In this document: in pieces, positions 1 through 64,000 of the stretch | Layout of the letters: each line of letters begins with the position of its first letter | How positions within the stretch are numbered: the first letter of the stretch is position 1 | NCBI RefSeq assembly: GCF_000299035.1 | Contig: NZ_JH921518.1 | Span: 656,439 to 720,438 of the forward strand | DNA from: Bacillus bingmayongensis | GTDB taxonomy: Bacteria > Bacillota > Bacilli > Bacillales > Bacillaceae_G | Length of the DNA: 64,000 bases | Direction: 5' to 3' | Notes under the pieces: model-generated | Databases searched by the model: none | Seen by the model: only the letters and a program-made list of their open reading frames with translations | Told to the model about the DNA's origin: nothing | Position numbers and translations under genes: made by a program

Positions 1-1
1 T

Positions 2-790
2 GGTCAAAGCGTTTACGAGAAATACGGCTATTTAGCTGGAAATGATACAATCCGCCTTCAGGATTTACATAAAGCATTTGCAAACCCTGAAGTCAAAGGT
101 GTTTTTTGCGCAAGAGGTGGATATGGAAGCGGTCGTCTCCTTCCCCATATTCAATATAAACTCATTCGAAACAATCCAAAAATTTTTTGGGGATATAGTG
201 ATATTACCGCTTTGCACATTGCTTTTTCACAATATGCAGGACTTGTTACTTTTCATGGGCCGATGATTGAAGAATTAGGAAAAGGGATCCATTCTCTCTC
301 CTTATCTTCTTTCAATCAACTATTCCATCCGTATTCAACTATTTTATCCGGAGCAGAATGTATCACGGCTACATCTACCTGCATTGTTTCTGCCCCATTA
401 GTTGGGGGTAATTTAACAGTTTTAGTAAGTACACTAGGTACCCCCTATGAAATCTATACAGCAAATAAAATTGTATTACTTGAAGATGTTGGAGAAGAGC
501 CGTATCGTATTGATCGCATGTTCAACCAATTGCGTTTAGCAGGAAAATTGAATGAATGTGCAGGAGTTGTCTTCACAAGCTGCCATGATTGCATAGCCTC
601 AAAGCAGTCTCTATCATTACAAAACATATTGTATGACTATCTCGCTTCATACAATATTCCTGTATTATTTGGTCTTCCTATTGGGCACGTGCAGCCAAAT
701 GTCGGAATACCACTTGGTATAACTGTTACAATGGACACTGAAAGAAACACTCTTTCTATCCCTCCAGGTATAAAATTTGTTCCACATTAA
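2..790 (+). CDS. S66-family LD-carboxypeptidase / MccF-like peptidase, 5' partial
   Basis: The frame is already open at the window edge, so the N-terminus is missing. The family cleaves the L,D bond of muropeptide tetrapeptides or, in MccF, inactivates microcin C-like peptides. All three parts of the Ser-Glu-His triad are visible: the nucleophile motif GYSDIT (Ser codon at 197-199), the downstream LLEDVGEEPYRIDRM block carrying the Glu, and GLPIGHVQPNVGIPLG carrying the His. There is no signal peptide information because the start is outside the window. A hairpin terminator follows. Whether it is a housekeeping LdcA or an MccF-type immunity enzyme cannot be told from this part. Confidence 0.88.
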   Translation, partial: GQSVYEKYGYLAGNDTIRLQDLHKAFANPEVKGVFCARGGYGSGRLLPHIQYKLIRNNPKIFWGYSDITALHIAFSQYAGLVTFHGPMIEELGKGIHSLSLSSFNQLFHPYSTILSGAECITATSTCIVSAPLVGGNLTVLVSTLGTPYEIYTANKIVLLEDVGEEPYRIDRMFNQLRLAGKLNECAGVVFTSCHDCIASKQSLSLQNILYDYLASYNIPVLFGLPIGHVQPNVGIPLGITVTMDTERNTLSIPPGIKFVPH

Positions 791-867
791 CACACAGTAA
801 AATCTCAATAGGTGAATACTACTAATTATCATTGAAGAAAATACTCTATACACCTTTTCATTCACAA

Positions 868-901
868 AAAAAAGGAAAAGCATGTATCGCTTTTCCTTTA
901 T
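868..901. terminator. Bidirectional hairpin terminator
   Basis: An 11-bp stem (AAAGGAAAAGC with GCTTTTCCTTT) follows an A-run and precedes T-rich sequence. It sits between the convergent S66 peptidase gene and the SseB-like gene and can serve both. Confidence 0.6.
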
Positions 902-952
902 ATTTTCTTTCCTTATACCGAGATGATTATAAGGAATGCTTACAATAATTTT

Positions 953-1351
953 TTACTGATAATAATTAAATATACGTCCAGATGCTATATCCGCAATTTC
1001 TTCTGGAATAAATGTTTTGCTAAGCTCTGTTCCAACATTCAATACCGCCGTTGCTTCTTGATCTAGATTTTCAAATAATTCTTTTCCACGTATCGTGATA
1101 AGGGGCGTTTCTTCCGGCAACACTTCTTTCACAAATTCTAATTGTGTAAAGAACGGTACGATCCATCTACCTTCTCCTTGGAAGTAACGCAAACGAAGTG
1201 TTCCTTCTGATGCAGAATCATCCGCCTCTATAGATCCAGCAACATAAAAATGAGTTGTTAGCAACAATTCATAAAATTCCTTTTGTTTTTGTTTATCATC
1301 TTCTGCTAAAACGAGTACTGTTTCTATCTTCTTTACTGGAATTTGTTCCAT
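953..1351 (-). CDS. SseB-family protein
   Basis: A 132-residue soluble protein resembling the SseB N-terminal domain family (named after enhanced serine sensitivity). Recognisable features are the N-terminal helix, an acidic stretch, the central FFTQLEFVKEVLPEETPLITIRG-like block and a C-terminal segment beginning VLNVGTELSKTF, which is typical of the family. A GGGGTGG ribosome site lies 6 bases before the ATG. The biochemical role of the family is not established. It is a monocistronic gene; no membrane segment or signal peptide is visible. Confidence 0.7.
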   Translation of the reverse strand: MEQIPVKKIETVLVLAEDDKQKQKEFYELLLTTHFYVAGSIEADDSASEGTLRLRYFQGEGRWIVPFFTQLEFVKEVLPEETPLITIRGKELFENLDQEATAVLNVGTELSKTFIPEEIADIASGRIFNYYQ

Positions 1352-1463
1352 ATGCTGCCACCCCTATTTTCAAAATGATTATACTTAGATTATACGAAAT
1401 ATTCTTATTTTTTTCTACATAATTATTCAAATATTTTATTGAAATAGTATCAATCATTTTTAG

Positions 1464-2033
1464 TTACAACTGCCCCATCCTTACCTTCTCTAATATTCCC
1501 GATGTTGTAGCAATGGTAGCGAATTCCTCATGAAGATTTACGAGGGCCATATTATGAATTTCTTCTGCGCAGTATTGTACACCGTCTGGTCCCTTTCGAT
1601 TAAACGTAGCTGTTGCATCGCTTACTAAATACGTTGAAAACCCTAGATTTCCAGCCATCCGTGTCGTTGTTTCTACACAGTGATTCGTCGTTAATCCAAC
1701 AATAATAACCGAATTACAATTCTTCTCTTTTAATCGCTTTTCTAAATCTGTTCTAATAAATGCACTATTAACACACTTTTGAATAACAATCTCACCTTGT
1801 AATGGCTGCACTTCCTCTTTGAAATTAACTGTTTCTGCATCTGGGTGAAACATCGATTCTACGTTTTCTTTATTCACATGCTGAATGTGAATAATAGGTA
1901 ACCCTCTTTTTCTCCATTCTTCCAATAAACGTTTCATATTTTCTTCTGCAAAAGGGTTATTTCGTTCTCCCCAATACGGTAGATCAAATGCTTTTTGCAC
2001 GTCAATAATAATAAGTGCTGTTTGATTCGACAT
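1464..2033 (-). CDS. Isochorismatase-family cysteine hydrolase
   Basis: 189 residues when started at the second of two adjacent ATGs, six bases after AGGAGG; a longer in-frame start exists upstream but has no ribosome site. The catalytic triad of the family is visible as Asp11 (IIIDVQKAF), Lys86 (VIQKC) and Cys119 (GLTTNHCVETT). Members hydrolyse nicotinamide, isochorismate, N-carbamoyl compounds or similar; the substrate here cannot be assigned. The gene directly upstream in the same direction ends 10 bases away and encodes an AhpD-like protein, so the two probably form a small operon. Confidence 0.8.
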   Translation of the reverse strand: MSNQTALIIIDVQKAFDLPYWGERNNPFAEENMKRLLEEWRKRGLPIIHIQHVNKENVESMFHPDAETVNFKEEVQPLQGEIVIQKCVNSAFIRTDLEKRLKEKNCNSVIIVGLTTNHCVETTTRMAGNLGFSTYLVSDATATFNRKGPDGVQYCAEEIHNMALVNLHEEFATIATTSGILEKVRMGQL

Positions 2034-2043
2034 CATTGACCTC

Positions 2044-2460
2044 CTACTCTGTTGGCTGTAATTGAAATAAAAATCCAAGTTGTTGTGAAGCAGTAATAAA
2101 GCAAATATATGTACAGAGCTCTATAATCTCCGTCTCATTCCAATACTGTTTTAACACATCAAACATCTTATCATCTATCGCTGAACGATTATGTACAAAT
2201 ACATGTGCAAAAGTTACAGCCGTACTAATCTCTTCTACCTTTTGTATATCATCTGGTTTTCCCTTTGCCATGCAGTACGGACATTCATTTCCAAATGCAA
2301 GTGTTCTTCGTACTTGTTCTTTTAACTCCTTGGACAGAGTCCCTGTTTCATATAATGTATTCTCTAATGAACTCCAAGAGTGTAATATATCTGGACAACG
2401 ACCTAATAATTTTTGAAACTTTGTTTCTCCTATATCTGATAATGAAATTCTCTCCATCAT
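2044..2460 (-). CDS. Carboxymuconolactone decarboxylase / AhpD-like protein
   Basis: A 138-residue all-helical protein with the AhpD-type redox motif C60-P-Y-C63 at the start of a predicted helix. In the family this CxxC reduces peroxidases or disulfides, or is structural in CMD enzymes. Two ATGs stand together at the start (2458-2460 and 2455-2457) behind GGGGGAGAA. It is the first gene of a two-gene unit with the isochorismatase-like hydrolase and is divergent from an Lrp-type regulator, which could control it. Substrate unknown. Confidence 0.65.
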   Translation of the reverse strand: MMERISLSDIGETKFQKLLGRCPDILHSWSSLENTLYETGTLSKELKEQVRRTLAFGNECPYCMAKGKPDDIQKVEEISTAVTFAHVFVHNRSAIDDKMFDVLKQYWNETEIIELCTYICFITASQQLGFLFQLQPTE

Positions 2461-2583
2461 TTCTCCCCCTATTCCTTTCTATTTTATTGTAAAATAAAAT
2501 AGATCCTTTTCATATTTCATATGAATCTTTATTTATATATTTTCTTTACAAAAATCATTATTTTACTGGAGGTATATTTACAT

Positions 2584-3042
2584 ATGCAATTAGATCGTGT
2601 AGATCGTAAAATTTTAAATGAATTATATAACGATAGCCGCCTCTCTATGCGGGAATTATCAAAACGCGTAAACTTATCTGCACCATCTACTGCAGAACGT
2701 GTTCGTAAGTTAGAAAGTGAAGGCGTCATTCAAAAATATACAATTGATATTGATTATAAAAAAGCTGGGCTCGTTTTAGACTGCATTTTAGAAATTACCT
2801 TAAAAAATGGTGATACTACGCGCATGCAGCAATTTATTCAATCGTATCCATCCGCAAGCTTTTGTTATCGCGTAACAGGAAGCCTTTGTTATATTGTGAA
2901 AATTTCTGTTCCATCATTAGTTGAACTGGAAGAATTTATTAATGATGTTTCTTCATATGCAACAACTGTTTCTCATATCGTCTTATCAGAAGTATCCCTT
3001 ACTCCTGATATTGAACATATTTTCCCAGAAGAACAAAATTAA
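2584..3042 (+). CDS. Lrp/AsnC-family transcriptional regulator
   Basis: 152 residues from the ATG at 2584, which is preceded by GGAGG; longer in-frame starts lack a ribosome site. It starts with the LDRVDRKILNELYNDSR helix-turn-helix typical of Lrp/AsnC and continues into a RAM (ligand-binding ACT-like) domain ending PDIEHIFPEEQN. It binds DNA as a dimer or octamer and usually senses amino acids. It is divergent from the AhpD-like/isochorismatase pair, a natural target, but nothing in the sequence proves this. Confidence 0.88.
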   Translation: MQLDRVDRKILNELYNDSRLSMRELSKRVNLSAPSTAERVRKLESEGVIQKYTIDIDYKKAGLVLDCILEITLKNGDTTRMQQFIQSYPSASFCYRVTGSLCYIVKISVPSLVELEEFINDVSSYATTVSHIVLSEVSLTPDIEHIFPEEQN

Positions 3043-3137
3043 TTTTTATTCAAATTTTAATGAAAAACCCCTTACAAAAAGAATAAAAATGTTTTATTAT
3101 GTATTAAAATACAAAAGTTCAAGAAAGGGGCATTACA

Positions 3138-3320
3138 TTGAAAATTTGGTTTTACGAAAAAACTTTACAAGAAGATGATTTACTTGGCATTTGGGATAAT
3201 GTTCCCACCATCCCTCGAATTGGGGAAAAGGTGGAAATTTTAAAAACAGTTCGGACAGTTACAGATATTAAATATGTTAAAAACGGAAACAACTTCCACG
3301 TTGAGATTGTTATCCATTAA
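3138..3320 (+). CDS. Small conserved hypothetical protein with TTG start
   Basis: A 60-residue protein starting at TTG (3138), seven bases after a clear AAAGGGG ribosome site. It contains a tryptophan-rich start, a central IPRIGEKVEILKTVR segment and ends in a beta-strand (HVEIVIH), consistent with a small beta-rich domain. I do not recognise a function. It is followed at once by a strong terminator, which supports its being an independently expressed gene. Confidence 0.6.
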   Translation: MKIWFYEKTLQEDDLLGIWDNVPTIPRIGEKVEILKTVRTVTDIKYVKNGNNFHVEIVIH

Positions 3321-3321
3321 A

Positions 3322-3364
3322 ATAGCAGCTCTCCTCAAGTATATCGGAGAGCTGCTGCTTTTCG
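3322..3364. terminator. Hairpin terminator between convergent genes
   Basis: AGCAGCTCTCC (3324-3334) pairs perfectly with GGAGAGCTGCT (3346-3356), followed by a T-rich tract. It terminates the 60-residue gene and probably the CPBP gene on the other strand. Confidence 0.8.
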
Positions 3365-3368
3365 TTTG

Positions 3369-4385
3369 TTATTGTTGTTCTGTTTTCCTTATAATAATTT
3401 GATTATTCTCTACCGTAACCGCTACATAATCATTCTCTTCTAATCCAAGCTGATTCACAGCTTCATCTGGCAGTTCTACAGCCATAAATCGCTCCGTTAA
3501 CACGACTTGACTATATGTTTCATTTTGCGGTACTGATAAAATTGCCTTATCTTCATGAATAAAACGAAGAGGTGGTACTCCTACTTCTTTTACAGTTCGC
3601 CAATTTTTTCGAATAAAAGGTACCAACCATAGTAAGCTTATCAAAATTATAACAAGTCCAATCCATAAATTACTTTGTCCTTGTAATTCAGCAATCGAAA
3701 TGGTATCATCAGTTCCTTCACCACTCGTTAATTGGATCGTAGTTGCAATACAATTATTCAATGCATGAACAGCAATATTCATCCATATATTTTTCGTTTT
3801 TATGTAAAGAAGACACATCACAACGCCGAATATAAAAGCACCAACAATATCAAAATGTCCTAAACCAAAAATAAGCGAAGACACAATCACAGCTCGTTTT
3901 ATTCCCCACTTAAACGCCATACGCTGTAAGAAGAAACCTCGAAAAATAACTTCTTCCATAATAGGTGCAAAAATACACGCTGAAATGAAACTGAATATCT
4001 GTGTGTAAATACTGCTCATATCAATTGCACCATTATCATTCAACATATCTACTAGAAAATCAGGAAAAATATGTGCTAATATGTAAAATTGAATAAAAGA
4101 GACACCGAATGAAAAAATCATTCCCATTGCAGTTGCAACTATAATTAACTTCCAATTTAATCGTGACGATTTATCAAAGAAACTAGTAAATATGATATTA
4201 TTTTTTTGTGTTTTTATATATAGCCATAATAGTGGAAATACAAAAAACACCGAAACTTGCAATACTACATCCATAACAATGTCTGAAGCTCCTACAAAAG
4301 CTAACGGTAGCACTGTTACTAACATACCTAAAATCATCCATGCAAAAAAACTACGAAACCGTATACGTGAAAATGCGTACTGAAT
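3369..4385 (-). CDS. CPBP-family intramembrane protease with C-terminal AbrB-like domain, probable ATT start
   Basis: A polytopic membrane protein of the CPBP (CAAX protease and bacteriocin-processing, Abi) family. The metal/catalytic motifs are visible: EEVIFRGFF, then FGLGHFD, then HALNN. After the last membrane segment there is a cytoplasmic tail ending ELPDEAVNQLGLEENDYVAV, which looks like an AbrB/SpoVT swapped-hairpin DNA-binding fold. The only well-placed ribosome site (TTGGAGGTG) is followed six bases later by ATT (4383-4385), giving 338 residues. The ATG at 4433 would extend the protein by 16 residues into sequence next to the symporter fragment and has only a weak AGGAAG. The start is therefore unsure. 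Confidence 0.75.
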   Translation of the reverse strand: MQYAFSRIRFRSFFAWMILGMLVTVLPLAFVGASDIVMDVVLQVSVFFVFPLLWLYIKTQKNNIIFTSFFDKSSRLNWKLIIVATAMGMIFSFGVSFIQFYILAHIFPDFLVDMLNDNGAIDMSSIYTQIFSFISACIFAPIMEEVIFRGFFLQRMAFKWGIKRAVIVSSLIFGLGHFDIVGAFIFGVVMCLLYIKTKNIWMNIAVHALNNCIATTIQLTSGEGTDDTISIAELQGQSNLWIGLVIILISLLWLVPFIRKNWRTVKEVGVPPLRFIHEDKAILSVPQNETYSQVVLTERFMAVELPDEAVNQLGLEENDYVAVTVENNQIIIRKTEQQ

Positions 4386-4506
4386 AAAAAACACCTCCAA
4401 GATGATATATTTACATTGTAATATGAATATCATTAAAATTCTTCCTATTTTTCTCAGTTCACTTGCAACTACTATGCCTATTAAAATATATAATAAGAAA
4501 TCTACT

Positions 4507-5490
4507 TTTGAAATTTTCTCAGTTTTAATTACAGTTAGTTTCGGACTAGTTTTTAACGCTGTACAAGCTAATGCCGTAACTTCTGCATTCGACGGAGCTT
4601 TTCATATTGATTCAAAAATCGTTGGGATTTCATTAGCTGTACTATTATCTGTCGTTATCTTCGGCGGTGTAAAACGAATTGCACGCGTCGTAGAAATGAT
4701 TGTACCAATTATGGCGATTATTTACGTGGCAGTTGCATTATTTGTTGTCGTGACAAATATTACATTAATTCCAGAAATGATAAAAGAAATTTTAGCGCAT
4801 GCATTTGGTATAAAAGAAGTTGCTGGTGGTAGCTTCGGTGCAGCAGTTTTACTCGGTGTTAAACGTGGTTTATTCTCCAATGAAGCTGGTATGGGTAATG
4901 CACCAAACGCAGCAGCGACTGCTAACGTAACACACCCTGTTAAACAAGGTTTCATTCAAACACTTGGTGTCTTTACAGATACATTATTAATATGTAGCTG
5001 TACTGCTTTTATTATCCTTTTATCAGACGTCCACGCTGGAACCGATTTAAATGGGATTCAGTTAACACAAGAAGCGTTAAAAACGCATATTGGTCCTTGG
5101 GCTCCACTCTTTGTCGCAGTGGCAATCTTCTTATTTGCTTTCAGTTCTCTAATCGGAAATTACTACTATGGCGAAACAAATATTGAGTTCTTAAATGGAA
5201 GTAAAACAACACTTATGATTTATCGTATCGCTGTAATTGGTATGGTATTCCTAGGTTCTGTGGCAACAATTCAAGTTGTCTGGGATTTAGCAGACCTATT
5301 TATGGACGTTATGGCAATCTTCAACTTAGTTACAATTATTTTCTTAAGCAAATACGCATTTGCTGCACTTCGAGACTATATGAAGCAAAAAGAAGCTGGA
5401 CAAGATCCTGTCTTCTACGCTGACAGCATACCTGGTTTAGAAGATACAGAATGCTGGGATCGTGAAAAAACAGAAGAAAAAGTTGGTTAA
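4507..5490 (+). pseudogene. 5'-truncated alanine/sodium symporter (AGCS family)
   Basis: Similarity to AGCS amino-acid:sodium symporters begins abruptly at FEIFSVLITVSFGLVFN and runs to the normal C-terminus, about 325 residues; intact family members are roughly 470-490, so about the first 140 residues (first membrane segments and the GTGNIAG sodium-site motif) are absent. The preceding 100 bases encode nothing like the family and carry no ribosome site. The GLFSNEAGMGNAPNAAA signature is intact. The gene keeps its own terminator. I infer a gene fragment moved by rearrangement, not a working transporter. Confidence 0.75.
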
Positions 5491-5573
5491 GGAAAATCCC
5501 CGCTTGCTGTGGGGATTTTTTCTATTTCATAGTATCGTTTCCAAAGGTGCTCCGTCTTCAATAACTCAGCCAT
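5487..5573 (-). pseudogene. Stub of an ABC transporter ATPase gene
   Basis: The ATG at 5571-5573 overlaps the regulator's stop codon (TGATG), the normal translational coupling of a YtrA-type operon. The stub reads MAELLKTEHLWKRY, a typical ABC ATPase N-terminus, but after about 14 codons the similarity ends near 5530. The frame then runs through the reverse complement of the symporter's terminator and stops at 5487. The Walker A motif and everything after it are gone. This marks one edge of a deletion or insertion. Confidence 0.7.
5493..5524 (+). terminator. Terminator of the symporter fragment
   Basis: AATCCCC (5495-5501) pairs with GGGGATT (5511-5517), followed by a run of T. It lies right after the symporter stop codon. 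Confidence 0.8.
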
Positions 5574-5950
5574 CAGTTCCCCTCCCTTTTCTCTTCCAAT
5601 GAGGAACGAAAAATTGAAAGAATCTCCTTTTCTGAAAACCCTAAATTGTCCATTCCGTTTATAAAAGAATGAAGCAATTCTTTGGCCATATCTTTGCGCA
5701 GCTCCATAATTTTCTCTCCTTCGCTCGTTACATATCTCCCCATTCCTCTACGTGTTACAACGATACCATCTCGCTCTAGCTCTTGAAATGTACGCTGGAT
5801 TGTATTTGGATTTACTTGTAACTCACTTGCTAATTCACGTACAGAGGGAATTTTGTCACCAGGTGATAAATGACCTATTACAATTTCTTTTTTTACGTAT
5901 TCCATAACTTGAATATAAATCGGTATGTTAGGAGAAAATTCAATTTTCAT
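5573..5950 (-). CDS. GntR-family regulator, YtrA subfamily
   Basis: 125 residues: an N-terminal winged helix (PIYIQVMEYVKKEIVIGHL, then PSVRELASELQVNPNTIQRT) and a short two-helix dimerisation tail, which is the YtrA layout. Such regulators sit first in operons with ABC transporters and repress them. The start has a strong AAAAGGAGGGG site. Immediately upstream is a perfect 15-bp inverted repeat that is surely its operator. The ABC gene expected downstream survives only as a stub, so the regulator may now control just itself. Confidence 0.85.
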   Translation of the reverse strand: MKIEFSPNIPIYIQVMEYVKKEIVIGHLSPGDKIPSVRELASELQVNPNTIQRTFQELERDGIVVTRRGMGRYVTSEGEKIMELRKDMAKELLHSFINGMDNLGFSEKEILSIFRSSLEEKREGN

Positions 5951-5964
5951 TTCTCCCCTCCTTT

Positions 5965-6000
5965 TGTCTCAGTGTACTAGTTAAATAGTACACTGAGACA
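5965..6000. promoter_or_regulatory. YtrA-type operator, 15-bp perfect inverted repeat
   Basis: TGTCTCAGTGTACTA (5965-5979), six bases GTTAAA, then its exact reverse complement (5986-6000). The AGTGTA...TACACT core is the kind of site bound by YtrA-type GntR regulators in B. subtilis. It lies 15 bases upstream of the regulator start codon, implying autoregulation. Confidence 0.75.
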
Positions 6001-6035
6001 AAAAAATATGTAAATACTTGTAATCTAAAATGTGA

Positions 6036-6074
6036 GAAAAAGGCAGTGTAGCGAGAGCTACACTGCCTTTTATT
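6036..6074 (-). terminator. Terminator of the acyl-CoA dehydrogenase operon
   Basis: AAAAGGCAGTGTAGC and GCTACACTGCCTTTT form a perfect 15-bp stem with a GAGA tetraloop, flanked by A and T runs. Confidence 0.85.
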
Positions 6075-6077
6075 CTT

Positions 6078-7295
6078 CTATTTCGTTATCACTTCTGCCT
6101 CATTTTCTTCAAAAGGCCACTTCGGTAACATATTACGAAGTTCCTTATCAGAACGATAACCAAGTGCGTATTCCGCTTGCATAATCGTATGAATTTCACG
6201 TGTTCCTTCGTAAATAACTGGAGCTTTTGCATTTCGTAAGTATCGTTCTACTGGAAATTCATTTGAATATCCATATGCACCATGCACCTGTACTGCATCA
6301 TTTGCCGCTTCAAATGCAGCATCACAAGCAACCCATTTTGCTAAAGACGTTTCACGTGTATTACGCTTCCCTTTATTTTTTAGCCATCCTGCTTTATACA
6401 CTAATAGCCTTGATATTTCTAGATTCGCAGACATTTTTGCAATCATTTGTTGTACGAGCTGATGTTTTCCGATTTCTTTTCCAAATGTCTTACGCTCTTC
6501 ACAATATTTTACGCTCGCTTCTAAGCTTGCTTGAATAAGTCCACATGCTCCTGCCGCTACTGTAAAACGTCCATTATCCAGTGACGCCATTGCAATTTTG
6601 AATCCTTCTCCCTCTTCTCCAAGAAGGTTTGCCACTGGTACTTTTACATCATCTAAAAATACTTCACCTGTATTTCCAGCTCTGATACCAAGCTTGCCTT
6701 TTATCGCTTTTGTCGATACTCCTAGAAATGTTCGTTCTACAATAAAACAAGAAATACCTCGGTGCTTTAATTCCGGATTTGTTTTCGCAAATATTAAGAA
6801 ATGATCTGCAACATCACATAACGAAATCCATGTTTTCGATCCATTTAATACGTAGTAATCGCCTTGTTTTACCGCTGTTGTTTGCATAGCAACGACATCT
6901 GATCCTGCATTTGGTTCCGTTAAACCAAACGCCCCAATCTTTTCACCTTTTGCTTGTGGAACAAGGAACTGTTGTTTTTGTTCTTCCGTTCCCCATTGAA
7001 GGAGTGTCATGCTATTTAATCCCGTATGTACAGATACAGCTGTACGAAAAGCTGTATCACCGCGTTCTAATTCCTCGCAAATGATAGCCAGCGTATTATA
7101 ATCCATGCCTACGCCACCATACTGCTCTGGAATACAAACGCCCATAAATTGCAGCTCTGCTAAACGCTTCAAGATTTTTTCTTCAAAATGCCCTTTTTCA
7201 TCCCATTCTTTAATGTACGGAATAATTTCATTATCTACAAAGGATCTCACTACTTTTCTAACACTTTGTTGTTCTTCTGTTAAAGAAAAATTCAT
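6078..7295 (-). CDS. Acyl-CoA dehydrogenase, glutaryl-CoA dehydrogenase-like
   Basis: A full-length 405-residue acyl-CoA dehydrogenase with the flavin motifs FGLTEPNAGSD and the catalytic Glu363 in YEGTREIH. Arg84 in FRTAVSVHTG aligns with Arg94 of glutaryl-CoA dehydrogenase, the residue that binds the substrate's distal carboxylate, and the His after Ile in the EIH motif is also typical of that enzyme. I infer oxidation and decarboxylation of glutaryl-CoA to crotonyl-CoA, though a different dicarboxylyl-CoA is possible. It is the last gene of an operon after the CoA-transferase, separated by 13 bases. Confidence 0.8.
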   Translation of the reverse strand: MNFSLTEEQQSVRKVVRSFVDNEIIPYIKEWDEKGHFEEKILKRLAELQFMGVCIPEQYGGVGMDYNTLAIICEELERGDTAFRTAVSVHTGLNSMTLLQWGTEEQKQQFLVPQAKGEKIGAFGLTEPNAGSDVVAMQTTAVKQGDYYVLNGSKTWISLCDVADHFLIFAKTNPELKHRGISCFIVERTFLGVSTKAIKGKLGIRAGNTGEVFLDDVKVPVANLLGEEGEGFKIAMASLDNGRFTVAAGACGLIQASLEASVKYCEERKTFGKEIGKHQLVQQMIAKMSANLEISRLLVYKAGWLKNKGKRNTRETSLAKWVACDAAFEAANDAVQVHGAYGYSNEFPVERYLRNAKAPVIYEGTREIHTIMQAEYALGYRSDKELRNMLPKWPFEENEAEVITK

Positions 7296-7308
7296 TTGTA
7301 ATACCTCC

Positions 7309-8496
7309 TTATATCCATTGATTTTTTTTCATTTCCATAATGCTTTCCTGAGAATAACCCAGATTTCTTAAAATTTTTTCTGTATGTTCACCGTGCAAGG
7401 GTGGATGTTTCTGCATCTGCACTGGTGTCTTTGTAAGATTTAATGGTGAACCTACAAGTTTAAGGTTTTCAATTGTCGGATGTTCCATATGAATTGTCAT
7501 ATCTCTCGCCACTGCCTGCTCTGTCTCTAACGCTTCTTTCACATTAAGAATTGGTCCATTTGGAATCCCTGCTTCATCCAAAAGTTGTTTCCATTCTTCT
7601 TTCTTTTTCTTCTTCATTTCATTTGCAATAATATTTACGAGCTCATCTTTATACTGAAGGCGACCTGCATTTGTTTTATAACGTTCTAAACGGGATAAGT
7701 CTTGTCTACCAAGCAACACACAAAACTTATAAAACTGTTCGTCATTTCCAACCGCAACAACAAGATCCCCATCTTCCGCCTTAAATACTTGGTACGGAAC
7801 AATATTCGGATGCTGGTTTCCAAGTCTCTCTGGCAATTCTCCTGTACACAAATAATTACTCGCTACATTTACTAATGCCGCTAATTGTGAATCAAATAAA
7901 GAAATATCAATTTCTTGCCCTTCTCCCGTCCTATTTCGGTGCTGCAGGGCGGCTAAAATCCCGATACACGTAAAAAGACCTGTGAGTACATCTGAAATTG
8001 CAACACCTACTTTGGCAGGCTCTTCATCCCTTCCTCCTGTTATACTCATAAGCCCACTCATCGCTTGAATCATATAATCATAACCTGGCAGATATGAAGC
8101 AGGACCCTTTTGGCCAAAACCACTAATAGAAGCTAGAATAATATCTTCCTTCACCTCTTGTAACACTTCAAAACCAAGACCCATTCTCTCTAGTGTTCCC
8201 AGCTTGAAATTTTGCACAACGATATCAGCATGAGAAACAAGCTTTTTCAAAACATCCTTTCCCATTTCTGATTTTAAATTTAATGTAATAGATTCTTTAT
8301 TACGATTTGCACAAAGAAAATATGCACTTTCTCCTCCGGCAAAAGGTGGCCCCCACCCTCTTGTATCATCACCATTTCCTACATTCTCAACTTTTATTAC
8401 CTCGGCCCCTAAATCACCGAGAATCATCGTACAAAAAGGACCGGCAAGAACCCTAGATAAATCAATAATTTTGATTCCTTGTAATGCTCCTTCCAC
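7309..8496 (-). CDS. Class III (CaiB/BaiF) CoA-transferase
   Basis: 395 residues with the family pattern: LSRVLAGPFCTMILGDLGAEVIKVE at the N-terminus, the RNKESITLNL strand, and Asp140 in LPGYDYMIQA, equivalent to the catalytic aspartate that forms the acyl-anhydride. The family moves CoA between carboxylic acids. Beside a glutaryl-CoA-dehydrogenase-like gene, the likely reaction is glutarate plus succinyl-CoA to glutaryl-CoA plus succinate, as in the mammalian succinate-glutarate enzyme (inference). It is preceded by an intercistronic hairpin that may lower its expression relative to the aminotransferase. Confidence 0.8.
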   Translation of the reverse strand: MEGALQGIKIIDLSRVLAGPFCTMILGDLGAEVIKVENVGNGDDTRGWGPPFAGGESAYFLCANRNKESITLNLKSEMGKDVLKKLVSHADIVVQNFKLGTLERMGLGFEVLQEVKEDIILASISGFGQKGPASYLPGYDYMIQAMSGLMSITGGRDEEPAKVGVAISDVLTGLFTCIGILAALQHRNRTGEGQEIDISLFDSQLAALVNVASNYLCTGELPERLGNQHPNIVPYQVFKAEDGDLVVAVGNDEQFYKFCVLLGRQDLSRLERYKTNAGRLQYKDELVNIIANEMKKKKKEEWKQLLDEAGIPNGPILNVKEALETEQAVARDMTIHMEHPTIENLKLVGSPLNLTKTPVQMQKHPPLHGEHTEKILRNLGYSQESIMEMKKNQWI

Positions 8497-8511
8497 TCCT
8501 TATCCTCCTAT

Positions 8512-8568
8512 AGTAAAAACCAGTAAAACCATCGAGAAAGGAAGGTGACATGGTGGTTTTACTGGTTT
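8512..8568 (-). terminator. Intercistronic hairpin, possible attenuator
   Basis: A perfect 15-bp stem (8517-8531 with 8554-8568) with a 22-base loop lies between the aminotransferase and CoA-transferase genes. On the transcribed strand it is followed by TTTTTA. It looks like a partial terminator or mRNA stabiliser within the operon. Confidence 0.6.
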
Positions 8569-8595
8569 GTATTTACAAGTTATTGTATAAAAAAA

Positions 8596-9978
<1,383 letters not shown>

Positions 9979-11472
9979 CTATTTCACTCCTATAGTTTTT
10001 TTATTTGCAAACCAACCAATTGGTTCTACTTCTAGATTTATATTAATCTGCTTAATTTCTTGGAATTCCTCTAAACCAAACGTTCCTAAACTACGACCGA
10101 TACCACTTTGTTTATATCCGCCCCAAGGCGCTTCGTTGTATGTTGGATGATAACTATTAATCCACGTAATTCCTGCGCGAAGCTTGCGGATTACACGCAT
10201 CGCTTTTGCACCATCAACTGTGAATACACCTCCAGCTAAGCCGTAATCTGTACCGTTCGCTAGTTCAATTGCTTCCTGTTCACTCTTAAATTTTTGGATA
10301 ACTACAACAGGACCAAAAATTTCTTCCTGCACAATACGCATATCAGGTTTTACATTGACAAAGACCGTTGGTTCAATAAAGAAACCATCACCTTTCCCAT
10401 CCGCCAGTATACGCTTTCCTCCGCAAGCAATTTCTGCTCCTTCATCTTTCCCAATCTCAATATAGCGTAATACTTTTTCCATATGCTCTTGACTTACAAG
10501 CGGCCCCATCTCTGATTCTGAGTTATTACCAGGGCCAACATTAATTTGTTTTGCCCGTTCTACGAAACGAGTAACAAATTTATCGTAAACGCTTTCTTCA
10601 ACAAGAATTCTTGACCCTGCTGAACATACTTGACCAGTACCTGCATAAATACCAAATAGGGCATAATCGACAGCCGTTTCAAAATCTGCATCTGCAAAAA
10701 TAATATTTGGTGATTTCCCTCCAAGTTCTAGCGAAATTTTTTTCATATTATCTGCCGCTGTTCTCATAATGTGCTTTCCAGTCTTCGTTCCACCTGTAAA
10801 AGAAATCATATCTACTTTATCGCTCGCCGCAATTTCATTTCCTACTATTGGCCCTGCACCCATCACCATATTCGCAACACCTGTTGGTAACTCTACTTTT
10901 TCACAGATTTCGAATAACTTTGTTGCAGTGATTGGTGTAACTTCAGAAGGTTTAAATACAATCGTGTTTCCAGCCGCTAAAGCAGGAGCAATTTTCCACA
11001 CACTCATAAGTAACGGATAATTCCAAGGAACAATTAATCCACAAACACCAACTGGCTCTCTAACTACCATAGCTTGCATTGGATCAGCTACATGATATGT
11101 TTGTCCATCAGGTTTTGTAATAAGCCCTGCATAATAACGAAAACAGGCCGCCGCATCTCCAACATCACCTTCTGCCTCACGATACGTTTTCCCGTTATCC
11201 ATCGTTTCAAGGCGAGTAAGTTCTTCCATATTTTTATCAATCTCATCTGCTATTTTAAATAAATAAGATGCTCTTTCAGCAGCGGATGTTTCTGACCAAA
11301 TTCCGCTATCAAAAGTCGCTCTTGCCACTTCTATCGCGTATTTCACATCCTCAATTGTCCCTTCAGGTGCATATGCGATAACCTTGCCATTCGCAGGGTT
11401 AATAATAGGTCTTTTCTCTTGATTACTAGAATCTCTCCATTCACCGTTTAGATACATTTTTAAATCTAGCAC
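9979..11472 (-). CDS. NAD-dependent aldehyde dehydrogenase, aminoaldehyde/betaine-aldehyde type
   Basis: 497 residues from a GTG start ten bases after AAGGGGG. It has the catalytic Cys283 (GQVCSAG), Glu249 (LELGGKSPN) and the FTGG cofactor motif. The C-terminal block WINSYHPTYNEAPWGGYKQSG and general similarity to GbsA-type betaine aldehyde dehydrogenases place it with omega-aminoaldehyde dehydrogenases. With PatA next in the operon, the natural substrate is 4-aminobutanal or 5-aminopentanal. It is the first gene behind a sigma-54 promoter at 11513-11530. An ATG five codons downstream is too far from the ribosome site. Confidence 0.8.
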   Translation of the reverse strand: MLDLKMYLNGEWRDSSNQEKRPIINPANGKVIAYAPEGTIEDVKYAIEVARATFDSGIWSETSAAERASYLFKIADEIDKNMEELTRLETMDNGKTYREAEGDVGDAAACFRYYAGLITKPDGQTYHVADPMQAMVVREPVGVCGLIVPWNYPLLMSVWKIAPALAAGNTIVFKPSEVTPITATKLFEICEKVELPTGVANMVMGAGPIVGNEIAASDKVDMISFTGGTKTGKHIMRTAADNMKKISLELGGKSPNIIFADADFETAVDYALFGIYAGTGQVCSAGSRILVEESVYDKFVTRFVERAKQINVGPGNNSESEMGPLVSQEHMEKVLRYIEIGKDEGAEIACGGKRILADGKGDGFFIEPTVFVNVKPDMRIVQEEIFGPVVVIQKFKSEQEAIELANGTDYGLAGGVFTVDGAKAMRVIRKLRAGITWINSYHPTYNEAPWGGYKQSGIGRSLGTFGLEEFQEIKQININLEVEPIGWFANKKTIGVK

Positions 11473-11512
11473 TGTATATAATCCCCCTTTGTCAATCGTT
11501 CATATATTATAT

Positions 11513-11530
11513 AAGCAATAATTGTGCCAA
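11513..11530 (-). promoter_or_regulatory. Sigma-54 (-24/-12) promoter of the aldehyde dehydrogenase operon
   Basis: TTGGCAC-AATTA-TTGCTT on the minus strand; this is the sigma-54 consensus TGGCAC-N5-TTGC with exact spacing. It lies about 45 bases upstream of the GTG start, with an activator palindrome about 85 bases further upstream. Confidence 0.9.
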
Positions 11531-11588
11531 TATTTTAAATACGAAGGAATCCTACAAAAACTGACTATTCCCTCCAGTAGAACATATG

Positions 11589-11612
11589 AACTTATGCATT
11601 TTTGCATAAGTT
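11589..11612. promoter_or_regulatory. Upstream activating palindrome for the sigma-54 activator
   Basis: AACTTATGCA (11589-11598), TTTT, TGCATAAGTT (11603-11612): a perfect 10-bp inverted repeat. A further half site (GCATAA) lies about 15 bases away. The same TTATGCA-N4-TGCAT core occurs upstream of the glutamate dehydrogenase promoter. Confidence 0.75.
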
Positions 11613-11639
11613 ATTACATTTCGCATAATTACGGATTCA

Positions 11640-11674
11640 AAAAAAGGAGCAGCTTATGTAAGCTACTCCTTTTA
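11640..11674 (-). terminator. Terminator of the sigma-54 activator gene
   Basis: AAAAAGGAGCAGCTTA and TAAGCTACTCCTTTTA form a long stem with one mismatch and a TG loop. It lies immediately after the activator stop codon. Confidence 0.75.
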
Positions 11675-11677
11675 CTT

Positions 11678-13807
11678 TTAAAAATATGGAATTGTATCGA
11701 TTGCCATTTCTTTTTCATTCACGATTTTTTGATATTTACGACTAACAGAAGATTGGCTAATTCCAAGGGCTTTCGCTGCCTTCGTCGTTGTTTTATACTG
11801 CTTCATTGCGAGTAAGATTAATTGCTCTTCCACAGAATGTAATGCTTCATGTAAGGGTAACACTCTTGTAATAACCGGTTTTGACTTTTTAAAATCATAT
11901 CCAGGAGTTAGGAATTTACTAACAAATTCAGCTTCAATAACTGGATCATCTGCCGATACTACTAAGCGTTCAATCATATTCTGTAACTCTCGTACATTTC
12001 CTGGCCATGAATAAAACTCTAGTAAGTTAAGTGCATCAGGGGTTAAGTGATAGTTTCTATTATATTTTTCATTTAACTGCTGTAAGAAATGAAATGCGAG
12101 TACTGGAACATCTTCCATTCGTTCTCTAAGCGGCGGAACTTGCAATGGAATTACATTTAAGCGATAAAATAAATCTTCACGGAATGTACCAGCTTCCACC
12201 ATTTTTTCAAGACTTTTATTCGTAGCAGCAATAATTTGAACGTTTATTTTTGTAGGTATCGTACTTCCAATCGGAATTACTTCTTGTTCTTGTAACACCC
12301 TAAGTAATTTCACTTGTAAATGTAAAGGCATTTCTCCAATCTCATCTAAAAATAATATGCCTTGATCAGCTCTCTTAAAGTATCCTTCTTTTCCATTTTT
12401 GTCAGCGCCAGTAAAAGCACCCTTCGTATAACCAAATAATTCACTTTCTAATAATGATTCTGGAATCGCACCGCAATTTAATTTTAAAAATGGCTTCGCA
12501 GAACGACTTCCAAGTTGATGAATCGCTTGTGCGATGACTTCCTTTCCAACGCCTGATTCTCCAGAAATAAGAACATTTGAAGAAAAATCAGCTATTTTTT
12601 TTGCTTGATTAATAATTTGCTCCATTTTCGGACTACAATAAATAAGTTTCTTAAGAAAGCGATCTTTATTTTTAAAGCTGTCTAACTCTTTCTTATATTG
12701 TTCAGATATCTTTTTTATCTCATGCAATTCCGTCTTTAATCGCGTTGCTTCTGTAATATCTCTTGAGGCAATAATAATACGATGAAGCTCTCCATTTTCA
12801 TTAAACACAGGATTTCCAACGGCTAATATCTTTCTACCGTTTTTTGTCTCTTGTACAATCGATACCTTTTTTTGTTGTTCCAACACTAATCGCGTAACGG
12901 ATGGACTAAATAACCCTTTTTTCTCTAAGTCTAAAAGATTTTTTCCTAAAAGATCCTTCAAATCTCCTCCCCAAAAATCATTGATAACGGTTTCACTATA
13001 ACGGATTAATTCCCCTTTATGATTGACTACTAATATTTCATCATAAATGCTAGATAAAATTGCATGTAAATCTTTATTTAAATCCTTTATATATTCAATT
13101 TCCATAGCCATATCCTCAACCATCGGTAAATCTTGCACAATAATAACCATTCCTTCAATTTTTTGATCGAAGCTTGGGATTGGACTGTAGTCAACTAATA
13201 CTCCCATCTCATTTGTTATTTGCAATTGATTTAAAATCGTTTTTCCCGTTGCAAATACATTGCTAATATGTTCCCCATTAAAAATCTGTTCTGCTGGTAC
13301 ATTCAGTACTTTTTCAGGAGTAGATTTAATCATCTTCAAACCAGATTCATTACAATTTACAATTTTCTTTTCACGATCTACTACAAAAATCCCCATTGGA
13401 ATAGACGTTAAAATGATTTTCAGTATATCGACACTTTTATTTTCTTGCTTAAATAGTTCTGCAAAAACATCCTCTCTTCTTATGTATCCTGTTAACTCTC
13501 CTATTTCATTTTTCACTATGGCAATAGGTGCCCCGATAATTTGAAATAGAGCTGTTAAGGAAATATTTTTGCTAAGATGACATATTGTATCTAGTGAAAC
13601 AGCATTTGAAAGTAATGCTTGGGTAGTTAGTCCCTCACTTCTTGATAGCAGATCCTTCACATGGACGTATGCAAATAATTGATCTTCTCTTTTTAAAAAC
13701 AGAAAAGATTCTTTTATATTTTTAACATCTATATTCCATTCCTTTTCAAGTTGATCGATAGGTACAGAAACAATAGGTCTAATTTTTTTATGGGCAATGG
13801 AAAACAT
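11678..13807 (-). CDS. Sigma-54-dependent transcriptional activator (enhancer-binding protein)
   Basis: 709 residues. An N-terminal sensory region of about 120 residues resembles a CBS pair; two PAS-like domains follow (roughly 130-235 and 245-355), then a AAA+ domain with Walker A GESGVGKE at 416-423, the sigma-54 contact loop GAFTGA at 463-468 and Walker B ILFLDEIGEM near 486, and a Fis-type helix-turn-helix at the C-terminus (TKAAKALGISQSSVSRK). It lies between three sigma-54 promoters and so almost certainly drives the diamine transporter, glutamate dehydrogenase and aldehyde dehydrogenase operons. The ligand is unknown. It has its own terminator. Confidence 0.93.
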   Translation of the reverse strand: MFSIAHKKIRPIVSVPIDQLEKEWNIDVKNIKESFLFLKREDQLFAYVHVKDLLSRSEGLTTQALLSNAVSLDTICHLSKNISLTALFQIIGAPIAIVKNEIGELTGYIRREDVFAELFKQENKSVDILKIILTSIPMGIFVVDREKKIVNCNESGLKMIKSTPEKVLNVPAEQIFNGEHISNVFATGKTILNQLQITNEMGVLVDYSPIPSFDQKIEGMVIIVQDLPMVEDMAMEIEYIKDLNKDLHAILSSIYDEILVVNHKGELIRYSETVINDFWGGDLKDLLGKNLLDLEKKGLFSPSVTRLVLEQQKKVSIVQETKNGRKILAVGNPVFNENGELHRIIIASRDITEATRLKTELHEIKKISEQYKKELDSFKNKDRFLKKLIYCSPKMEQIINQAKKIADFSSNVLISGESGVGKEVIAQAIHQLGSRSAKPFLKLNCGAIPESLLESELFGYTKGAFTGADKNGKEGYFKRADQGILFLDEIGEMPLHLQVKLLRVLQEQEVIPIGSTIPTKINVQIIAATNKSLEKMVEAGTFREDLFYRLNVIPLQVPPLRERMEDVPVLAFHFLQQLNEKYNRNYHLTPDALNLLEFYSWPGNVRELQNMIERLVVSADDPVIEAEFVSKFLTPGYDFKKSKPVITRVLPLHEALHSVEEQLILLAMKQYKTTTKAAKALGISQSSVSRKYQKIVNEKEMAIDTIPYF

Positions 13808-13907
13808 TCTGCTAATCCTCCTTTGAACTACTTAACTTGTATTGTAACATTAAAAACAGATTTTTTTAATTAATCTGATAATATACATTTTTTACTTACT
13901 TTAATAA

Positions 13908-13938
13908 AAAAAGGAAGATGAATGATTCCATCTTCCTA
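13908..13938 (-). terminator. Terminator of the glutamate dehydrogenase operon
   Basis: GGAAGATG (13913-13920) pairs with CATCTTCC (13929-13936); on the minus strand the stem is followed by a run of seven T. Confidence 0.8.
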
Positions 13939-13949
13939 ATTGTCTATAA

Positions 13950-14198
13950 TTAATCACTACCACTAATTAAAATATCTTCCTGAATATAAGCTAATACCAT
14001 ACCTGGAATTACTTTATCTCCTGCTTCTACTTCTAAAGATTGTACTTCTCCGCTACATCCCATTTTGATTACTTCCATCTTTCCATTCATATCTTTAATA
14101 GCAAATAGCGGTTCCCATTCATAAATTCGAGAGTCCTTATCAATAGACACTTTTTCAACCGTTCCATAGCATGGACTTGTAACTATCTCATAATACAA
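13950..14198 (-). CDS. Small biotinyl/lipoyl-like domain protein
   Basis: An 82-residue protein that is almost entirely one barrel-sandwich hybrid domain. The beta-turn that normally carries the modified lysine reads EVIKMGCSG (Lys45), similar to the biotin AMKM turn, and is followed by the usual GEVQSLEVEAGDKVIPGMVL half-barrel. It has no partner carboxylase or dehydrogenase nearby. It is the last gene of the glutamate dehydrogenase operon, so a role in the same catabolism is likely, but whether the lysine is modified is unknown. Confidence 0.65.
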   Translation of the reverse strand: MYYEIVTSPCYGTVEKVSIDKDSRIYEWEPLFAIKDMNGKMEVIKMGCSGEVQSLEVEAGDKVIPGMVLAYIQEDILISGSD

Positions 14199-14225
14199 AA
14201 TAAATCATTCCCTTCTCTTATTCTA

Positions 14226-14516
14226 TTAATATTGTTCCGCCAACATTTGTGACTGAAGAATCATGTGAAAAAAACTTTGAAAATCTTCTACATCTTCTAC
14301 TTCAATCCCTAACTTAGGTGCCCAATATTGCTTTAGTTCAATATCTTCTTGACTTAATAGAATCATTCTTCCATTTTGAATAGATGTGACCATTGCTTTT
14401 CCAAAAAACTGCTGTGAATAAGCAACTGCTAGATCATATCGATGATGATTCGACACAATACAGTAATAACCAACTGGTTGTTTTTCAATTTCTTCTAATA
14501 GAATATCAAGTTTCAT
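14226..14516 (-). CDS. DUF3055 / SAV0927-family protein
   Basis: 96 residues. The pattern RYDLAVAYSQQFFGKAMV, then QNGRMILLSQED, matches what I know of the DUF3055 (SAV0927) family, a small Firmicutes fold without known activity. It lies 18 bases after glutamate dehydrogenase and 27 bases before the lipoyl-like gene, so the three are one operon. No membrane segment or catalytic motif can be named. Confidence 0.6.
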   Translation of the reverse strand: MKLDILLEEIEKQPVGYYCIVSNHHRYDLAVAYSQQFFGKAMVTSIQNGRMILLSQEDIELKQYWAPKLGIEVEDVEDFQSFFHMILQSQMLAEQY

Positions 14517-14534
14517 TTGATTCCTCCTTTTAAC

Positions 14535-15815
14535 TTAAAAATGCAACCAACCTCTTAGACGCGATGCCTCTACAATTTTACGAACTCCTTCTATATAAGC
14601 AGCGATTTTCATATTTACCCCAAACCGTTTTGAAGTGTTGAATACATTAGAAAAGCTAGATGTAATTTTTTCTTTTAAACATTGGTCAACATATTGCTCT
14701 GTCCAATAATATCCTTGGTTATTTTGGCACCACTCAAAATAAGAAACAATAACCCCTCCAGAGTTCGCTAAAATATCTGGGACAACTAAAATGTCTTTCT
14801 CTTCTAACATCGCTATTGCCTCTTTTGTTGTCGGACCATTTGCGGCCTCAATGACAATCTTACACCCAAGCCTTTCTGCATTATGTTTCGTAATCACTCC
14901 TCCAATTGCTGCCGGAATGAGTACATCACATTCCTTTTCTAACAACTCTTGGTTAGAGATTGTTTTACTAAAAAGGTTCGATACGACACCAAAAGAATCT
15001 CGATTTTCTAGTAAATAAGGAACATCTAAACCGTCTGGATTATAAATACCACCTAAAGCATCAGATACTCCTACTACTTTCACACCAATATCATATAAAT
15101 ATTTTGCTAAATAGCTTCCAACGTTTCCAAACCCTTGAATGATTACTCGCATATTTTGAAGCTGAATATGTTTTAGCTCACTAACTAATTGAAGCGTGTA
15201 AAACACTCCTTTAGACGTAGCTGTTTCCCGTCCTTGTGATCCTCCTAGCATTAATGGTTTTCCGGTAATAAAGCCTGGAGAGTCAAATTCTCTAATATGA
15301 TCATATTCATCCAGCATCCAAGCCATAATTTGCGCATTTGTATACATATCAGGTGCTGGAATATCTTTAGTAGGTCCAACAATTTGGCTTACCGCTCTTA
15401 CATAACCACGGCTAAGTAACTCTAATTCTCTGAAACTCATCTCCTGCGGATTACAAATAATCCCGCCCTTCGCACCTCCATATGGAAGTCCTGTTACTCC
15501 ACATTTCAAGCTCATCCAACCAGCAAGCGCCTTTACTTCCTCTGCTGTAACATCTGGATGAAACCGAATGCCACCTTTTGTTGGTCCTGCTGCATCATTA
15601 TGCTGGGCACGATACCCTTGAAATACCTTTGTTCTTCCATCATCCATTCGAACAGGAATACTTACTTCTAAAAAACGCATCGGCTTTTTCAGAAAATCGA
15701 ATACTTCCTCTGGATAACGCAAAGCCTGGAGTGCTTCTTTTAATATGGCCTGAAATTCCTCTAAAGGATTTTCAAGTTCAACTGTAGTTGTATGTTTTTC
15801 TGATTGAATTGCCAC
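14535..15815 (-). CDS. NAD-specific glutamate dehydrogenase (RocG/GudB type)
   Basis: 426 residues from a GTG start after GAGGTG. The glutamate dehydrogenase motifs are clear: GGAKGGI with the catalytic Lys, the PAPDMYTNAQIMAWM loop and GFGNVGSY for NAD. It deaminates glutamate to 2-oxoglutarate, which recycles the acceptor needed by the nearby aminotransferase. The sigma-54 promoter and activator palindrome upstream show that this copy is a catabolic enzyme induced with the diamine genes, not the general housekeeping enzyme. Confidence 0.93.
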   Translation of the reverse strand: MAIQSEKHTTTVELENPLEEFQAILKEALQALRYPEEVFDFLKKPMRFLEVSIPVRMDDGRTKVFQGYRAQHNDAAGPTKGGIRFHPDVTAEEVKALAGWMSLKCGVTGLPYGGAKGGIICNPQEMSFRELELLSRGYVRAVSQIVGPTKDIPAPDMYTNAQIMAWMLDEYDHIREFDSPGFITGKPLMLGGSQGRETATSKGVFYTLQLVSELKHIQLQNMRVIIQGFGNVGSYLAKYLYDIGVKVVGVSDALGGIYNPDGLDVPYLLENRDSFGVVSNLFSKTISNQELLEKECDVLIPAAIGGVITKHNAERLGCKIVIEAANGPTTKEAIAMLEEKDILVVPDILANSGGVIVSYFEWCQNNQGYYWTEQYVDQCLKEKITSSFSNVFNTSKRFGVNMKIAAYIEGVRKIVEASRLRGWLHF

Positions 15816-15852
15816 GATAACACCTCATTTTTATATTTTTACTAATTGTATA

Positions 15853-15870
15853 AAGCAATAATCGTGCCAA
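15853..15870 (-). promoter_or_regulatory. Sigma-54 (-24/-12) promoter of the glutamate dehydrogenase operon
   Basis: TTGGCAC-GATTA-TTGCTT on the minus strand, nearly identical to the element upstream of the aldehyde dehydrogenase gene and with the same spacing. Confidence 0.9.
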
Positions 15871-15951
15871 TTGAAAATATCGTGATAATCGTATTGTTTC
15901 AGCCTTCTCACTTATATTTTTTCTTCCCTTCCTTATGAACAGTTGAATGAT

Positions 15952-15969
15952 TTATGCAACCTTGCATGA
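15952..15969. promoter_or_regulatory. Upstream activating palindrome of the glutamate dehydrogenase operon
   Basis: TTATGCA (15952-15958), ACCT, TGCATGA (15963-15969). It has the same core and the same 4-base gap as the site at 11589-11612 and lies about 100 bases upstream of the -12 element. Confidence 0.7.
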
Positions 15970-16023
15970 CTTTAAAATCTCCAAAATAAAAAACACCGGA
16001 TACATCCCAATGTTTTTGTTATT

Positions 16024-17373
16024 TTACATTTCCTGCACTTCTTCAAAATGCATTTGCGGAGGTGCTGAACGGAACATGTTTGTAATATATAGAAGATAAC
16101 CGATTCCAATAGCAGCCCAGCTAAGTCCAAGAATAAGTGAGTGAATATTGAGGTTGAACCAAAGTACAGCGACTGTCCCCGCCCCTAAGATAGGCATCAC
16201 TAAAAAATTAAAAAAGTCTTTTACTGTTTTATATCGTTTTTGCTTGATTACATAGTAAGAAATGACTGATAAATTAACAAATGTAAATGCAATAAGCGCT
16301 CCGAAGTTAATAAGGGAGGCTGCTGTTTCTAAATCTATGAACATGGCTGAGAGTGCAATAACTCCTACAAAAATAATGTTATATACTGGAGTTCGCAAAC
16401 GAGGATGAATGTATCCAAATATCTTTTGCGGGATTACATTATCTCGCCCCATTACATATAATAATCGCGATACACTTGTATGGGAAGCTAAGCCAGACGC
16501 CATTGTTCCCATAAATGTTCCTACCAAAAAGAAAGTTTGAAATAATTTTCCGCCAACGTATAGCGCAATTTCTGGAGCTGCTGATTCTTGATCTTTAAAT
16601 ACAGATGCATCTGGAAAAAAGGATTGTGTAAAGTACGTCGTAACAATGAATAGAATACCACCAATTAAAGCGGTAAGAAAAATTGCTCGAGGAATCGTTT
16701 TCTTTGCGTTTGGTGTTTCTTCTGAAAATGTAGTTACCGCATCAAAACCTAAAAATGAAAAACAAAGAATTGTGGCCCCTGCAACTAACGGTGATATTTG
16801 TATATCTGATTGGAAAAACGGCTGAATGGAAAAAACTTCTCCTGTTCCCTCTCCCGCTAATAAGCCTTTTATAACTAGAAAAACAAACACAGCCATTACT
16901 AGCACTTGAAATGTTACTAAGAACGTGTTGAAATTAGCAGTAACATTCACGCTAATAATATTTATAAGTGTAATCAGTAGAACAAAGCCAATGACCCATG
17001 CCCAGTCTGGAACACTTGGAAAAAGTGCTGACATATAAATTCTCGTTAATAGTGCGTTCACCATCGGTAGAAACAAATAATCCAATAACGCTGACCATCC
17101 AACAAGAAATCCAAGCCTTGCACTAATTGTCTTCTGTGTATACGTATAAGCAGATCCCGCGGTAGGAAAAACTTTTACCATTTTGCCGTAGCTTGCAGCT
17201 GTAAACAACATCCCTGCTAATGCAATAAGATAAGCTCCTGGAACATGCCCACCCGTTTTTTCAGAAACGATCCCAAATGTATCAAATCCCACCATTGGTG
17301 TCATATACCCAACGCCTAGCATAACAATTGACCAAAGTCCTAATGAACGTTTCAAACCAACTACTTTTCCCAC
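16024..17373 (-). CDS. puuP: Putrescine importer (PuuP-like APC-family permease)
   Basis: 449 residues with about 12 membrane segments. Blocks such as [65 protein letters not shown] and [21 protein letters not shown] correspond closely to what I know of E. coli PuuP. It would import putrescine, possibly cadaverine, by proton symport. It is a single gene with its own sigma-54-type promoter at 17503-17520 and a cre-like site between promoter and start codon. Confidence 0.85.
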
Positions 17374-17429
17374 CTATCATTCCTCCTACTTTCTCTATCT
17401 AATTTCCATGTAAAGTTTGATAACTAAAC

Positions 17430-17443
17430 AGAAAACGCTTTCA
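17430..17443. promoter_or_regulatory. CcpA cre-like site in the puuP leader
   Basis: AGAAAACGCTTTCA differs from the cre consensus TGAAAACGCTTTCA only at the first base. It lies downstream of the sigma-54 promoter, where bound CcpA could act as a roadblock. Confidence 0.6.
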
Positions 17444-17502
17444 ACAAACCGTATATGTTATATATCTCATTCCAAAACCTCCTTATTTGTTTTTAAATAT
17501 TC

Positions 17503-17520
17503 ATGCAATTTTCGAGCCAA
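17503..17520 (-). promoter_or_regulatory. Sigma-54-type promoter of puuP
   Basis: TTGGCTC-GAAAA-TTGCAT on the minus strand: one mismatch (A to T) from TGGCAC-N5-TTGCA with correct spacing. Confidence 0.75.
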
Positions 17521-17596
17521 AATTTCTGTTAAGTAAAAATCCATACGAAAAAGAATATATAGGTGTAGTAGTATGCTTATTAATCTTCATTTTTTT

Positions 17597-17632
17597 ATTC
17601 ATTTTGACATAAGTTATTCAATCTCACATACC
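17597..17632. promoter_or_regulatory. Degenerate activator site upstream of puuP
   Basis: The stretch around GACATAAGTTATT and CACATA parallels, with the same internal spacing, the GCATAAGTTATT and GCATAA half sites upstream of the aldehyde dehydrogenase gene. It is about 100 bases upstream of the -12 element. The rest of the 390-base gap between puuP and nrdF shows only AT-rich sequence and the nrdF terminator. Confidence 0.45.
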
Positions 17633-17719
17633 GCTAAATACAAATGATGTGAAATTTTAATCAATCAGGAAATAAAAAGACTATCATAAAATAATAACAT
17701 TATGTAAACTATTCATAAC

Positions 17720-17755
17720 AAAAAAAGCTGCCTTATATGAAAGACAGCTTTTTCA
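17720..17755 (-). terminator. Terminator of the nrd operon
   Basis: AAAAAGCTG and CAGCTTTTT arms around a short loop, followed by T residues on the minus strand. Confidence 0.75.
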
Positions 17756-17765
17756 ATCTTATCTA

Positions 17766-18734
17766 TTAAAAATTAAATACAAAATCATCGTCTGATAATT
17801 TTTCAACATTTGTTGCTTTTACATAACCATTCCCTTTTACAGAGAAGAAATCATGGTTTTTCGTATCTGTACGTAAACCGTTTAGTACGATTGGGTTAAT
17901 TTCTTCCTCTTCAAAGTGTGGTTCTAATCCTAAGTTCATAAGTCCCTTATTCGCATTGTAACGAACAAAGCGGTTTACATCTTCTACAAGACCAATGGAT
18001 GTATAAATTTCTTCTGTATATGCAGTTTCAATTTCATACAGTTCCATTAATAGCTCTTGTGTTTCTTTTTGCACTTCTTGTTGCTCTTCTGCAGAAAGTT
18101 CCGCGAAGATTTGTTGTGCTAAAATACCGACGAATACGCCGTGAATGCTTTCGTCGCGAATTATTAAGTTAATAATTTCACCACTTGCAGTCAATTTACC
18201 TTGTCCTGCTAAGTAAAGTGGATAGAAGAATCCACTATAGAACAAGTAACTTTCTAAGAACACACTCGCTACCATTGCCATATATAGCTCTTTTTTCGTT
18301 ACTTGTGGCTTTAATAAACGGCGATAGTACCCTGTAATAATACCTGCTTTCTTCTCAAGTAATGGATGGCTATCTACCCATTCAAAGATCTCATCAATTT
18401 CTTCTTCTGTTGCAAGTGTCGTGAAGATATGACTGTAACTCTTAGCGTGTACTTCTTCCATAGCACCCATGAAAGCTAGTACACTTTTCGCTTGTAAATT
18501 CTCAAGATGAACAAGTACAAGCGGCATCCCTTCGCCGCCCTGTTTTGTATCTAGAAGCGTTAAACCTCCTAGTACACGCTTATAAGCAATTTGCTCTTCT
18601 TTTGATAGTTGCACCCAAGTATTTTTGTCAGAAGATACCGCTATTTCTTCTTCTGTCCAAAACTGAGCGATGTTTTGCTTCCAAAACATTAAACTAAAAT
18701 CGTCTTCTTTTTTATTCCAGTTTACAGCGCGCAT
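17766..18734 (-). CDS. nrdF: Class Ib ribonucleotide reductase beta subunit NrdF
   Basis: 322 residues. The di-metal ligands are visible in the two EXXH motifs, EEVHAKSYSHIF and RDESIHGVF, with the radical tyrosine in the first (SYS). It carries the Mn(III)2 or Fe(III)2 tyrosyl radical that NrdE uses to reduce ribonucleoside diphosphates. It begins behind AAAAGGGG, 188 bases after nrdE; that gap contains strong palindromes. Confidence 0.97.
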   Translation of the reverse strand: MRAVNWNKKEDDFSLMFWKQNIAQFWTEEEIAVSSDKNTWVQLSKEEQIAYKRVLGGLTLLDTKQGGEGMPLVLVHLENLQAKSVLAFMGAMEEVHAKSYSHIFTTLATEEEIDEIFEWVDSHPLLEKKAGIITGYYRRLLKPQVTKKELYMAMVASVFLESYLFYSGFFYPLYLAGQGKLTASGEIINLIIRDESIHGVFVGILAQQIFAELSAEEQQEVQKETQELLMELYEIETAYTEEIYTSIGLVEDVNRFVRYNANKGLMNLGLEPHFEEEEINPIVLNGLRTDTKNHDFFSVKGNGYVKATNVEKLSDDDFVFNF

Positions 18735-18761
18735 TGAATCGCCCCTTTTATAACATTAATT

Positions 18762-18819
18762 GTTCAATTGAACGGTTAAACTTCCATGTACAAATGAAAA
18801 CCTAACCGTTCAATTGAAC
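18762..18819. repeat. Paired palindromes between nrdE and nrdF
   Basis: GTTCAATTGAACGGTTA (18762-18778) and its exact reverse complement (18803-18819) form a 17-bp inverted repeat. Each arm is itself palindromic (GTTCAATTGAAC; the second extends to CCGTTCAATTGAACGG). It could be a pair of operator sites 46 bases apart or an mRNA hairpin just upstream of the nrdF start. Confidence 0.7.
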
Positions 18820-18838
18820 GGAAATTGTATAACTAAGT

Positions 18839-18867
18839 ATGAGCAGGGTTATTTTAACCCTGCTCAT
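18839..18867. terminator. Hairpin after nrdE
   Basis: ATGAGCAGGGTTA and TAACCCTGCTCAT form a perfect 13-bp stem with a TTT loop. No T-run follows on either strand, so it is more likely a processing or stability hairpin than a true terminator. Confidence 0.45.
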
Positions 18868-18922
18868 ACCGTTGTACTTTTATTCTAGAAGTGGGTTATT
18901 GAATTTGTATAGCAGTACATCA

Positions 18923-21007
18923 TCAAACCGTACAAGCTACACACTCTTCCACGCTTAACTTACGTGTTCTTGTATAATACAAGCTCTTCAGACCTTTTTT
19001 ATGTGCATAGATATAATAACGTGCTAATTCACGAGTAGAAATATCGCTATTTACATACAGAATTGTACTAATTCCTTGATCAATATGCTCTTGAATTTCT
19101 GCGATTAGATCAATTAATTTAAACTGATTCATATCGTAAGAAGATTTATAATACCAGAATGTATCTTTTGATAAATATGGCATTGGATAGTATGTTGTCG
19201 CATTTGCATACGTTCTTGATTCGATTTGACTCACGATTGGCATTACGCTTGAAGTTGCATTTTGAACGTAACTGATCGATTGTGTCGGAGCGATGGCTAA
19301 ACGATATGAGTTGTATAAACCGTTCTTCTGTACTTCTTCTTTTAGACTTGTCCAATCTTCTTTTGTTGGAATATAGATTCCTTCAAATAACTGCTGTACT
19401 TTCTCCGTTACAGGACTGTAATCTGTTGTCTCATACTTTTCAAAGTATGTGCCGTTTGCATAATCCGACTTATCGAAGTCTTTAAATGTTTCGCCCTTTT
19501 CTTTCGCAATTCCCATACTCTTTTCAATAGAGTAGTAATTTAACATCATAAAGAATGTACGAACAAATTCTTTTGCTTCTGCACTTTCATAAGCAATTTT
19601 ATTTTTCGCTAAATATCCGTGTAAATTCATTGCACCAAGTCCAACTGAATGAAGCTCATCATTTGCTTTTTTTACAGTTGGTGCGTTCGGAATAATAGTC
19701 ATATCAGAAACAGCTGTTAAAGCTTCCATTCCTGCATGAACCGCTTCACGAATTTCCTTATTCTCCATTACGTTTACAATGTTTAATGATCCTAAGTTAC
19801 AGTTAATATCACGACGGATAATGTCATCTGTACCGTAGTCATTGATTTCGGATGTTTCTTGTAGTTGGAAAATTTCTGTGCAGAGATTCGACATCTTCAC
19901 AGTTCCAATATCCTTTAATGGGTGTTGCTTATTCGCATTTGATTTAAACATTAAGTATGGATAACCAGACTCAAGCTGAATCATTGCAATTTTAATGAGC
20001 ATATCACGCGCACTAATATCAAGTGGCTTCTTTTTCACTTTCGGATTGCTCATCAGTTCATCGTACATTTCGTCGATATCTATATCGTCTAAATGTTTTC
20101 CGTACTCTTTATACACTGTATATGGTGCGAAAACATGGAATGGTTCATTTTTCTCAGCAAGCTCAAAGAACTTACTTGGAACGATAATACCGATTGATAG
20201 AGACTGAATACGGCTCTTCTCGTCGGCATTTATTTTTTTGGTATCAAGGAATTCAATAATATCCCAATGGAAAATGTTTAAATATACTGCACCGGCACCT
20301 TTTCGTTGGCCCAACTGATTCGCATATGAAAACGAATCTTCAAGTAGTTTCATAACTGGTACAACACCGCTTGCTGCGTTATCGATGCCTTTAATTTGCT
20401 CACCGCGTGCACGTAGCTTAGAAAGGTTTAAAGCTACTCCTCCACCAATTTTCGATAGCTGCATCGCCGTATTAATATTAAATCCAATTGAATTTAAGCT
20501 ATCATCCATCTCTAACAAGAAACAAGACACCATTTCTCCTCTTCTGCTTCTTCCCGCATTCAAAAAGGTTGGTGTCGCTGGTTGGTAGTTTTGTTTTACG
20601 ATCATGCTTGCAAATTGTTTTGCTTTGTTAACATCGCCGCGTCCTAAGTATAATGACACAATTGATACACGATCTTCGTAGCTTTCTAAGTATTGTTTTT
20701 GATCATTTGTTTTTAACGCATAATCCTTATAAAACTTAGATGCCGCCATATAAGATTGAAACGTGAAGTTTTCACCGTATGCAACGTTGTATACTTCCTC
20801 TACTTCCTCCAACTTATACTCGTCCAGAACGTTGTAATAGTAGTCATGTTCATTCATATACTCAATTCGCTCTGCCACGCTCTCAAAATGAACGGTATTC
20901 GCTCTCGCTTCTTCCATAAAGACTTCTAATGCTTCTTTATCTTTATGCAGCTGATAGAAACCGTCTTGCATTTGCGTGATTTCATTATTCAGTTCAATGT
21001 GTCGCAA
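18923..21007 (-). CDS. nrdE: Class Ib ribonucleotide reductase alpha subunit NrdE
   Basis: 694 residues without an ATP-cone, as expected for class Ib. The redox cysteines sit in EMVSCFLLEM and NCNLGSLN, and the C-terminal shuttle pair is CVAC. It reduces ribonucleoside diphosphates with NrdF and is re-reduced by NrdH/thioredoxin. Its start overlaps nrdI by 14 bases. The coding sequence is continuous; no group I intron interrupts it, although introns are known in nrdE of some B. cereus group strains. Confidence 0.97.
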   Translation of the reverse strand: MRHIELNNEITQMQDGFYQLHKDKEALEVFMEEARANTVHFESVAERIEYMNEHDYYYNVLDEYKLEEVEEVYNVAYGENFTFQSYMAASKFYKDYALKTNDQKQYLESYEDRVSIVSLYLGRGDVNKAKQFASMIVKQNYQPATPTFLNAGRSRRGEMVSCFLLEMDDSLNSIGFNINTAMQLSKIGGGVALNLSKLRARGEQIKGIDNAASGVVPVMKLLEDSFSYANQLGQRKGAGAVYLNIFHWDIIEFLDTKKINADEKSRIQSLSIGIIVPSKFFELAEKNEPFHVFAPYTVYKEYGKHLDDIDIDEMYDELMSNPKVKKKPLDISARDMLIKIAMIQLESGYPYLMFKSNANKQHPLKDIGTVKMSNLCTEIFQLQETSEINDYGTDDIIRRDINCNLGSLNIVNVMENKEIREAVHAGMEALTAVSDMTIIPNAPTVKKANDELHSVGLGAMNLHGYLAKNKIAYESAEAKEFVRTFFMMLNYYSIEKSMGIAKEKGETFKDFDKSDYANGTYFEKYETTDYSPVTEKVQQLFEGIYIPTKEDWTSLKEEVQKNGLYNSYRLAIAPTQSISYVQNATSSVMPIVSQIESRTYANATTYYPMPYLSKDTFWYYKSSYDMNQFKLIDLIAEIQEHIDQGISTILYVNSDISTRELARYYIYAHKKGLKSLYYTRTRKLSVEECVACTV

Positions 21008-21353
21008 TCTCCCGCACCCTTTCTTTAAAATATTCTACATCTTTATTTGTTCCAGATAACTCGAATTTTGATACAATCGGTACTTCGTATCTGGTTGAGA
21101 TTTTATCTGCACTTGCCCCGAACATATCTCCCCAGTTGCGATTGCCACTTGCAGATACGCCTTTTAAATTTGCATTATTGCGCTCTAAAAATTCTAAAAC
21201 ACGTTCCGGCACATTTCCAAAACCTGTTGTATACGTAATAAGAACAAAATCTTCGTCTAATACAAGATCCTCATTGATTTGAACGGCCGGCATATTTAAT
21301 TTGTGGATGAAACGTTTCACGTTTCCTGTCATAGAATCATATGCAACCAACAT
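20994..21353 (-). CDS. nrdI: Flavodoxin-like NrdI
   Basis: 119 residues from the ATG at 21353 after GGGAGGG; the longer frame upstream has no ribosome site. It has the FMN-binding pattern AYDSMTGNVKRF, TYTTGFGNVPERV and SGNRNWGDMF of NrdI, which supplies oxidant for manganese cofactor assembly in NrdF. First gene of the nrdIEF operon. Confidence 0.95.
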   Translation of the reverse strand: MLVAYDSMTGNVKRFIHKLNMPAVQINEDLVLDEDFVLITYTTGFGNVPERVLEFLERNNANLKGVSASGNRNWGDMFGASADKISTRYEVPIVSKFELSGTNKDVEYFKERVREIATH

Positions 21354-21402
21354 TTCCGACCCTCCCTTTCTTTCTATAATATCTAGATGCCGTTTCATGA
21401 TT

Positions 21403-21450
21403 TCCCTATATATTGTATTACGTTTCAAAACAAGACACAAGATATATGTA
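21403..21450. promoter_or_regulatory. Two NrdR boxes upstream of nrdI
   Basis: TCCCTATATATTGTAT (21403-21418) matches the NrdR consensus ACACTATATATTGTGT at 13 of 16 positions. A second, weaker box ACACAAGATATATGTA starts 32 bases away (three helical turns), the usual arrangement for NrdR. They overlap the region where the promoter must lie. Confidence 0.65.
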
Positions 21451-21902
21451 TAAATTCTTTCTTTTTTTAACTTTTACTTTTCGACATAACAAGTCGTTTT
21501 TTTTCAATACAAAGACTATGAAACAACATTCTAAAACTCATGTCAATAAAGTGCTTTTCGAAAAAGTTGTCAACGAATTTAACCATTTTCATAAAAATGT
21601 TAACAGTATGTTTTGTAAAAAACGATAAATGCTGGAGAAATTTCTTTCTCCAGCATCACACAAAAAAGAACAGACTTGAAATTGTAATCTGTTCGAAACC
21701 GGTTACACATTATTCAAATCACACAAGTAAGAAATTCTCTCCCTTGCGGATGAAACATTTATTACATCGAATACATACATATACTTTCTTTTTTGTTACA
21801 TAATAAAAAATATCATTATTAATGGAAAGGACAATTATTATGGTACACCAATTTATTTGTTAGCGTGCTGAGAATTTTAAAAGGTGGTACACAAAGCGTC
21901 AC
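21451..21902. other. Long intergenic stretch with hairpins and a T-box-like remnant
   Basis: No gene is visible here. A perfect TGCTGGAGAAA/TTTCTCCAGCA stem occurs at about 21629-21654, and a GAACAGA/TCTGTTC stem near 21668-21695. At 21870-21900 the plus strand reads AAAAGGTGGTACACAAAGCG, which resembles the antiterminator of a T-box leader that has lost its CC; no gene follows it on that strand. The seven-codon frame at 21840 is probably chance. Confidence 0.35.
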
Positions 21903-22220
21903 TCATTCGCAATGTTCAATACGTAAAATATCCTTTATAAATAAATGGTGAAAATTCTCGTCTGTATCTTGCATTGTAAAAACTGGTGCTTCTTCATCAA
22001 AATATACAACCATTCCCTCTACATATTGATTCATATGCTGAAATTTCACAGTTGCTCGAATTTTAGTTTCTTGCTCATATGCTACTTTCAATTTTTCTAT
22101 AACTTCTTTCGTACGTTTCCGTTTCTCTGGAAACATAACCATTCCTACGAATCGTTTTCCTGTGCCATCTTTCCACATATAATCCCAGTGCGGTAAAATA
22201 CCTTGTTTAAATTCTCCCAT
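21903..22220 (-). CDS. Conserved hypothetical protein, possibly YolD-like
   Basis: 105 residues, no membrane segment. The second half (KIRATVKFQHMNQYVEGMV, then FIKDILRIE) resembles the beta-rich domain of YolD-type proteins, but the YolD N-terminal signature is not clear. It lies 24 bases downstream of another small gene on the same strand, so they are likely co-transcribed. Function unknown. Confidence 0.55.
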   Translation of the reverse strand: MGEFKQGILPHWDYMWKDGTGKRFVGMVMFPEKRKRTKEVIEKLKVAYEQETKIRATVKFQHMNQYVEGMVVYFDEEAPVFTMQDTDENFHHLFIKDILRIEHCE

Positions 22221-22244
22221 AATTCTCCTCTCCTTTTCCCTCTA

Positions 22245-22439
22245 TTAAGAACGCGGTGTTTCTGTATATGTATAAATAATTTTCCCGCCGCGCTGTGCAT
22301 TCCCACTGAAATGTTTAAAATCTTCTCGATTTACTACAACCTCACGAAACGTATAAAATACATCCTTAGTTACAACATACTCTTCTATCTCTCCATTTTT
22401 CAGTTGATCTAAAATCGCATTTGCTAATTGTTTATCCAT
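22245..22439 (-). CDS. Small conserved hypothetical protein
   Basis: 64 residues from the ATG at 22439, six bases after GAGAGGTG; an upstream ATG lacks a ribosome site. It begins with a helical DKQLANAILDQLKNGEIEEY and continues with alternating strands (YVVTKDVFYTFREVVV). I do not recognise a family. It appears to be the first gene of a two-gene unit with the 105-residue protein. Confidence 0.5.
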   Translation of the reverse strand: MDKQLANAILDQLKNGEIEEYVVTKDVFYTFREVVVNREDFKHFSGNAQRGGKIIYTYTETPRS

Positions 22440-22656
22440 GTATTTCACCTCTCTGCAATATTTTATCCTATCTTCCACAAGTCGACAATGTTAAATTTTT
22501 TATATTCACAGCAAATATCATATACTAACATAACGGTTCACCCATACTGGATCTATTCGATATCCAAGATTATCTTATGAAAATTCAGAAATTGATGAAT
22601 TACTAATTGAAACTTTATTTTATGTTACAATAAGAATGACAACTAGGAGGGATAAT

Positions 22657-23235
22657 ATGATTCGGAAAGCAAAGAAGACAGATGCGAAGGTAATATCTCC
22701 TTTATTGTATAACGCTCTGCATGAAATTGCTGAAAAGATCACAGGTGCGAAGGTAGAAACAGAAGTATTGACAGGGCTTGAAACTTGGTTTTCAAAAAAA
22801 GAAAATCGACTTAGCTACGAGAACTGTTTCGTTGAAGAACAAGATGGCCAAGCAGTTGGAGTTATCGTAGCCTATCATGGCAGCCACGCAGAACAACTAG
22901 ATACCCCAATTGTAAAACACTTACGAAAAATCCATCAAGATTCATCTATTACGCTAGAAAAAGAAGCTGAGATCGATGAATATTATATTGACACATTATC
23001 CGTTTCAAGCGCATACGGCGGACGAGGTATCGGCTCAAAATTGATTCAAGCAGCAGAAAATGATGCCTATGAAAAAGGCTATGAGAAAATTGCATTACTT
23101 GTAAATTTAGAAAACAAGCGAGCTTTCTCTTTATATAAAAAACTTGGTTACCAAGAGGATAAAACAGTTATGCTTGTTGGAGAGCCATATGCTCATTTAG
23201 TGAAGCCACTATATAAAAAAGCTTTCGTTTCTTAA
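22657..23235 (+). CDS. GNAT-family N-acetyltransferase
   Basis: 192 residues from the ATG at 22657, five bases after AGGAGGG. The acetyl-CoA motif A is seen in YYIDTLSVSSAYGGRGIGSKL and motif B in LLVNLENKRAFSLYKKLGY. The substrate is unknown. It is monocistronic with a strong terminator shared with the convergent phosphatase gene. Confidence 0.85.
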   Translation: MIRKAKKTDAKVISPLLYNALHEIAEKITGAKVETEVLTGLETWFSKKENRLSYENCFVEEQDGQAVGVIVAYHGSHAEQLDTPIVKHLRKIHQDSSITLEKEAEIDEYYIDTLSVSSAYGGRGIGSKLIQAAENDAYEKGYEKIALLVNLENKRAFSLYKKLGYQEDKTVMLVGEPYAHLVKPLYKKAFVS

Positions 23236-23237
23236 CA

Positions 23238-23272
23238 AAAAAGCACACGATTCTTCATTGTAATCGTGTGCT
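23238..23272. terminator. Bidirectional terminator
   Basis: AAAAGCACACGATT and AATCGTGTGCTTTT form a 14-bp perfect stem between convergent genes. Confidence 0.85.
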
Positions 23273-23273
23273 T

Positions 23274-23876
23274 TTATGTTAAATTGGTATTTAGTATATT
23301 TCCATTCATCGCTTCATGAAATGTATAATCTGTACAACTCCATGGTTTCCTATGAAAAATAGGGGGCCCAGACCATCCTCTAGCACGCAGCTCAGCTCCA
23401 ATCATCGTATTAAAATAACTGTGCCCTATGAGCGCAATATGTCCATGAACTAAAGCATATCCAACTAACTTATCAACTGCCTGCTTCGCTCTTCCTTGCG
23501 CTTCACGATAAGACTCAACACCTTTAGAATATCCAATCACCCATAATGTGCGCCCAATAAATGTCCATATTTCAGGTTTACACTTCACCCATTTCGGAAC
23601 AAAGAAGCTAGATGGTACTTCTGCCTCTCGGAAAAGAGAATTTTGTATAAAAGAAAGGGAATTTGTTAATTCTGCAGCTGACTGTACTGCACGTTTTTGA
23701 TTACTCGTTACAATAAGCTTTGCAGATTCAATTGCTTCAACCGTTTCAATTGGTATGTCTGTACTTTTTTTCATGCCGTCTAAATCGTACCGCTCCACCC
23801 AGTTACGAAACGATGATACTGTCATTGGTTCTGTAACATTGTTTAAGCAACCGTGACGAATAAAAGAAATTCGCAT
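23274..23876 (-). CDS. Histidine phosphatase superfamily protein
   Basis: 200 residues from the ATG that begins MRISFIRHG; the RHG motif carries the phospho-accepting His and the second catalytic His is in ALIGHSYFN. A longer frame has no ribosome site, whereas GGGGAG precedes this ATG by eight bases. The middle is divergent from phosphoglycerate mutases, and the substrate cannot be named. Confidence 0.8.
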   Translation of the reverse strand: MRISFIRHGCLNNVTEPMTVSSFRNWVERYDLDGMKKSTDIPIETVEAIESAKLIVTSNQKRAVQSAAELTNSLSFIQNSLFREAEVPSSFFVPKWVKCKPEIWTFIGRTLWVIGYSKGVESYREAQGRAKQAVDKLVGYALVHGHIALIGHSYFNTMIGAELRARGWSGPPIFHRKPWSCTDYTFHEAMNGNILNTNLT

Positions 23877-23970
23877 CTTCTTCACTCCCCATTTCCCGTT
23901 CATCACCTATATTATTATGCACTTTCTCTTATTGTCATCATACCATGGAGAAAGAGAAAGGCATACTTCC

Positions 23971-24129
23971 TTACATATCTGCACCGCTCTCATGAGTAAT
24001 AGAAGCATGTACACCATCTAATCCATCAAAATATGTACCTGTTTCATGGCTCCGAATTATTTTTAATTGCTTATATGAAAATAAGAATAAAAAAATCATT
24101 ATAACACTTCCGACAATTTTAAGTACCAT
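23971..24129 (-). CDS. Small single-span membrane protein
   Basis: A 52-residue frame, too short for usual gene calling: an N-terminal hydrophobic segment (VGSVIMIFLFLFSY) followed by a polar tail ending HASITHESGADM. A GGGGGCGG ribosome-like site stands before the ATG. It is alone between two genes, with AT-rich flanks. The amphipathic layout suggests a real small membrane protein, but I recognise no family. Confidence 0.45.
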   Translation of the reverse strand: MVLKIVGSVIMIFLFLFSYKQLKIIRSHETGTYFDGLDGVHASITHESGADM

Positions 24130-24360
24130 TTTTACCGCCCCCAATTTATTATACCCCTATATACTGATATAAGCACTTCTTTATCCATTCCCTCTCCTAC
24201 AACAGAAAAATACTTTATACATATCTTACGAAAAATGACTATTTTTTGAAATTTTATCATGGAAACATTTACAAACAGGGGAATATAGTTCAAAATAAAG
24301 GGAAATAAAAAAGAACGAACTTGTTCTTTTTTGGTAAAACTGTAACAAGGAGAGTTGCTT

Positions 24361-24546
24361 ATGAAAATCGCAGAAACTGGAGATATTATCGAATTTAAAG
24401 GTGGAATGCAAGGCCGTGTTCAAAAAGTAAATAAAAACTCCGTTATTGTCGATATAACAATCATGGAGAATTTTAGAGAACTAGATATGGAACCTCTTAC
24501 AGTTGTAAATCACAAAAACTATACAGTTATCAATCAACATGCATAA
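24361..24546 (+). CDS. YkvS-family (DUF2187) protein
   Basis: 61 residues from the ATG six bases after AAGGAGAG. The sequence KIAETGDIIEFKGGMQGRV, then NSVIVDITIMEN, then VVNHKNYTVI is that of B. subtilis YkvS, a small SH3-like beta-barrel of unknown role. It ends at a bidirectional terminator shared with queF. Confidence 0.85.
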   Translation: MKIAETGDIIEFKGGMQGRVQKVNKNSVIVDITIMENFRELDMEPLTVVNHKNYTVINQHA

Positions 24547-24552
24547 TATAAT

Positions 24553-24593
24553 AGAAAAAAAGGATCTGTATGATACATACAAATCCTTTTTTT
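24553..24593. terminator. Bidirectional terminator between ykvS-like gene and queF
   Basis: AAAAAAAGGAT and ATCCTTTTTTT arms extended by TGTATG/ACATACA pairing; A-run before and T-run after on both strands. Confidence 0.8.
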
Positions 24594-24594
24594 A

Positions 24595-25092
24595 TTAACG
24601 ATTATCGATTGTTTCAGGGTATAAATCGTGATTCATCATGCGATATTCTGCCATTTTTTCATATTTTGTACCAGGACGACCATAATTACAATATGGATCA
24701 ATCGAGATACCACCACGTGGTGTAAATTTCCCCCACACTTCAATATAACGTGGGTCCATTAATTTAATTAAATCATTCATAATAACATTCATACAATCTT
24801 CATGAAAATCCCCATGGTTACGGAAACTAAATAAATATAATTTTAATGATTTACTCTCCACCATTTTTTGTTCTGGAATATAGCTAATATAAATCGTTGC
24901 AAAATCTGGTTGTCCTGTTTTTGGACATAAACTTGTAAATTCAGGACAGTTAAATTTTACAAAATAATCACGATTTGGATGATTATTATCAAATGTCTCT
25001 AAAATTTCTGGGCTATATTCAAATAAATATTTTGTATTTTGATTTCCAAGTAGCGTTACATCTTTTAAATCTTCGTCTAATCTTCCTGCCAT
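24595..25092 (-). CDS. queF: NADPH-dependent preQ0 reductase QueF
   Basis: 165 residues, the unimodular QueF type. The catalytic cysteine lies in [14 protein letters not shown] and the QueF family motif in [11 protein letters not shown]. It reduces 7-cyano-7-deazaguanine to preQ1 in queuosine synthesis. It is the last gene of the que operon. Confidence 0.96.
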
Positions 25093-25130
25093 TCTGTATA
25101 CATCCCTTCAATTCAATTCGTAAGCGTTTC

Positions 25131-25847
25131 TTATACGCCTCGCTTATTTCCCCATACTAACGCATGGAGCTGAGGTAATACTTTTGCATCATTCATCGCT
25201 TTGCACTGAACAGCTTTTTCGATGAGCCATTCATATTTTTGCAATAAATTCCTAATAAGCATCGCATCATCCACTGTTTTTGTATCATCATTTCCAACTT
25301 GTAAGAAAAATGGTACATGCGGGTAACGCTCATGCACTTTTATCGCATATTCAAAATCGTGATCATCAAACACGACGACTTTTAAACTAAAATCTTTTCC
25401 TGCTAATCTTTCAATAACAGAATCTAACATGATAAAATCTGTTTTCATCTGTGAACTTGGCGGCTTTGGCGAGATGGTTACTTCATCAATGCGCAGCAAC
25501 CATTCTTGCCATTTACTCCCCTGCGTCTCAATAGCGGTACGAATTTTCTTTTCTTGTAATAAAGACAGAAAACCATCTAAATTTTTCAATAGCACTGGAT
25601 TCCCACCTGAAATTGTTACATGCGAAAAATTTTCTCCACCAATTTCAACAAGTTCACTCCAAATTTCTTCTGGTGTCATTTGTCTAATTTGCTCTTTGGC
25701 TGATCCATCCCAAGTAAAGGCAGAATCACACCATGCGCAACTATAATCACATCCTGCTGTGCGGATGAACATCGTCTTCTGTCCAACAACCATTCCTTCA
25801 CCTTGAATGGTTGGACCGAAGATTTCTAAAACGGGGATTTTACTCAC
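25131..25847 (-). CDS. queE: 7-carboxy-7-deazaguanine synthase QueE (radical SAM)
   Basis: 238 residues with the cluster motif CDYSCAWC near the N-terminus and GEGMVVGQKTMFIRTAGC before it. It ring-contracts carboxytetrahydropterin to 7-carboxy-7-deazaguanine using SAM and a 4Fe-4S cluster. Its start overlaps the end of queD by eight bases. Confidence 0.95.
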   Translation of the reverse strand: MSKIPVLEIFGPTIQGEGMVVGQKTMFIRTAGCDYSCAWCDSAFTWDGSAKEQIRQMTPEEIWSELVEIGGENFSHVTISGGNPVLLKNLDGFLSLLQEKKIRTAIETQGSKWQEWLLRIDEVTISPKPPSSQMKTDFIMLDSVIERLAGKDFSLKVVVFDDHDFEYAIKVHERYPHVPFFLQVGNDDTKTVDDAMLIRNLLQKYEWLIEKAVQCKAMNDAKVLPQLHALVWGNKRGV

Positions 25848-26334
25848 CGATCATCCACTCCCGTCTGACTTCCGCATAACTTATTGGTGTTTCAAATAGA
25901 CGAACAAATTCAACACGTGCCCCCTTGTATTCATTAGCACGATTCTCTTTTGTAAGTGCTTCAGCCATCTTTTCATAAATCCAAACGACCATATTTTCAG
26001 CCGTCGTATTCATCGCTGGTAATGTTTCATTTAAATAACGATGATCTAAATAAATTTCAATTTCATTCTTCCAAATTTCTTTTATATCTCCAAAGTCAAT
26101 AGCAAGTCCAATCTCATTCACATAACCACTAATACCAAACACAACTTTATATGTGTGACCATGTAAATTTTTACATTTCCCTTCATAACAGTGCAAATGA
26201 TGCGCTGCATCAAATGTAAATTCCTTACTTACCATCACTCGTTTATTATGATATTTCAGTTGTTCACGTTGAATGTCCTTGTCCACTTTTTGTAAATTTT
26301 CTACAATGCGAAATCCAAAAAAATTCTGTTCCAT
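25840..26334 (-). CDS. queD: 6-carboxytetrahydropterin synthase QueD
   Basis: 164 residues. Zinc-binding histidines are seen in FDAAHHLHCYEGKCKNLHGHTY and the catalytic region follows. It makes 6-carboxytetrahydropterin from dihydroneopterin triphosphate. The start overlaps the queC stop by one base; N-terminal length is slightly longer than the usual B. subtilis form. Confidence 0.94.
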   Translation of the reverse strand: MEQNFFGFRIVENLQKVDKDIQREQLKYHNKRVMVSKEFTFDAAHHLHCYEGKCKNLHGHTYKVVFGISGYVNEIGLAIDFGDIKEIWKNEIEIYLDHRYLNETLPAMNTTAENMVVWIYEKMAEALTKENRANEYKGARVEFVRLFETPISYAEVRREWMIGE

Positions 26335-27005
26335 TATATATTCGCTCCTTCGCGTTCTTGTAAATACGTATCTAAACCTGCTTTACGAAGTTTACAAGCT
26401 GGACATTCACCGCAGCCATCACCAATTATTCCGTTATAACATGTTAATGTTTTTTCTCTAACAAACTCGAATGCACCAAGTTCATCTGACAATTTCCATG
26501 TTTCTGCTTTATCAATCCACATCAGTGGTGTATGAATAACAAATGGATAATCCATAGATAAATTTAAAGTAACGTTTAACGATTTCACAAATACATCACG
26601 GCAATCAGGATAACCGCTAAAATCAGTTTCACATACGCCCGTTACAATATGACGTGCTCCAACTTGTTTTGCTAGCACAGCTGCAAATGATAAGAATAGT
26701 AAATTCCGTCCATCTACAAATGTTGATGGCAATTTACCTTCTTCATGTGTAATCTCCATATCCGTTCTCGTTAACGCATTTGGAGCAAGTTGATTTAATA
26801 AGCTCATATCAAGTACTGTGTGTTTAATTCCTAACTCTTTCGCAATGTCAGCCGCACAATCAATTTCTAACTTATGACGTTGGTTATAATTAAACGTCAC
26901 CGCTTCTACTTCTGCAAACTGCTGCATTGCCCAAAATAAACATGTTGTACTATCTTGGCCACCACTAAAAACGACAACTGCTTTTTCTTTTTTCATCTCA
27001 CTCAT
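26334..27005 (-). CDS. queC: 7-cyano-7-deazaguanine synthase QueC
   Basis: 223 residues with the PP-loop [10 protein letters not shown] and the zinc site [10 protein letters not shown]. It converts carboxydeazaguanine to preQ0 with ATP and ammonia. First gene of queCDEF, controlled by the preQ1 riboswitch just upstream. Confidence 0.97.
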
Positions 27006-27052
27006 TCTCCTTCTCTACTACGAATAAGAAGAAAGAACGTTCTTGAACTGTC

Positions 27053-27130
27053 ACAATAAAAAAACAAAACAATACCTAAGGATATTGTTGTTTCCATAGT
27101 TTTTTATAGAGGGAGTTCGCGAACCTCTCC
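27053..27130 (-). ncRNA. preQ1-I riboswitch with terminator expression platform
   Basis: On the minus strand the aptamer starts GGAGAGGTTC and closes CCCTCTATAAAAAACTA, with P1 pairing of GAGAGG/CCCTC and the A-rich tail that defines preQ1-I. Directly downstream, an ACAATA...TATTGT hairpin precedes a long T-run and ends before queC. Binding of preQ1 should favour termination and shut off queCDEF. Confidence 0.93.
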
Positions 27131-27312
27131 CATGTTATACATGGAATTTCTTCTTTCATTGACAACACATATTGTAACATACTGTATCTCTCTCGGAAAA
27201 ACTTCTGATTTTTCTGTTTTTTGATGGAATTCAGATTCATTTTCTTGTATTTTAATAGTATGATTATACTTAATTAATACCATACACATGAGAATAGCGA
27301 GGGGGCATAAAA

Positions 27313-28575
27313 CTGAAGCTCTTTATCATTCACCTCTTTTTAAACATATTATTGATTCTCGTTATAATGCTAGTATATCACCTATTTTGGAATCAAAAAG
27401 GCAAGCATTCACCTAAACTAAATTCAATTATATTTATATTACTTTGTAGTACTACCACAATACTTTGCATTTTTTTTGCAGCCAAAACGAATACTGGATT
27501 TCAATTTGATATGCGTCATATTGTATTAATTGTTGGCACATTAACAGGAGGGCCTATTGCCGGTGGAGCTGTTTTAGTTGTATTAAACGTATACCGTTTC
27601 TTAATAGGAGGAATGGGGATCATTCCATCCGCCATTGGCTCCATTCTCTTATATATTGTTTTACTTTTCACATATAAATTTTTTAACAAAGGTTCTAATC
27701 ATATAAAACTTATGCTTGCTATTTTATATAGTCTTACATACGGATTCGTTTGGGTCTCTGTGTTCCTTATCAAAGTGTCTAATTCTGAAGACTATCTCCC
27801 TCATATTATTGCGTATCAACTATGCGCAACAATGGGTACAATTCTTATTCTCTATTTATTGAACATACTTCAATTGCAAGTTCGTTTACAAGAAGAACTT
27901 ATTAATGCTGAAAAATTTCATCTTATTGGAGAAATGGCTGCTTCTATTTCCCATGAAATTCGTAATCCTTTGACTTCAACAAAAGGTTTTTTACAACTTC
28001 TACATTCTGACGAATGCTCTGAAAAAGATCGAAAATTATACACAGAAATAGCTATACATGGGATTGAACAAGCAAATCATGTTCTCACAGATTATTTAAC
28101 ATTTGCAAAACCAAGTATTGAAAAAGAACAAGTATTACAATTAGAAGATGAATTGCTTCATGCACTATCTCTTATTACGCCATTAGCTAATTTATCAAAT
28201 GTCCGCATACACTATCTAAAACAAAGTAGCGATTTTCTTATTACTGGTGAAAAACAGAAATTTAATCAATGTTTGTTAAATATTCTAAAAAACTGTATTG
28301 AAGCCATGCCTAAAGGTGGCGATCTTATCCTCACACTAGTTCCCGACCATAAGCATATTCAATTGTATATAAAAGACAATGGAATCGGCATGGATACAGA
28401 ACAAATAAAGCGCCTTGGCTCTCCATTCTATTCTACAAAAGAGAAAGGAACTGGACTTGGGATGATGGTTGTATTCAGCGTCATCAAAGCAATGGGCGGA
28501 AAAATCGATATTACAAGTGAAAAAGGTATTGGTACAACCTTCCTACTAACCTTTCCACTCATACAAAAAACGTGA
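27313..28575 (+). CDS. Sporulation-type sensor histidine kinase with 5TMR membrane domain, probable CTG start
   Basis: 420 residues if started at CTG (27313), seven bases after GAGGGGG; the next possible start (TTG at 27352) has no ribosome site and would cut the first membrane helix. The N-terminal half is a LytS/KinB-like 5TM region including TLTGGPIAGGAVLVVLNVYRF. The kinase core has H214 (SISHEIRNPLTS), the N box NILKNCIEAM and the G boxes DNGIGMD and GTGLGM. It resembles the family that feeds phosphate into the Spo0 phosphorelay. The ligand is unknown. Confidence 0.85.
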   Translation: MKLFIIHLFLNILLILVIMLVYHLFWNQKGKHSPKLNSIIFILLCSTTTILCIFFAAKTNTGFQFDMRHIVLIVGTLTGGPIAGGAVLVVLNVYRFLIGGMGIIPSAIGSILLYIVLLFTYKFFNKGSNHIKLMLAILYSLTYGFVWVSVFLIKVSNSEDYLPHIIAYQLCATMGTILILYLLNILQLQVRLQEELINAEKFHLIGEMAASISHEIRNPLTSTKGFLQLLHSDECSEKDRKLYTEIAIHGIEQANHVLTDYLTFAKPSIEKEQVLQLEDELLHALSLITPLANLSNVRIHYLKQSSDFLITGEKQKFNQCLLNILKNCIEAMPKGGDLILTLVPDHKHIQLYIKDNGIGMDTEQIKRLGSPFYSTKEKGTGLGMMVVFSVIKAMGGKIDITSEKGIGTTFLLTFPLIQKT

Positions 28576-28598
28576 TGAAAATTTCATCACGTTTTTTC
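28563..28598. terminator. Bidirectional terminator overlapping two stop codons
   Basis: AAAAAACGTGATGAAA and TTTCATCACGTTTTTT form a long perfect stem. It contains the kinase stop codon and that of the convergent small gene. Confidence 0.85.
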
Positions 28599-28703
28599 TG
28601 TTTCATCAACAAGTTCGGCAAAAGTCTTTACTTTCCCATGCGGTTTTTGATTTTCTTTTCGTGCCTTCCAACTACGCTCTTGTTCTTTTTTCTTGTGTGA
28701 CAT
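28587..28703 (-). CDS. DUF6254-like 38-residue protein
   Basis: A short highly charged protein: MSHKKKEQERSWKARKENQ followed by KPHGKVKTFAELVDE. The ERxWxxRKENQKPHGKVK pattern is that of a small family (DUF6254) common in Bacillus. No membrane segment. It ends in the terminator it shares with the kinase. Function unknown. Confidence 0.65.
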   Translation of the reverse strand: MSHKKKEQERSWKARKENQKPHGKVKTFAELVDETEKT

Positions 28704-28751
28704 GCTTTCAACTCCTTCGTATGCTCTCTATGTATTATTCCAAAATAAGAG

Positions 28752-28906
28752 ATAAAAATATGCATCAATCCAGCTTCTTCATCCTCCACCAATAATTATC
28801 CCTCATTAATCAGGATTTTATAGAAAGTTTATCCCCCACCTAGCTTCTTTTTCAGAATCTTGGTGCATGAGTATTATTACTTACTGCCTGCAAATAGCAG
28901 GATAAA
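28752..28906 (+). repeat. bcr1 repeat copy 1 (155 bp)
   Basis: Bounded by ATAAA at 28752-28756 and 28902-28906, exactly 155 bases. Internal landmarks shared with the other copies are CCCCCACCTA-GCTTCTTT and the ...ACTGCC...GCAGGATAAA end. It is more diverged than the others. It fills most of the gap between the small gene and the DinB-like gene. Confidence 0.7.
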
Positions 28907-28942
28907 ATAAAAGAAGCGAGATAACTACTAACTCGCTTCTTC
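28905..28942 (-). terminator. Terminator of the DinB-like gene
   Basis: GAAGCGAG (28913-28920) pairs with CTCGCTTC (28932-28939); on the minus strand a T-rich tract follows. Confidence 0.7.
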
Positions 28943-28983
28943 TATTTATTACATATAGTTCCCAAATGAATAGGTACTTTTCT

Positions 28984-29517
28984 TTATCTTTGCAAAATCG
29001 CATATTTCGCTTCTTTTAACTGTGTAAGATGGCGCTGTTCATGTAAATCAAGGAATTGAATCCATTGATATAAATTAAGTTCCTGAAACACAGGGTGTTT
29101 TAACGAATTTTCAAACAATTCTTTTTCATCTATAATACTGTGCAATGTATGCAATAATTCTGCTCGTGAATGTTCAAGTAATTGAATTATTTGTTGTTTT
29201 TTCATTAATGTCTCTGTTGGTTGCATTTGCTGAGGAGCTTCTCGTTTATGTGTTCGATCAAGAGTAAGTTGGAGATCTTTGAGTGGGACTACTTTTCTGT
29301 CTTTTTTCTGTAAAGCATACACCAGAGCTGATGTAACAGATTGTTCAACTAAGTGCAGATGATGCAAAATTTGAGTGATACTCCATTTATCACGACGCGG
29401 TTTTACATTTACTTCCGTATCATTTAACATCTCAATTTCTGATAATAGGGTGTTTCTTGTAGATTGTAACGATTGCAGCACAGTTTCCAAACTAACATTC
29501 ATATTAGATTGAAGCAT
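28984..29517 (-). CDS. DinB-fold protein
   Basis: 177 residues starting after GGGGGGAG. It is a four-helix DinB/YfiT-type protein: the metal-ligand histidines are seen in SITQILHHLHLVEQ and DLHEQRHLTQL. Members are often bacillithiol transferases or metal-dependent hydrolases; the specific activity here is unknown. Monocistronic. Confidence 0.75.
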   Translation of the reverse strand: MLQSNMNVSLETVLQSLQSTRNTLLSEIEMLNDTEVNVKPRRDKWSITQILHHLHLVEQSVTSALVYALQKKDRKVVPLKDLQLTLDRTHKREAPQQMQPTETLMKKQQIIQLLEHSRAELLHTLHSIIDEKELFENSLKHPVFQELNLYQWIQFLDLHEQRHLTQLKEAKYAILQR

Positions 29518-29657
29518 AATTCTCCCCCCTCTTTTTTGGTGAAAAGAGGCGCTTCTAATTTAGAAACACCCCTTTAAATAAATCTGAATTTTCTTATATT
29601 ATCTCATTATTTTATGAATGTGTCGATTATAAAATATGAAAAAACCAAGGTTGATTT

Positions 29658-31352
29658 TTACAATTTTGTGTCGTCCACTGCATGTAACCATGATTGAATC
29701 TCATTGATTACACCTTGCACACACCCATCTGTAAATGGAGATGTCAAATTCGCACCTTCTACTAATTGTAAGAAAGATTGACTTCCGCCCTTCTGGCAAA
29801 GGTTCACATAGTCTTCCCACGCTTCTTGTCTATTGTCTCTTGCTCGCTTCCAAAATTGCAGTGCACAAATTTGAGCCAATGTATAATCAATATAATAGAA
29901 AGGTGAGCTATAAATATGTCCTTGGCGTTGCCAGAAACCACCACGTTCTAAATAATCATTATCTTCATAGTCTCGATGTGGTAAGTACTTTCTTTCAATA
30001 TTACGCCATGCTGCTTTGCGTTCCTCTGGAGATACTTCTGGATTTTCATATACATAATGTTGATATTCGTCGACCGATACACCGTATGGTAAAAATAGAA
30101 GTGCTGAACTTAAATGAGAGAAATAATATTTATCCGTATCTCCCTCAAAGAATAATTTCATCCATGGCCATGTGAAAAATTCCATACTCATAGAATGAAT
30201 TTCACACGCTTCATACGTTGGCCAATTGTACTCTGGAATTTCAAACTTACGGCTCTCATATACTTGAAAAGCATGACCTGCTTCGTGTGTTAACACATCA
30301 ATATCACCTGATGTTCCATTAAAGTTCGAGAAAATAAACGGTGCTTTATAATTTTCAATATATGTACAATAACCGCCGCCAGCTTTTCCTTTTTTTGCAA
30401 CTAAATCTAATAATTCATTGTCTAACATAAAGTTAAAGAATTCATCTGTTTCTTTTGATAATTCTTTATACATCGTCTTTCCATGATTAATAATCCACTC
30501 CGCATCTCCCTTTGGAGTTGGATTACCTGTTGCATATTCAAAACTCTCATCATAGTAAGCCAGTTTTTCTACACCGATGCGTGCTTTTTGTCTATTTCGT
30601 AATTCTGTTGCAACCGGAACGATGTAATCTAGTACTTGTTTACGATAATTCGCCACCATTTCCGCATTATAATCTGTGCGATACATTCTTGCATATCCAA
30701 GTTCAACAAAGTTTTTAAAACCAAGTGCTTGAGCAATCTTCGTTCTTACTTTTACAAGTTCATCATAAATACGGTCTAACTCTTCTTCATGCTCTGCTAA
30801 AAAACCGTAGTACGCTTCACTTGCTCTTTTACGCATATCCCTATCTGTATGTTGCATAAAAGGCCCAAGTTCTGATAAAGTTCTTTCTTCTCCTTCAAAA
30901 TCAATTTTTGCAGCAGCTAAAAGTTGTGTATACTGCGAAGATAATTTATTTTCCAATTGTAAATCTTTCACAATTTCATCTGAATATGTTTTCAAATCAC
31001 ATTCTGCTAAAGCAAATAACTGTTTCCCATAATAAGCCTCCAGCTCATCCCGAAACGGAGAATTCATCAATGCTTTATAATATTTCGTTCCATATCCTTG
31101 TACAATCGGAGAATACTCATCAAAGAAATCTTGTTCTTTCTTATAAAATTCATCTGTTGTATCAACAGAATGACGAATATAACAAATATTTCCCATTGTA
31201 CCAAAGTCATTGCGAATCTCATTAATTAAACCAATTACTTGCTTTTGCTCTTCCACTGTCTTTGCATTCTCAAATTGTTCTAAAGCTGCAGTAAATTTTT
31301 CTTGTAACTCTTCTGTATTCGGGCGTTTATATTCATAGTTCTGAAACGACAT
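29658..31352 (-). CDS. M3-family oligoendopeptidase (PepF type)
   Basis: 564 residues from the ATG seven bases after AGGAGG; a GTG two codons upstream is too close. The zinc motif HEXXH is THEAGHAF, with the third ligand Glu in the following EACEIHSMSMEF helix. It cleaves oligopeptides in the cytoplasm. It stands alone, upstream of a repeat-rich gap. Confidence 0.92.
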   Translation of the reverse strand: MSFQNYEYKRPNTEELQEKFTAALEQFENAKTVEEQKQVIGLINEIRNDFGTMGNICYIRHSVDTTDEFYKKEQDFFDEYSPIVQGYGTKYYKALMNSPFRDELEAYYGKQLFALAECDLKTYSDEIVKDLQLENKLSSQYTQLLAAAKIDFEGEERTLSELGPFMQHTDRDMRKRASEAYYGFLAEHEEELDRIYDELVKVRTKIAQALGFKNFVELGYARMYRTDYNAEMVANYRKQVLDYIVPVATELRNRQKARIGVEKLAYYDESFEYATGNPTPKGDAEWIINHGKTMYKELSKETDEFFNFMLDNELLDLVAKKGKAGGGYCTYIENYKAPFIFSNFNGTSGDIDVLTHEAGHAFQVYESRKFEIPEYNWPTYEACEIHSMSMEFFTWPWMKLFFEGDTDKYYFSHLSSALLFLPYGVSVDEYQHYVYENPEVSPEERKAAWRNIERKYLPHRDYEDNDYLERGGFWQRQGHIYSSPFYYIDYTLAQICALQFWKRARDNRQEAWEDYVNLCQKGGSQSFLQLVEGANLTSPFTDGCVQGVINEIQSWLHAVDDTKL

Positions 31353-31491
31353 GAACACTCCTCCTCTCGATTATATGTACCCTTACTATATTTCCATTTC
31401 CCTTTCTAAATTCCCTTTTATTTTTCATCAAAATTCGTCAGAAGCTGTAACATTCATTCCACACTTCTTCTTGAGCTGTAAATATATACGA

Positions 31492-31576
31492 AAGAAAGTG
31501 CAACTTCCATTTCAAGGGAATTCTTCATCCCCACTGATTATTATCCCTCCCGAATCGGGCTTTTACGGACAGTTAA
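31492..31576 (+). repeat. bcr1 repeat copy 2, internally deleted
   Basis: The left half (AAAGTGCAACTTCC ... CACTGATTATTATC ... CGAATCGGGCTTTTACGGAC) and the right end (AGTTAATGCGGTATAC) of bcr1 are joined; about 70 internal bases, including the CCCCACCTAACTTC hairpin arm, are missing. No exact target duplication is left. Confidence 0.6.
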
Positions 31577-31650
31577 TGCGGTATACACAAAAAAGCCTTT
31601 GATTATTTCACATCGAAAGCTTTTTACACATGTTATATAAACTCACTTTG

Positions 31651-31808
31651 ATTTTTCAACATATAATCCCCTGCTTCACATAACAAAAGATGACCTGCAC
31701 TCGTTTTCTCTCTTTGTTTTCACTTGGCATGGGGCTGACCGCTTCTATACATGGCCGTATGCTCTCTCCCATCAAAAAAGAAAGGTTTTCTGTCGTTTTT
31801 TCAATTTG
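31651..31808 (+). repeat. Second repeat family, copy A
   Basis: A 158-base element containing CAACATATAA, ACCTGCACTCGTTTTCTC, TTTTCACTTGGCATGGGG, GCTTCTATACATGGCCGTATG and CTCTCCCATCAAAAAAG. Two related copies occur at 36.66-37.13 kb. It is noncoding in all frames of useful length. With the bcr1 remnant it fills the 470-base gap between the peptidase and MarR genes. Confidence 0.6.
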
Positions 31809-31820
31809 TACTTATACATA

Positions 31821-32267
31821 TCACTTTTCATATTTCCCAACTTTTTTAAGTAAAGATAACAATTCATTTTTCTCGTCTTTTGTTAACATTTCAAAGGAAT
31901 CATGTATAACTTTTTCATGATTTGGAAAAATAGACGCGATGAAGGTCTCTCCTTCCCCTGTCAACTGTGCATATATAACACGACGATCATTCGGGCATGG
32001 AATTCGTTTTACAAGTCCCTTTTTTTCTAACTTATCGACAACATACGTAATACTTCCACTTGCAATTAAAATACGCTCCCCAATTTGTTGAAGTGGCTGA
32101 CTGCCTTTATGATATAGCAATTCTAACACAGCAAACTCAGTTGGATTTAGTCCGTTACTTTGTATTGATTTATTTGTAGTATTCATAACAAAGCGGTGCA
32201 CACGCGATAGTGCAATAAACACTTTTAAAGATTGAGAAATATCTTCTCGCTCATCATTCGATTTCAT
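31821..32267 (-). CDS. MarR-family transcriptional regulator
   Basis: 148 residues with the MarR winged helix: LNPTEFAVLELLYHKG, then IGERILIASGSITYVVDKLEKKGLVKR and the wing PNDRRVIYAQLT. The layout resembles MhqR-type regulators of quinone stress, but no hydrolase or dioxygenase target is adjacent. The ribosome site is weak. Confidence 0.85.
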   Translation of the reverse strand: MKSNDEREDISQSLKVFIALSRVHRFVMNTTNKSIQSNGLNPTEFAVLELLYHKGSQPLQQIGERILIASGSITYVVDKLEKKGLVKRIPCPNDRRVIYAQLTGEGETFIASIFPNHEKVIHDSFEMLTKDEKNELLSLLKKVGKYEK

Positions 32268-32395
32268 ACGATTTCAACCCTTCACTTAAATTCACAAAGA
32301 TTCGAGACAACCTATCAAATAAAAAGGTTATCCATAACTGGCAAGTTTCCGTTTCTCCATTACCTATTCATAAAACAACTTTATACCAAACGGTT

Positions 32396-33163
32396 ATGGT
32401 AGAATCTCTCATTACTTTATTTTTAATGACGATTTTATTTTTACTCGTTCAATATATTTTACTGAAACGCCAAACAAAATTGGAGAGACAACAAAATGAA
32501 ATACAAAAAATTGAATTAGTTGGTACTTTTGCAGCTAGTACAGCTCACGAAATCCGGAATCCACTTACCGGCATTAAAGATCTCGTAACAATCTTAAAAG
32601 AAACACACACTCAAGAACAAGACCAATTTTATTTTTCTGTTATTGAACAAGAAATAGAACGTATCAATGAAATTGTTAGCGAATTTCTTATTCTTGGCAA
32701 ACCAGCAGCGATTATTGAAAAAAAGTATGATGTAAGAGATATTATTAAAGAGGTATCATTAATTATTCAATCGGAAGCACATTTGTATAATATTATATTT
32801 ACCTTGCAGTTACCAGACCATCCTGTTCATATCCGTTGCTCAAAAGATCATATGAAACAAGTGGTTTTAAATATTACAAAAAATGCAATTGAAGCTATGT
32901 CATCTGGTGGTATATTAACAATTCAGGTAACCAGTAATAAAGAACACGCGCAATTACAAATTGTTGACACAGGAAAAGGTATTCCAGAGCATATTAAAAA
33001 ACACCTCTTTCATCCGTTCTTTACTAGTAAAGATACCGGAACAGGTCTTGGCCTTGTCATATGCAAACGAATTATAGAAATGTATGATGGACAAATTGTC
33101 ATTGATAGCAAAGAAAATAAAGGAACCACTGTCCATATAAAACTTCCATTAGATCCCGCATAA
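32396..33163 (+). CDS. Sensorless sporulation-type histidine kinase
   Basis: 255 residues: one membrane helix (residues 3-23), then a complete kinase core with H51 (STAHEIRNPLTG), N box NITKNAIEAM, and G boxes DTGKGIP and GTGLGLVIC. The sensor region found in related kinases is missing, and the ATG has no good ribosome site. The frame stays open upstream for at least 110 bases without a start. It may be a truncated gene or a constitutive kinase. It is convergent with a Spo0E-like phosphatase. Confidence 0.7.
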   Translation: MVESLITLFLMTILFLLVQYILLKRQTKLERQQNEIQKIELVGTFAASTAHEIRNPLTGIKDLVTILKETHTQEQDQFYFSVIEQEIERINEIVSEFLILGKPAAIIEKKYDVRDIIKEVSLIIQSEAHLYNIIFTLQLPDHPVHIRCSKDHMKQVVLNITKNAIEAMSSGGILTIQVTSNKEHAQLQIVDTGKGIPEHIKKHLFHPFFTSKDTGTGLGLVICKRIIEMYDGQIVIDSKENKGTTVHIKLPLDPA

Positions 33164-33192
33164 TTATCCTTCTCTAAGGAGGGTAATTATGT

Positions 33193-33474
33193 TTATTTCA
33201 TAAAAGCAGTCACAAACATTTTCCAAAAAGCACTTGATTTCCCTTCATATTCTATTTGAAAAAAAGGTATCTTCATAAATGTTAACCATCTTGGTGTTTG
33301 CTGTTCTTTATAGCGTTGATACTGTAAAATAAGCTTGTCCAATTCTTGACTCACTTGAATTGTTTCCGTACTGTTTAATCCGTTTGTTAAACCTAAACGA
33401 ATCATTTCTTCACGTTTCATATGAATATCACGCGAAAGCTTTTCCATTGTGTACTTCCGTTTTGCTGTAAACAT
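33193..33474 (-). CDS. Spo0E-like aspartyl-phosphate phosphatase
   Basis: 93 residues from the ATG at 33474 after GAGGGGG. The helical hairpin with the family signature SQELDKLILQYQRY is preceded by EKLSRDIHMKREEMIRLGL. Spo0E proteins dephosphorylate Spo0A~P and block sporulation. The C-terminal 30 residues (after EQQTPRW) are an extension not typical of Spo0E. A perfect 0A-box heptamer (TTCGACA) at 33741-33747 lies 267 bases upstream, too far to be trusted. Confidence 0.78.
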   Translation of the reverse strand: MFTAKRKYTMEKLSRDIHMKREEMIRLGLTNGLNSTETIQVSQELDKLILQYQRYKEQQTPRWLTFMKIPFFQIEYEGKSSAFWKMFVTAFMK

Positions 33475-33847
33475 CCATATCCCCCTCATTATTCTTCCAT
33501 ACTCTCTACTTCATTTTCACTCCATACATTCAGGCTGCAAATGTATATTTCATTTGAATTGGAATACTCAGAATTTTTAACATTTTCTCCCTGTAATTTA
33601 CAAATCTTTATCCTCACTTTGAGAATTATTACAAATTATTCTATCTTTGTAAATACATTCGCAATAATAGACATTTTTTTCATGTTATTTTTTTCAAATG
33701 ACAAATAAACACTGATTTTTAAATTTTTGATTTACGTTACTTCGACATTTTTCTCGTTTAATTTATCTAAAAAACGCAAATCATAATTATAGATTTGCGT
33801 TTCCATTTTCACAAATAAAGTAGTCTACCCTATTTCATTGGAAAAAG
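33475..33847. other. AT-rich intergenic stretch with one hairpin
   Basis: No coding sequence is seen. The only structure is an AAACGCAAATC/GATTTGCGTTT stem (about 33774-33804) followed on the minus strand by a T-run, which looks like a terminator but has no gene upstream of it on that strand. Confidence 0.4.
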
Positions 33848-33976
33848 ATAAATTTCCTATAAAGAGAAACTTCCCTCACGAATTGGGCTTTTACGGGCAG
33901 TCCGCTCCCCACCTAACTTCTTTGCTTTCGCTGAATTTGGAGGTGGGGTCTTACTGCCCACGAATAACGGGATAAA
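33848..33976 (+). repeat. bcr1 repeat copy 3
   Basis: Flanked by ATAAA (33848-33852 and 33972-33976). Contains ATTGGGCTTTTACGGGCAG, CCCCACCTAACTTCTTTGCT and GGAGGTGGGGTCTTACTGCC, the two complementary segments that form the central hairpin of bcr1. It ends 54 bases before the deacetylase gene. Confidence 0.8.
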
Positions 33977-34029
33977 CTTGATGGAGTTATACTTACAACC
34001 AATCACTCAATCAGAAAGGAACTTCTTAT

Positions 34030-34797
34030 ATGCGTAAACATATCATTACTTTTTTTATTTCATTATCTATTGTCATTTTTCCTCTTCAAACGTATGCTCA
34101 TACAAATAAGGTCGCCATTGTAATCGATGACTTTGGAAATAATATGAAGGGAACTGAAAGGATGCTATCCCTTCCTATTCCACTTACTGTAGCCGTTATG
34201 CCCTTTCTTCCATCTACAAAACAAGATGCTGTAGCTGCACATAAAAAAGGCCATGAAGTCATTATTCATATGCCCATGGAGCCTATTAAAGGAAAGAAAG
34301 AATGGCTTGGCCCTAAAGCCATTACAACTGATTTAAGTGATCATGAAATTGAAGATCGGATTGAACAAGCGATCCAAGAAGTGCCACATGCAATCGGGAT
34401 GAACAATCATATGGGCTCGAAAGTAACAGCTAATGAAAGAATTATGCGAATCATACTATCAGTATGTAAAAAGCATGGGCTATTTTACTTAGATAGTAAA
34501 ACAAATCCCGATAGCGTAGTACCAAAAATCGGAAAAGAATTAGGAGTTCCTATCGTAGAAAACCAATTATTCTTTGATGACGTTTATACATCATCTCATA
34601 TTACAAAGCAAGCACAGGTACTCTTGCAAAGAATTAAAGAAAAACCTGTCGTAGTAGCAATTGGTCATGTAGGCCCTCCTGGGGAAATTACTTCTCGTAT
34701 TATTGAGTCCACCATTCCTAGAGTACGTGAACATGCAGACTTTATTTTCTTATCCGATCTTGCCCTCTCACCACCACCTGTTTCCAAACAAAAATAG
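34030..34797 (+). CDS. Divergent polysaccharide deacetylase (YibQ family), secreted
   Basis: 255 residues with a signal peptide (MRKHIITFFISLSIVIFPL...TYA) and a NodB-related barrel. Family marks are KVAIVIDDFGNN, EVIIHMPMEP, GMNNHMGSK and FYLDSKT; the substrate is not known. It probably acts outside the membrane on a glycan. Confidence 0.85.
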   Translation: MRKHIITFFISLSIVIFPLQTYAHTNKVAIVIDDFGNNMKGTERMLSLPIPLTVAVMPFLPSTKQDAVAAHKKGHEVIIHMPMEPIKGKKEWLGPKAITTDLSDHEIEDRIEQAIQEVPHAIGMNNHMGSKVTANERIMRIILSVCKKHGLFYLDSKTNPDSVVPKIGKELGVPIVENQLFFDDVYTSSHITKQAQVLLQRIKEKPVVVAIGHVGPPGEITSRIIESTIPRVREHADFIFLSDLALSPPPVSKQK

Positions 34798-34828
34798 AGA
34801 ACAGCTATATGCTGTTCTCTATTTTTTA
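34795..34828 (+). terminator. Terminator of the YibQ-like gene
   Basis: AGAGAACAGC and GCTGTTCTCT stem with a 5-base loop, then T-run. Confidence 0.85.
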
Positions 34829-34857
34829 TACTGCTCTTACACCAATGTGTAATAACC

Positions 34858-35481
34858 TCATATATGATCTATATGACTAACGCGAAACCCTTTTTTCTCT
34901 ATTTTTGCAATTAATGTTTCTAATGCTTTTTCACTTAAGTCATCTGTAATGTTCACAATCACACGCCGAATATATTGATCACCATTGTCCAATGTAAATA
35001 ATCCACCAATATGGTAAGACCTGAACAACGTTCCTAACTCTTTAATTGTTCCCTTACAATCTTGCGTTGCGATTGTTATTATATAACCACCTGTTTGCAT
35101 TCCAAATGAATCTTCAATGACATCAAATATATTAGAATGTGTTAAAATACCAACAAATTCATTGTACTCATTCAATACAGCTAAAAATGGAAGACGCCTG
35201 ATTACATAAAAAGCCCGAAAAAAAGAATCCTTTTCAAAAATAAATGCAGATTTATCTTCCATAATATCTTCCACACATATATCCTCTAAACCTTCATTAC
35301 ATTTACGTTCTAAAATATCTACTTTATAAATAATCCCTTTAAATCTCTTCTCATCTTCTGCGAGCACAGGAATCGCTCTATATCCCTTCTCGTTCATAAT
35401 TTTTAACGCCTGTTCCCCCGAATCATTCCCCTTACAAAATGTCACCTGTTGTTTCGGCAGAAAATGATATTTAACTCGCAA
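34858..35481 (-). CDS. CBS-domain protein with C-terminal ACT-like region, TTG start
   Basis: 207 residues if begun at TTG (35481), seven bases after GAGGAGG; the ATG further up would place the ribosome site inside the coding sequence. Two CBS motifs (residues about 15-65 and 70-130) form a Bateman pair, followed by an ACT-like domain (YIITIATQDCKGTIKELG). The layout resembles AcuB/CbpB-type nucleotide sensors. Partner unknown. Confidence 0.75.
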   Translation of the reverse strand: MRVKYHFLPKQQVTFCKGNDSGEQALKIMNEKGYRAIPVLAEDEKRFKGIIYKVDILERKCNEGLEDICVEDIMEDKSAFIFEKDSFFRAFYVIRRLPFLAVLNEYNEFVGILTHSNIFDVIEDSFGMQTGGYIITIATQDCKGTIKELGTLFRSYHIGGLFTLDNGDQYIRRVIVNITDDLSEKALETLIAKIEKKGFRVSHIDHI

Positions 35482-35558
35482 AATACGTTCCTCCTCACAT
35501 GACGACATGTAATCTATATATAATAAGGAGATCCATATTTTATGAGTAGAATTACTTT

Positions 35559-35572
35559 TTAAAACGCTTTCA
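35559..35572. promoter_or_regulatory. cre-like site upstream of the CBS gene
   Basis: TTAAAACGCTTTCA differs from the cre consensus TGAAAACGCTTTCA at one base, 78 bases upstream of the CBS start. Confidence 0.4.
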
Positions 35573-35604
35573 TTTATTAATTCACATGTAACCGAAAATT
35601 CTCT

Positions 35605-36234
35605 TTACATAACTGAACTCTTCGTTCCTTTAATCATTAATAATTTCACGTGATAGTTCATTAAATATTCTAAACCTTCTAGCCATTTTTTCGTCTCTTC
35701 TGGAGTACTTCCCCATACAATCATTCCATAATTATGAACGAGTACCGCACCGCCACCTTCTACAAAACTCGGAACTTGATCCTCTAATAAATCAGCAAAT
35801 TTCTTTTCATTTTCTACAATTGGAATTGTAATCTCTGTAATACCTTCTTTTCCAAAAACACGCTCTACACTACGCTTTTCAAATGTAACGATTCCTTCTT
35901 TTCCATATAACTCTGACATTAAATGACTATCTACAGTTTGGACTTGTAAAATACATTCCGCTTTACTTTTTTTATAAATATCAGCATGCATAAACGATTC
36001 AACAGCTGGTTTTTCATCGGTTTCGAATACTGGCTCACACATATTATTAACGACAATGAAGTCTTCTTCTGCAAATAAGCCTTTATCTCTTCCTTCAATA
36101 TTTACTAAAAATGTTAATGGTTCTTGTGTTGTCCGCATAGATAAACTAATTTTTGTACCATAAAACCAATCACGAAGAGCTAATTCCATTTTTATATCTT
36201 TCAGCTCTTTCCATTTCTTTAAAAAAAATAACAT
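35605..36234 (-). CDS. MtnB-like class II aldolase-fold protein lacking metal ligands
   Basis: 209 residues that align along their length with methylthioribulose-1-phosphate dehydratase MtnB (PLTFLVNIEGRDKG, EEDFIVVN, PVFETDEKPAVES, GAVLVHNYGMIVWG). The zinc-binding HTH is HAD (83-85), the second HVH is QVQ (97-99), and NHG has become NYG. Without these histidines the dehydratase reaction is not expected. It has a strong GGGGGTG site and an intact frame, so it is likely expressed, perhaps as a binding protein. No methionine-salvage gene is near. Confidence 0.78.
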   Translation of the reverse strand: MLFFLKKWKELKDIKMELALRDWFYGTKISLSMRTTQEPLTFLVNIEGRDKGLFAEEDFIVVNNMCEPVFETDEKPAVESFMHADIYKKSKAECILQVQTVDSHLMSELYGKEGIVTFEKRSVERVFGKEGITEITIPIVENEKKFADLLEDQVPSFVEGGGAVLVHNYGMIVWGSTPEETKKWLEGLEYLMNYHVKLLMIKGTKSSVM

Positions 36235-36396
36235 TTCGTCACCCCCATGAGAATATCACTATAATGATTTAGTCATTTCTATGTAAAAGAAGTATTTTTT
36301 GATTATTCTAAAAATTTAATTGAATTATCACATGAGAATCTCTTTTTGTCAATACGATTTCTGCGTCCACTTGAAATTTAGGCAAATGTCACACAA

Positions 36397-36428
36397 CAAA
36401 AAAAGCTCTTTCACAGAGCCTTTTTGTT
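36397..36428 (-). terminator. Terminator
   Basis: AAAAGGCTCT and AGAGCTTTTTT arms around a short loop on the minus strand, with T-run. It contains the stop codon of the 39-codon frame upstream. Confidence 0.75.
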
Positions 36429-36530
36429 TATCATTTGAAGCATCTCACTCTTTTCTTGTTCATTAATAATACCGAGCTTTTGTAATACATTCGCATACAA
36501 TATAAGTTTATTATACAAGCGTTCCGACAC
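36411..36530 (-). CDS. Possible 39-residue protein with GTG start
   Basis: GTG at 36530 follows AAGAAGGGGAAGAG. The frame reads SERLYNKLILYANVLQKLG, then IINEQEKSEMLQMI, a helical pattern with protein-like composition, and stops inside a good terminator. The open frame continues about 17 codons upstream without a better start. It may be a small gene or the 3' remnant of one. No family recognised. Confidence 0.4.
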   Translation of the reverse strand: MSERLYNKLILYANVLQKLGIINEQEKSEMLQMINKKAL

Positions 36531-36662
36531 CTCTTCCCCTTCTTTCCTCCAGTCAACTTTTTTTCTATTGGTAAATTATATGAAGGAAACCGAAAAATGT
36601 GTCCACTTTTTGCACTGATGCAAAACTTTTTAAATCCTCTCTCATCACTATATCTCCATTTC

Positions 36663-36966
36663 AATTTTCCAACATATAAGTCGCTGTTATGAAGAACAAA
36701 AGGTAACCTGCGCTCGTTTTCTCTCCTTGTTTTCACTTGGTATAGAGATAAATTGAAACTTTAATCAATGGGCGTTTTCTTCATCACCCACTGATTATTA
36801 GCCTTCACCAATCGGACTTTTAGGGGCAGTTGATCCCCCACCTATCTTCCTCGTTTCTCTCTGCATCTTGAGGTAGAGTCTTACTGCCCGTTAATGCGGG
36901 ATAAACCACTTCTATGTAAGACCGTGCCTCTCTCCCAATCAAAAAAGTTATTTCAGTTTTTCAATC
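36663..36966 (+). repeat. Second repeat family, copy B, split by bcr1
   Basis: The left part (36663-36747: CCAACATATAAG, ACCTGCGCTCGTTTTCTC, TTTTCACTTGGTATAGAG) and the right part (36906-36966: CACTTCTATG, CTCTCCCAATCAAAAAAG, CAGTTTTTCAATCTGG) join to give the same order as copy A; a bcr1 element lies between them. Confidence 0.65.
36748..36905 (+). repeat. bcr1 repeat copy 4, inserted in another repeat
   Basis: Flanked by exact ATAAA at 36748-36752 and 36901-36905. It carries TTGAAACTTTAATCA, CACTGATTATTAG, CAATCGGACTTTTAGGGGCAG and TTACTGCCCGTTAATGCGGG. It interrupts the second-family repeat, so it arrived later. Confidence 0.85.
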
Positions 36967-37131
36967 TGGATATATAAATAGCGGTTATGAAAATAAAAGA
37001 AGATTTCCACTCATTTTCTCCTTCTGCTTTCACATGGGGTGGAGCTAAAAAAGGCACTGACCGTTTCTAGCCATGAGCGGATCCTCTCTTCCATCTAAAA
37101 GGAATGCGTTTATGTCAGTTTTTCCACTAGG
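36954..37131 (+). repeat. Second repeat family, copy C
   Basis: Contains CAGTTTTTCAATCTGG, CCACTCATTTTCTCC, GCTTTCACATGGGG, TGACCGTTTCTAGCCATGAGCGG and CTCTCTTCCATCTAAAAGG in the order of copy A, with an extra ~15 bases before TGACC. It follows copy B head to tail. Copies B and C and the bcr1 element fill the 600-base gap here. Confidence 0.55.
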
Positions 37132-37146
37132 AAAAGAAGCATATAT

Positions 37147-37929
37147 TTAACTAATCGTCCAGCGAATATTATTTTTTGTAATTAATTCTTCAAAACTAGG
37201 CGGCATTTTTTTATCGCAAATTACGTGCTCAATATTAGAAAAGCCGGCAATTCGATAATTTCCTTTTACCCCAAGCTTTGTATGATCACATAAAACAAAT
37301 GTATTTTCCGCTAATTGAATCATTGCTTCTGATAACTTAGCTTTTTCCAATTCAAAACTCGAGATCCCAAAGCTAGGTAACAATCCATCAATTGAAATAA
37401 ATGCCTTATGAAAATGAAACTGACGAATGACTTGCTGTGAAATAGATCCTGATACACGACAGTGTTTTGGAGACACTTTTCCTCCAATAAACAATACTTC
37501 CCCATCAAACATCTTTTTATTTATAGAAGAAATTAATTGGGTTGCAACAGGAAATGAACTCGTCACAACAGTTAAGTTTTTCCGATGAACAAGATAAGGA
37601 ACCATTTGCAGCGGTGTGCTTCCATCATCGATAACAATTACATCTCCATCTTCTACAAAAGTTGCTGCTTTATAGCCGATTCTTTTCTTTTCTTCAATAT
37701 ATAGCATTTCTCTTTCTAACATAGGGGGCTCTATACCTGCTCCCGGAAGTTGAACCGCTCCCCCATATACTTTCTTCAACTTCTTTTCCCGATCAAGCTC
37801 TTCTAAATATCTGCGAATGGTTTCTGTTGATACTGAAAACTCACTTGCTAACTCTGAAACTCTCACTTTTCCCTTAAACTCTACTTTTTCAAGAATACTA
37901 CGCTTTCTTTCTTCACCAACAACAGACAT
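37147..37929 (-). CDS. DeoR-family transcriptional regulator
   Basis: 260 residues from the ATG after GAGGTGAAGTG. N-terminal HTH (RVSELASEFSVSTETIRRYLEELDREKKLKKVYGGAV), then the DeoR sensor domain with VIDDGSTPLQM and the C-terminal DHTKLGV motif, which binds a phosphorylated sugar-like ligand. It is the last gene of the aminoethylphosphonate operon and probably controls it, which would be unusual since such operons usually have LysR or GntR regulators. Confidence 0.88.
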   Translation of the reverse strand: MSVVGEERKRSILEKVEFKGKVRVSELASEFSVSTETIRRYLEELDREKKLKKVYGGAVQLPGAGIEPPMLEREMLYIEEKKRIGYKAATFVEDGDVIVIDDGSTPLQMVPYLVHRKNLTVVTSSFPVATQLISSINKKMFDGEVLFIGGKVSPKHCRVSGSISQQVIRQFHFHKAFISIDGLLPSFGISSFELEKAKLSEAMIQLAENTFVLCDHTKLGVKGNYRIAGFSNIEHVICDKKMPPSFEELITKNNIRWTIS

Positions 37930-37965
37930 CACTTCACCTCATTTATCTCACTTATTTAGGCAACC

Positions 37966-37995
37966 TAATCCCATCTCAAGATTTTGAGATGGGAT
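37966..37995. terminator. Hairpin before the DeoR gene
   Basis: AATCCCATCTCAA and TTTGAGATGGGATT form a long near-perfect stem. No clear T-run follows on the minus strand, so it may only reduce read-through into the regulator gene. Confidence 0.5.
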
Positions 37996-38012
37996 TCGTA
38001 TGGGGATTTCAC

Positions 38013-39197
38013 TTACACAAAATCATAGCTTTCTTCTACTACACAAGCTTCTTCATGAATACAGATACCTCGTTTTTCTAACTCATCAAAAATAATTTTT
38101 GGATTTTGAAAAGCTTCTTCAGGCGTTACAACCCCTTTTTTATTCACTTCACCCTTCGCAATTAACTCTGTTGCAATTCCAAATGGAATTCCTACATTTC
38201 TTGTGTAAGCTCTCAGGTTTTCCCATCCTTCTACAGATCCGTCAGAAGTAGGGTGCGTATGATATAAAACATGGCGCTCTTTTTGACCATTTTTCTTTCC
38301 GACTACTTCTACATGAAGCGCATATCCATAGACCTCTGTTTCTTGCCCTTCTTTTGATTGCAGTAAATAGTTTGATATACAATCCATAATACCAATCTCT
38401 TTACCATTTACTTCAATTTTATCGTTACGTAATATACCATAATCGTATAAAGCTCGAACAAGCTGCATATTTTGTTGCGGCCAAGTTCCGCGTGTTTCAA
38501 TAAGCTGCACTCCTTTATCTTTTAACGCTTTAGCTAACGTGATTGTTTCAGAGTGAGGAATGATATACTGAACAGCTTTCCCAAATGGTGCAGGTAATTC
38601 AATTTCCCTTGGACGTGCAAATGGAGGGACTTGTTTAAATTCACCATTTTCAAATACTGTACGCGTCGGTAATTTCGGGTCATATTCGTATGTTGTCGTT
38701 TCTGTAATCGACGCTGAGAATGCAATCGGACGATAAGATCCATGACTTACACGTACTGACTCTACTGCATCTAACTGATTCGCTGCATACATCGCCATCA
38801 TTTGTGTCACACCTGGCGTCATACCAAATCCCGGCAAACAAGTTTTTCCATTTTGAACAAATATATTATGCCATTCATTTTCTTCGCCAAAACCATTTAA
38901 ATTCACACCATGGCATCCAGCCTCCGCAATACAGCGCGTAGATAATCCATTTAGCTTAATCGTTGTACCATCCATGACAATATCATAGCCTTTCATTTTC
39001 GCTACTGTATCTTCATGATTTGTAACATCTACTTGTACAAAATCAACGCGCGGATCATTTAGCCATGCTACTACTTTTCGTCCTTCTTCTTCATTAAAAT
39101 CAGCAACCGTAATTGTTTCAAAAGATGAAAATTGAACTAAGTCCAAAATTGCTTCCCGACAAATTTTACCGGCTCCACCTAAACAAAATACTTTCAT
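38013..39197 (-). CDS. Saccharopine-dehydrogenase-like NAD(P)-dependent oxidoreductase
   Basis: 394 residues. N-terminal Rossmann motif [16 protein letters not shown] and acidic strand end ADFNEEEG, followed by a saccharopine dehydrogenase-type catalytic domain ([29 protein letters not shown]). Such enzymes make or break a C-N bond by reductive condensation. It overlaps phnW by four bases (ATGA), so it must be translated with it. It is not part of the textbook phosphonatase pathway; the substrate is unknown, perhaps an amine or imine connected to aminoethylphosphonate. Confidence 0.75.
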
Positions 39198-40291
39198 CCT
39201 ATAACAGCTCCTTTTGCAATGCTATCTACTAATCGATGAATATCATCTTCATGCACATCACCAATATTGCCAATTCGGAACGTATCTACTTTCGAAATTT
39301 TTCCTGGATAAATCACAAATCCGTGCTGTTTGAGTTCATTATATAATCTATTAAATTCAAAACCTTCTTCTGGGTAAATAAAAGATGTAATGATAGGAGA
39401 TTGATATTTTTCATCTACTACCGACTGAAAACCAACCTCTCTCATTCTCTTTACTAATACTTGTTGGTTATTACGATAGCGAGCATTTCGAACTTTAACT
39501 CCGCCCTCTTCTTCTAGTTCAAGTAATGCTTGATAAAAAGCTCGTACAATATGTGTTGGTGATGTAAAACGCCATTTTCCATTTTGAGCTTCCATCGTTT
39601 CCCACTGATCATAAAGATCTAATGATAACGAACGAGCTTGACCTTTACATTTTGCTAATTCATCACGCTTTACAATTACAAATCCAAACCCTGGAACACC
39701 TTGGATACATTTATTTGCACTGCTAATCATAAAATCAATTTGTAAATCAGCAATATCCATTTCTACACCGCCAAAACTACTCATTGCATCAACAATCGTA
39801 ACTTTTCCGTACTGTTTCCCTAAGTTACATACATCGGCGATTGGATTAATAATTCCTGTTGTTGTTTCACAATGCACAACAACAACGTGCGTAATTTCTG
39901 GATCTTTTTGCAACAAATCTTCTATTTCTACAAGATTTGTCGGTTCCCATTCTTCTGTTTGGCTCACAACCACATCAATGTGTAACATCTCTGCCATTTG
40001 TACGATTCGCTTTCCATACGCGCCATTCGTACAGACAAGAAGTTTTCCTTCTTTCGGAATCACCGAACCGATAACTGATTCAACAGAAAAAGTACCACTT
40101 CCTTGCATTAAAACTGCTGTATATTTTTCCTCTTCCTTTGTTGCTAATGCTACAAGGCGGCTTCGTACTTCTTGTACCATTGTGATATATTCAGCGTCCC
40201 ATGTACACCAATCGTATAGCATGACTTCTTTTACAGTTTTTGTTGTCGTTAATGGTCCAGGTGTTAGTAATAAATAGTGGTTCTCCTTCAT
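39194..40291 (-). CDS. phnW: 2-aminoethylphosphonate--pyruvate transaminase PhnW
   Basis: 365 residues of the class V aminotransferase fold. The PLP lysine is in [14 protein letters not shown], and [14 protein letters not shown] at the N-terminus is typical of PhnW. It moves the amino group of 2-aminoethylphosphonate to pyruvate, giving phosphonoacetaldehyde and alanine. Confidence 0.95.
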
Positions 40292-40305
40292 GATCCATAC
40301 CCCTT

Positions 40306-41100
40306 TTATGAAATGATAAGTTCTTGTTTTTCGATATGTTCAATTACATTCGGTAAATCTTGCATCGTTTCTACCGTAAAGTGAGCCCCATTCTCATTGA
40401 AACGCTTTCGAACCACTTCCATTTTTTCTCGAAGCTCTACTGGATCCATATTTTCAACTTCCTCTTCAGTTAAACCCAGTTCACTGCTACCAAGAATAAC
40501 ACCAACTGTCCACATTCCTGCATTTTTACCTTCCTTCATATCTGACACTGTGTCTCCAACCTTAATCATATGATTCATTGGATATACCCCAAGCTGCATT
40601 GCATTCTTATAACACATCCACGGATACGGACGACCAGCCGGAACCTCATCTGGTGTAACAAGAAAATCCGGCTCATATCCTTGCTCTTTTGCTTCTTTTG
40701 CAACAATATCCATCATTTCTCTTGTATACCCTGTTGTGGAACCAATTTTAATACCCTGTTCACGTAAATGTGAAATCACATCTTTCACTCCAGGAATTGG
40801 AGTGGCATAACGCGGTAAAATAGAAAAGAGGATTTCTTCAAACTCTTCATACATTTCCTGAATATCTGTCTCCGTTGGTAATTGTCCAAAAACTCGCTTC
40901 CATTCTTCTCTAATACGAGGCATTTCTGTTAGTGCGCGAACATGATCAATTTTTAGTAATCCCATTGGTTTACGTGCTTCTTCGGCTGTAATGACAACAC
41001 CACGTTTATGAAAGATTTCCATAAAGACTTCTAATGGTGCAAAACACCCATAATCAACTGTCGTACCAGCCCAATCAAAAATAATCGCTTCAATTTTCAT
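40306..41100 (-). CDS. phnX: Phosphonoacetaldehyde hydrolase PhnX
   Basis: 264 residues from the ATG that begins [18 protein letters not shown]; the longer frame overlaps the permease gene and has no ribosome site. HAD-fold nucleophile Asp in IFDWAGT and the Schiff-base lysine in [13 protein letters not shown] are visible. It cleaves the C-P bond to phosphate and acetaldehyde. Confidence 0.95.
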
Positions 41101-41116
41101 CCTTCCATCACCCTTC

Positions 41117-42874
41117 TTATCTTTTTTGCCATAATGCTGTTCGATTACGAACAGCTTTTGTTCCCCATTCATACAGGACTCTAACTACAATATTCGTTAC
41201 AACAATGAGCACACTCATCGCTGCTGCCGGTGCAATATTTCCAGCATCATCCATATTCACAATTGAAACAGCTGCTAATTTAAAATCAGCTGCATATAAG
41301 AAGACAACTGCCGATACAGTTACCATTGAATTCACAAAATAGTACATCACCATTTCTAAAATCGCTGGCAAGCACATCGGTACCGTCACCCGAAAGAATG
41401 TTTTATAAAATGGAATTCCCATCGATTGCGAAACAAGCTCAAATTCTCGGTCCAATTTCTTTAACGCAGTCGTTGCTGTAACAAAGGTTACAGAATAGAA
41501 GTGAATAATATTCACAAGTACAAGAACCGCAATCGTACCATACAAAGGATGGAATGGATTGATTACTTCCCATCCAAAAAATTGAATCGTAGGTTGACTA
41601 AAGAAAAAGACATAGCCTAGTCCAAGTACTAATCCTGGAATAGCAAGTGGGACAATAGAGAAAAAGTAACCCACTTTTCTAAAGAATTCTAGTTGTTGAA
41701 TCTTTTCAATAGCATATGCAAAAACAAATGTTAGGATTGCTCCAATAACCGCTGTGATTGCTGAAACAATGACACTATTTTTAAACGCTGCAATTCCATC
41801 TCCTGTTAAACTTGAAAAGTTGAAGTGCTCAAGTGTAAATGTCATATTATATGGCCATACTTTTACACTTGCTGCAACACCAACTGCAACAAATAAAAGA
41901 ATGATCATGAGTGTAATGATAGTGCAATATACGAATGAAATCGCATCTCTTTTTTTATTAGTAGAAATTCGATATGACACTGCTTTTGAAGATAAAAAAT
42001 TCGCTTGTTTCCTTTGGGTAATCCGGTCCACTGCAAATGCGAATATAGCTGGAATTAACAAAATCATTCCGACCGTCGCACCCATTGGCATATTTTGTTG
42101 TCCAATTACTTGCTTGTATACATCTGTTGCAAGCACATTATATTGGCCACCTACAATTTTCGGCGCCCCAAAATCAGTAAAACTAAGTGTAAATACTACA
42201 AACATTGCGCTGATTAGCCCGTATTTCACACCAGGTAATGTAACGGTGAAAAATTGTTTTACTTTTCCTGCCCCTAGCATATTGGATGCTTCATATAGAC
42301 GATAATCTGAACCTTGAAAGGCAATTAATAAAATGAGAAATGCTTGCGGAAACGTATAAATAACTTCAGCAATTGTAATTCCAACAGGTCCATATAATGG
42401 AATTTGGAATCCTTCAAATAAACCAAATAGCCCTTTTGTTACTAACCCTTGGTTACCAAATAAATATGTAAGCGCAATCCCGTGCATCATCGTTGGCGCA
42501 AATAACGGCAATAGGGCGATATATTGGAACAGACGCTTACCAAAAACATTCGTACGCGCAATTGCATACGCATAAGCAAACGCTAATGTAACTGAAATTA
42601 CCGTCGTAAGCCCTGAAATCCATACAGTATTCTGCAACGATTGAACAAGAGTTGGTGTTGTGAAATATTTACTAAAGTTTGCAACACCAACGAAAGCACC
42701 GTCTTTATCGTAGAAAGCTTGTGTAAACAGTTGCAGTAATGGCAATACAAGCATTACAAGAAATGCAAGAAGCATACTGACAACTAACAACCTTTGTATC
42801 CACTCTTCTTTCCCAATACTTCTCTTAACTGTTTTTCTAGAAGCTTCTGTTTTATAGCTTTCTAACATTTCCAT
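41117..42874 (-). CDS. ABC transporter permease for 2-aminoethylphosphonate, fused two-domain
   Basis: 585 residues with two BPD-type permease domains in one chain (each about six helices; EAA-like loops YEASNMLGAGKVKQFFTVTLP and FELVSQSMGIPFYKTFFRVTVP). Other systems have separate PhnU and PhnV. Its neighbours define the substrate. The start codon ATG lies one base after the ATPase stop. Confidence 0.88.
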   Translation of the reverse strand: MEMLESYKTEASRKTVKRSIGKEEWIQRLLVVSMLLAFLVMLVLPLLQLFTQAFYDKDGAFVGVANFSKYFTTPTLVQSLQNTVWISGLTTVISVTLAFAYAYAIARTNVFGKRLFQYIALLPLFAPTMMHGIALTYLFGNQGLVTKGLFGLFEGFQIPLYGPVGITIAEVIYTFPQAFLILLIAFQGSDYRLYEASNMLGAGKVKQFFTVTLPGVKYGLISAMFVVFTLSFTDFGAPKIVGGQYNVLATDVYKQVIGQQNMPMGATVGMILLIPAIFAFAVDRITQRKQANFLSSKAVSYRISTNKKRDAISFVYCTIITLMIILLFVAVGVAASVKVWPYNMTFTLEHFNFSSLTGDGIAAFKNSVIVSAITAVIGAILTFVFAYAIEKIQQLEFFRKVGYFFSIVPLAIPGLVLGLGYVFFFSQPTIQFFGWEVINPFHPLYGTIAVLVLVNIIHFYSVTFVTATTALKKLDREFELVSQSMGIPFYKTFFRVTVPMCLPAILEMVMYYFVNSMVTVSAVVFLYAADFKLAAVSIVNMDDAGNIAPAAAMSVLIVVTNIVVRVLYEWGTKAVRNRTALWQKR

Positions 42875-43876
42875 CTATACAATGACCTTCTTTCCATATG
42901 ACAGCATATGATTTTCTGAAAATGAAATTTGAAGTGGTTTTCCTTTTCGAATACAATTTTGCTCTGCCACCGATGCTAATATATCTACAACAATTCGCTC
43001 ATTATATAGATGTGTCTTCTCTTCTACTACACGTACTTCCGTTCGATATACAGATCCACGAAACTCCATATTTTCTACAACTGTTTTCATTCCATTATTT
43101 TGTACAATCATTACGTGTTCTGGACGAATTGCTTGTTTCCTGTCATTCTCCGAAAAGAAATTAATAGAACCAATAAAATCTGCAACAAACGGATTCGCTG
43201 GCTTTTGATAAATCTCCTCTGGTGTTCCAATCTGCATAATCTCCGCATGATTCATGACAACAATTTTATCAGCCATCGTTAATGCCTCTTCTTGATCATG
43301 CGTCACCATAATGGTTGTAACTCCTACTTTTTCTTGTAATTCACGCATTTCTCTACGTAATTTCTCGCGCACCTTTGCATCGAGTGCAGAAAGTGGCTCA
43401 TCAAGCAATAGAATATCAGGAGACAGCGCGAGCGCGCGTGCAAGTGCTACTCGCTGCTGTTGTCCCCCAGACATTTGAGCAGGATATTTATCTTTCACAT
43501 TCAACAAATCAACAAGCTCTAATGCTTCTATTACTTTCTCTTTTACTTCCGCTTTTGAGTATCGCTTCGTTTTCAATCCATATTCAATATTTTCAAGTGC
43601 TGTTAAATTAGGGAATAATGCATACGATTGAAAGACCATTCCTAAATTTCGTTTTCCAGGTGGCAATGCTGTAATATCTTTTCCATTAACAGCTATACTT
43701 CCTGCTGTTGGCTCTTCTAAACCGGCCAAAATACGAAGTAGCGTCGTTTTACCACAACCACTTGGACCTAGTAAACAAACAAACTCATTTTTTTTCACTG
43801 TAAAAGAAATATCTTTTAACGCTGTAAACGCATCAAACTGTTTTTGAATATGTTGAATTGATAAATATTCGCTCAT
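42875..43876 (-). CDS. ABC transporter ATPase for 2-aminoethylphosphonate
   Basis: 333 residues from the ATG after GGGAGAG. Walker A GPSGCGKTT, signature MSGGQQQRVALARAL, Walker B DILLLDEPLSALD and the C-terminal TOBE-like region. PhnT type. It energises the fused permease. Confidence 0.92.
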   Translation of the reverse strand: MSEYLSIQHIQKQFDAFTALKDISFTVKKNEFVCLLGPSGCGKTTLLRILAGLEEPTAGSIAVNGKDITALPPGKRNLGMVFQSYALFPNLTALENIEYGLKTKRYSKAEVKEKVIEALELVDLLNVKDKYPAQMSGGQQQRVALARALALSPDILLLDEPLSALDAKVREKLRREMRELQEKVGVTTIMVTHDQEEALTMADKIVVMNHAEIMQIGTPEEIYQKPANPFVADFIGSINFFSENDRKQAIRPEHVMIVQNNGMKTVVENMEFRGSVYRTEVRVVEEKTHLYNERIVVDILASVAEQNCIRKGKPLQISFSENHMLSYGKKVIV

Positions 43877-43891
43877 TTTTCTCTCTCCCAC

Positions 43892-44968
43892 TTACTTTTT
43901 CGGTTCTGCTTTTTGACCAAACTCTTTTTCCCAACGCTCTAAAATTTTATCGCGGTTTTCAGCTGCCCATTTAAAATCATTATTTTTATATAACTTTTCT
44001 GTCACATCTTTTGGGAAACCATCTGGAAGTTTATAATCATTTTTAATCGTCGCAAATCCATTTTTCTCAAAATATAACTTCATAACATCATCTGTAATTG
44101 CCCAATCTAAAAACGCTTTAGCAATCTTATCGTTTTTCGCATTATCTTTCTTAATTAACGCATTAGCTTCTACTTCCCAGCCCAACCCTTCTTTTGGAAG
44201 AGCAACTTCAATTGGTGCACCTTTTTGTTTTTCTTTTAAACCGCTATAAATCATAGATACTCCAACTGGATATTCTCCAGCACCTGCTAATTTTGCTGGT
44301 TTTGATCCAGAGTGCGTGTAAGTTGCGACATTTTCATGAAGTTTCTTCATGTAATCCCACCCTTTATCTTCACCCATAATTTGCAGCCATGCAGATACTG
44401 TTAAAAATCCTGTTCCGGAAGAAGCTGGATGCGGCATAACGATTGTTCCTTTATATTCTGGTTTTGTTAAATCTTCATATGATGTTGGCATCGGTAAGTT
44501 TTTCTTTTCGAGCTCTTCTTTATTAATAGCAATCCCTGTCATAAACGCCGTATTTCCAACCCATTTCTCAGGCTTTTTATCATCTTTAAACTGCGGAAGT
44601 ACACGATCTACACCTTTTGGAGAATATTCTTTTAACATTTCTTTCTTTTCTAGAGCTAAAAGACTAGAAGCTGCTGTTCCCCATACAACATCTGCTTGTG
44701 TATTTTTTCCTTCCGCTAACAATTTCGCTGTAATAACCCCAGTTGAATCACGAACAATATTTAATTTCACATCTGGGTATTTCTTTTTAAAGGAATCAAG
44801 ATAAATAGGTACAAGTTCTTCTTCAATTGCTGTATAAACTGTTAATGATCCGGATAATTTGTCATCTTCTACTTTCGCCCCAGCAGTTTCTTCTTTCTTG
44901 GCACCACACCCCATTAATAAAGAAAATACTACCCCGGTTGCTACAGCTTTAAAGAATGTTTTTTTCAC
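43892..44968 (-). CDS. 2-aminoethylphosphonate-binding lipoprotein
   Basis: 358 residues from GTG after AAGGAGAG. Signal peptide with lipobox LMGC at residues 18-21, then an iron/AEP-type class of periplasmic-binding fold (SGSLTVYTAIEEELVPIYLD, FATIKNDYKLPDGFP). It captures substrate at the outer face of the membrane for the ABC transporter. First gene of the operon; the 200 bases upstream hold its promoter but no clear consensus. Confidence 0.88.
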   Translation of the reverse strand: MKKTFFKAVATGVVFSLLMGCGAKKEETAGAKVEDDKLSGSLTVYTAIEEELVPIYLDSFKKKYPDVKLNIVRDSTGVITAKLLAEGKNTQADVVWGTAASSLLALEKKEMLKEYSPKGVDRVLPQFKDDKKPEKWVGNTAFMTGIAINKEELEKKNLPMPTSYEDLTKPEYKGTIVMPHPASSGTGFLTVSAWLQIMGEDKGWDYMKKLHENVATYTHSGSKPAKLAGAGEYPVGVSMIYSGLKEKQKGAPIEVALPKEGLGWEVEANALIKKDNAKNDKIAKAFLDWAITDDVMKLYFEKNGFATIKNDYKLPDGFPKDVTEKLYKNNDFKWAAENRDKILERWEKEFGQKAEPKK

Positions 44969-45169
44969 TGTTTCTCTCTCCTTTTATTTTTCTTATGTAC
45001 AACTCCAATATAAACGCCAAGTGTAAAAGCAGTATTAAACCAACATTAATCTTTTGTTTGTTGTTTGTTTTTGTGTAATACGTTGCTACTTCAATGTTTT
45101 TTCATGTTTTTCTCCCACTAAAAAACAGGAAATTTACAAATAATTTAAAAAAGGTTAAAAATCCCACAA

Positions 45170-45204
45170 AAAAATGAGGCGTTTGTAAAAACGCCTCATT
45201 TTTG
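45170..45204. terminator. Bidirectional terminator
   Basis: AAAATGAGGCGTTT (45171-45184) and AAACGCCTCATTTT (45189-45202) form a perfect 14-bp stem with A/T runs on both sides. It includes the stop codon of the small gene at 45196. Confidence 0.85.
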
Positions 45205-45348
45205 CTTACCCTTTTTTGAATTACGATTTGCATATTTCGCTGGATTTTCATTTTCATACTCTACCGCAAATTCCGCATCTGGCAGGCTTTCTTTTGGGGT
45301 TTTATTATGATTCATTGCCGCATGTTGCTTTACTTTTCGTTTTACCAT
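45196..45348 (-). CDS. Small basic 50-residue protein
   Basis: A frame missed by length cut-offs: VKRKVKQHAAMNHNKTPKES, then LPDAEFAVEYENENPAKYAN and a lysine-rich end. GAGAGGG stands eight bases before the ATG, and the stop lies in a strong terminator. The KTPKESLPDAEFAVE segment and composition suggest a spore-associated or nucleic-acid-related peptide, but I cannot name the family. Confidence 0.6.
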   Translation of the reverse strand: MVKRKVKQHAAMNHNKTPKESLPDAEFAVEYENENPAKYANRNSKKGKQK

Positions 45349-45521
45349 TTACAATACCCTCTCTCACTGTAATGACATATCACTTTCTATATTAGTTTGA
45401 GAAAACATTCGAAAATTATTGATGGGAAGTGTTAACAAGTACAAAGTAATATATATAGGGAAACATTATATATGAACAAGGAATTGATACTTCCTACTCT
45501 AATAAAGAAGGAACGATTATT

Positions 45522-45857
45522 TTGAAGAAAAAACAACAAATTGATTCACCTATTTTAGATGAAACACTTCCGCATCAGATGAATTTTCCTTCCTTTAAAG
45601 GTACAGGAAAACAAATGCAACAACCTTTTATCAATCAATATGATGTTGTAATTGGAGATAGTAAATACAATTCAAAAAATAGCCCACTTAACAATTGGAG
45701 TGATGAAGTTGATCCAGCCATCATGGCTGGTGAGGAATGGATTCATCCAACAAATGATATCGGATGGATTTCAGAAGAAAATCAAGAATTATTACAAAAC
45801 AAAGCTGATAGAGCTGAAGATTCATTTATGCATCCTCAATTTGGCATTAACGATTAA
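45522..45857 (+). CDS. DUF3905-family protein, TTG start
   Basis: 111 residues from TTG, seven bases after AAGAAGGAA. The sequence PILDETLPHQMNFPSFKGTG, then DVVIGDSKYNSKNSPLNNW and GEEWIHPTNDIGW is that of a small family (DUF3905) in spore formers. Function unknown; no membrane segment. Confidence 0.7.
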   Translation: MKKKQQIDSPILDETLPHQMNFPSFKGTGKQMQQPFINQYDVVIGDSKYNSKNSPLNNWSDEVDPAIMAGEEWIHPTNDIGWISEENQELLQNKADRAEDSFMHPQFGIND

Positions 45858-45892
45858 AAAACCATTCTACCTTCATAGGTAGAATGGTTTTC
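45857..45892. terminator. Bidirectional terminator
   Basis: AAAACCATTCTACC and GGTAGAATGGTTTT, 14-bp perfect stem between convergent genes. Confidence 0.9.
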
Positions 45893-45895
45893 ATG

Positions 45896-47245
45896 TTATC
45901 CAATAATAATTCTCTCTTTTGGATATTTATAGCGAGGTGGTTGTTCTCTTCCACCACTTGCCAAAATAAACGTTAAGATACCAACACGACCAATAAACAT
46001 AAGAACAATTAATACAAGCTTTCCGATTGTACTTAAATCCGAAGTGATACCTGTTGATAGTCCAGTCGTTCCAAATGCAGAACATACTTCAACAATTAAA
46101 CTCATTAATGGTACATTTTCAGTCATTGACAAAATAAATAATGCAGAAGCACATAATAAAATCCCCATCGTCATAACAACAGACGCTTTTAAAATATCTT
46201 CTTCATGTAATTGCCGCTTAAAGACACGTACCGTTCTACCACCTTTTGCAAACGTATATAGGGAAAGAATATTTACAGCAAACGTCGTCGTACGTATCCC
46301 TCCCCCAACTGAGCTTGGAGAAGCACCAATAAACATTAAAACACTCATAAATAAAAGCGTTGGCTGTGACAATTCCCTTATATCCATTGTTGCTAATCCA
46401 CCACTTCTCGTTGTAACGGATTGAAATAGCGTATAAAATACTGTTTCATGCCAAGATTTTCCTAATAAAAATTGATTTCGCTCCAATAAAAAAATAACGA
46501 TTGTTCCAACAATAACAAGCGAGAAAAATGTCGTTGTTGTCAGTTTTGTAAATAATGAAAAACGAAACAATTGATGTTTTTTCTTGCTCAAATATTGTTT
46601 CACTTCCATTAATACAGGAAATCCAATTGCTCCTAAAATAATAAGCAGCATATGGATAATTTGTACAATATAGTCATTTTTATATGGAATAAGCGACTGG
46701 CCTGTTAAGTCAAATCCACCATTCGTCGTTGCACTAACAGCGGCAAAAAAACCATGAAAATACGCTTCTTGCCAAGTTGGAAAATAGAGTAAAAACCTTG
46801 TACCTAAGAGAAGTGCTCCAATCGCTTCTATTGAAACAATCAAAATTAAAATAGACCGCATGAGCTCAACAAGACCCGACAAATTCCCCTGGTTATGGTC
46901 TGCCATAATTAACCTTCTTCGCTGCAAGCCAATTTTTTTCCCTGTTAACATCCAAACAAATGTACCAAGTGCCATAATTCCTAAACCGCCTAATTGTAAT
47001 ACAAGCGCTAAAATAATAATGCCTGCCGTATTAAACGTATCTGGAATAGAAACCACTGAAAGCCCTGTAACACTTACGGCACTAACAGATGTAAATAACG
47101 CATCTATAAATGTCCACTTTACACCTGGTTTAATGAAAAATGGGAAACTTAATAAAATTACCGAAACAATTACTGCTATAAAATAAAACAAAACAATAAG
47201 CTGTACCGGACGTAACTTTTGTAAAAATTTTTTTATATCTCTCAT
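45896..47245 (-). CDS. Potassium-uptake channel subunit, TrkH/KtrB family (copy 1)
   Basis: 449 residues with four M1-P-M2 repeats; selectivity-filter glycines occur in SVTGLSVVS, ATTNGGFDL, TRSGGLATM and FGTTGLSTG. It forms a sodium-dependent potassium channel gated by a cytoplasmic RCK subunit (KtrA or KtrC), which is not in the window. A second copy lies at 53430. Confidence 0.9.
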   Translation of the reverse strand: MRDIKKFLQKLRPVQLIVLFYFIAVIVSVILLSFPFFIKPGVKWTFIDALFTSVSAVSVTGLSVVSIPDTFNTAGIIILALVLQLGGLGIMALGTFVWMLTGKKIGLQRRRLIMADHNQGNLSGLVELMRSILILIVSIEAIGALLLGTRFLLYFPTWQEAYFHGFFAAVSATTNGGFDLTGQSLIPYKNDYIVQIIHMLLIILGAIGFPVLMEVKQYLSKKKHQLFRFSLFTKLTTTTFFSLVIVGTIVIFLLERNQFLLGKSWHETVFYTLFQSVTTRSGGLATMDIRELSQPTLLFMSVLMFIGASPSSVGGGIRTTTFAVNILSLYTFAKGGRTVRVFKRQLHEEDILKASVVMTMGILLCASALFILSMTENVPLMSLIVEVCSAFGTTGLSTGITSDLSTIGKLVLIVLMFIGRVGILTFILASGGREQPPRYKYPKERIIIG

Positions 47246-47271
47246 TCCATCACTTCGCTACCTTTTTTCTA

Positions 47272-48462
47272 TCAATTAAACAAAGAAAAATCACCTTTCC
47301 CTTTATTTGTAAATAACTGTTGAAATAGTTTTGCAAATACCATTCCATAGACCGTTCCATTTCCCCCATAAGGTAATGCATAGTACAAATTAGGGATTTT
47401 ACTATCTTCTTTAAAAATAGGCAGACCATCATGACTTCCCCCAAATGTAGCACCCCAATAATATTCAGCTCTTACATTTGAAAGATTTGGAAACATCTCT
47501 TGTATAATTTTAGTAAGCACCTCTCGTTTATGCAATAACTTTGTATCACCAAATTTCTGAAATTGCATTGCTTCATCCAATCCACCTACAATAATTCGAT
47601 TCTTATATGTACGAAAATATAAATATGGCCGAGCAGTTTCCCAAATTAATGATTGTTCGTGCCATCCATTAAAATGCTCTTGCTCATTTGTAACAATGGC
47701 ATAAGAAGTTGTTACCGTTGTATTCGCTTCCTTCTTCCCAAAGAGTGTTTCATATCCTGTAGCCATAATCACTGATTTCGCTACAATTTTCTGACCTATT
47801 TTTGTGTAGGAAACCAAATCTTTTTGAACAGATTTAATATGCATAACCTCTGTATTTTCGAAAATAGAAGCCCCTAGTTGGTTTGCTTTATGTATAAGTC
47901 CATGTGCTAACAGATACGGATTTACTTCTGCATCTCCCCCTGTATATAATGCCGCTGGTTTTGTAAATGAATAGCGCTTCTTAATATCAGATTCTGTAAA
48001 ATACTCAACAGGAAATCCATAACGTTGCAATGTACGGTATTCCTCTTGAAGAAATGAAATATCTTCACTTTTACTTGCATAATATAGGCTTCTTTTCGGA
48101 ATAAAATAGGGGTCAATATCTAGCTTTGGAATAACTTGTTCCAATGTTCGCAGTGCCTCATAACAAAGTCCATAAGCTCGTACTGCTTTTTCTTCTCCAA
48201 ATGTATGAATCATAGAATTTAATGATTTATCATGAGCAAATTGGAGTATTCCTGTATTCGCAAGTGTGCTCCCATTTGCAATTTTTCGTTTATCAATCAA
48301 TATAACTTTCATTCCTAACAACGTTAAAAAATATGCAATATGAGCACCCGTTTCACCGCTCCCCACAATCAACACATCACATATCATATCATTTTCTAGT
48401 AGCGGATAACAAGGCATACAAGCTTCTTCATGCCAAAACAAATTCCCAAATGTTAGTTTCAT
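47272..48462 (-). CDS. FAD-dependent amine/amino-acid oxidase (DAO superfamily, ThiO-like)
   Basis: 396 residues from the ATG after GAGGTAGG. FAD dinucleotide fold CDVLIVGSGETGAHIAYFL, then IDKRKIANGSTLANTGILQ and the C-terminal AEYYWGATFGGSHDGLPIF. It resembles glycine oxidase-like enzymes that oxidise small amines; the substrate is not known. It ends 26 bases upstream of the Trk gene on the same strand. Confidence 0.82.
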   Translation of the reverse strand: MKLTFGNLFWHEEACMPCYPLLENDMICDVLIVGSGETGAHIAYFLTLLGMKVILIDKRKIANGSTLANTGILQFAHDKSLNSMIHTFGEEKAVRAYGLCYEALRTLEQVIPKLDIDPYFIPKRSLYYASKSEDISFLQEEYRTLQRYGFPVEYFTESDIKKRYSFTKPAALYTGGDAEVNPYLLAHGLIHKANQLGASIFENTEVMHIKSVQKDLVSYTKIGQKIVAKSVIMATGYETLFGKKEANTTVTTSYAIVTNEQEHFNGWHEQSLIWETARPYLYFRTYKNRIIVGGLDEAMQFQKFGDTKLLHKREVLTKIIQEMFPNLSNVRAEYYWGATFGGSHDGLPIFKEDSKIPNLYYALPYGGNGTVYGMVFAKLFQQLFTNKGKGDFSLFN

Positions 48463-48507
48463 AATCCTACCTCTAAAGTTGAATTTCCTCCTATTTTTCA
48501 TCATTTC

Positions 48508-48543
48508 AAAAAAAAAATTCCAACTAGCTTACACTAGTTGGAA
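48508..48543 (-). terminator. Terminator of phaRBC
   Basis: TTCCAACTAG and CTAGTTGGAA stem followed on the minus strand by ten T residues. Confidence 0.9.
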
Positions 48544-48640
48544 TTCCTATAAAAGGCGCTTGGTCCATCCATTATAAAATGCGACTTTAATTAGTTCCAC
48601 GAATAGTAGAACAAATCTTATCATCAATCACTGCTTCACT

Positions 48641-49726
48641 TCAATTAGAGCGTTCTTCAAGCCAATTTCCAACTGTAGGATACGTTTGTTTTACAGCCGT
48701 TCCGCCATATACAACTGACATATGTCCTGTCGGTAGGCACACATACTGTTTATCTGTACTAGAAATATGATCAAGTAACGCCTCCACTTGGCATGGCAGT
48801 GCAATATGGTCACGTTTTGCAGAAATATTTAAGACATTTGCCTTAATGTTTTCAAGTTTTACTTTTTGTCCTCGAATTACGAGCTCACCTTTAACCAATT
48901 TATTACCTTGATAAAAATCGCGAATCCATTGTCGATATGATTCACCTGGGAATGGAATACCATCTCCAACCCATTTTTGAATCAGCTTCCAGCTTTCAAC
49001 AAAACGCTCATTTTCTGAGCGGTCAAGTAAAGCAACATACGGACCAACAAAGTTTGTAATCGGTTTTAACATTTTATTTCCAAAATCAATCATTTCTGGT
49101 GGGATATTTCCGAATGTATCTACCGCTTTATCTAAGTTAAAATACTTTTCATCTAATAATGGACCATATAATCCTGTTTCAGAGAAATCAAATGGACTTG
49201 TCATAAAAATTAAATTCCGAATCGGCATATGCGGGTGAAGTGCTGCATAAATGGATGTTAGCGTCCCCCCCATGCAGTAACCAAGTAAAGAAATCTCGTC
49301 CGATTTTGCAGTTCGCATTACCTTTTTAACTGCTTTTGCAATATAGTCGAACACGAAATCATCAAATTTCAAATGACTGTCTTCTAACCCAAATGTACCC
49401 CAATCAAGCATATACACATCAAAACCACGATCTACTAAATATTCCACCAAGCTATTTCCTGGTGTTAAATCCATAATATATGGTTTATTAATTAGCGCAT
49501 AGATTAATAAAATTGGAACCGAATGTGTTTTTTCCTGCTTTGGAATGTAACGATACAGCTTCGTTTTATTTTTAGTCCAAATAACCTCTTTTGGAGTTAA
49601 ACCTACTTGTGGTTCTGGTTCACGCAGTAAAACCTCACTCGCTCTTTTAAAACGACGATATGCTTTTCGGTATTCTTCTGGGTATAGTTCCAATTGCTTT
49701 TCCCATTCTGTTACGAATGTAGTCAT
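48641..49726 (-). CDS. phaC: Class IV polyhydroxyalkanoate synthase subunit PhaC
   Basis: 361 residues from the ATG after AAGGAGATAGG. Catalytic Cys151 in LLGYCMGGT, Asp in SAKRDHIALP and His in PTGHMSVVYG. It polymerises (R)-3-hydroxyacyl-CoA at the surface of storage granules and needs PhaR as partner. Confidence 0.97.
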   Translation of the reverse strand: MTTFVTEWEKQLELYPEEYRKAYRRFKRASEVLLREPEPQVGLTPKEVIWTKNKTKLYRYIPKQEKTHSVPILLIYALINKPYIMDLTPGNSLVEYLVDRGFDVYMLDWGTFGLEDSHLKFDDFVFDYIAKAVKKVMRTAKSDEISLLGYCMGGTLTSIYAALHPHMPIRNLIFMTSPFDFSETGLYGPLLDEKYFNLDKAVDTFGNIPPEMIDFGNKMLKPITNFVGPYVALLDRSENERFVESWKLIQKWVGDGIPFPGESYRQWIRDFYQGNKLVKGELVIRGQKVKLENIKANVLNISAKRDHIALPCQVEALLDHISSTDKQYVCLPTGHMSVVYGGTAVKQTYPTVGNWLEERSN

Positions 49727-49809
49727 TTTCCTATCTCCTTTTTGATTGATTTCCTTCTTCAAGAAAGAAGTGCACTCCTGCTATGGATATGCACTTTCTC
49801 CTTCCTTCA

Positions 49810-50553
49810 TTACATATATAATCCGCCGTTAATATTTAACTGTTGACCAGTGATATACGCTCCATCACGGCACAGGTATACAACACCCTTTGCAATTTCA
49901 TCTGCTTGACCAAAACGCTTCTTTGGAATCTTAGAAACGATTTTTTGACGAACATCTTCTGGTACTTCTGCTACCATTTCTGTATCGATGAATCCTGGGC
50001 AAATCGCATTTACTGTTACATTTGTTTTCGCAAGTTCTAGCGCTAATGATTTTGTAAACCCTAACATACCAGCTTTTGCTGCCGAATAGTTTGTTTGACC
50101 AAATCCACCAGCTTGTCCAATAATAGAGGAAATACTAATGATTCTTCCCTCCTCTGATTCTGTTATGTAAGGAAGTGCAGCACTTGTTGTATTAAACACA
50201 CTACTTAAATTCACGTCGATTACGCGATCCCAGTCTTCACGATTCAACTTTTTGAAAGTACGATCTCTTGTAATACCAGCATTATTGACAAGAATATCTA
50301 CCTTACCAAAATGATTCACAGCTTCATCTACAAGGCGCTTCGCATCTTCTAACTTAGAAACATCTGCCTGAACTGCATATACATCATGACCCTCTGTTCC
50401 TAATTCATTCACTAGATTTTCAGCCGCTTCTTTACTGCTATTATAGTTAATAACAACCTTTGCTCCTTCTTTTGCTAACGCTACTGTAATCGCTTTACCA
50501 ATTCCTTTTGCTCCACCTGTTACGATTGCTACTTTACCATTTAATTGAGTCAT
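49810..50553 (-). CDS. phaB: Acetoacetyl-CoA reductase PhaB
   Basis: 247 residues, short-chain dehydrogenase: TGGAKGIGKA cofactor loop, NNAG, and the catalytic Ser-Tyr-Lys in SISSIIGQAGGFGQTNYSAAKAG. It makes (R)-3-hydroxybutyryl-CoA with NADPH for PhaC. Second gene in phaR-phaB-phaC. Confidence 0.94.
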   Translation of the reverse strand: MTQLNGKVAIVTGGAKGIGKAITVALAKEGAKVVINYNSSKEAAENLVNELGTEGHDVYAVQADVSKLEDAKRLVDEAVNHFGKVDILVNNAGITRDRTFKKLNREDWDRVIDVNLSSVFNTTSAALPYITESEEGRIISISSIIGQAGGFGQTNYSAAKAGMLGFTKSLALELAKTNVTVNAICPGFIDTEMVAEVPEDVRQKIVSKIPKKRFGQADEIAKGVVYLCRDGAYITGQQLNINGGLYM

Positions 50554-50711
50554 TTCTTTTCCCCCTTTAATGAATTTGTGAACGATAATGAATGAATTAA
50601 ATTGGCACTTGTATAAAAAGTCCCATATATAGATTTTTTCGCCGTTTATACTGTCTCAAAAAGAGGTTCTCCCTACCCTTTTGGTGACATTTAAACAAAG
50701 GCGCTTCTTCA

Positions 50712-51194
50712 TCACTTTTTATTTTCTGGTTTCACTGGTGCTTTCGCCGCTTCTTTCACGGGTTCCTGTAACTTTGCTAACACTTCATTTTGTTTTTCAA
50801 GTAATTCTAAAATCTTGTCTACCTTATTTTCCAATGTACGAATATCTTGTTTCACTTTTGTTACGTCGCGTTTTAACGTAGGAGATTGTCCTAGAGATTC
50901 TGCTTTTTCTTCCAAAAACTCCTCGATATTATCAACTTTATTTTCTAAGTTAATAACGAGCGTAGCTACTCTTGCTATATCTTCTTGGGTTGGCATGTTC
51001 ACTTTTTCTAAATATCCCTTTGTTGCATCATTTAACATCTTCTGATAAAACAAATTTAAATCTAGAACGCTTCCCATCCAAGCAGAATACTCTTCTGTTT
51101 TGATTGTTTCATTGAGCGCTTTTCCCCAAAATGTTTCGGTCTGTTCATAAGCTTCTTTCCATGCTTGTAGTGGATCGAATTTTTGATCAATCAC
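50712..51194 (-). CDS. phaR: Polyhydroxyalkanoate synthase subunit PhaR
   Basis: 160 residues. DQKFDPLQAWKEAYEQTETF at the start, then a long coiled coil and a lysine-rich C-terminus. PhaR is the second, non-catalytic subunit of class IV synthases found only in Bacillus. First gene of phaRBC. Confidence 0.95.
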   Translation of the reverse strand: MIDQKFDPLQAWKEAYEQTETFWGKALNETIKTEEYSAWMGSVLDLNLFYQKMLNDATKGYLEKVNMPTQEDIARVATLVINLENKVDNIEEFLEEKAESLGQSPTLKRDVTKVKQDIRTLENKVDKILELLEKQNEVLAKLQEPVKEAAKAPVKPENKK

Positions 51195-51310
51195 TTCTCC
51201 TACACTCCTTTATTCGTTTTTGAAACAATTCAACCTATTCACTATTTTCTAATATTCTGAATAAAACTTCAAGTCTGTATTTTATTTTTTTCTATATTCC
51301 AACAAATGTA

Positions 51311-51339
51311 TTGACATTAAAAACAGATAGGTGTAAATT
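51311..51339 (+). promoter_or_regulatory. SigA-type promoter of phaQ
   Basis: TTGACA (51311-51316), 17 bases, TAAATT (51334-51339), about 50 bases upstream of phaQ. PhaQ is known to repress this promoter in related species. Confidence 0.7.
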
Positions 51340-51392
51340 GCACTTATAAGCAAAAAATTCCATCTAACTGATTCATGAGGTGATGTACAATC

Positions 51393-51845
51393 ATGCTACA
51401 TAATGAACCAGGCCAACAAGAAAGTTTGGAAAAAAACCAAGCGAAACAACCAAACTCCATGCCAAAAAACTTCTTAGTTCCCTTCTTACTTCTCTGTCTA
51501 AAAGACTGGAGTCTTCACGGTTACAAACTGATTCAAATGCTAATGGATATCGGCTTTTCTTCTGTTGATCAAGGTAATGTTTATAGAACATTACGCAAGT
51601 TAGAAAAAGAAAACCTTATTTCTTCTACTTGGGATACAAGTGAAGGAGGGCCAGCAAAGCGAATTTATTCTTTAACAGAATATGGAGAGCAATATTTAGC
51701 AACATGCGCGACCTCTTTTGAACATTATCAAAATATGCTGCGGACGTTTTTCACGTTATACACCAACGCATTCTTTCCATTTTCTAATTCTCCAGAAAAG
51801 GATGAGAAAAACTCTTCATCTTCACCTGGTGGTACAGCAGAATAA
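51393..51845 (+). CDS. phaQ: PadR-like regulator PhaQ
   Basis: 150 residues with a PadR winged helix (FLLLCLKDWSLHGYKLIQML, VYRTLRKLEKENLISSTWD). PhaQ represses phaP and its own gene and is released by binding to polyhydroxybutyrate. First of phaQ-phaP-phaJ, divergent from phaRBC. Confidence 0.93.
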   Translation: MLHNEPGQQESLEKNQAKQPNSMPKNFLVPFLLLCLKDWSLHGYKLIQMLMDIGFSSVDQGNVYRTLRKLEKENLISSTWDTSEGGPAKRIYSLTEYGEQYLATCATSFEHYQNMLRTFFTLYTNAFFPFSNSPEKDEKNSSSSPGGTAE

Positions 51846-51887
51846 TCTGCGTTCACAATATGCAAAAAAACATTTGGAGGTCAAACC

Positions 51888-52412
51888 ATGGAAACTAAAC
51901 CATACGAACTTGTCGATGCATTTTGGAAAAATTGGTCACATTCTCTTTCCCTTTTCTCTTCAGCAGGAAAACAATTAGAACAACTTACTTTAGAAACATT
52001 AAAACAACAACAGGATGCTTTGCATAAATTAACAGCAGGAGTAGATGAACTGGAAAAAGAGCTACAACAATTCACTGCCCAATTTAATAGTCAATATACA
52101 GAATACGTGAAGCAATTCACAGGTAACTCCTTAAATGAACAAATTAACGAATGGAATGAAAAATGGAACGAACTTTCTAATCATATTCATCAACTTACTG
52201 TGTCTCCAACAAAAACATCTTTGTCACTTCTTACTCAAACGAGCGGCCAGTTTGAAGAAACAACAAAACAATTCATTGAACAACAACAAATCCAACGTGA
52301 TGAGGTTCAAAAACAACTGGAAGGTTTTTTGGAAGAATTCAAATCTACACAACTGGAACTCGTAAAAAAGTTCGAGGAAAATTCAAAAAATCTATTTACT
52401 TCCATCAAGTAA
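51888..52412 (+). CDS. phaP: Phasin PhaP
   Basis: 174 residues, almost all helical and glutamine-rich (ETLKQQQDALHKLTAGV, EQQQIQRDEVQKQLEGF), which is the coiled-coil form of Bacillus phasins. It coats storage granules and limits their size. The ribosome site is GGAGG seven bases before the start. Confidence 0.93.
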   Translation: METKPYELVDAFWKNWSHSLSLFSSAGKQLEQLTLETLKQQQDALHKLTAGVDELEKELQQFTAQFNSQYTEYVKQFTGNSLNEQINEWNEKWNELSNHIHQLTVSPTKTSLSLLTQTSGQFEETTKQFIEQQQIQRDEVQKQLEGFLEEFKSTQLELVKKFEENSKNLFTSIK

Positions 52413-52513
52413 GGAAAATGTGGCAGCTTACCGCAGAACAAACTAGACTCTTTCTTCCTCCCATTACATCAAGATGGCTTACATTTTTCAATATGGAAAA
52501 GAAGGAGGAAAAA

Positions 52514-52957
52514 ATGAATCCATTTCAAGAAGCGCAGTCTGTTCAAGAGCTTCATTATGATGAGATTCAAGTTGGCGATCAAGCATCCTTAACAACAACG
52601 ATTACTGATGAAGACATTATCACTTTTGCAAAACTGACTGGGGATGTAAATCCAATTCATATTCTAGACTCTTTTGCAAAAACAACAATGTTTAAAGAAA
52701 GAATTGCACACGGTATGCTTGTTGCAGGCTTTATTTCTACCGTTCTTGGAACAAAATTACCAGGAAAAAATACAATTTATTTATCACAAAATGTATCATT
52801 TCGTGCACCTGTAAAAATTGGTGACACCTTACGCGTAGTCGCAGAAGTTGTCAAAAAACGTGATGATAAAAAAATTATTACGTTGCAAACAAATGTATAT
52901 AATCAATTGAATGACATTGTTGTCGAAGGTACAGCAACAATACTGAAAAAAGAGTAG
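52514..52957 (+). CDS. phaJ: (R)-specific enoyl-CoA hydratase PhaJ
   Basis: 147 residues from the ATG five bases after AGGAGG; the frame upstream has no ribosome site. MaoC hot-dog fold with the catalytic Asp and His in FAKLTGDVNPIH. It converts fatty-acid enoyl-CoA to (R)-3-hydroxyacyl-CoA for PhaC. The stop codon lies in the terminator stem. Confidence 0.94.
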   Translation: MNPFQEAQSVQELHYDEIQVGDQASLTTTITDEDIITFAKLTGDVNPIHILDSFAKTTMFKERIAHGMLVAGFISTVLGTKLPGKNTIYLSQNVSFRAPVKIGDTLRVVAEVVKKRDDKKIITLQTNVYNQLNDIVVEGTATILKKE

Positions 52958-52978
52958 CACATTTGCTACTCTTTTTTC
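52950..52978 (+). terminator. Terminator of phaQPJ
   Basis: AGAGTAGCA and TGCTACTCT stem with a 4-base loop, then T-run. Confidence 0.9.
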
Positions 52979-53129
52979 GTATCCAAGAACTTCTAATCTC
53001 ACCGATTACTTCCGTGTATGGCCAAACATATAACACATACACTAACAATACCAGTTTATACAGTGAGCACACCCCTTCACTGCTCATTAAAAACAAATAA
53101 ACTGGAATATAAATTAGGATGTGTTATTA

Positions 53130-53315
53130 ATGGTAAAAACAAATAAATTACTTGTTCCTGGTGCTGAGCAAGCATTGGAACAATTTAAATATGAAATTGC
53201 TCAAGAATTCGGTGTAAGCTTAGGTTCTAATACAGCATCTCGTTCTAACGGATCTGTCGGTGGCGAAGTAACAAAACGTCTCGTTTCCTTAGCACAACAG
53301 CAATTACGTGGGTAA
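53130..53315 (+). CDS. Alpha/beta-type small acid-soluble spore protein
   Basis: 61 residues: [20 protein letters not shown] with the GPR protease region, then [27 protein letters not shown]. It coats DNA in the spore core and protects it from UV. The forespore promoter is expected upstream but is not clear. AGGATG is the only ribosome site. Confidence 0.95.
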
Positions 53316-53332
53316 ATTTATAATAAATGGCT

Positions 53333-53362
53333 TCGAGGCAGATACATTCTGCCTCTTTTCCT
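53333..53362 (+). terminator. Terminator of the SASP gene
   Basis: GAGGCAGA and TCTGCCTC arms followed by TTTT-CC-TTTT. Confidence 0.75.
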
Positions 53363-53429
53363 TTTCAACATATAACCTCCTCTTTTTTCACATACTATAA
53401 ACAGCAAACAACAAAGAAAGGTGTACACT

Positions 53430-54749
53430 ATGAAACGGATTAACATCGGAATGAGCCCGCCCCGCGTGCTTATTTTATCTTTTGTCATATTATCTATTGT
53501 GGGGACATGCCTATTAAAACTTCCCATCGCTACTACAACTTCAATATCTTGGCTTGATGCCTTATTTACAACTGTTTCTGCATTTACGGTTACAGGATTA
53601 GGGGTTGTCGACACTGGAAAAATATTCACATTATTTGGTCAACTTGTTATTTTAACACTCATTCAAGTTGGTGGTCTTGGAATTATGAGTTTTGCCGTAC
53701 TGATCGCAATTATGCTCGGAAGAAAAATTGGTCTCCAAAACCGTATTTTATTACAACAAGCACTAAACCAAACAAATATCGGTGGAATTATCCGTCTCGC
53801 AAAATCATTATTTCTATTTTCTTTTACTATTGAATGTTTTGCTACCCTTCTTCTTGCTTTTGAGTGGATTCCAAAATACGGTGTTTCCAGTGGATTATAT
53901 TATAGTTTTTTTCATGCGATTTCGGCATTTAACAACGCTGGATTTTCTATTTGGACTGATAACTTAATGTCACAATCTCATAGTATACTCGTCAACATAG
54001 TGATTTCTTCTCTCATTATTTTAGGTGGAATTGGTTTCACAGTCATAGTGGATATAAAGAAAAAACGAAACTTTAAGAACCTTACGTTACACTCTAAACT
54101 TATGCTCTCGTTTACTCTTATTGTAAATGTAGCTGCTACAATTTTGATTTTTATATTTGAATTCCATAATCCAATTTCCATGAAAGGATTTACACCGTTT
54201 GAAGAAGGACTAGCAGCCTATTTCCAAGCTGTTTCCACACGTACAGCTGGATTTAATACTATAGACATAGCACAACTAACAAAACCATCACTTTTACTAA
54301 TGATGTTACTCATGTTCATCGGCGCTGGTAGTGCTTCAACAGGCGGAGGCATTAAATTAACAACCTTTTTAATTATGTTATTAGGAGTACTTAAATTTTT
54401 GCAAGAGCAAGATGATATTGTCATCTTTAAAAAATCAATCAAAGATGGTTTGATTGTAAAATCACTTGCCATTGTAGTCATTTCAATCTCATTTATTTTC
54501 TTCGCTATATTAATTTTAAGTATCACCGAACAAGTTCCCCTCTTAATGAGTGCCTTTGAAGTATTTTCGGCATTTGGGACTGTTGGTCTGAGTATGGGAC
54601 TTACCCCTAAACTTACAATAATCGGGAAGCTAACCATTATATTTATGATGTTTTTTGGAAAAATGGGTCCTTTAACATTAGCGTTTACTTTTGCACGTAA
54701 AAAACAAAGAAAGGTAAAATATCCGAGCGAAGACATTTTAACAGGTTGA
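53430..54749 (+). CDS. Potassium-uptake channel subunit, TrkH/KtrB family (copy 2)
   Basis: 439 residues from the ATG six bases after GAAAGGTG. Same four-repeat layout as the first copy, with filters TVTGLGVVD, FNNAGFSI, TRTAGFNTI and FGTVGLSMG. No gating subunit gene is next to it. It is probably the partner of a KtrA or KtrC gene elsewhere. Confidence 0.9.
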   Translation: MKRINIGMSPPRVLILSFVILSIVGTCLLKLPIATTTSISWLDALFTTVSAFTVTGLGVVDTGKIFTLFGQLVILTLIQVGGLGIMSFAVLIAIMLGRKIGLQNRILLQQALNQTNIGGIIRLAKSLFLFSFTIECFATLLLAFEWIPKYGVSSGLYYSFFHAISAFNNAGFSIWTDNLMSQSHSILVNIVISSLIILGGIGFTVIVDIKKKRNFKNLTLHSKLMLSFTLIVNVAATILIFIFEFHNPISMKGFTPFEEGLAAYFQAVSTRTAGFNTIDIAQLTKPSLLLMMLLMFIGAGSASTGGGIKLTTFLIMLLGVLKFLQEQDDIVIFKKSIKDGLIVKSLAIVVISISFIFFAILILSITEQVPLLMSAFEVFSAFGTVGLSMGLTPKLTIIGKLTIIFMMFFGKMGPLTLAFTFARKKQRKVKYPSEDILTG

Positions 54750-54796
54750 CAAACATTTACATCATCCATATAATGAAAATATAATAGCATATTTCC

Positions 54797-54935
54797 AAAG
54801 GGGAGTAGCGTCCAAGAATTTATTCTTGGAAACAAAGTCGTCATTACGTAGAACCTAGTTCTTCCGGCTTTGTTGGCATTTTCATTACATATGTCTAGCA
54901 AGACCTTTGCCTATCAACGGCAGAGGTCTTTTTTG
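54797..54935 (+). ncRNA. yybP-ykoY manganese riboswitch with terminator
   Basis: AAAGGGGAGTAGCG at the 5' side, CGTCATTACGTAGAACC in the middle and CTAGCAAGACCTTTGCC at the 3' side are the conserved blocks of the yybP-ykoY element. The 3' side pairs with GGCAGAGGTCTTTTTT to form a terminator (54898-54935). Manganese should prevent termination and raise expression of the TerC-family gene. Confidence 0.9.
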
Positions 54936-55046
54936 CATTCATTTCCAGTTCCTTACATCGTTGATAGGTTGAAGTATGGGGAAACTAAACAGTGGGGAAA
55001 ACCTCTTCACTTGTTTAGGATTTATATAAATGAGAGGAGAATGTAC

Positions 55047-55844
55047 ATGGATGTATCATTATTATTGGAGTATGGTTGGGTATTATTAATTTTAGTTGCA
55101 CTGGAGGGAATTTTAGCAGCTGATAATGCGCTAGTTCTTGCAATCATGGTAAAACATTTACCAGAAGAAAAACGAAAAAAAGCATTGTTTTACGGATTAG
55201 CAGGAGCTTTCGTCTTCCGTTTTGGATCATTGTTTATGATTTCTTTCTTAGTCGACGTATGGCAAGTGCAAGCAATAGGTGCGATTTACTTAATGTTTAT
55301 CGCTGGTAACCATTTATTCAAAACTTACGTTAAAAAGAATACACATGAAGAATCTGAAGAGCAAGAAACAAAGAAAAAACAAGAAAACTTTTGGTGGACA
55401 GTATTTAAAGTTGAAGTTGCTGACATTGCGTTTGCTGTTGATTCTATTTTAGCAGCTGTTGCATTAGCGATGACTTTACCAAAAACAGGTCTTGGTACAA
55501 TTGGTAGCCTTGATACAGGACAATTCCTTGTTATTTTTGCAGGCGGTATGATTGGATTGATTATTATGCGATTTGCTGCATCTGCTTTCGTACAAATATT
55601 AAAACGTAAACCAGGTTTAGAAACTGCTGCTTTCTTAATCGTTGGTTGGGTTGGTGTTAAATTAGCTGTTTACACATTGGCTCACCCTGCTTTAGGCGTC
55701 ATTCCACACGGTTTTCCAGAGTCTACTCCATGGAAATTAGGATTCTGGGTTGTATTAATCGGAATCGCAGCTGGCGGTTGGTTTTTATCAAAAGATACAA
55801 ATGTCCAAACTACACAAAAGAATTTGGATGAAAAAGCGCTGTAA
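55047..55844 (+). CDS. TerC-family manganese exporter (YkoY-like)
   Basis: 265 residues from the second ATG, seven bases after AGGAG; the first ATG lies on top of the ribosome site. About seven membrane helices; motifs LEGILAADNALVLAIMV and VEVADIAFAVDSILA carry the metal-binding acidic residues. With the riboswitch upstream it is likely to export manganese and to metallate secreted enzymes. Confidence 0.9.
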   Translation: MDVSLLLEYGWVLLILVALEGILAADNALVLAIMVKHLPEEKRKKALFYGLAGAFVFRFGSLFMISFLVDVWQVQAIGAIYLMFIAGNHLFKTYVKKNTHEESEEQETKKKQENFWWTVFKVEVADIAFAVDSILAAVALAMTLPKTGLGTIGSLDTGQFLVIFAGGMIGLIIMRFAASAFVQILKRKPGLETAAFLIVGWVGVKLAVYTLAHPALGVIPHGFPESTPWKLGFWVVLIGIAAGGWFLSKDTNVQTTQKNLDEKAL

Positions 55845-55862
55845 CAACAGCGCTTTTTTCAT
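55833..55862 (+). terminator. Terminator of the TerC-family gene
   Basis: AAAAGCGCTGT and ACAGCGCTTTTTT, 11-bp stem that includes the stop codon. Confidence 0.85.
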
Positions 55863-55986
55863 TTATCTCACATTAACTAGTCTCTCAAAAAATAGATGGA
55901 TAACAACGAATCCATTAGACATCTTTTTTTAGATAAAACTTCCCTTCCCCTATACTTTTACAAACATAAAATATTATACCACATTT

Positions 55987-56000
55987 TGTTAACGCTTTCA
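55987..56000. promoter_or_regulatory. cre-like site upstream of the FNT gene
   Basis: TGTTAACGCTTTCA: one mismatch to the cre consensus TGWAANCGNTNWCA. It lies 19 bases before the Rex box. Confidence 0.45.
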
Positions 56001-56018
56001 TTTTAAGGTATGTCCTTT

Positions 56019-56036
56019 TTGTGAAACATTGCACAA
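56019..56036. promoter_or_regulatory. Rex box upstream of the FNT gene
   Basis: TTGTGAAACATTGCACAA matches the Rex consensus TTGTGAAATATTTCACAA at 16 of 18 positions. In B. subtilis the homologous gene ywcJ is a known Rex target, so NADH/NAD control is likely. Confidence 0.75.
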
Positions 56037-56120
56037 ACTTATTGAAACTAAAAGTAAATACGTGTACCTTATTCATATGAGGAGTATTTACAGACAATGT
56101 ACTAAAGGAGCGTATTACTT

Positions 56121-56972
56121 ATGCTAGAACAAGGATTAGCTTACGTTGTACAACTTGCGCAGAAGAAGAAAAAAATGCTGGATGCAAATCCAATGCAATA
56201 CTTCATTCGCGCTGCACTAGCTGGCATCTATATTGGTTTTATTATTGTATTATGTTTTAAACTAGGTAACTTTTTTCATATCGCAAATTCACCCGGAACA
56301 TATTTAACAGCTTCGATGTTTTTTGGTATTGCCCTTATATTAATTATATATGGCGGAGCTGAATTATTTACAGGAAATACAATGTATTTTACAGTTGCAA
56401 CTTTACGAAGAGAAACAACAGTTGTCGATACACTTCGCAATTGGGGTGCTTGTTATGCAGGTAATTTAGCAGGTGCAATATTTTTTGCATTGCTATTTTA
56501 TGCAACTGGTATTTTTGAAACAATTGATCATGAACATTTAATGAGTAAAGTCGTTGAAATAAAAATGGGAACACCTACAGTGCAATTATTTTTCAAAGCG
56601 ATTTTATGTAACTGGCTCGTGTGTCTTGCATGTTTCCTTCCTTCTCAAGTAAAAGGAGATACAGCAAAAATACTTATTATGATGTTTCTTGTCTTTACTT
56701 TCTTCTTATCTGGTTATGAACATAGCATTGCAAACTTATCATTATTTGCACTATCTTTAGTATCACCACATCCTGATACAATTTCTTTCGCTGGTGCTAT
56801 CCATAACTTAATTCCGGTTACAATCGGTAACATTATTGGTGGCTCCGTATTCGTTGGTATGGTCTATCACTATATAACAAAAAATAATCCAGAACCTAAA
56901 ATGGCAGAAGATAATGCAGAATCAGTTCAGCCAGAAGAGATTATTCCTTTACAAGCACATATGAAACATTAA
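56121..56972 (+). CDS. Formate/nitrite transporter family protein (YwcJ-like)
   Basis: 283 residues with six membrane helices and the FNT motifs YGGAELFTGNT, NWGACYAGNLAGA and LCNWLVCLACFL. It moves formate or nitrite across the membrane as a pentameric channel. The Rex box suggests induction by low oxygen. It has a short charged C-terminal tail. Monocistronic. Confidence 0.9.
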   Translation: MLEQGLAYVVQLAQKKKKMLDANPMQYFIRAALAGIYIGFIIVLCFKLGNFFHIANSPGTYLTASMFFGIALILIIYGGAELFTGNTMYFTVATLRRETTVVDTLRNWGACYAGNLAGAIFFALLFYATGIFETIDHEHLMSKVVEIKMGTPTVQLFFKAILCNWLVCLACFLPSQVKGDTAKILIMMFLVFTFFLSGYEHSIANLSLFALSLVSPHPDTISFAGAIHNLIPVTIGNIIGGSVFVGMVYHYITKNNPEPKMAEDNAESVQPEEIIPLQAHMKH

Positions 56973-57006
56973 GAAAAAAGTTCCAAGGGTTTCCTTGGAA
57001 CTTTTT
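56972..57006 (+). terminator. Terminator of the FNT gene
   Basis: AAAAGTTCCAAGG and CCTTGGAACTTTTTT, 13-bp stem with a GTTT loop. Confidence 0.92.
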
Positions 57007-57066
57007 TAACTTCCCGTACATTTTACTTGTATATTTCGGGAAATATCCCCCGCTTCCTTTCCCTTA

Positions 57067-57220
57067 TTTACCCCGCATTAACGTGCAGTAAGACCTCCAC
57101 CTCAAAATTCAATGAGAGCAAAGAAGTTAGGTGGAGGATCAACTGCACGTAAAAGCCCGATTGGTTCAACTAATAATCAGTAGGGGATGAAGCTCCCTAC
57201 TGATTAAAGTTTCACTTTAT
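57067..57220 (-). repeat. bcr1 repeat copy 5 (154 bp), best preserved
   Basis: On the minus strand it starts ATAAAGTGAAACTTTAATCA and ends GTTAATGCGGGGTAAA. The ends are TTTAT (57216-57220) and TTTAC (57067-57071), one base different. Internal hairpins pair CAGTAGGGAGCTTCATCCCC with itself and CCTCCACCTAACTTC with GAGGTGGAGG. It reaches into the 3' end of the next gene. Confidence 0.88.
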
Positions 57221-57466
57221 CCGCTCTAACATGTACTGCATACCAATTGAATCATTTGTATGTAGATGAATTTCCTGTACGTAAAGACCTTCCGTGCAAA
57301 AAATTCCCAAAAAATCCAAACCACTTTTCTGACGCCATCCCATATTATAATCAAGAGATAAGATACTCACATCATAGTCTCTAACAATTTTGACAGCATC
57401 TTCTACCGTTGTTACTAAAACATAACCGAATGGACAAGGTCTTTGATCATCCATATACACGTTCAT
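57212..57466 (-). CDS. Cyclic-phosphate-processing receiver-like (cREC) domain protein
   Basis: 84 residues: VYMDDQRPCPFGYVLVTTVED, the aspartate-containing SILSLDYNMGWRQKSG, and HLHTNDSIGMQYMLERIK. It is a stand-alone receiver-like fold of the cREC type predicted to work in cyclic nucleotide or RNA-end processing. The last codons (ATA AAG TGA) and its stop are provided by the bcr1 element. Its start lies 15 bases after the start region of comC's unit and has a CTCCT-complement ribosome site. Confidence 0.65.
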   Translation of the reverse strand: MNVYMDDQRPCPFGYVLVTTVEDAVKIVRDYDVSILSLDYNMGWRQKSGLDFLGIFCTEGLYVQEIHLHTNDSIGMQYMLERIK

Positions 57467-57481
57467 CCTCTACCTCTCCTT

Positions 57482-58204
57482 TTACTCCAAATATATCATA
57501 ACCAAATAACAGACTGTTCCAAGTGCAATAAACGGTCCAAATGGCAATGGTTGCCTGGATGTAATACGCTTTAATAACATGCCAATTCCTAAAAAACAAA
57601 GGCCTAAACTAGAAGCAAAGCAAAGCGCAATAAAGATTGCTTTCGCCCCTATTATAAATCCAAGCAATGAAAGTAATTTCACATCGCCTCCTCCTAGTCC
57701 ATTCGGAAATATGATTTGAGCGAGATATAACACAATAAATATCGTTACTCCACCGATCAAGCCATCCCACCAAGGAACAAGTGAAATAAAAATACGTTCT
57801 ATTATAAATAAACAAGCAAAATAGAGTAAAATCACATCTGGAATCAACATATAGAATAAATCTGTCATTGTAATAATAATGAGTAAAGAAAGTAACGTCC
57901 ATATAAGAATTAGTTCTTTTTCCATTCCAATCACACACGCAGAAAAAAGAAATGTTCCTCCTGTTATCCCCTCAAACAATGTATAAGTAAAGGGGATTTT
58001 CATTTTACAATGATTGCATCGACCTCTTTGCAAACAAAACGAAATAATTGGAATAAGTTCTTTTAGCCTTAGCGTACGGCGACAATAGTGACAATAAGAA
58101 CGCGGGGCAATAATGGATTGTCCAATCGGAATACGCACGGCTACAACTGTATAAAAAGAACCAAGCACCGTTCCTATTAAAAAAGCATATAAATAAAATG
58201 TCAT
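57482..58204 (-). CDS. comC: Prepilin peptidase ComC/PilD
   Basis: 240 residues from the ATG after GGAGAGGG. Two CxxC pairs (CHYCRRT, CNHCKMK) in the N-methylase-like loop and the catalytic aspartates in TDLFYMLIPD and GGGDVKLL. It cuts pseudopilin leaders for the DNA-uptake system. A cREC-domain gene follows at 16 bases. Confidence 0.92.
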   Translation of the reverse strand: MTFYLYAFLIGTVLGSFYTVVAVRIPIGQSIIAPRSYCHYCRRTLRLKELIPIISFCLQRGRCNHCKMKIPFTYTLFEGITGGTFLFSACVIGMEKELILIWTLLSLLIIITMTDLFYMLIPDVILLYFACLFIIERIFISLVPWWDGLIGGVTIFIVLYLAQIIFPNGLGGGDVKLLSLLGFIIGAKAIFIALCFASSLGLCFLGIGMLLKRITSRQPLPFGPFIALGTVCYLVMIYLE

Positions 58205-58278
58205 ACCACCCTCTCCTTTCCTCAAAAAATATAGCAAAAAGAGCGCGGTACTTCCATTTCACATTATCTTTGTTCTAA

Positions 58279-58316
58279 TAAAAAAGCAGGCCATTTCTTA
58301 GCCTGCTTTTCTCCAT
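58279..58316 (-). terminator. Terminator of lutABC
   Basis: AAAAGCAGGC and GCCTGCTTTT arms, then T-run on the minus strand. Confidence 0.85.
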
Positions 58317-58317
58317 T

Positions 58318-59028
58318 TTACACTACAAAATAATATGCTTTTAAAGGTCCATGTACACCTACAACAAGATTCATTTCAATATCAGCTGAGTTACTTGGTC
58401 CCGTAATGAAGTTAATACAAGATGCTACTGCTTCTCCATTCTCTACACACGTATTCATATCCTGAACCGCTTGTGTAATACGTGGAACAAGGGTTTCACG
58501 CGGTATAATAGCAAAGTATACAGTAGGTAGGAAATGTAAAGAACGCCCTTGTCCTTTATGACTTTGCACGACAATCGTTCCCGATTCTGCTAACGTATAA
58601 TCACTAAATGCAATACCGATATTTGCTTTTTCAGCTAAGTGAATATTTTCTTCTTTTTTCTCTGGATCCCAAGTGTTTACCTCAACATTTTGGCTCGGAA
58701 GCTCTGTAGAAAATAAAGAGTTCAAACCGTACGTATTAAAACGTTCGTCCTTCGATAATAAAATAGGCCCGCCACCGTTTTCAGCAATTACTTTTTGAAT
58801 GGCTGTACTCAGTTCATCCTTTGTCGTTTCAATTACAGTCGTATGAATGTTCGTACACTGTTTCTTAAATACCTCTAGCAATTCTTCCTCTGAATAATCT
58901 TTCAACGTTTCTAAGTTTACATTATTTTTCCAAGTGGGACGCTGCACCCCTTCTGTTTTACGTGCACGCCCAAGTTCTTTGGCAATATTCTCTAAAAAGG
59001 AATCACGGTTTTGAATTGTACCTGTCAT
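58318..59028 (-). CDS. lutC: Lactate utilization protein LutC
   Basis: 236 residues of the LUD domain family ([52 protein letters not shown]). Part of the LutABC complex that oxidises L-lactate to pyruvate with iron-sulfur clusters. Start overlaps the lutB stop by one base. Confidence 0.95.
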
Positions 59029-60449
59029 CAGTCGTTCCCGCCTTTCTTATGATCTTTATACCAATCACGGAATCTTTCCTTACTTGGAGCTGGAAACTCA
59101 CGAATATCCGTCCAGTTTTTCAGCGGTCCTACACCCTTCGTTACACGATTACCAGATGTAAATGGACTCATAGCAGTCGGAGCAATTTTTGATCCCATTT
59201 TATATAAAGATGCGGAAGACGCACCCATACTAAACATCTTCATTGCTAATTTTTCTGCAAGCGGTGCGCGTCCTTCTTTCTCAACAATGACCTGGCGATG
59301 TTTTAATAACAAGTCATGTAATGGAATTTTTACTGGACAAGCTTCTGTACATGCTCCGCATAAACTAGAAGCATATGGAAGCTCTTTATAATCGTCATAG
59401 CCACCTAAAAGTGGTGTTAATACTGCTCCAATTGGACCAGAATAGATTGATCCATAAGAATGACCACCAACATGACGATATACAGGACATACGTTTACAC
59501 AAGCTGCACAGCGAATACATTGCAACACTTGACGGAATTCAGAACCTAAAATTGTAGAACGTCCATTATCAACAACAACTAGATGGAATTCTTCTGGCCC
59601 ATCTACTTCCTCTTGCTGAATTGGTCCTGCTACCGTTACATAACTTGTTAATTTTTGACCAACCGCACTGCGGCATAGTAAACCTACAAGAACATCTAGT
59701 TCTTCCATAGTTGGAACCATACGTTCCATACCCATTACTGCAATTTGTGTTTTTGGAATAGACATAACAAGATCAGCATTCCCTTCGTTTGTTACTAAAC
59801 AAAGAGAACCTGTATTTGCAACTGCGAAGTTACATCCCGTTACCCCAATTTCAGCATCCATAAATTTTTCACGAAGTTGTTTACGAACAAACTTTGTCAT
59901 TTCATATGGATCATCAGAATTTTCATACCCAAGCTTTTCTTTAAATACATCACGAATTTGAGTTCTGTTTTTATGAAGTGCTGGTGCGATGATATGAGAT
60001 GGTGGATCGTTATCCACTTGTAAAATGTACTCACCTAGGTCACTCTCCAGCACCTCACAACCTATTTCTTCAAGCGCATGGTTCATACTAATTTCTTCCG
60101 TTACCATCGACTTTGATTTCACAACTTTTTTAGCTTGCTTCTTTTTCGCTACTTCTTGAATGTACTGTGCTGCTTCTTCTTTCGTTTTCGCAAAGAAAAC
60201 ATGTCCGCCTCTTTTAGATACATTTTCACTCAGTTGCATTAAATAGTAGTCTAGGTTTTCTAACGTATGCTGGCGAATTTGTTCACCAAGTTCACGCCAC
60301 TCTTCCCAGTTTCCTAATTCATCGGCTGCTTTTAATCGATTTGTATATAAACGCGTTTGTGCAGAAGATACTGCACCGCGCATAAATGAATCTTGAATTC
60401 CATCGCCAACGCGATCATTAAATTTTTTCTCACTGATTTTCATAGACAT
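59028..60449 (-). CDS. lutB: Iron-sulfur lactate oxidase subunit LutB
   Basis: 473 residues: N-terminal LUD domain ([24 protein letters not shown]) and two 4Fe-4S motifs [12 protein letters not shown] and CGACTEACP near residues 310-370. It passes electrons within LutABC. Start behind GAAGGGGGAAC. Confidence 0.95.
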
Positions 60450-60465
60450 AGCTTATGTTCCCCCT

Positions 60466-61185
60466 TCATGAGCGACTATTCAATACCTCAGCAATATGCA
60501 TAACTTTTACTTTTTTATCTAAGCGCTCAATACGTCCGCCAATGTTTAACAAACACCCACAGTCAGCACCAATTAAATAATCAGCACCTGTTTCCATCAC
60601 GCTATCTACCTTTTCATCAACCATTTGCTCAGAGATTGGTGTCATTTTAACTGAAAACGTTCCCCCAAAACCGCAACAATTTTGTACGTTTGGTAATTCT
60701 TTTACAGTTAATCCTTTTACATTCGATAGTAAAATCCCTGGTGCTTCTTTTACTCCTAGCAAACGTGTCATATGACAAGATTTGTGAACAGTCGCTATTC
60801 CTTCTAAGCTAGCTCCAACATCTGTAACTTTTAACACATCTACAATAAATTGTGTTAATTCATATGTTTTATCTGCCACTTTTTGTGCACGCGGTGCCCA
60901 TTTTGGGTCATCTTTAAAAACGTGTGGATACTCATGAAACATTGTCGCACAAGAACCAGATGGTGTAACGATATATTCTGCATCTTCAAAAGTTTCAATC
61001 ATATGTTTCATCGCTTCTTTTGCTGCTTCTACATGACCGCTATTATAAGCTGGTTGTCCGCAGCAAACTTGAGCTTCTGGAAATTCAATTTCACAACCTA
61101 AATGCTCCAACAATTCAACCGTTGCTTTACCGACGTTTGTTTCAAACATATCGACTAAACAAGTAACAAACAAAGTAACTTTCAT
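60466..61185 (-). CDS. lutA: Lactate oxidation iron-sulfur protein LutA
   Basis: 239 residues with two CCG motifs ([24 protein letters not shown]), as in GlpC/HdrB-type subunits. First gene of the lactate operon lutABC. A LutR-type operator and a cre-like site lie in the leader. Confidence 0.95.
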
Positions 61186-61229
61186 AATTATGATTCCCCC
61201 TCATTACTACTTCGCCAACAATCATATGG

Positions 61230-61240
61230 TCATCAGATGA
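61230..61240. promoter_or_regulatory. LutR-type operator
   Basis: TCATC-A-GATGA, a perfect palindrome with a one-base centre, 45 bases upstream of lutA. FadR-type GntR proteins such as LutR bind sites of this form. Confidence 0.7.
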
Positions 61241-61297
61241 CTTAACCGAAAGAAGAAGCTAGGCATAACCAATTCTGCCTGATCCTCCCTTTCTAAA

Positions 61298-61311
61298 AGA
61301 AAACGCTTACC
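61298..61311. promoter_or_regulatory. cre-like site upstream of lutABC
   Basis: AGAAAACGCTTACC on the plus strand: a cre core (GAAAACGCTTAC) with mismatches only at the ends. It could give catabolite control of lactate use. Confidence 0.4.
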
Positions 61312-61358
61312 TAATCTTTCTCTATTTTATCAGAAAAATGAAATTTCGAAAGATTAAA

Positions 61359-62078
61359 TCATGAATTTATATCTTGTCTACCTGTGACAATATGTTCTAC
61401 ATTTGTTAAATGATTTAGCATTGCTTGCTGTGCCAATTCTACATCTTGCTCCAATACCGCATCATAAATAGATTGATGCTCTTCTAAAAGTCGTTCTGCT
61501 GTCGTTTGTTCACCATATAAAATAATGCGTCTTGACTCACCAATCGTCTCAGCAATCATTTCCGAAACATGATTCATAAGTTCGAGTAAGATGTTATTAT
61601 GTGAAGACTCTGCAATCCCCATATGAAAATGAAAATCCGCTTTTTCACCAGCTTTTTCATCTCCAATACTCTTTGCCATTTCATCTAACCAATGCTTCAT
61701 ATTTTGTAAATTATCTTCCGTACGCTTTGCTGCAGCTGCTCGAACTGCCCCCACTTCAAGCACTTTTCGTACTTCTAATAAATTTAAAATATCTTCCTTC
61801 CTCATTAACAACGTATTATTTAACGATTTTGTTAATGCTGAAGAGTCGAAGTTCTTCACATATGTCCCTTCTCCTTGTTTCATTTCAATTAAGCCCATTG
61901 CTCGCAAAGCACTCAGCGCTTCGCGAACTGCAGATCTGCCAACTTGAAACTGCTCAGCTAATTGGTGAACAGGAAGAAGTTTGTCACCAGGTTTTAACGT
62001 ACCATTTTTAATCATTGTTAAAATGGCTTCAGATACCTCTTCGTAAATTTTTTTCGGTTTAATAGATTTGTATTCCAG
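61359..62078 (-). CDS. lutR: FadR-type GntR regulator LutR, probable CTG start
   Basis: 239 residues if started at CTG (62076-62078), which stands five bases after GAGGTGA and gives the helix EYKSIKPKKIYEEVSEAILT required by the winged helix. The first ATG, 21 codons in, has no ribosome site and would remove that helix. HTH FQVGRSAVREALSALRAMGL and a FadR C-terminal domain (FHMGIAESSHN). It represses lutABC, which it precedes on the same strand. Confidence 0.85.
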   Translation of the reverse strand: MEYKSIKPKKIYEEVSEAILTMIKNGTLKPGDKLLPVHQLAEQFQVGRSAVREALSALRAMGLIEMKQGEGTYVKNFDSSALTKSLNNTLLMRKEDILNLLEVRKVLEVGAVRAAAAKRTEDNLQNMKHWLDEMAKSIGDEKAGEKADFHFHMGIAESSHNNILLELMNHVSEMIAETIGESRRIILYGEQTTAERLLEEHQSIYDAVLEQDVELAQQAMLNHLTNVEHIVTGRQDINS

Positions 62079-62284
62079 TTAAATCACCTCAGTATCATCC
62101 AAACAACAATTAAAACGATTTATAAGAACATAGCATCCATACCTATTTTAGAACGAATTGGTAAGAAGTACAAATGTTTTGTTCATAAAATCGTCAAATT
62201 TTTGCTATATGGAGGGAATTAATGGTTTTAATTACCATTATTAGACCGTATCTGGTTTTTCCACCTGTATTACAGCCTTCTCTC

Positions 62285-62332
62285 TAAAAAAGAAGAAGCA
62301 TGCTTTAAGACTAAAACATGCTTCCTTCTTCA
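62285..62332 (-). terminator. Terminator of the two-component operon
   Basis: GAAG-AAGCATG and CATGCTTCTTC arms, then T-run on the minus strand. The 230 bases between it and lutR hold only AT-rich sequence with an ATGGT...ACCAT hairpin near 62220. Confidence 0.8.
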
Positions 62333-63711
62333 TTTATATGTAACTTTATTATAATTGTTGTTCCATTTCCCTTTTCACTTTTCACTTGCCATTCTCCATC
62401 ATGAATATGCACAATTTGTTTTACAATCGCAAGTCCCAGCCCTGTACCACCATGCTGACGACTTCGAGCTTTATCTACCCGATAAAATCGCTCGCCAAGC
62501 TGCTCTAAATGCTCAGCATCAATACCAATTCCCGTATCCTTTATTCTCAATTCACACTGCCTATCTGTTTTCTTCAATTGTATAGAAATGTTGCCATTTT
62601 GATTTGTATAACGAATAGCATTATCTAACAAGTTATGAAGCACTTGTTGCATTCGATCTTCATCAATCATTACAATAATGTCTGGATCAAGATCCGTTGA
62701 AATACGCAGTTGTTTCTCTGTACATTTCAATTCGTATGTTTCAAGCACATCTTCAATGAGCTGTGCAAATACAATTGGTTGTTTCTTTAATGGAAAATGC
62801 TCTCCTTCCAGCTGCGCTAGGTCTAACAAATCGTGCACAAGCCGCTGCATACGCCCCGCTTCTTTATGGATAAGCTGCGTAAATTTCGATTGCTGTTGTC
62901 CCTTTGCTACACCATCTAAAATCGCTTCACTATACCCCTTAATATAACTAAGTGGCGTCCGAAGTTCATGCGAAACATTCGCTAAAAATTCCTTTCGTTT
63001 TGCATCTTCAGTCTCCAATGAAGTTGCCATTTTGTTAAACGCTTTACCTAGACGACCAATTTCATCTTCAGATGAAATTGTAATACGCTCAGAAAAATCT
63101 CCTGTCGCCATATGATTTGCAACTCGTTCCATTTGTGAAAGCGGCTTTGTAATTGCAATAATAATTTTTCGACCAATCCATATTGTAAGCAAAATCATAA
63201 CGAAAGCTAACGGAGCTAAAATAAGTCCCATATCATAGATTAAATCTTTAATACTCTTTAATAGAATATATGAGTACACAATCCCAACTAACTTCTTGCC
63301 TTCTAAAACAGGAATGACAACTCCCATAATATTACGATGAAAATGTTCTTCATATCCAACCTTCGTAACTGTTTTTCCATCCAACAATGTTTGTCTATCA
63401 CTCTCACTAATAAGAGAATGATGATGTACATCAAAAGGCAAACAAGCACTTAAATCACGCGGATTGCTCACAAAAAGTACATCCGCAATCGAGATACGAT
63501 CAAATGCCTGGACTTTCTCCTCAAATACTGATACACCTTCATGTTTGTTATATTGTGATACGAGTCGTTTCCCTTCCATCACTAATGAGTCTTCGATATT
63601 TTGAACATATAACTTTTCATATGAATATAAGGACACGAAATAAAGAAAAGAAACTGTTACACATACTGCACATACCACCGTAAGCCAAAGCTTTTGTACC
63701 ATCGTAAACAT
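62311..63711 (-). CDS. Sensor histidine kinase with HAMP domain
   Basis: 466 residues. Two membrane helices (about 8-28 and 165-190) enclose an extracellular sensor region; then HAMP, a phosphoacceptor in NVSHELRTPLSYIKGYSE, N box LLDNAIRYT and G boxes DTGIGID and GTGLGLAIV. The start is the ATG after GAGGTG, one base after the regulator's stop codon, so the pair is coupled. Target unknown. Confidence 0.9.
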   Translation of the reverse strand: MFTMVQKLWLTVVCAVCVTVSFLYFVSLYSYEKLYVQNIEDSLVMEGKRLVSQYNKHEGVSVFEEKVQAFDRISIADVLFVSNPRDLSACLPFDVHHHSLISESDRQTLLDGKTVTKVGYEEHFHRNIMGVVIPVLEGKKLVGIVYSYILLKSIKDLIYDMGLILAPLAFVMILLTIWIGRKIIIAITKPLSQMERVANHMATGDFSERITISSEDEIGRLGKAFNKMATSLETEDAKRKEFLANVSHELRTPLSYIKGYSEAILDGVAKGQQQSKFTQLIHKEAGRMQRLVHDLLDLAQLEGEHFPLKKQPIVFAQLIEDVLETYELKCTEKQLRISTDLDPDIIVMIDEDRMQQVLHNLLDNAIRYTNQNGNISIQLKKTDRQCELRIKDTGIGIDAEHLEQLGERFYRVDKARSRQHGGTGLGLAIVKQIVHIHDGEWQVKSEKGNGTTIIIKLHINEEGSMF

Positions 63712-63712
63712 G

Positions 63713-64000
63713 TTACACCTCAAATTTATAACCTACACCCCAAACTGTTTGAATGTAGTTTCCGCTTTCTCCAAGTTTTAAACGCATCGTTTTCACATGT
63801 GTATCTACCGTTCTCGTACTTCCTGCATAATCATATCCCCATACTTTTTCAAGTAGTTGCTCACGGCTAAATACTTGTCCATTATGCCCGCAAAGAAAAT
63901 ACAGTAAATCAAACTCTTTTACCGTAAGGGAGATTGTCTCACCGTTTGTCTCAATTTTCCTGCTTTTTTCATTGATTCGGATTGGACCAAATTGAAGCTC
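63713..64000 (-). CDS. OmpR-type response regulator, C-terminal part
   Basis: Ninety-five residues to the window edge, running ELQFGPIRINEKSRKIETNG, then SLTVKEFDLLYFLCGHNGQV and TVWGVGYKFEV. This is the winged DNA-binding domain of the OmpR/PhoB type; the receiver domain lies outside. Its partner kinase follows at once. Confidence 0.9.
   Translation of the reverse strand, partial: ELQFGPIRINEKSRKIETNGETISLTVKEFDLLYFLCGHNGQVFSREQLLEKVWGYDYAGSTRTVDTHVKTMRLKLGESGNYIQTVWGVGYKFEV

Follow-up and report, generated by a model that had tools for sequence, protein, structure and literature searches.

The nine-gene cluster described here is probably a diamine catabolic regulon for putrescine and/or cadaverine that includes a C5 branch and answers to a single sigma-54 enhancer-binding protein (EBP), a reading that draws on what is directly observed, namely the gene families, the sequences and conservation of the promoters and palindromes, and the gene order. 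As proposed, a PuuP-type importer would take up putrescine and/or cadaverine (both substrates and transport direction are predicted), PatA would pass one amino group to 2-oxoglutarate, the aldehyde dehydrogenase (ALDH) would oxidise the aminoaldehyde to GABA or 5-aminovalerate, and the glutamate dehydrogenase (GDH) would convert glutamate to 2-oxoglutarate and ammonia. In the C5 branch, GabT/GabD-type enzymes, presumably encoded elsewhere in the genome, would make glutarate, which the CoA-transferase of the cluster would convert to glutaryl-CoA and the glutaryl-CoA-dehydrogenase-like enzyme to crotonyl-CoA. On some pathway signal, the one EBP would bind palindromes (TTATGCA-N4-TGCATAA) upstream of three -24/-12 promoters and activate sigma-54 RNA polymerase.

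In the window, meaning the whole 64-kb stretch of DNA that was analysed, nine open reading frames on the minus strand span positions 6078-17373, with one sigma-54 EBP and three -24/-12 sites, as the original prediction had described. The features are listed in Table 1. A plasmid origin was considered and dropped, as the plasmid collection held no near match.

Table 1. Genes, promoter elements and other features of the cluster, in order of position in the window
Feature	Position	Strand	Remark
Terminator-like site 3' of last gene	6038..6071	. (listed on +)	perfect-arm palindrome
Acyl-CoA dehydrogenase	6078..7295	-	putative glutaryl-CoA dehydrogenase role
Family III CoA-transferase	7309..8496	-	putative succinate-glutarate type
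Conserved terminator-like hairpin before CoA-transferase	8512..8568	-	
PatA, putrescine/cadaverine aminotransferase	8596..9978	-	PRK11522
ALDH	9979..11472	-	PF00171; putative PatD role
ALDH-PatA -24/-12 site	11514..11529	-	perfect
Proposed EBP site of ALDH	11592..11609	.	palindrome perfect
Sigma-54 EBP	11678..13807	-	PF00158, two PAS stretches, PF18024 HTH
Terminator-like site between lipoyl-like gene and EBP	13912..13937	-	
Lipoyl-fold protein, 82 aa	13950..14198	-	PF00364 and PRK06748
SAV0927-like protein, 96 aa	14226..14516	-	PF11256, 64.5 bits
GDH	14535..15815	-	ELFV_dehydrog
GDH -24/-12 site	15854..15869	-	perfect
Proposed EBP site of GDH	15952..15969	.	palindrome with one mismatch
Terminator-like site between permease and GDH	15989..16017	-	
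PuuP-like APC permease	16024..17373	-	putative diamine importer
Permease -24/-12 site	17504..17519	-	TGGCTCGAAAATTGCA, one mismatch
Proposed EBP site of permease	17595..17612	.	three mismatches; offset -93 from the -24 element

The prediction that -24/-12 sites precede the permease, GDH and ALDH-PatA genes held up, with two perfect sites and one carrying a single mismatch. Across both strands of the 64 kb, only the GDH and ALDH sites match perfectly, and this still holds with C or T permitted at the sixth base; about 0.06 perfect sites would be expected by chance in 64 kb (arithmetic, assuming equal base frequencies). Matches with up to two mismatches were given no weight, because the window has 33 of them against a chance expectation of 26.2, and at least as many turned up in 7 of 100 shuffles. 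The permease gene has a weaker site than the other two, and this one is backed by conservation among relatives, in which a -24/-12 site (at most one mismatch, at most 400 bp upstream) was found at the permease gene in 19 of 24 cases and none in five.

A palindrome located 80-100 bp upstream of all three window sites ties these promoters into what looks like one sigma-54/EBP regulon, in support of the original prediction, and is the putative binding site of the EBP. The permease copy, with its three mismatches, was equalled in 5 of 200 shuffles. With up to three mismatches allowed, the palindrome was detected at 52 of 66 promoters (3/3 in the window and 49/63 in related Bacillaceae loci), and the best sites averaged 2.56 mismatches compared with 5.42 in shuffles; the palindrome and promoter counts are not independent, since the loci share ancestry. 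Additional perfect -24/-12 sites within these loci had been intended as a negative control, and 22 of the 27 carried the palindrome (five did not) because they lie ahead of further likely regulon genes. These counts overlap with the promoter counts, as the palindrome in several of them is the permease's DNA read from the opposite side. The additional palindrome-marked genes in relatives include an agmatinase-like ureohydrolase (downstream of 6 of the 22 sites), second permeases, which appear to join the regulon in nine loci, and NhaC-like genes. Where ureohydrolase genes occur outside the cluster, no palindrome-bearing -24/-12 site was seen. Helical phasing between palindrome and promoter was also examined and set aside, as a period of 10.5 bp did not stand out cleanly (R 0.38 at 10.5 and 0.63 at 11.5, n=52).

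The last two genes of the cluster point to a C5 outlet, from cadaverine through glutarate to crotonyl-CoA, that the first reading had overlooked. The best NCBIfam model of the CoA-transferase is NF052585 (420.6 bits, under the cut-off of 750), and its best solved chain is a succinate-hydroxymethylglutarate CoA-transferase; since the cut-off is missed, the protein is graded as probably working like succinate-glutarate CoA-transferase, with a predicted glutarate specificity, and not as a member of that family. The dehydrogenase is likewise graded as working like glutaryl-CoA dehydrogenase because it scores 383.7 bits with NF045552 (Desulfo type glutaryl-CoA dehydrogenase), under the cut-off of 470. 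An acryloyl-CoA reductase model gave 385.3 bits, and the solved structure that matches best over the full length is something other than a glutaryl-CoA dehydrogenase. As the named glutaryl-CoA dehydrogenases on plasmids, intended as a yardstick, offered no useful full-length match among those listed, a fragment of the dehydrogenase was compared with solved structures. It has an arginine in common with the Burkholderia glutaryl-CoA dehydrogenases, which we take to be the residue that holds the far carboxylate, and which is absent in 2dvl and 4u83. The two genes are adjacent in all seven places where a dehydrogenase orthologue was found, and the pair adjoins lysine-type catabolic genes in two places (L115 and L116).

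A terminator-like hairpin lies 5' of the CoA-transferase gene in the window and in all 10 relatives with the pair, whichever gene precedes it, and likewise in G004, whose pair sits outside the sigma-54 cluster; on these grounds, its interpretation as a mere PatA terminator was rejected. Because the hairpin falls between PatA and the CoA-transferase, the ALDH promoter may not serve the last two genes, and they may have extra control through this element. RNAalifold was applied to 9 of the 11 hairpins and single folds to 7 of the 11. A strict terminator scan requiring a T-rich tail detected the hairpin only in the window and L003, and Rfam gave no match up to E 0.5 within positions 4000-18000. 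The hairpin model (R1) was run against 15 genomes, with 150 first-look candidates scored in each, a design in which misses weigh little.

The original description of the pathway as complete was not borne out, since the GabT/GabD-type genes for the next two steps are absent from the 64-kb window (tblastn; the queries matched PatA and ALDH only), whereas GabT- and GabD-like genes lie on the same strand between PatA and the pair in all 10 relatives that allow the comparison (L021 was counted by the script as having both, though its arrangement differs). The most serious alternative, which we consider possible but clearly less likely than a regulon with a C5 branch, is that the regulon serves agmatine and putrescine (C4) only, and that the pair is a separate downstream module for glutarate from lysine under hairpin control. 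The hairpin inside and outside the cluster would agree with such an arrangement, as would the 12 of 24 loci having the transaminase step without the pair, the putrescine-feeding ureohydrolase genes that join the regulon in six loci, and, in G026, a second pair that has a perfect -24/-12 site to itself and lacks the palindrome. It is less easily reconciled with the consistent position of the in-cluster pair behind GabT and GabD, or with the interval between hairpin and CoA-transferase start codon, in which neither a palindrome-bearing -24/-12 site nor another promoter was seen. Additionally, PatA-type enzymes are described as accepting cadaverine in the available text of PMC8274714.

For the first steps of the proposed diamine pathway, the predicted PuuP-like importer is supported: the permease falls in the AA_permease families and shows 61% identity to E. 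coli PuuP across 432 aa, compared with 22% for GabP and 27% over 56 aa for CadB among other E. coli APC proteins. The naming of PatA is likewise upheld by 62% identity to E. coli PatA and by 784.5 bits with PRK11522 (NCBIfam; cut-off 612); TIGR03372 gave 657.4 bits, slightly under its cut-off of 658.65, and among solved chains the top five matches are all putrescine aminotransferases. The ALDH would play the PatD role, with 40% identity to E. coli PuuC and 37% to PatD; its nearest solved chains are betaine aldehyde dehydrogenases, as is its best NCBIfam model, whose cut-off it did not reach. The GDH probably turns glutamate into 2-oxoglutarate, which makes its suggested part as glutamate recycler a reasonable one. 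Neither the permease nor the GDH reached the cut-off of an NCBIfam model (for GDH, an equivalog). APC permeases and class III transaminases differ in substrate. Together with the second permeases apparently present in the regulon in nine loci and the affinity of the ALDH to betaine aldehyde dehydrogenases, this would suit a regulon for some other amine or a basic amino acid, such as agmatine, ornithine, spermidine or lysine, with the likeness to PuuP and PatA being misleading; we regard this as improbable, because uptake and first step both show more than 60% identity to these two proteins, far above every other E. coli protein among the 10 references tried. Equally improbable is that the three -24/-12 sites obey different activators and the EBP controls the ALDH operon only, since the palindrome, although strongest at ALDH, weaker at the permease and not found at 10 of 23 GDH promoters (9 of these in one closely related group) or at 3 of 20 permease promoters, stands at all three window promoters and at the permease in 16 of 19 relatives' cases.

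The EBP has an AAA+ domain (PF00158) with a GAFTGA loop read in its translation, a DNA-binding HTH (PF18024) and two PAS domains, and its N-terminus is perhaps a degenerate CBS pair. The CBS model did not match the window EBP and gave matches in 4 of 22 orthologues (best 1e-4), and six CBS structures matched the N-terminus at E 0.05-0.51. The EBP alignment comprised 22 of 25 sequences, with L012, L015 and L017 left out.

Both small proteins of the cluster are encoded between GDH and EBP. The lipoyl-like protein (PF00364, 23.5 bits, cut-off 22.1; PRK06748, 132.3 bits, cut-off 111) has a confident all-beta predicted model and, lysine-less, accompanies the EBP in 24/24 loci. No invariant lysine was found across 18 aligned sequences (L020, with a stop codon in its range, was omitted), and a role as lipoylated carrier was rejected for lack of the conserved attachment lysine of biotin/lipoyl carriers. 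The SAV0927-like protein is present in 21/24 related loci. One speculative and rather doubtful proposal is that the two are regulators gating GDH or the EBP, with the hairpin separately metering the glutarate branch; the regulon would then respond not only to diamine but also to glutamate/2-oxoglutarate flux.

Among known systems, the GabR regulon of Bacillus thuringiensis (gabT-gabR-gabD) likewise combines sigma-54, a PAS-containing EBP beside its targets, an amine-derived substrate and a repeat upstream of the promoter (PMC4279683, PMC4428206), but it serves GABA and not diamines, and its EBP is different (PMC4428206). The RocR-controlled sigma-54 operon HD73_0560-0562 of B. thuringiensis encodes a 'biotin carboxyl carrier protein', a hypothetical protein and an amino-acid permease, the small proteins being likened to ours by description; its substrate is arginine, unlike the diamines proposed here (PMC4428206). 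In the available portion of the same source, none of the eight EBPs of strain HD73 is described with this gene set. E. coli carries puuP, patA and patD in three separate places, whereas here their counterparts sit together in a single cluster, alongside GDH and a sigma-54 activator. The same gene pair occurs as patDA in Priestia (Bacillus) megaterium, where PatA and PatD are 63% and 38% identical to those of E. coli, compared with 62% and 37% here; these enzymes convert cadaverine to 5-aminovalerate, and the accessible text treats them purely as enzymes and mentions no regulator (PMC8274714). The lysine/cadaverine route of E. coli also passes through glutarate, which is hydroxylated there to 2-hydroxyglutarate (PMC6265302), whereas here the route would be expected to use a CoA-transferase and a glutaryl-CoA-dehydrogenase-like enzyme.

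The general link between sigma-54 and amine catabolism is already in print, as a 2025 survey at gene-group level counts glutamate dehydrogenase and arginase/agmatinase among the sigma-54 targets of Bacillota and, for Bacilli, aminotransferases of the 4-aminobutyrate and ornithine types (PMC12316311). In the open literature, with subscription papers mostly outside the scope of the search, we found no description of a dedicated sigma-54 regulator of diamine breakdown in Bacillaceae. The cluster is probably a fresh instance of a gene switch familiar from bacteria, together with some puzzling additional features. Since PatA/PatD enzymes of this kind serve to produce 5-aminovalerate, a sensor and drain of native origin would be useful in practice. 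Altogether, diamine breakdown in Bacillaceae would gain a candidate for a dedicated activator of the sigma-54 class, along with a predicted site for its binding.

All nine same-strand genes and the three -24/-12 sites of the original prediction were found in the window, the genes all minus-strand and arranged as permease, glutamate dehydrogenase (GDH), SAV0927-like, lipoyl-like, sigma-54 enhancer-binding protein (EBP), aldehyde dehydrogenase (ALDH), PatA, CoA-transferase and acyl-CoA dehydrogenase. Perfect matches in the 64 kb are limited to the GDH and ALDH sites; the permease site departs from the consensus at one position. Loosely matching sites are worthless as evidence, because 33 matches with at most two mismatches were seen in the window against 26.2 expected. 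Coordinates, including those of neighboring ORFs, are collected in the table.

A search with the EBP yielded 24 related loci (61-80% identity across nearly the whole protein) in Priestia, Neobacillus, Gottfriedia, Peribacillus, Robertmurraya, Scopulibacillus, Thalassobacillus and other genera. The lipoyl-like gene was present in all 24, GDH, ALDH and PatA in 22 each, the SAV0927-like gene in 21, a GabT-like gene in 20, a PuuP-like permease in 19, a GabD-like gene in 18 and the CoA-transferase/dehydrogenase pair in 10, counts that include many close kin, are not independent and possibly overstate absences, some loci reaching contig ends (e.g., L004). In at least one relative (G014) the regulator has decayed.

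The permease shares 61% identity with E. coli PuuP, and PatA shares 62% with its E. coli namesake; the ALDH is 40% identical to PuuC and 37% to PatD of E. coli, although among solved structures it comes nearest to betaine aldehyde dehydrogenases. In Priestia megaterium, cadaverine is converted to 5-aminovalerate by PatA/PatD (PMC8274714). The pathway in the window is incomplete, contrary to the completeness originally predicted: GabT- and GabD-like genes, the next two steps after PatA and ALDH, lie between PatA and the pair in 10/10 pair-bearing relatives but are missing from the 64 kb. Their place is empty in the window, with 99 bp from PatA to the CoA-transferase; a search of the whole 64 kb turned up no further GabT-, GabD- or ureohydrolase-like gene. 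Where checked, the relatives' genes show 42-45% identity to E. coli GabT (five loci) and 54-56% to E. coli GabD (four loci).

For the CoA-transferase, the closest solved chain is succinate-hydroxymethylglutarate CoA-transferase. The dehydrogenase carries an arginine that Burkholderia glutaryl-CoA dehydrogenases share and that two other acyl-CoA dehydrogenases in the comparison lack; amongst full-length solved matches, a different acyl-CoA dehydrogenase (340.5 bits) outscored a Desulfococcus-type glutaryl-CoA dehydrogenase (331.7 bits), the second-best match. Neither protein reaches the cut-off of its best NCBIfam model, so the pair's substrate specificity is putative. Genomic context adds weight to the glutarate reading, as 6 of 17 genomes contained the dehydrogenase orthologue, at seven places in total, with the CoA-transferase adjoining it at every one. 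The neighborhoods in L115, L116 and L117 are a possible second lysine-to-glutarate route in other Bacillaceae.

The proposed EBP site, the palindrome TTATGCA-N4-TGCATAA, was derived as a query from the window's ALDH promoter, where it starts 80 bp upstream of the -24 element (perfect), compared with 100 bp for GDH (one mismatch) and 93 bp for the permease (three mismatches). With at most two mismatches it occurs three times in the window (ALDH, GDH and position 36608), where 0.88 would be expected, and across 66 promoters the best upstream copy averaged 2.56 mismatches versus 5.42 in dinucleotide shuffles. Counting the window's three, copies with at most three mismatches preceded 22/23 ALDH, 17/20 permease and 13/23 GDH promoters; Gottfriedia-type loci supplied nine of the 10 GDH failures. 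Frequently there is an additional, weaker copy at a distance of 19-20 bp.

The relatives' loci contain 27 further perfect -24/-12 sites, and 22 of them had a palindrome at this threshold; any palindrome shared by two divergent genes enters both genes' counts as the same DNA. A ureohydrolase divergent from the permease follows six of these sites; nine precede a second APC permease (L008, L009, L013 and L014 translated; five by position), four an NhaC-like gene (family checked in L018 alone), which may act in the regulon as an exchanger of amines or protons, and three cluster genes or an aminotransferase (L004, L011, L021). Both ureohydrolases tested scored above the TIGR01230 agmatinase cut-off and below that of PRK02190; for one of them a guanidinobutyrase is the best match among solved structures. 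No such site was found at ureohydrolase copies outside the cluster. Taken together, the sites point to probable control by a single EBP of an agmatine/diamine regulon with outer members that differ from species to species. Palindrome plus TGGCAY matches were also observed outside the cluster in G011 and G006 (L032, L034).

In the EBP, two PAS stretches accompany the AAA+ domain and an HTH lies at the C-terminus; the translation contains GAFTGA. The first 120 residues of the window protein had no Pfam match at the limit applied; the CBS model was matched by 4/22 orthologues (best 1e-4), a profile weakly matched six CBS-domain structures over this stretch (E 0.05-0.51), and the strand/helix order of the predicted model (mean pLDDT 78) fits a CBS pair. 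The N-terminus may thus be a degenerate CBS pair, a module that often binds adenosine compounds. Seven related genomes lack an intact orthologue, and the 38 EBP matches in them all start at residue 87 or later.

The 82-aa lipoyl-like protein has a confident all-beta predicted model (pLDDT 91.5) and scores narrowly above the biotin/lipoyl cut-off, and the attachment lysine is not conserved. Its gene directly precedes the EBP except in L020 (1.4 kb between), and Scopulibacillus (G010) has five copies. In B. thuringiensis HD73, genes for a 'biotin carboxyl carrier protein', a hypothetical protein and a permease are under RocR control (PMC4428206), which may be a parallel to the cluster's two small proteins.

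Between PatA and the CoA-transferase, the window holds a 15-bp hairpin and then TTTTTA (z -4.26 for 8505-8590; just -1.00 with other flanks). Like-stemmed hairpins (base GCCAGT/ACTGGC; window ACCAGT/ACTGGT) precede the CoA-transferase in the 10 pair-bearing relatives; six of these hairpins folded singly at z -4.0 to -7.1, and RNAalifold of nine of the 11 kept 20 pairs, seven with two-sided change. An 11-hairpin model also matched G026 within the cluster, G004 (E 2.9e-5) about 32 nt before a CoA-transferase outside the sigma-54 cluster, and further places more weakly; among the candidates scored, no match was reported before the pair in G005, G010, G011 or G026's second pair. The ribosome site lies directly 3' of the hairpin, so transcripts from the ALDH promoter would need read-through, which suggests a candidate attenuator. 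The tail is not T-rich in Gottfriedia-type loci, which disfavors a simple terminator there.

Features in the window and in loci (L) and genomes (G) of relatives
Feature	Location	Remarks
Amino acid carrier-like ORF	window 4402-5490 (+)	lacks its start (by eye); perhaps a gene remnant
ABC transporter ATPase-like ORF	window 5490-5600 (-)	only the beginning; ends within few codons at terminator-like hairpin (by eye)
Short GntR-type regulator	window 5573-5950	precedes the ORF at 5490-5600
Hairpin	window 8512-8568 (-)	between PatA and CoA-transferase; folded as 8505-8590
Nine-codon ORF	window 17430-17470 (-)	good ribosome site; between permease -24/-12 site and start codon; may be a leader peptide or a chance ORF
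Broken EBP gene	G014:C6:9884-10858 (L073)	two in-frame stops; fragments show 83% and 80% identity
Pair	L115:5201-11983; L116:955-9449	near saccharopine-dehydrogenase-family, TPP-enzyme and aldehyde dehydrogenase genes
Pair	L117:3365-10496	near TPP-enzyme and aldehyde dehydrogenase genes; own perfect -24/-12 site; EBP gene nearby
Ureohydrolase (agmatinase/guanidinobutyrase-like)	L003:3254-4207; L014:4655-5617; same place in L002, L006, L008, L010	own -24/-12 site and palindrome; divergent from permease
NhaC-like genes	L018:18261-19700; L019 at 18258; L024 at 18253; L021 at 8096	perfect -24/-12 site; weak palindrome (3 mismatches)
Lipoyl-like copies	G010 (L051, L056-L059)	beside GDH and beside PatA in cluster; one ~14 kb off beside another GDH; two elsewhere

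Altogether, the cluster is real and conserved, and its best interpretation is a sigma-54 regulon for diamines that also has an outlet through glutarate. It is a known kind of system, in which the activator and its predicted binding site are new.
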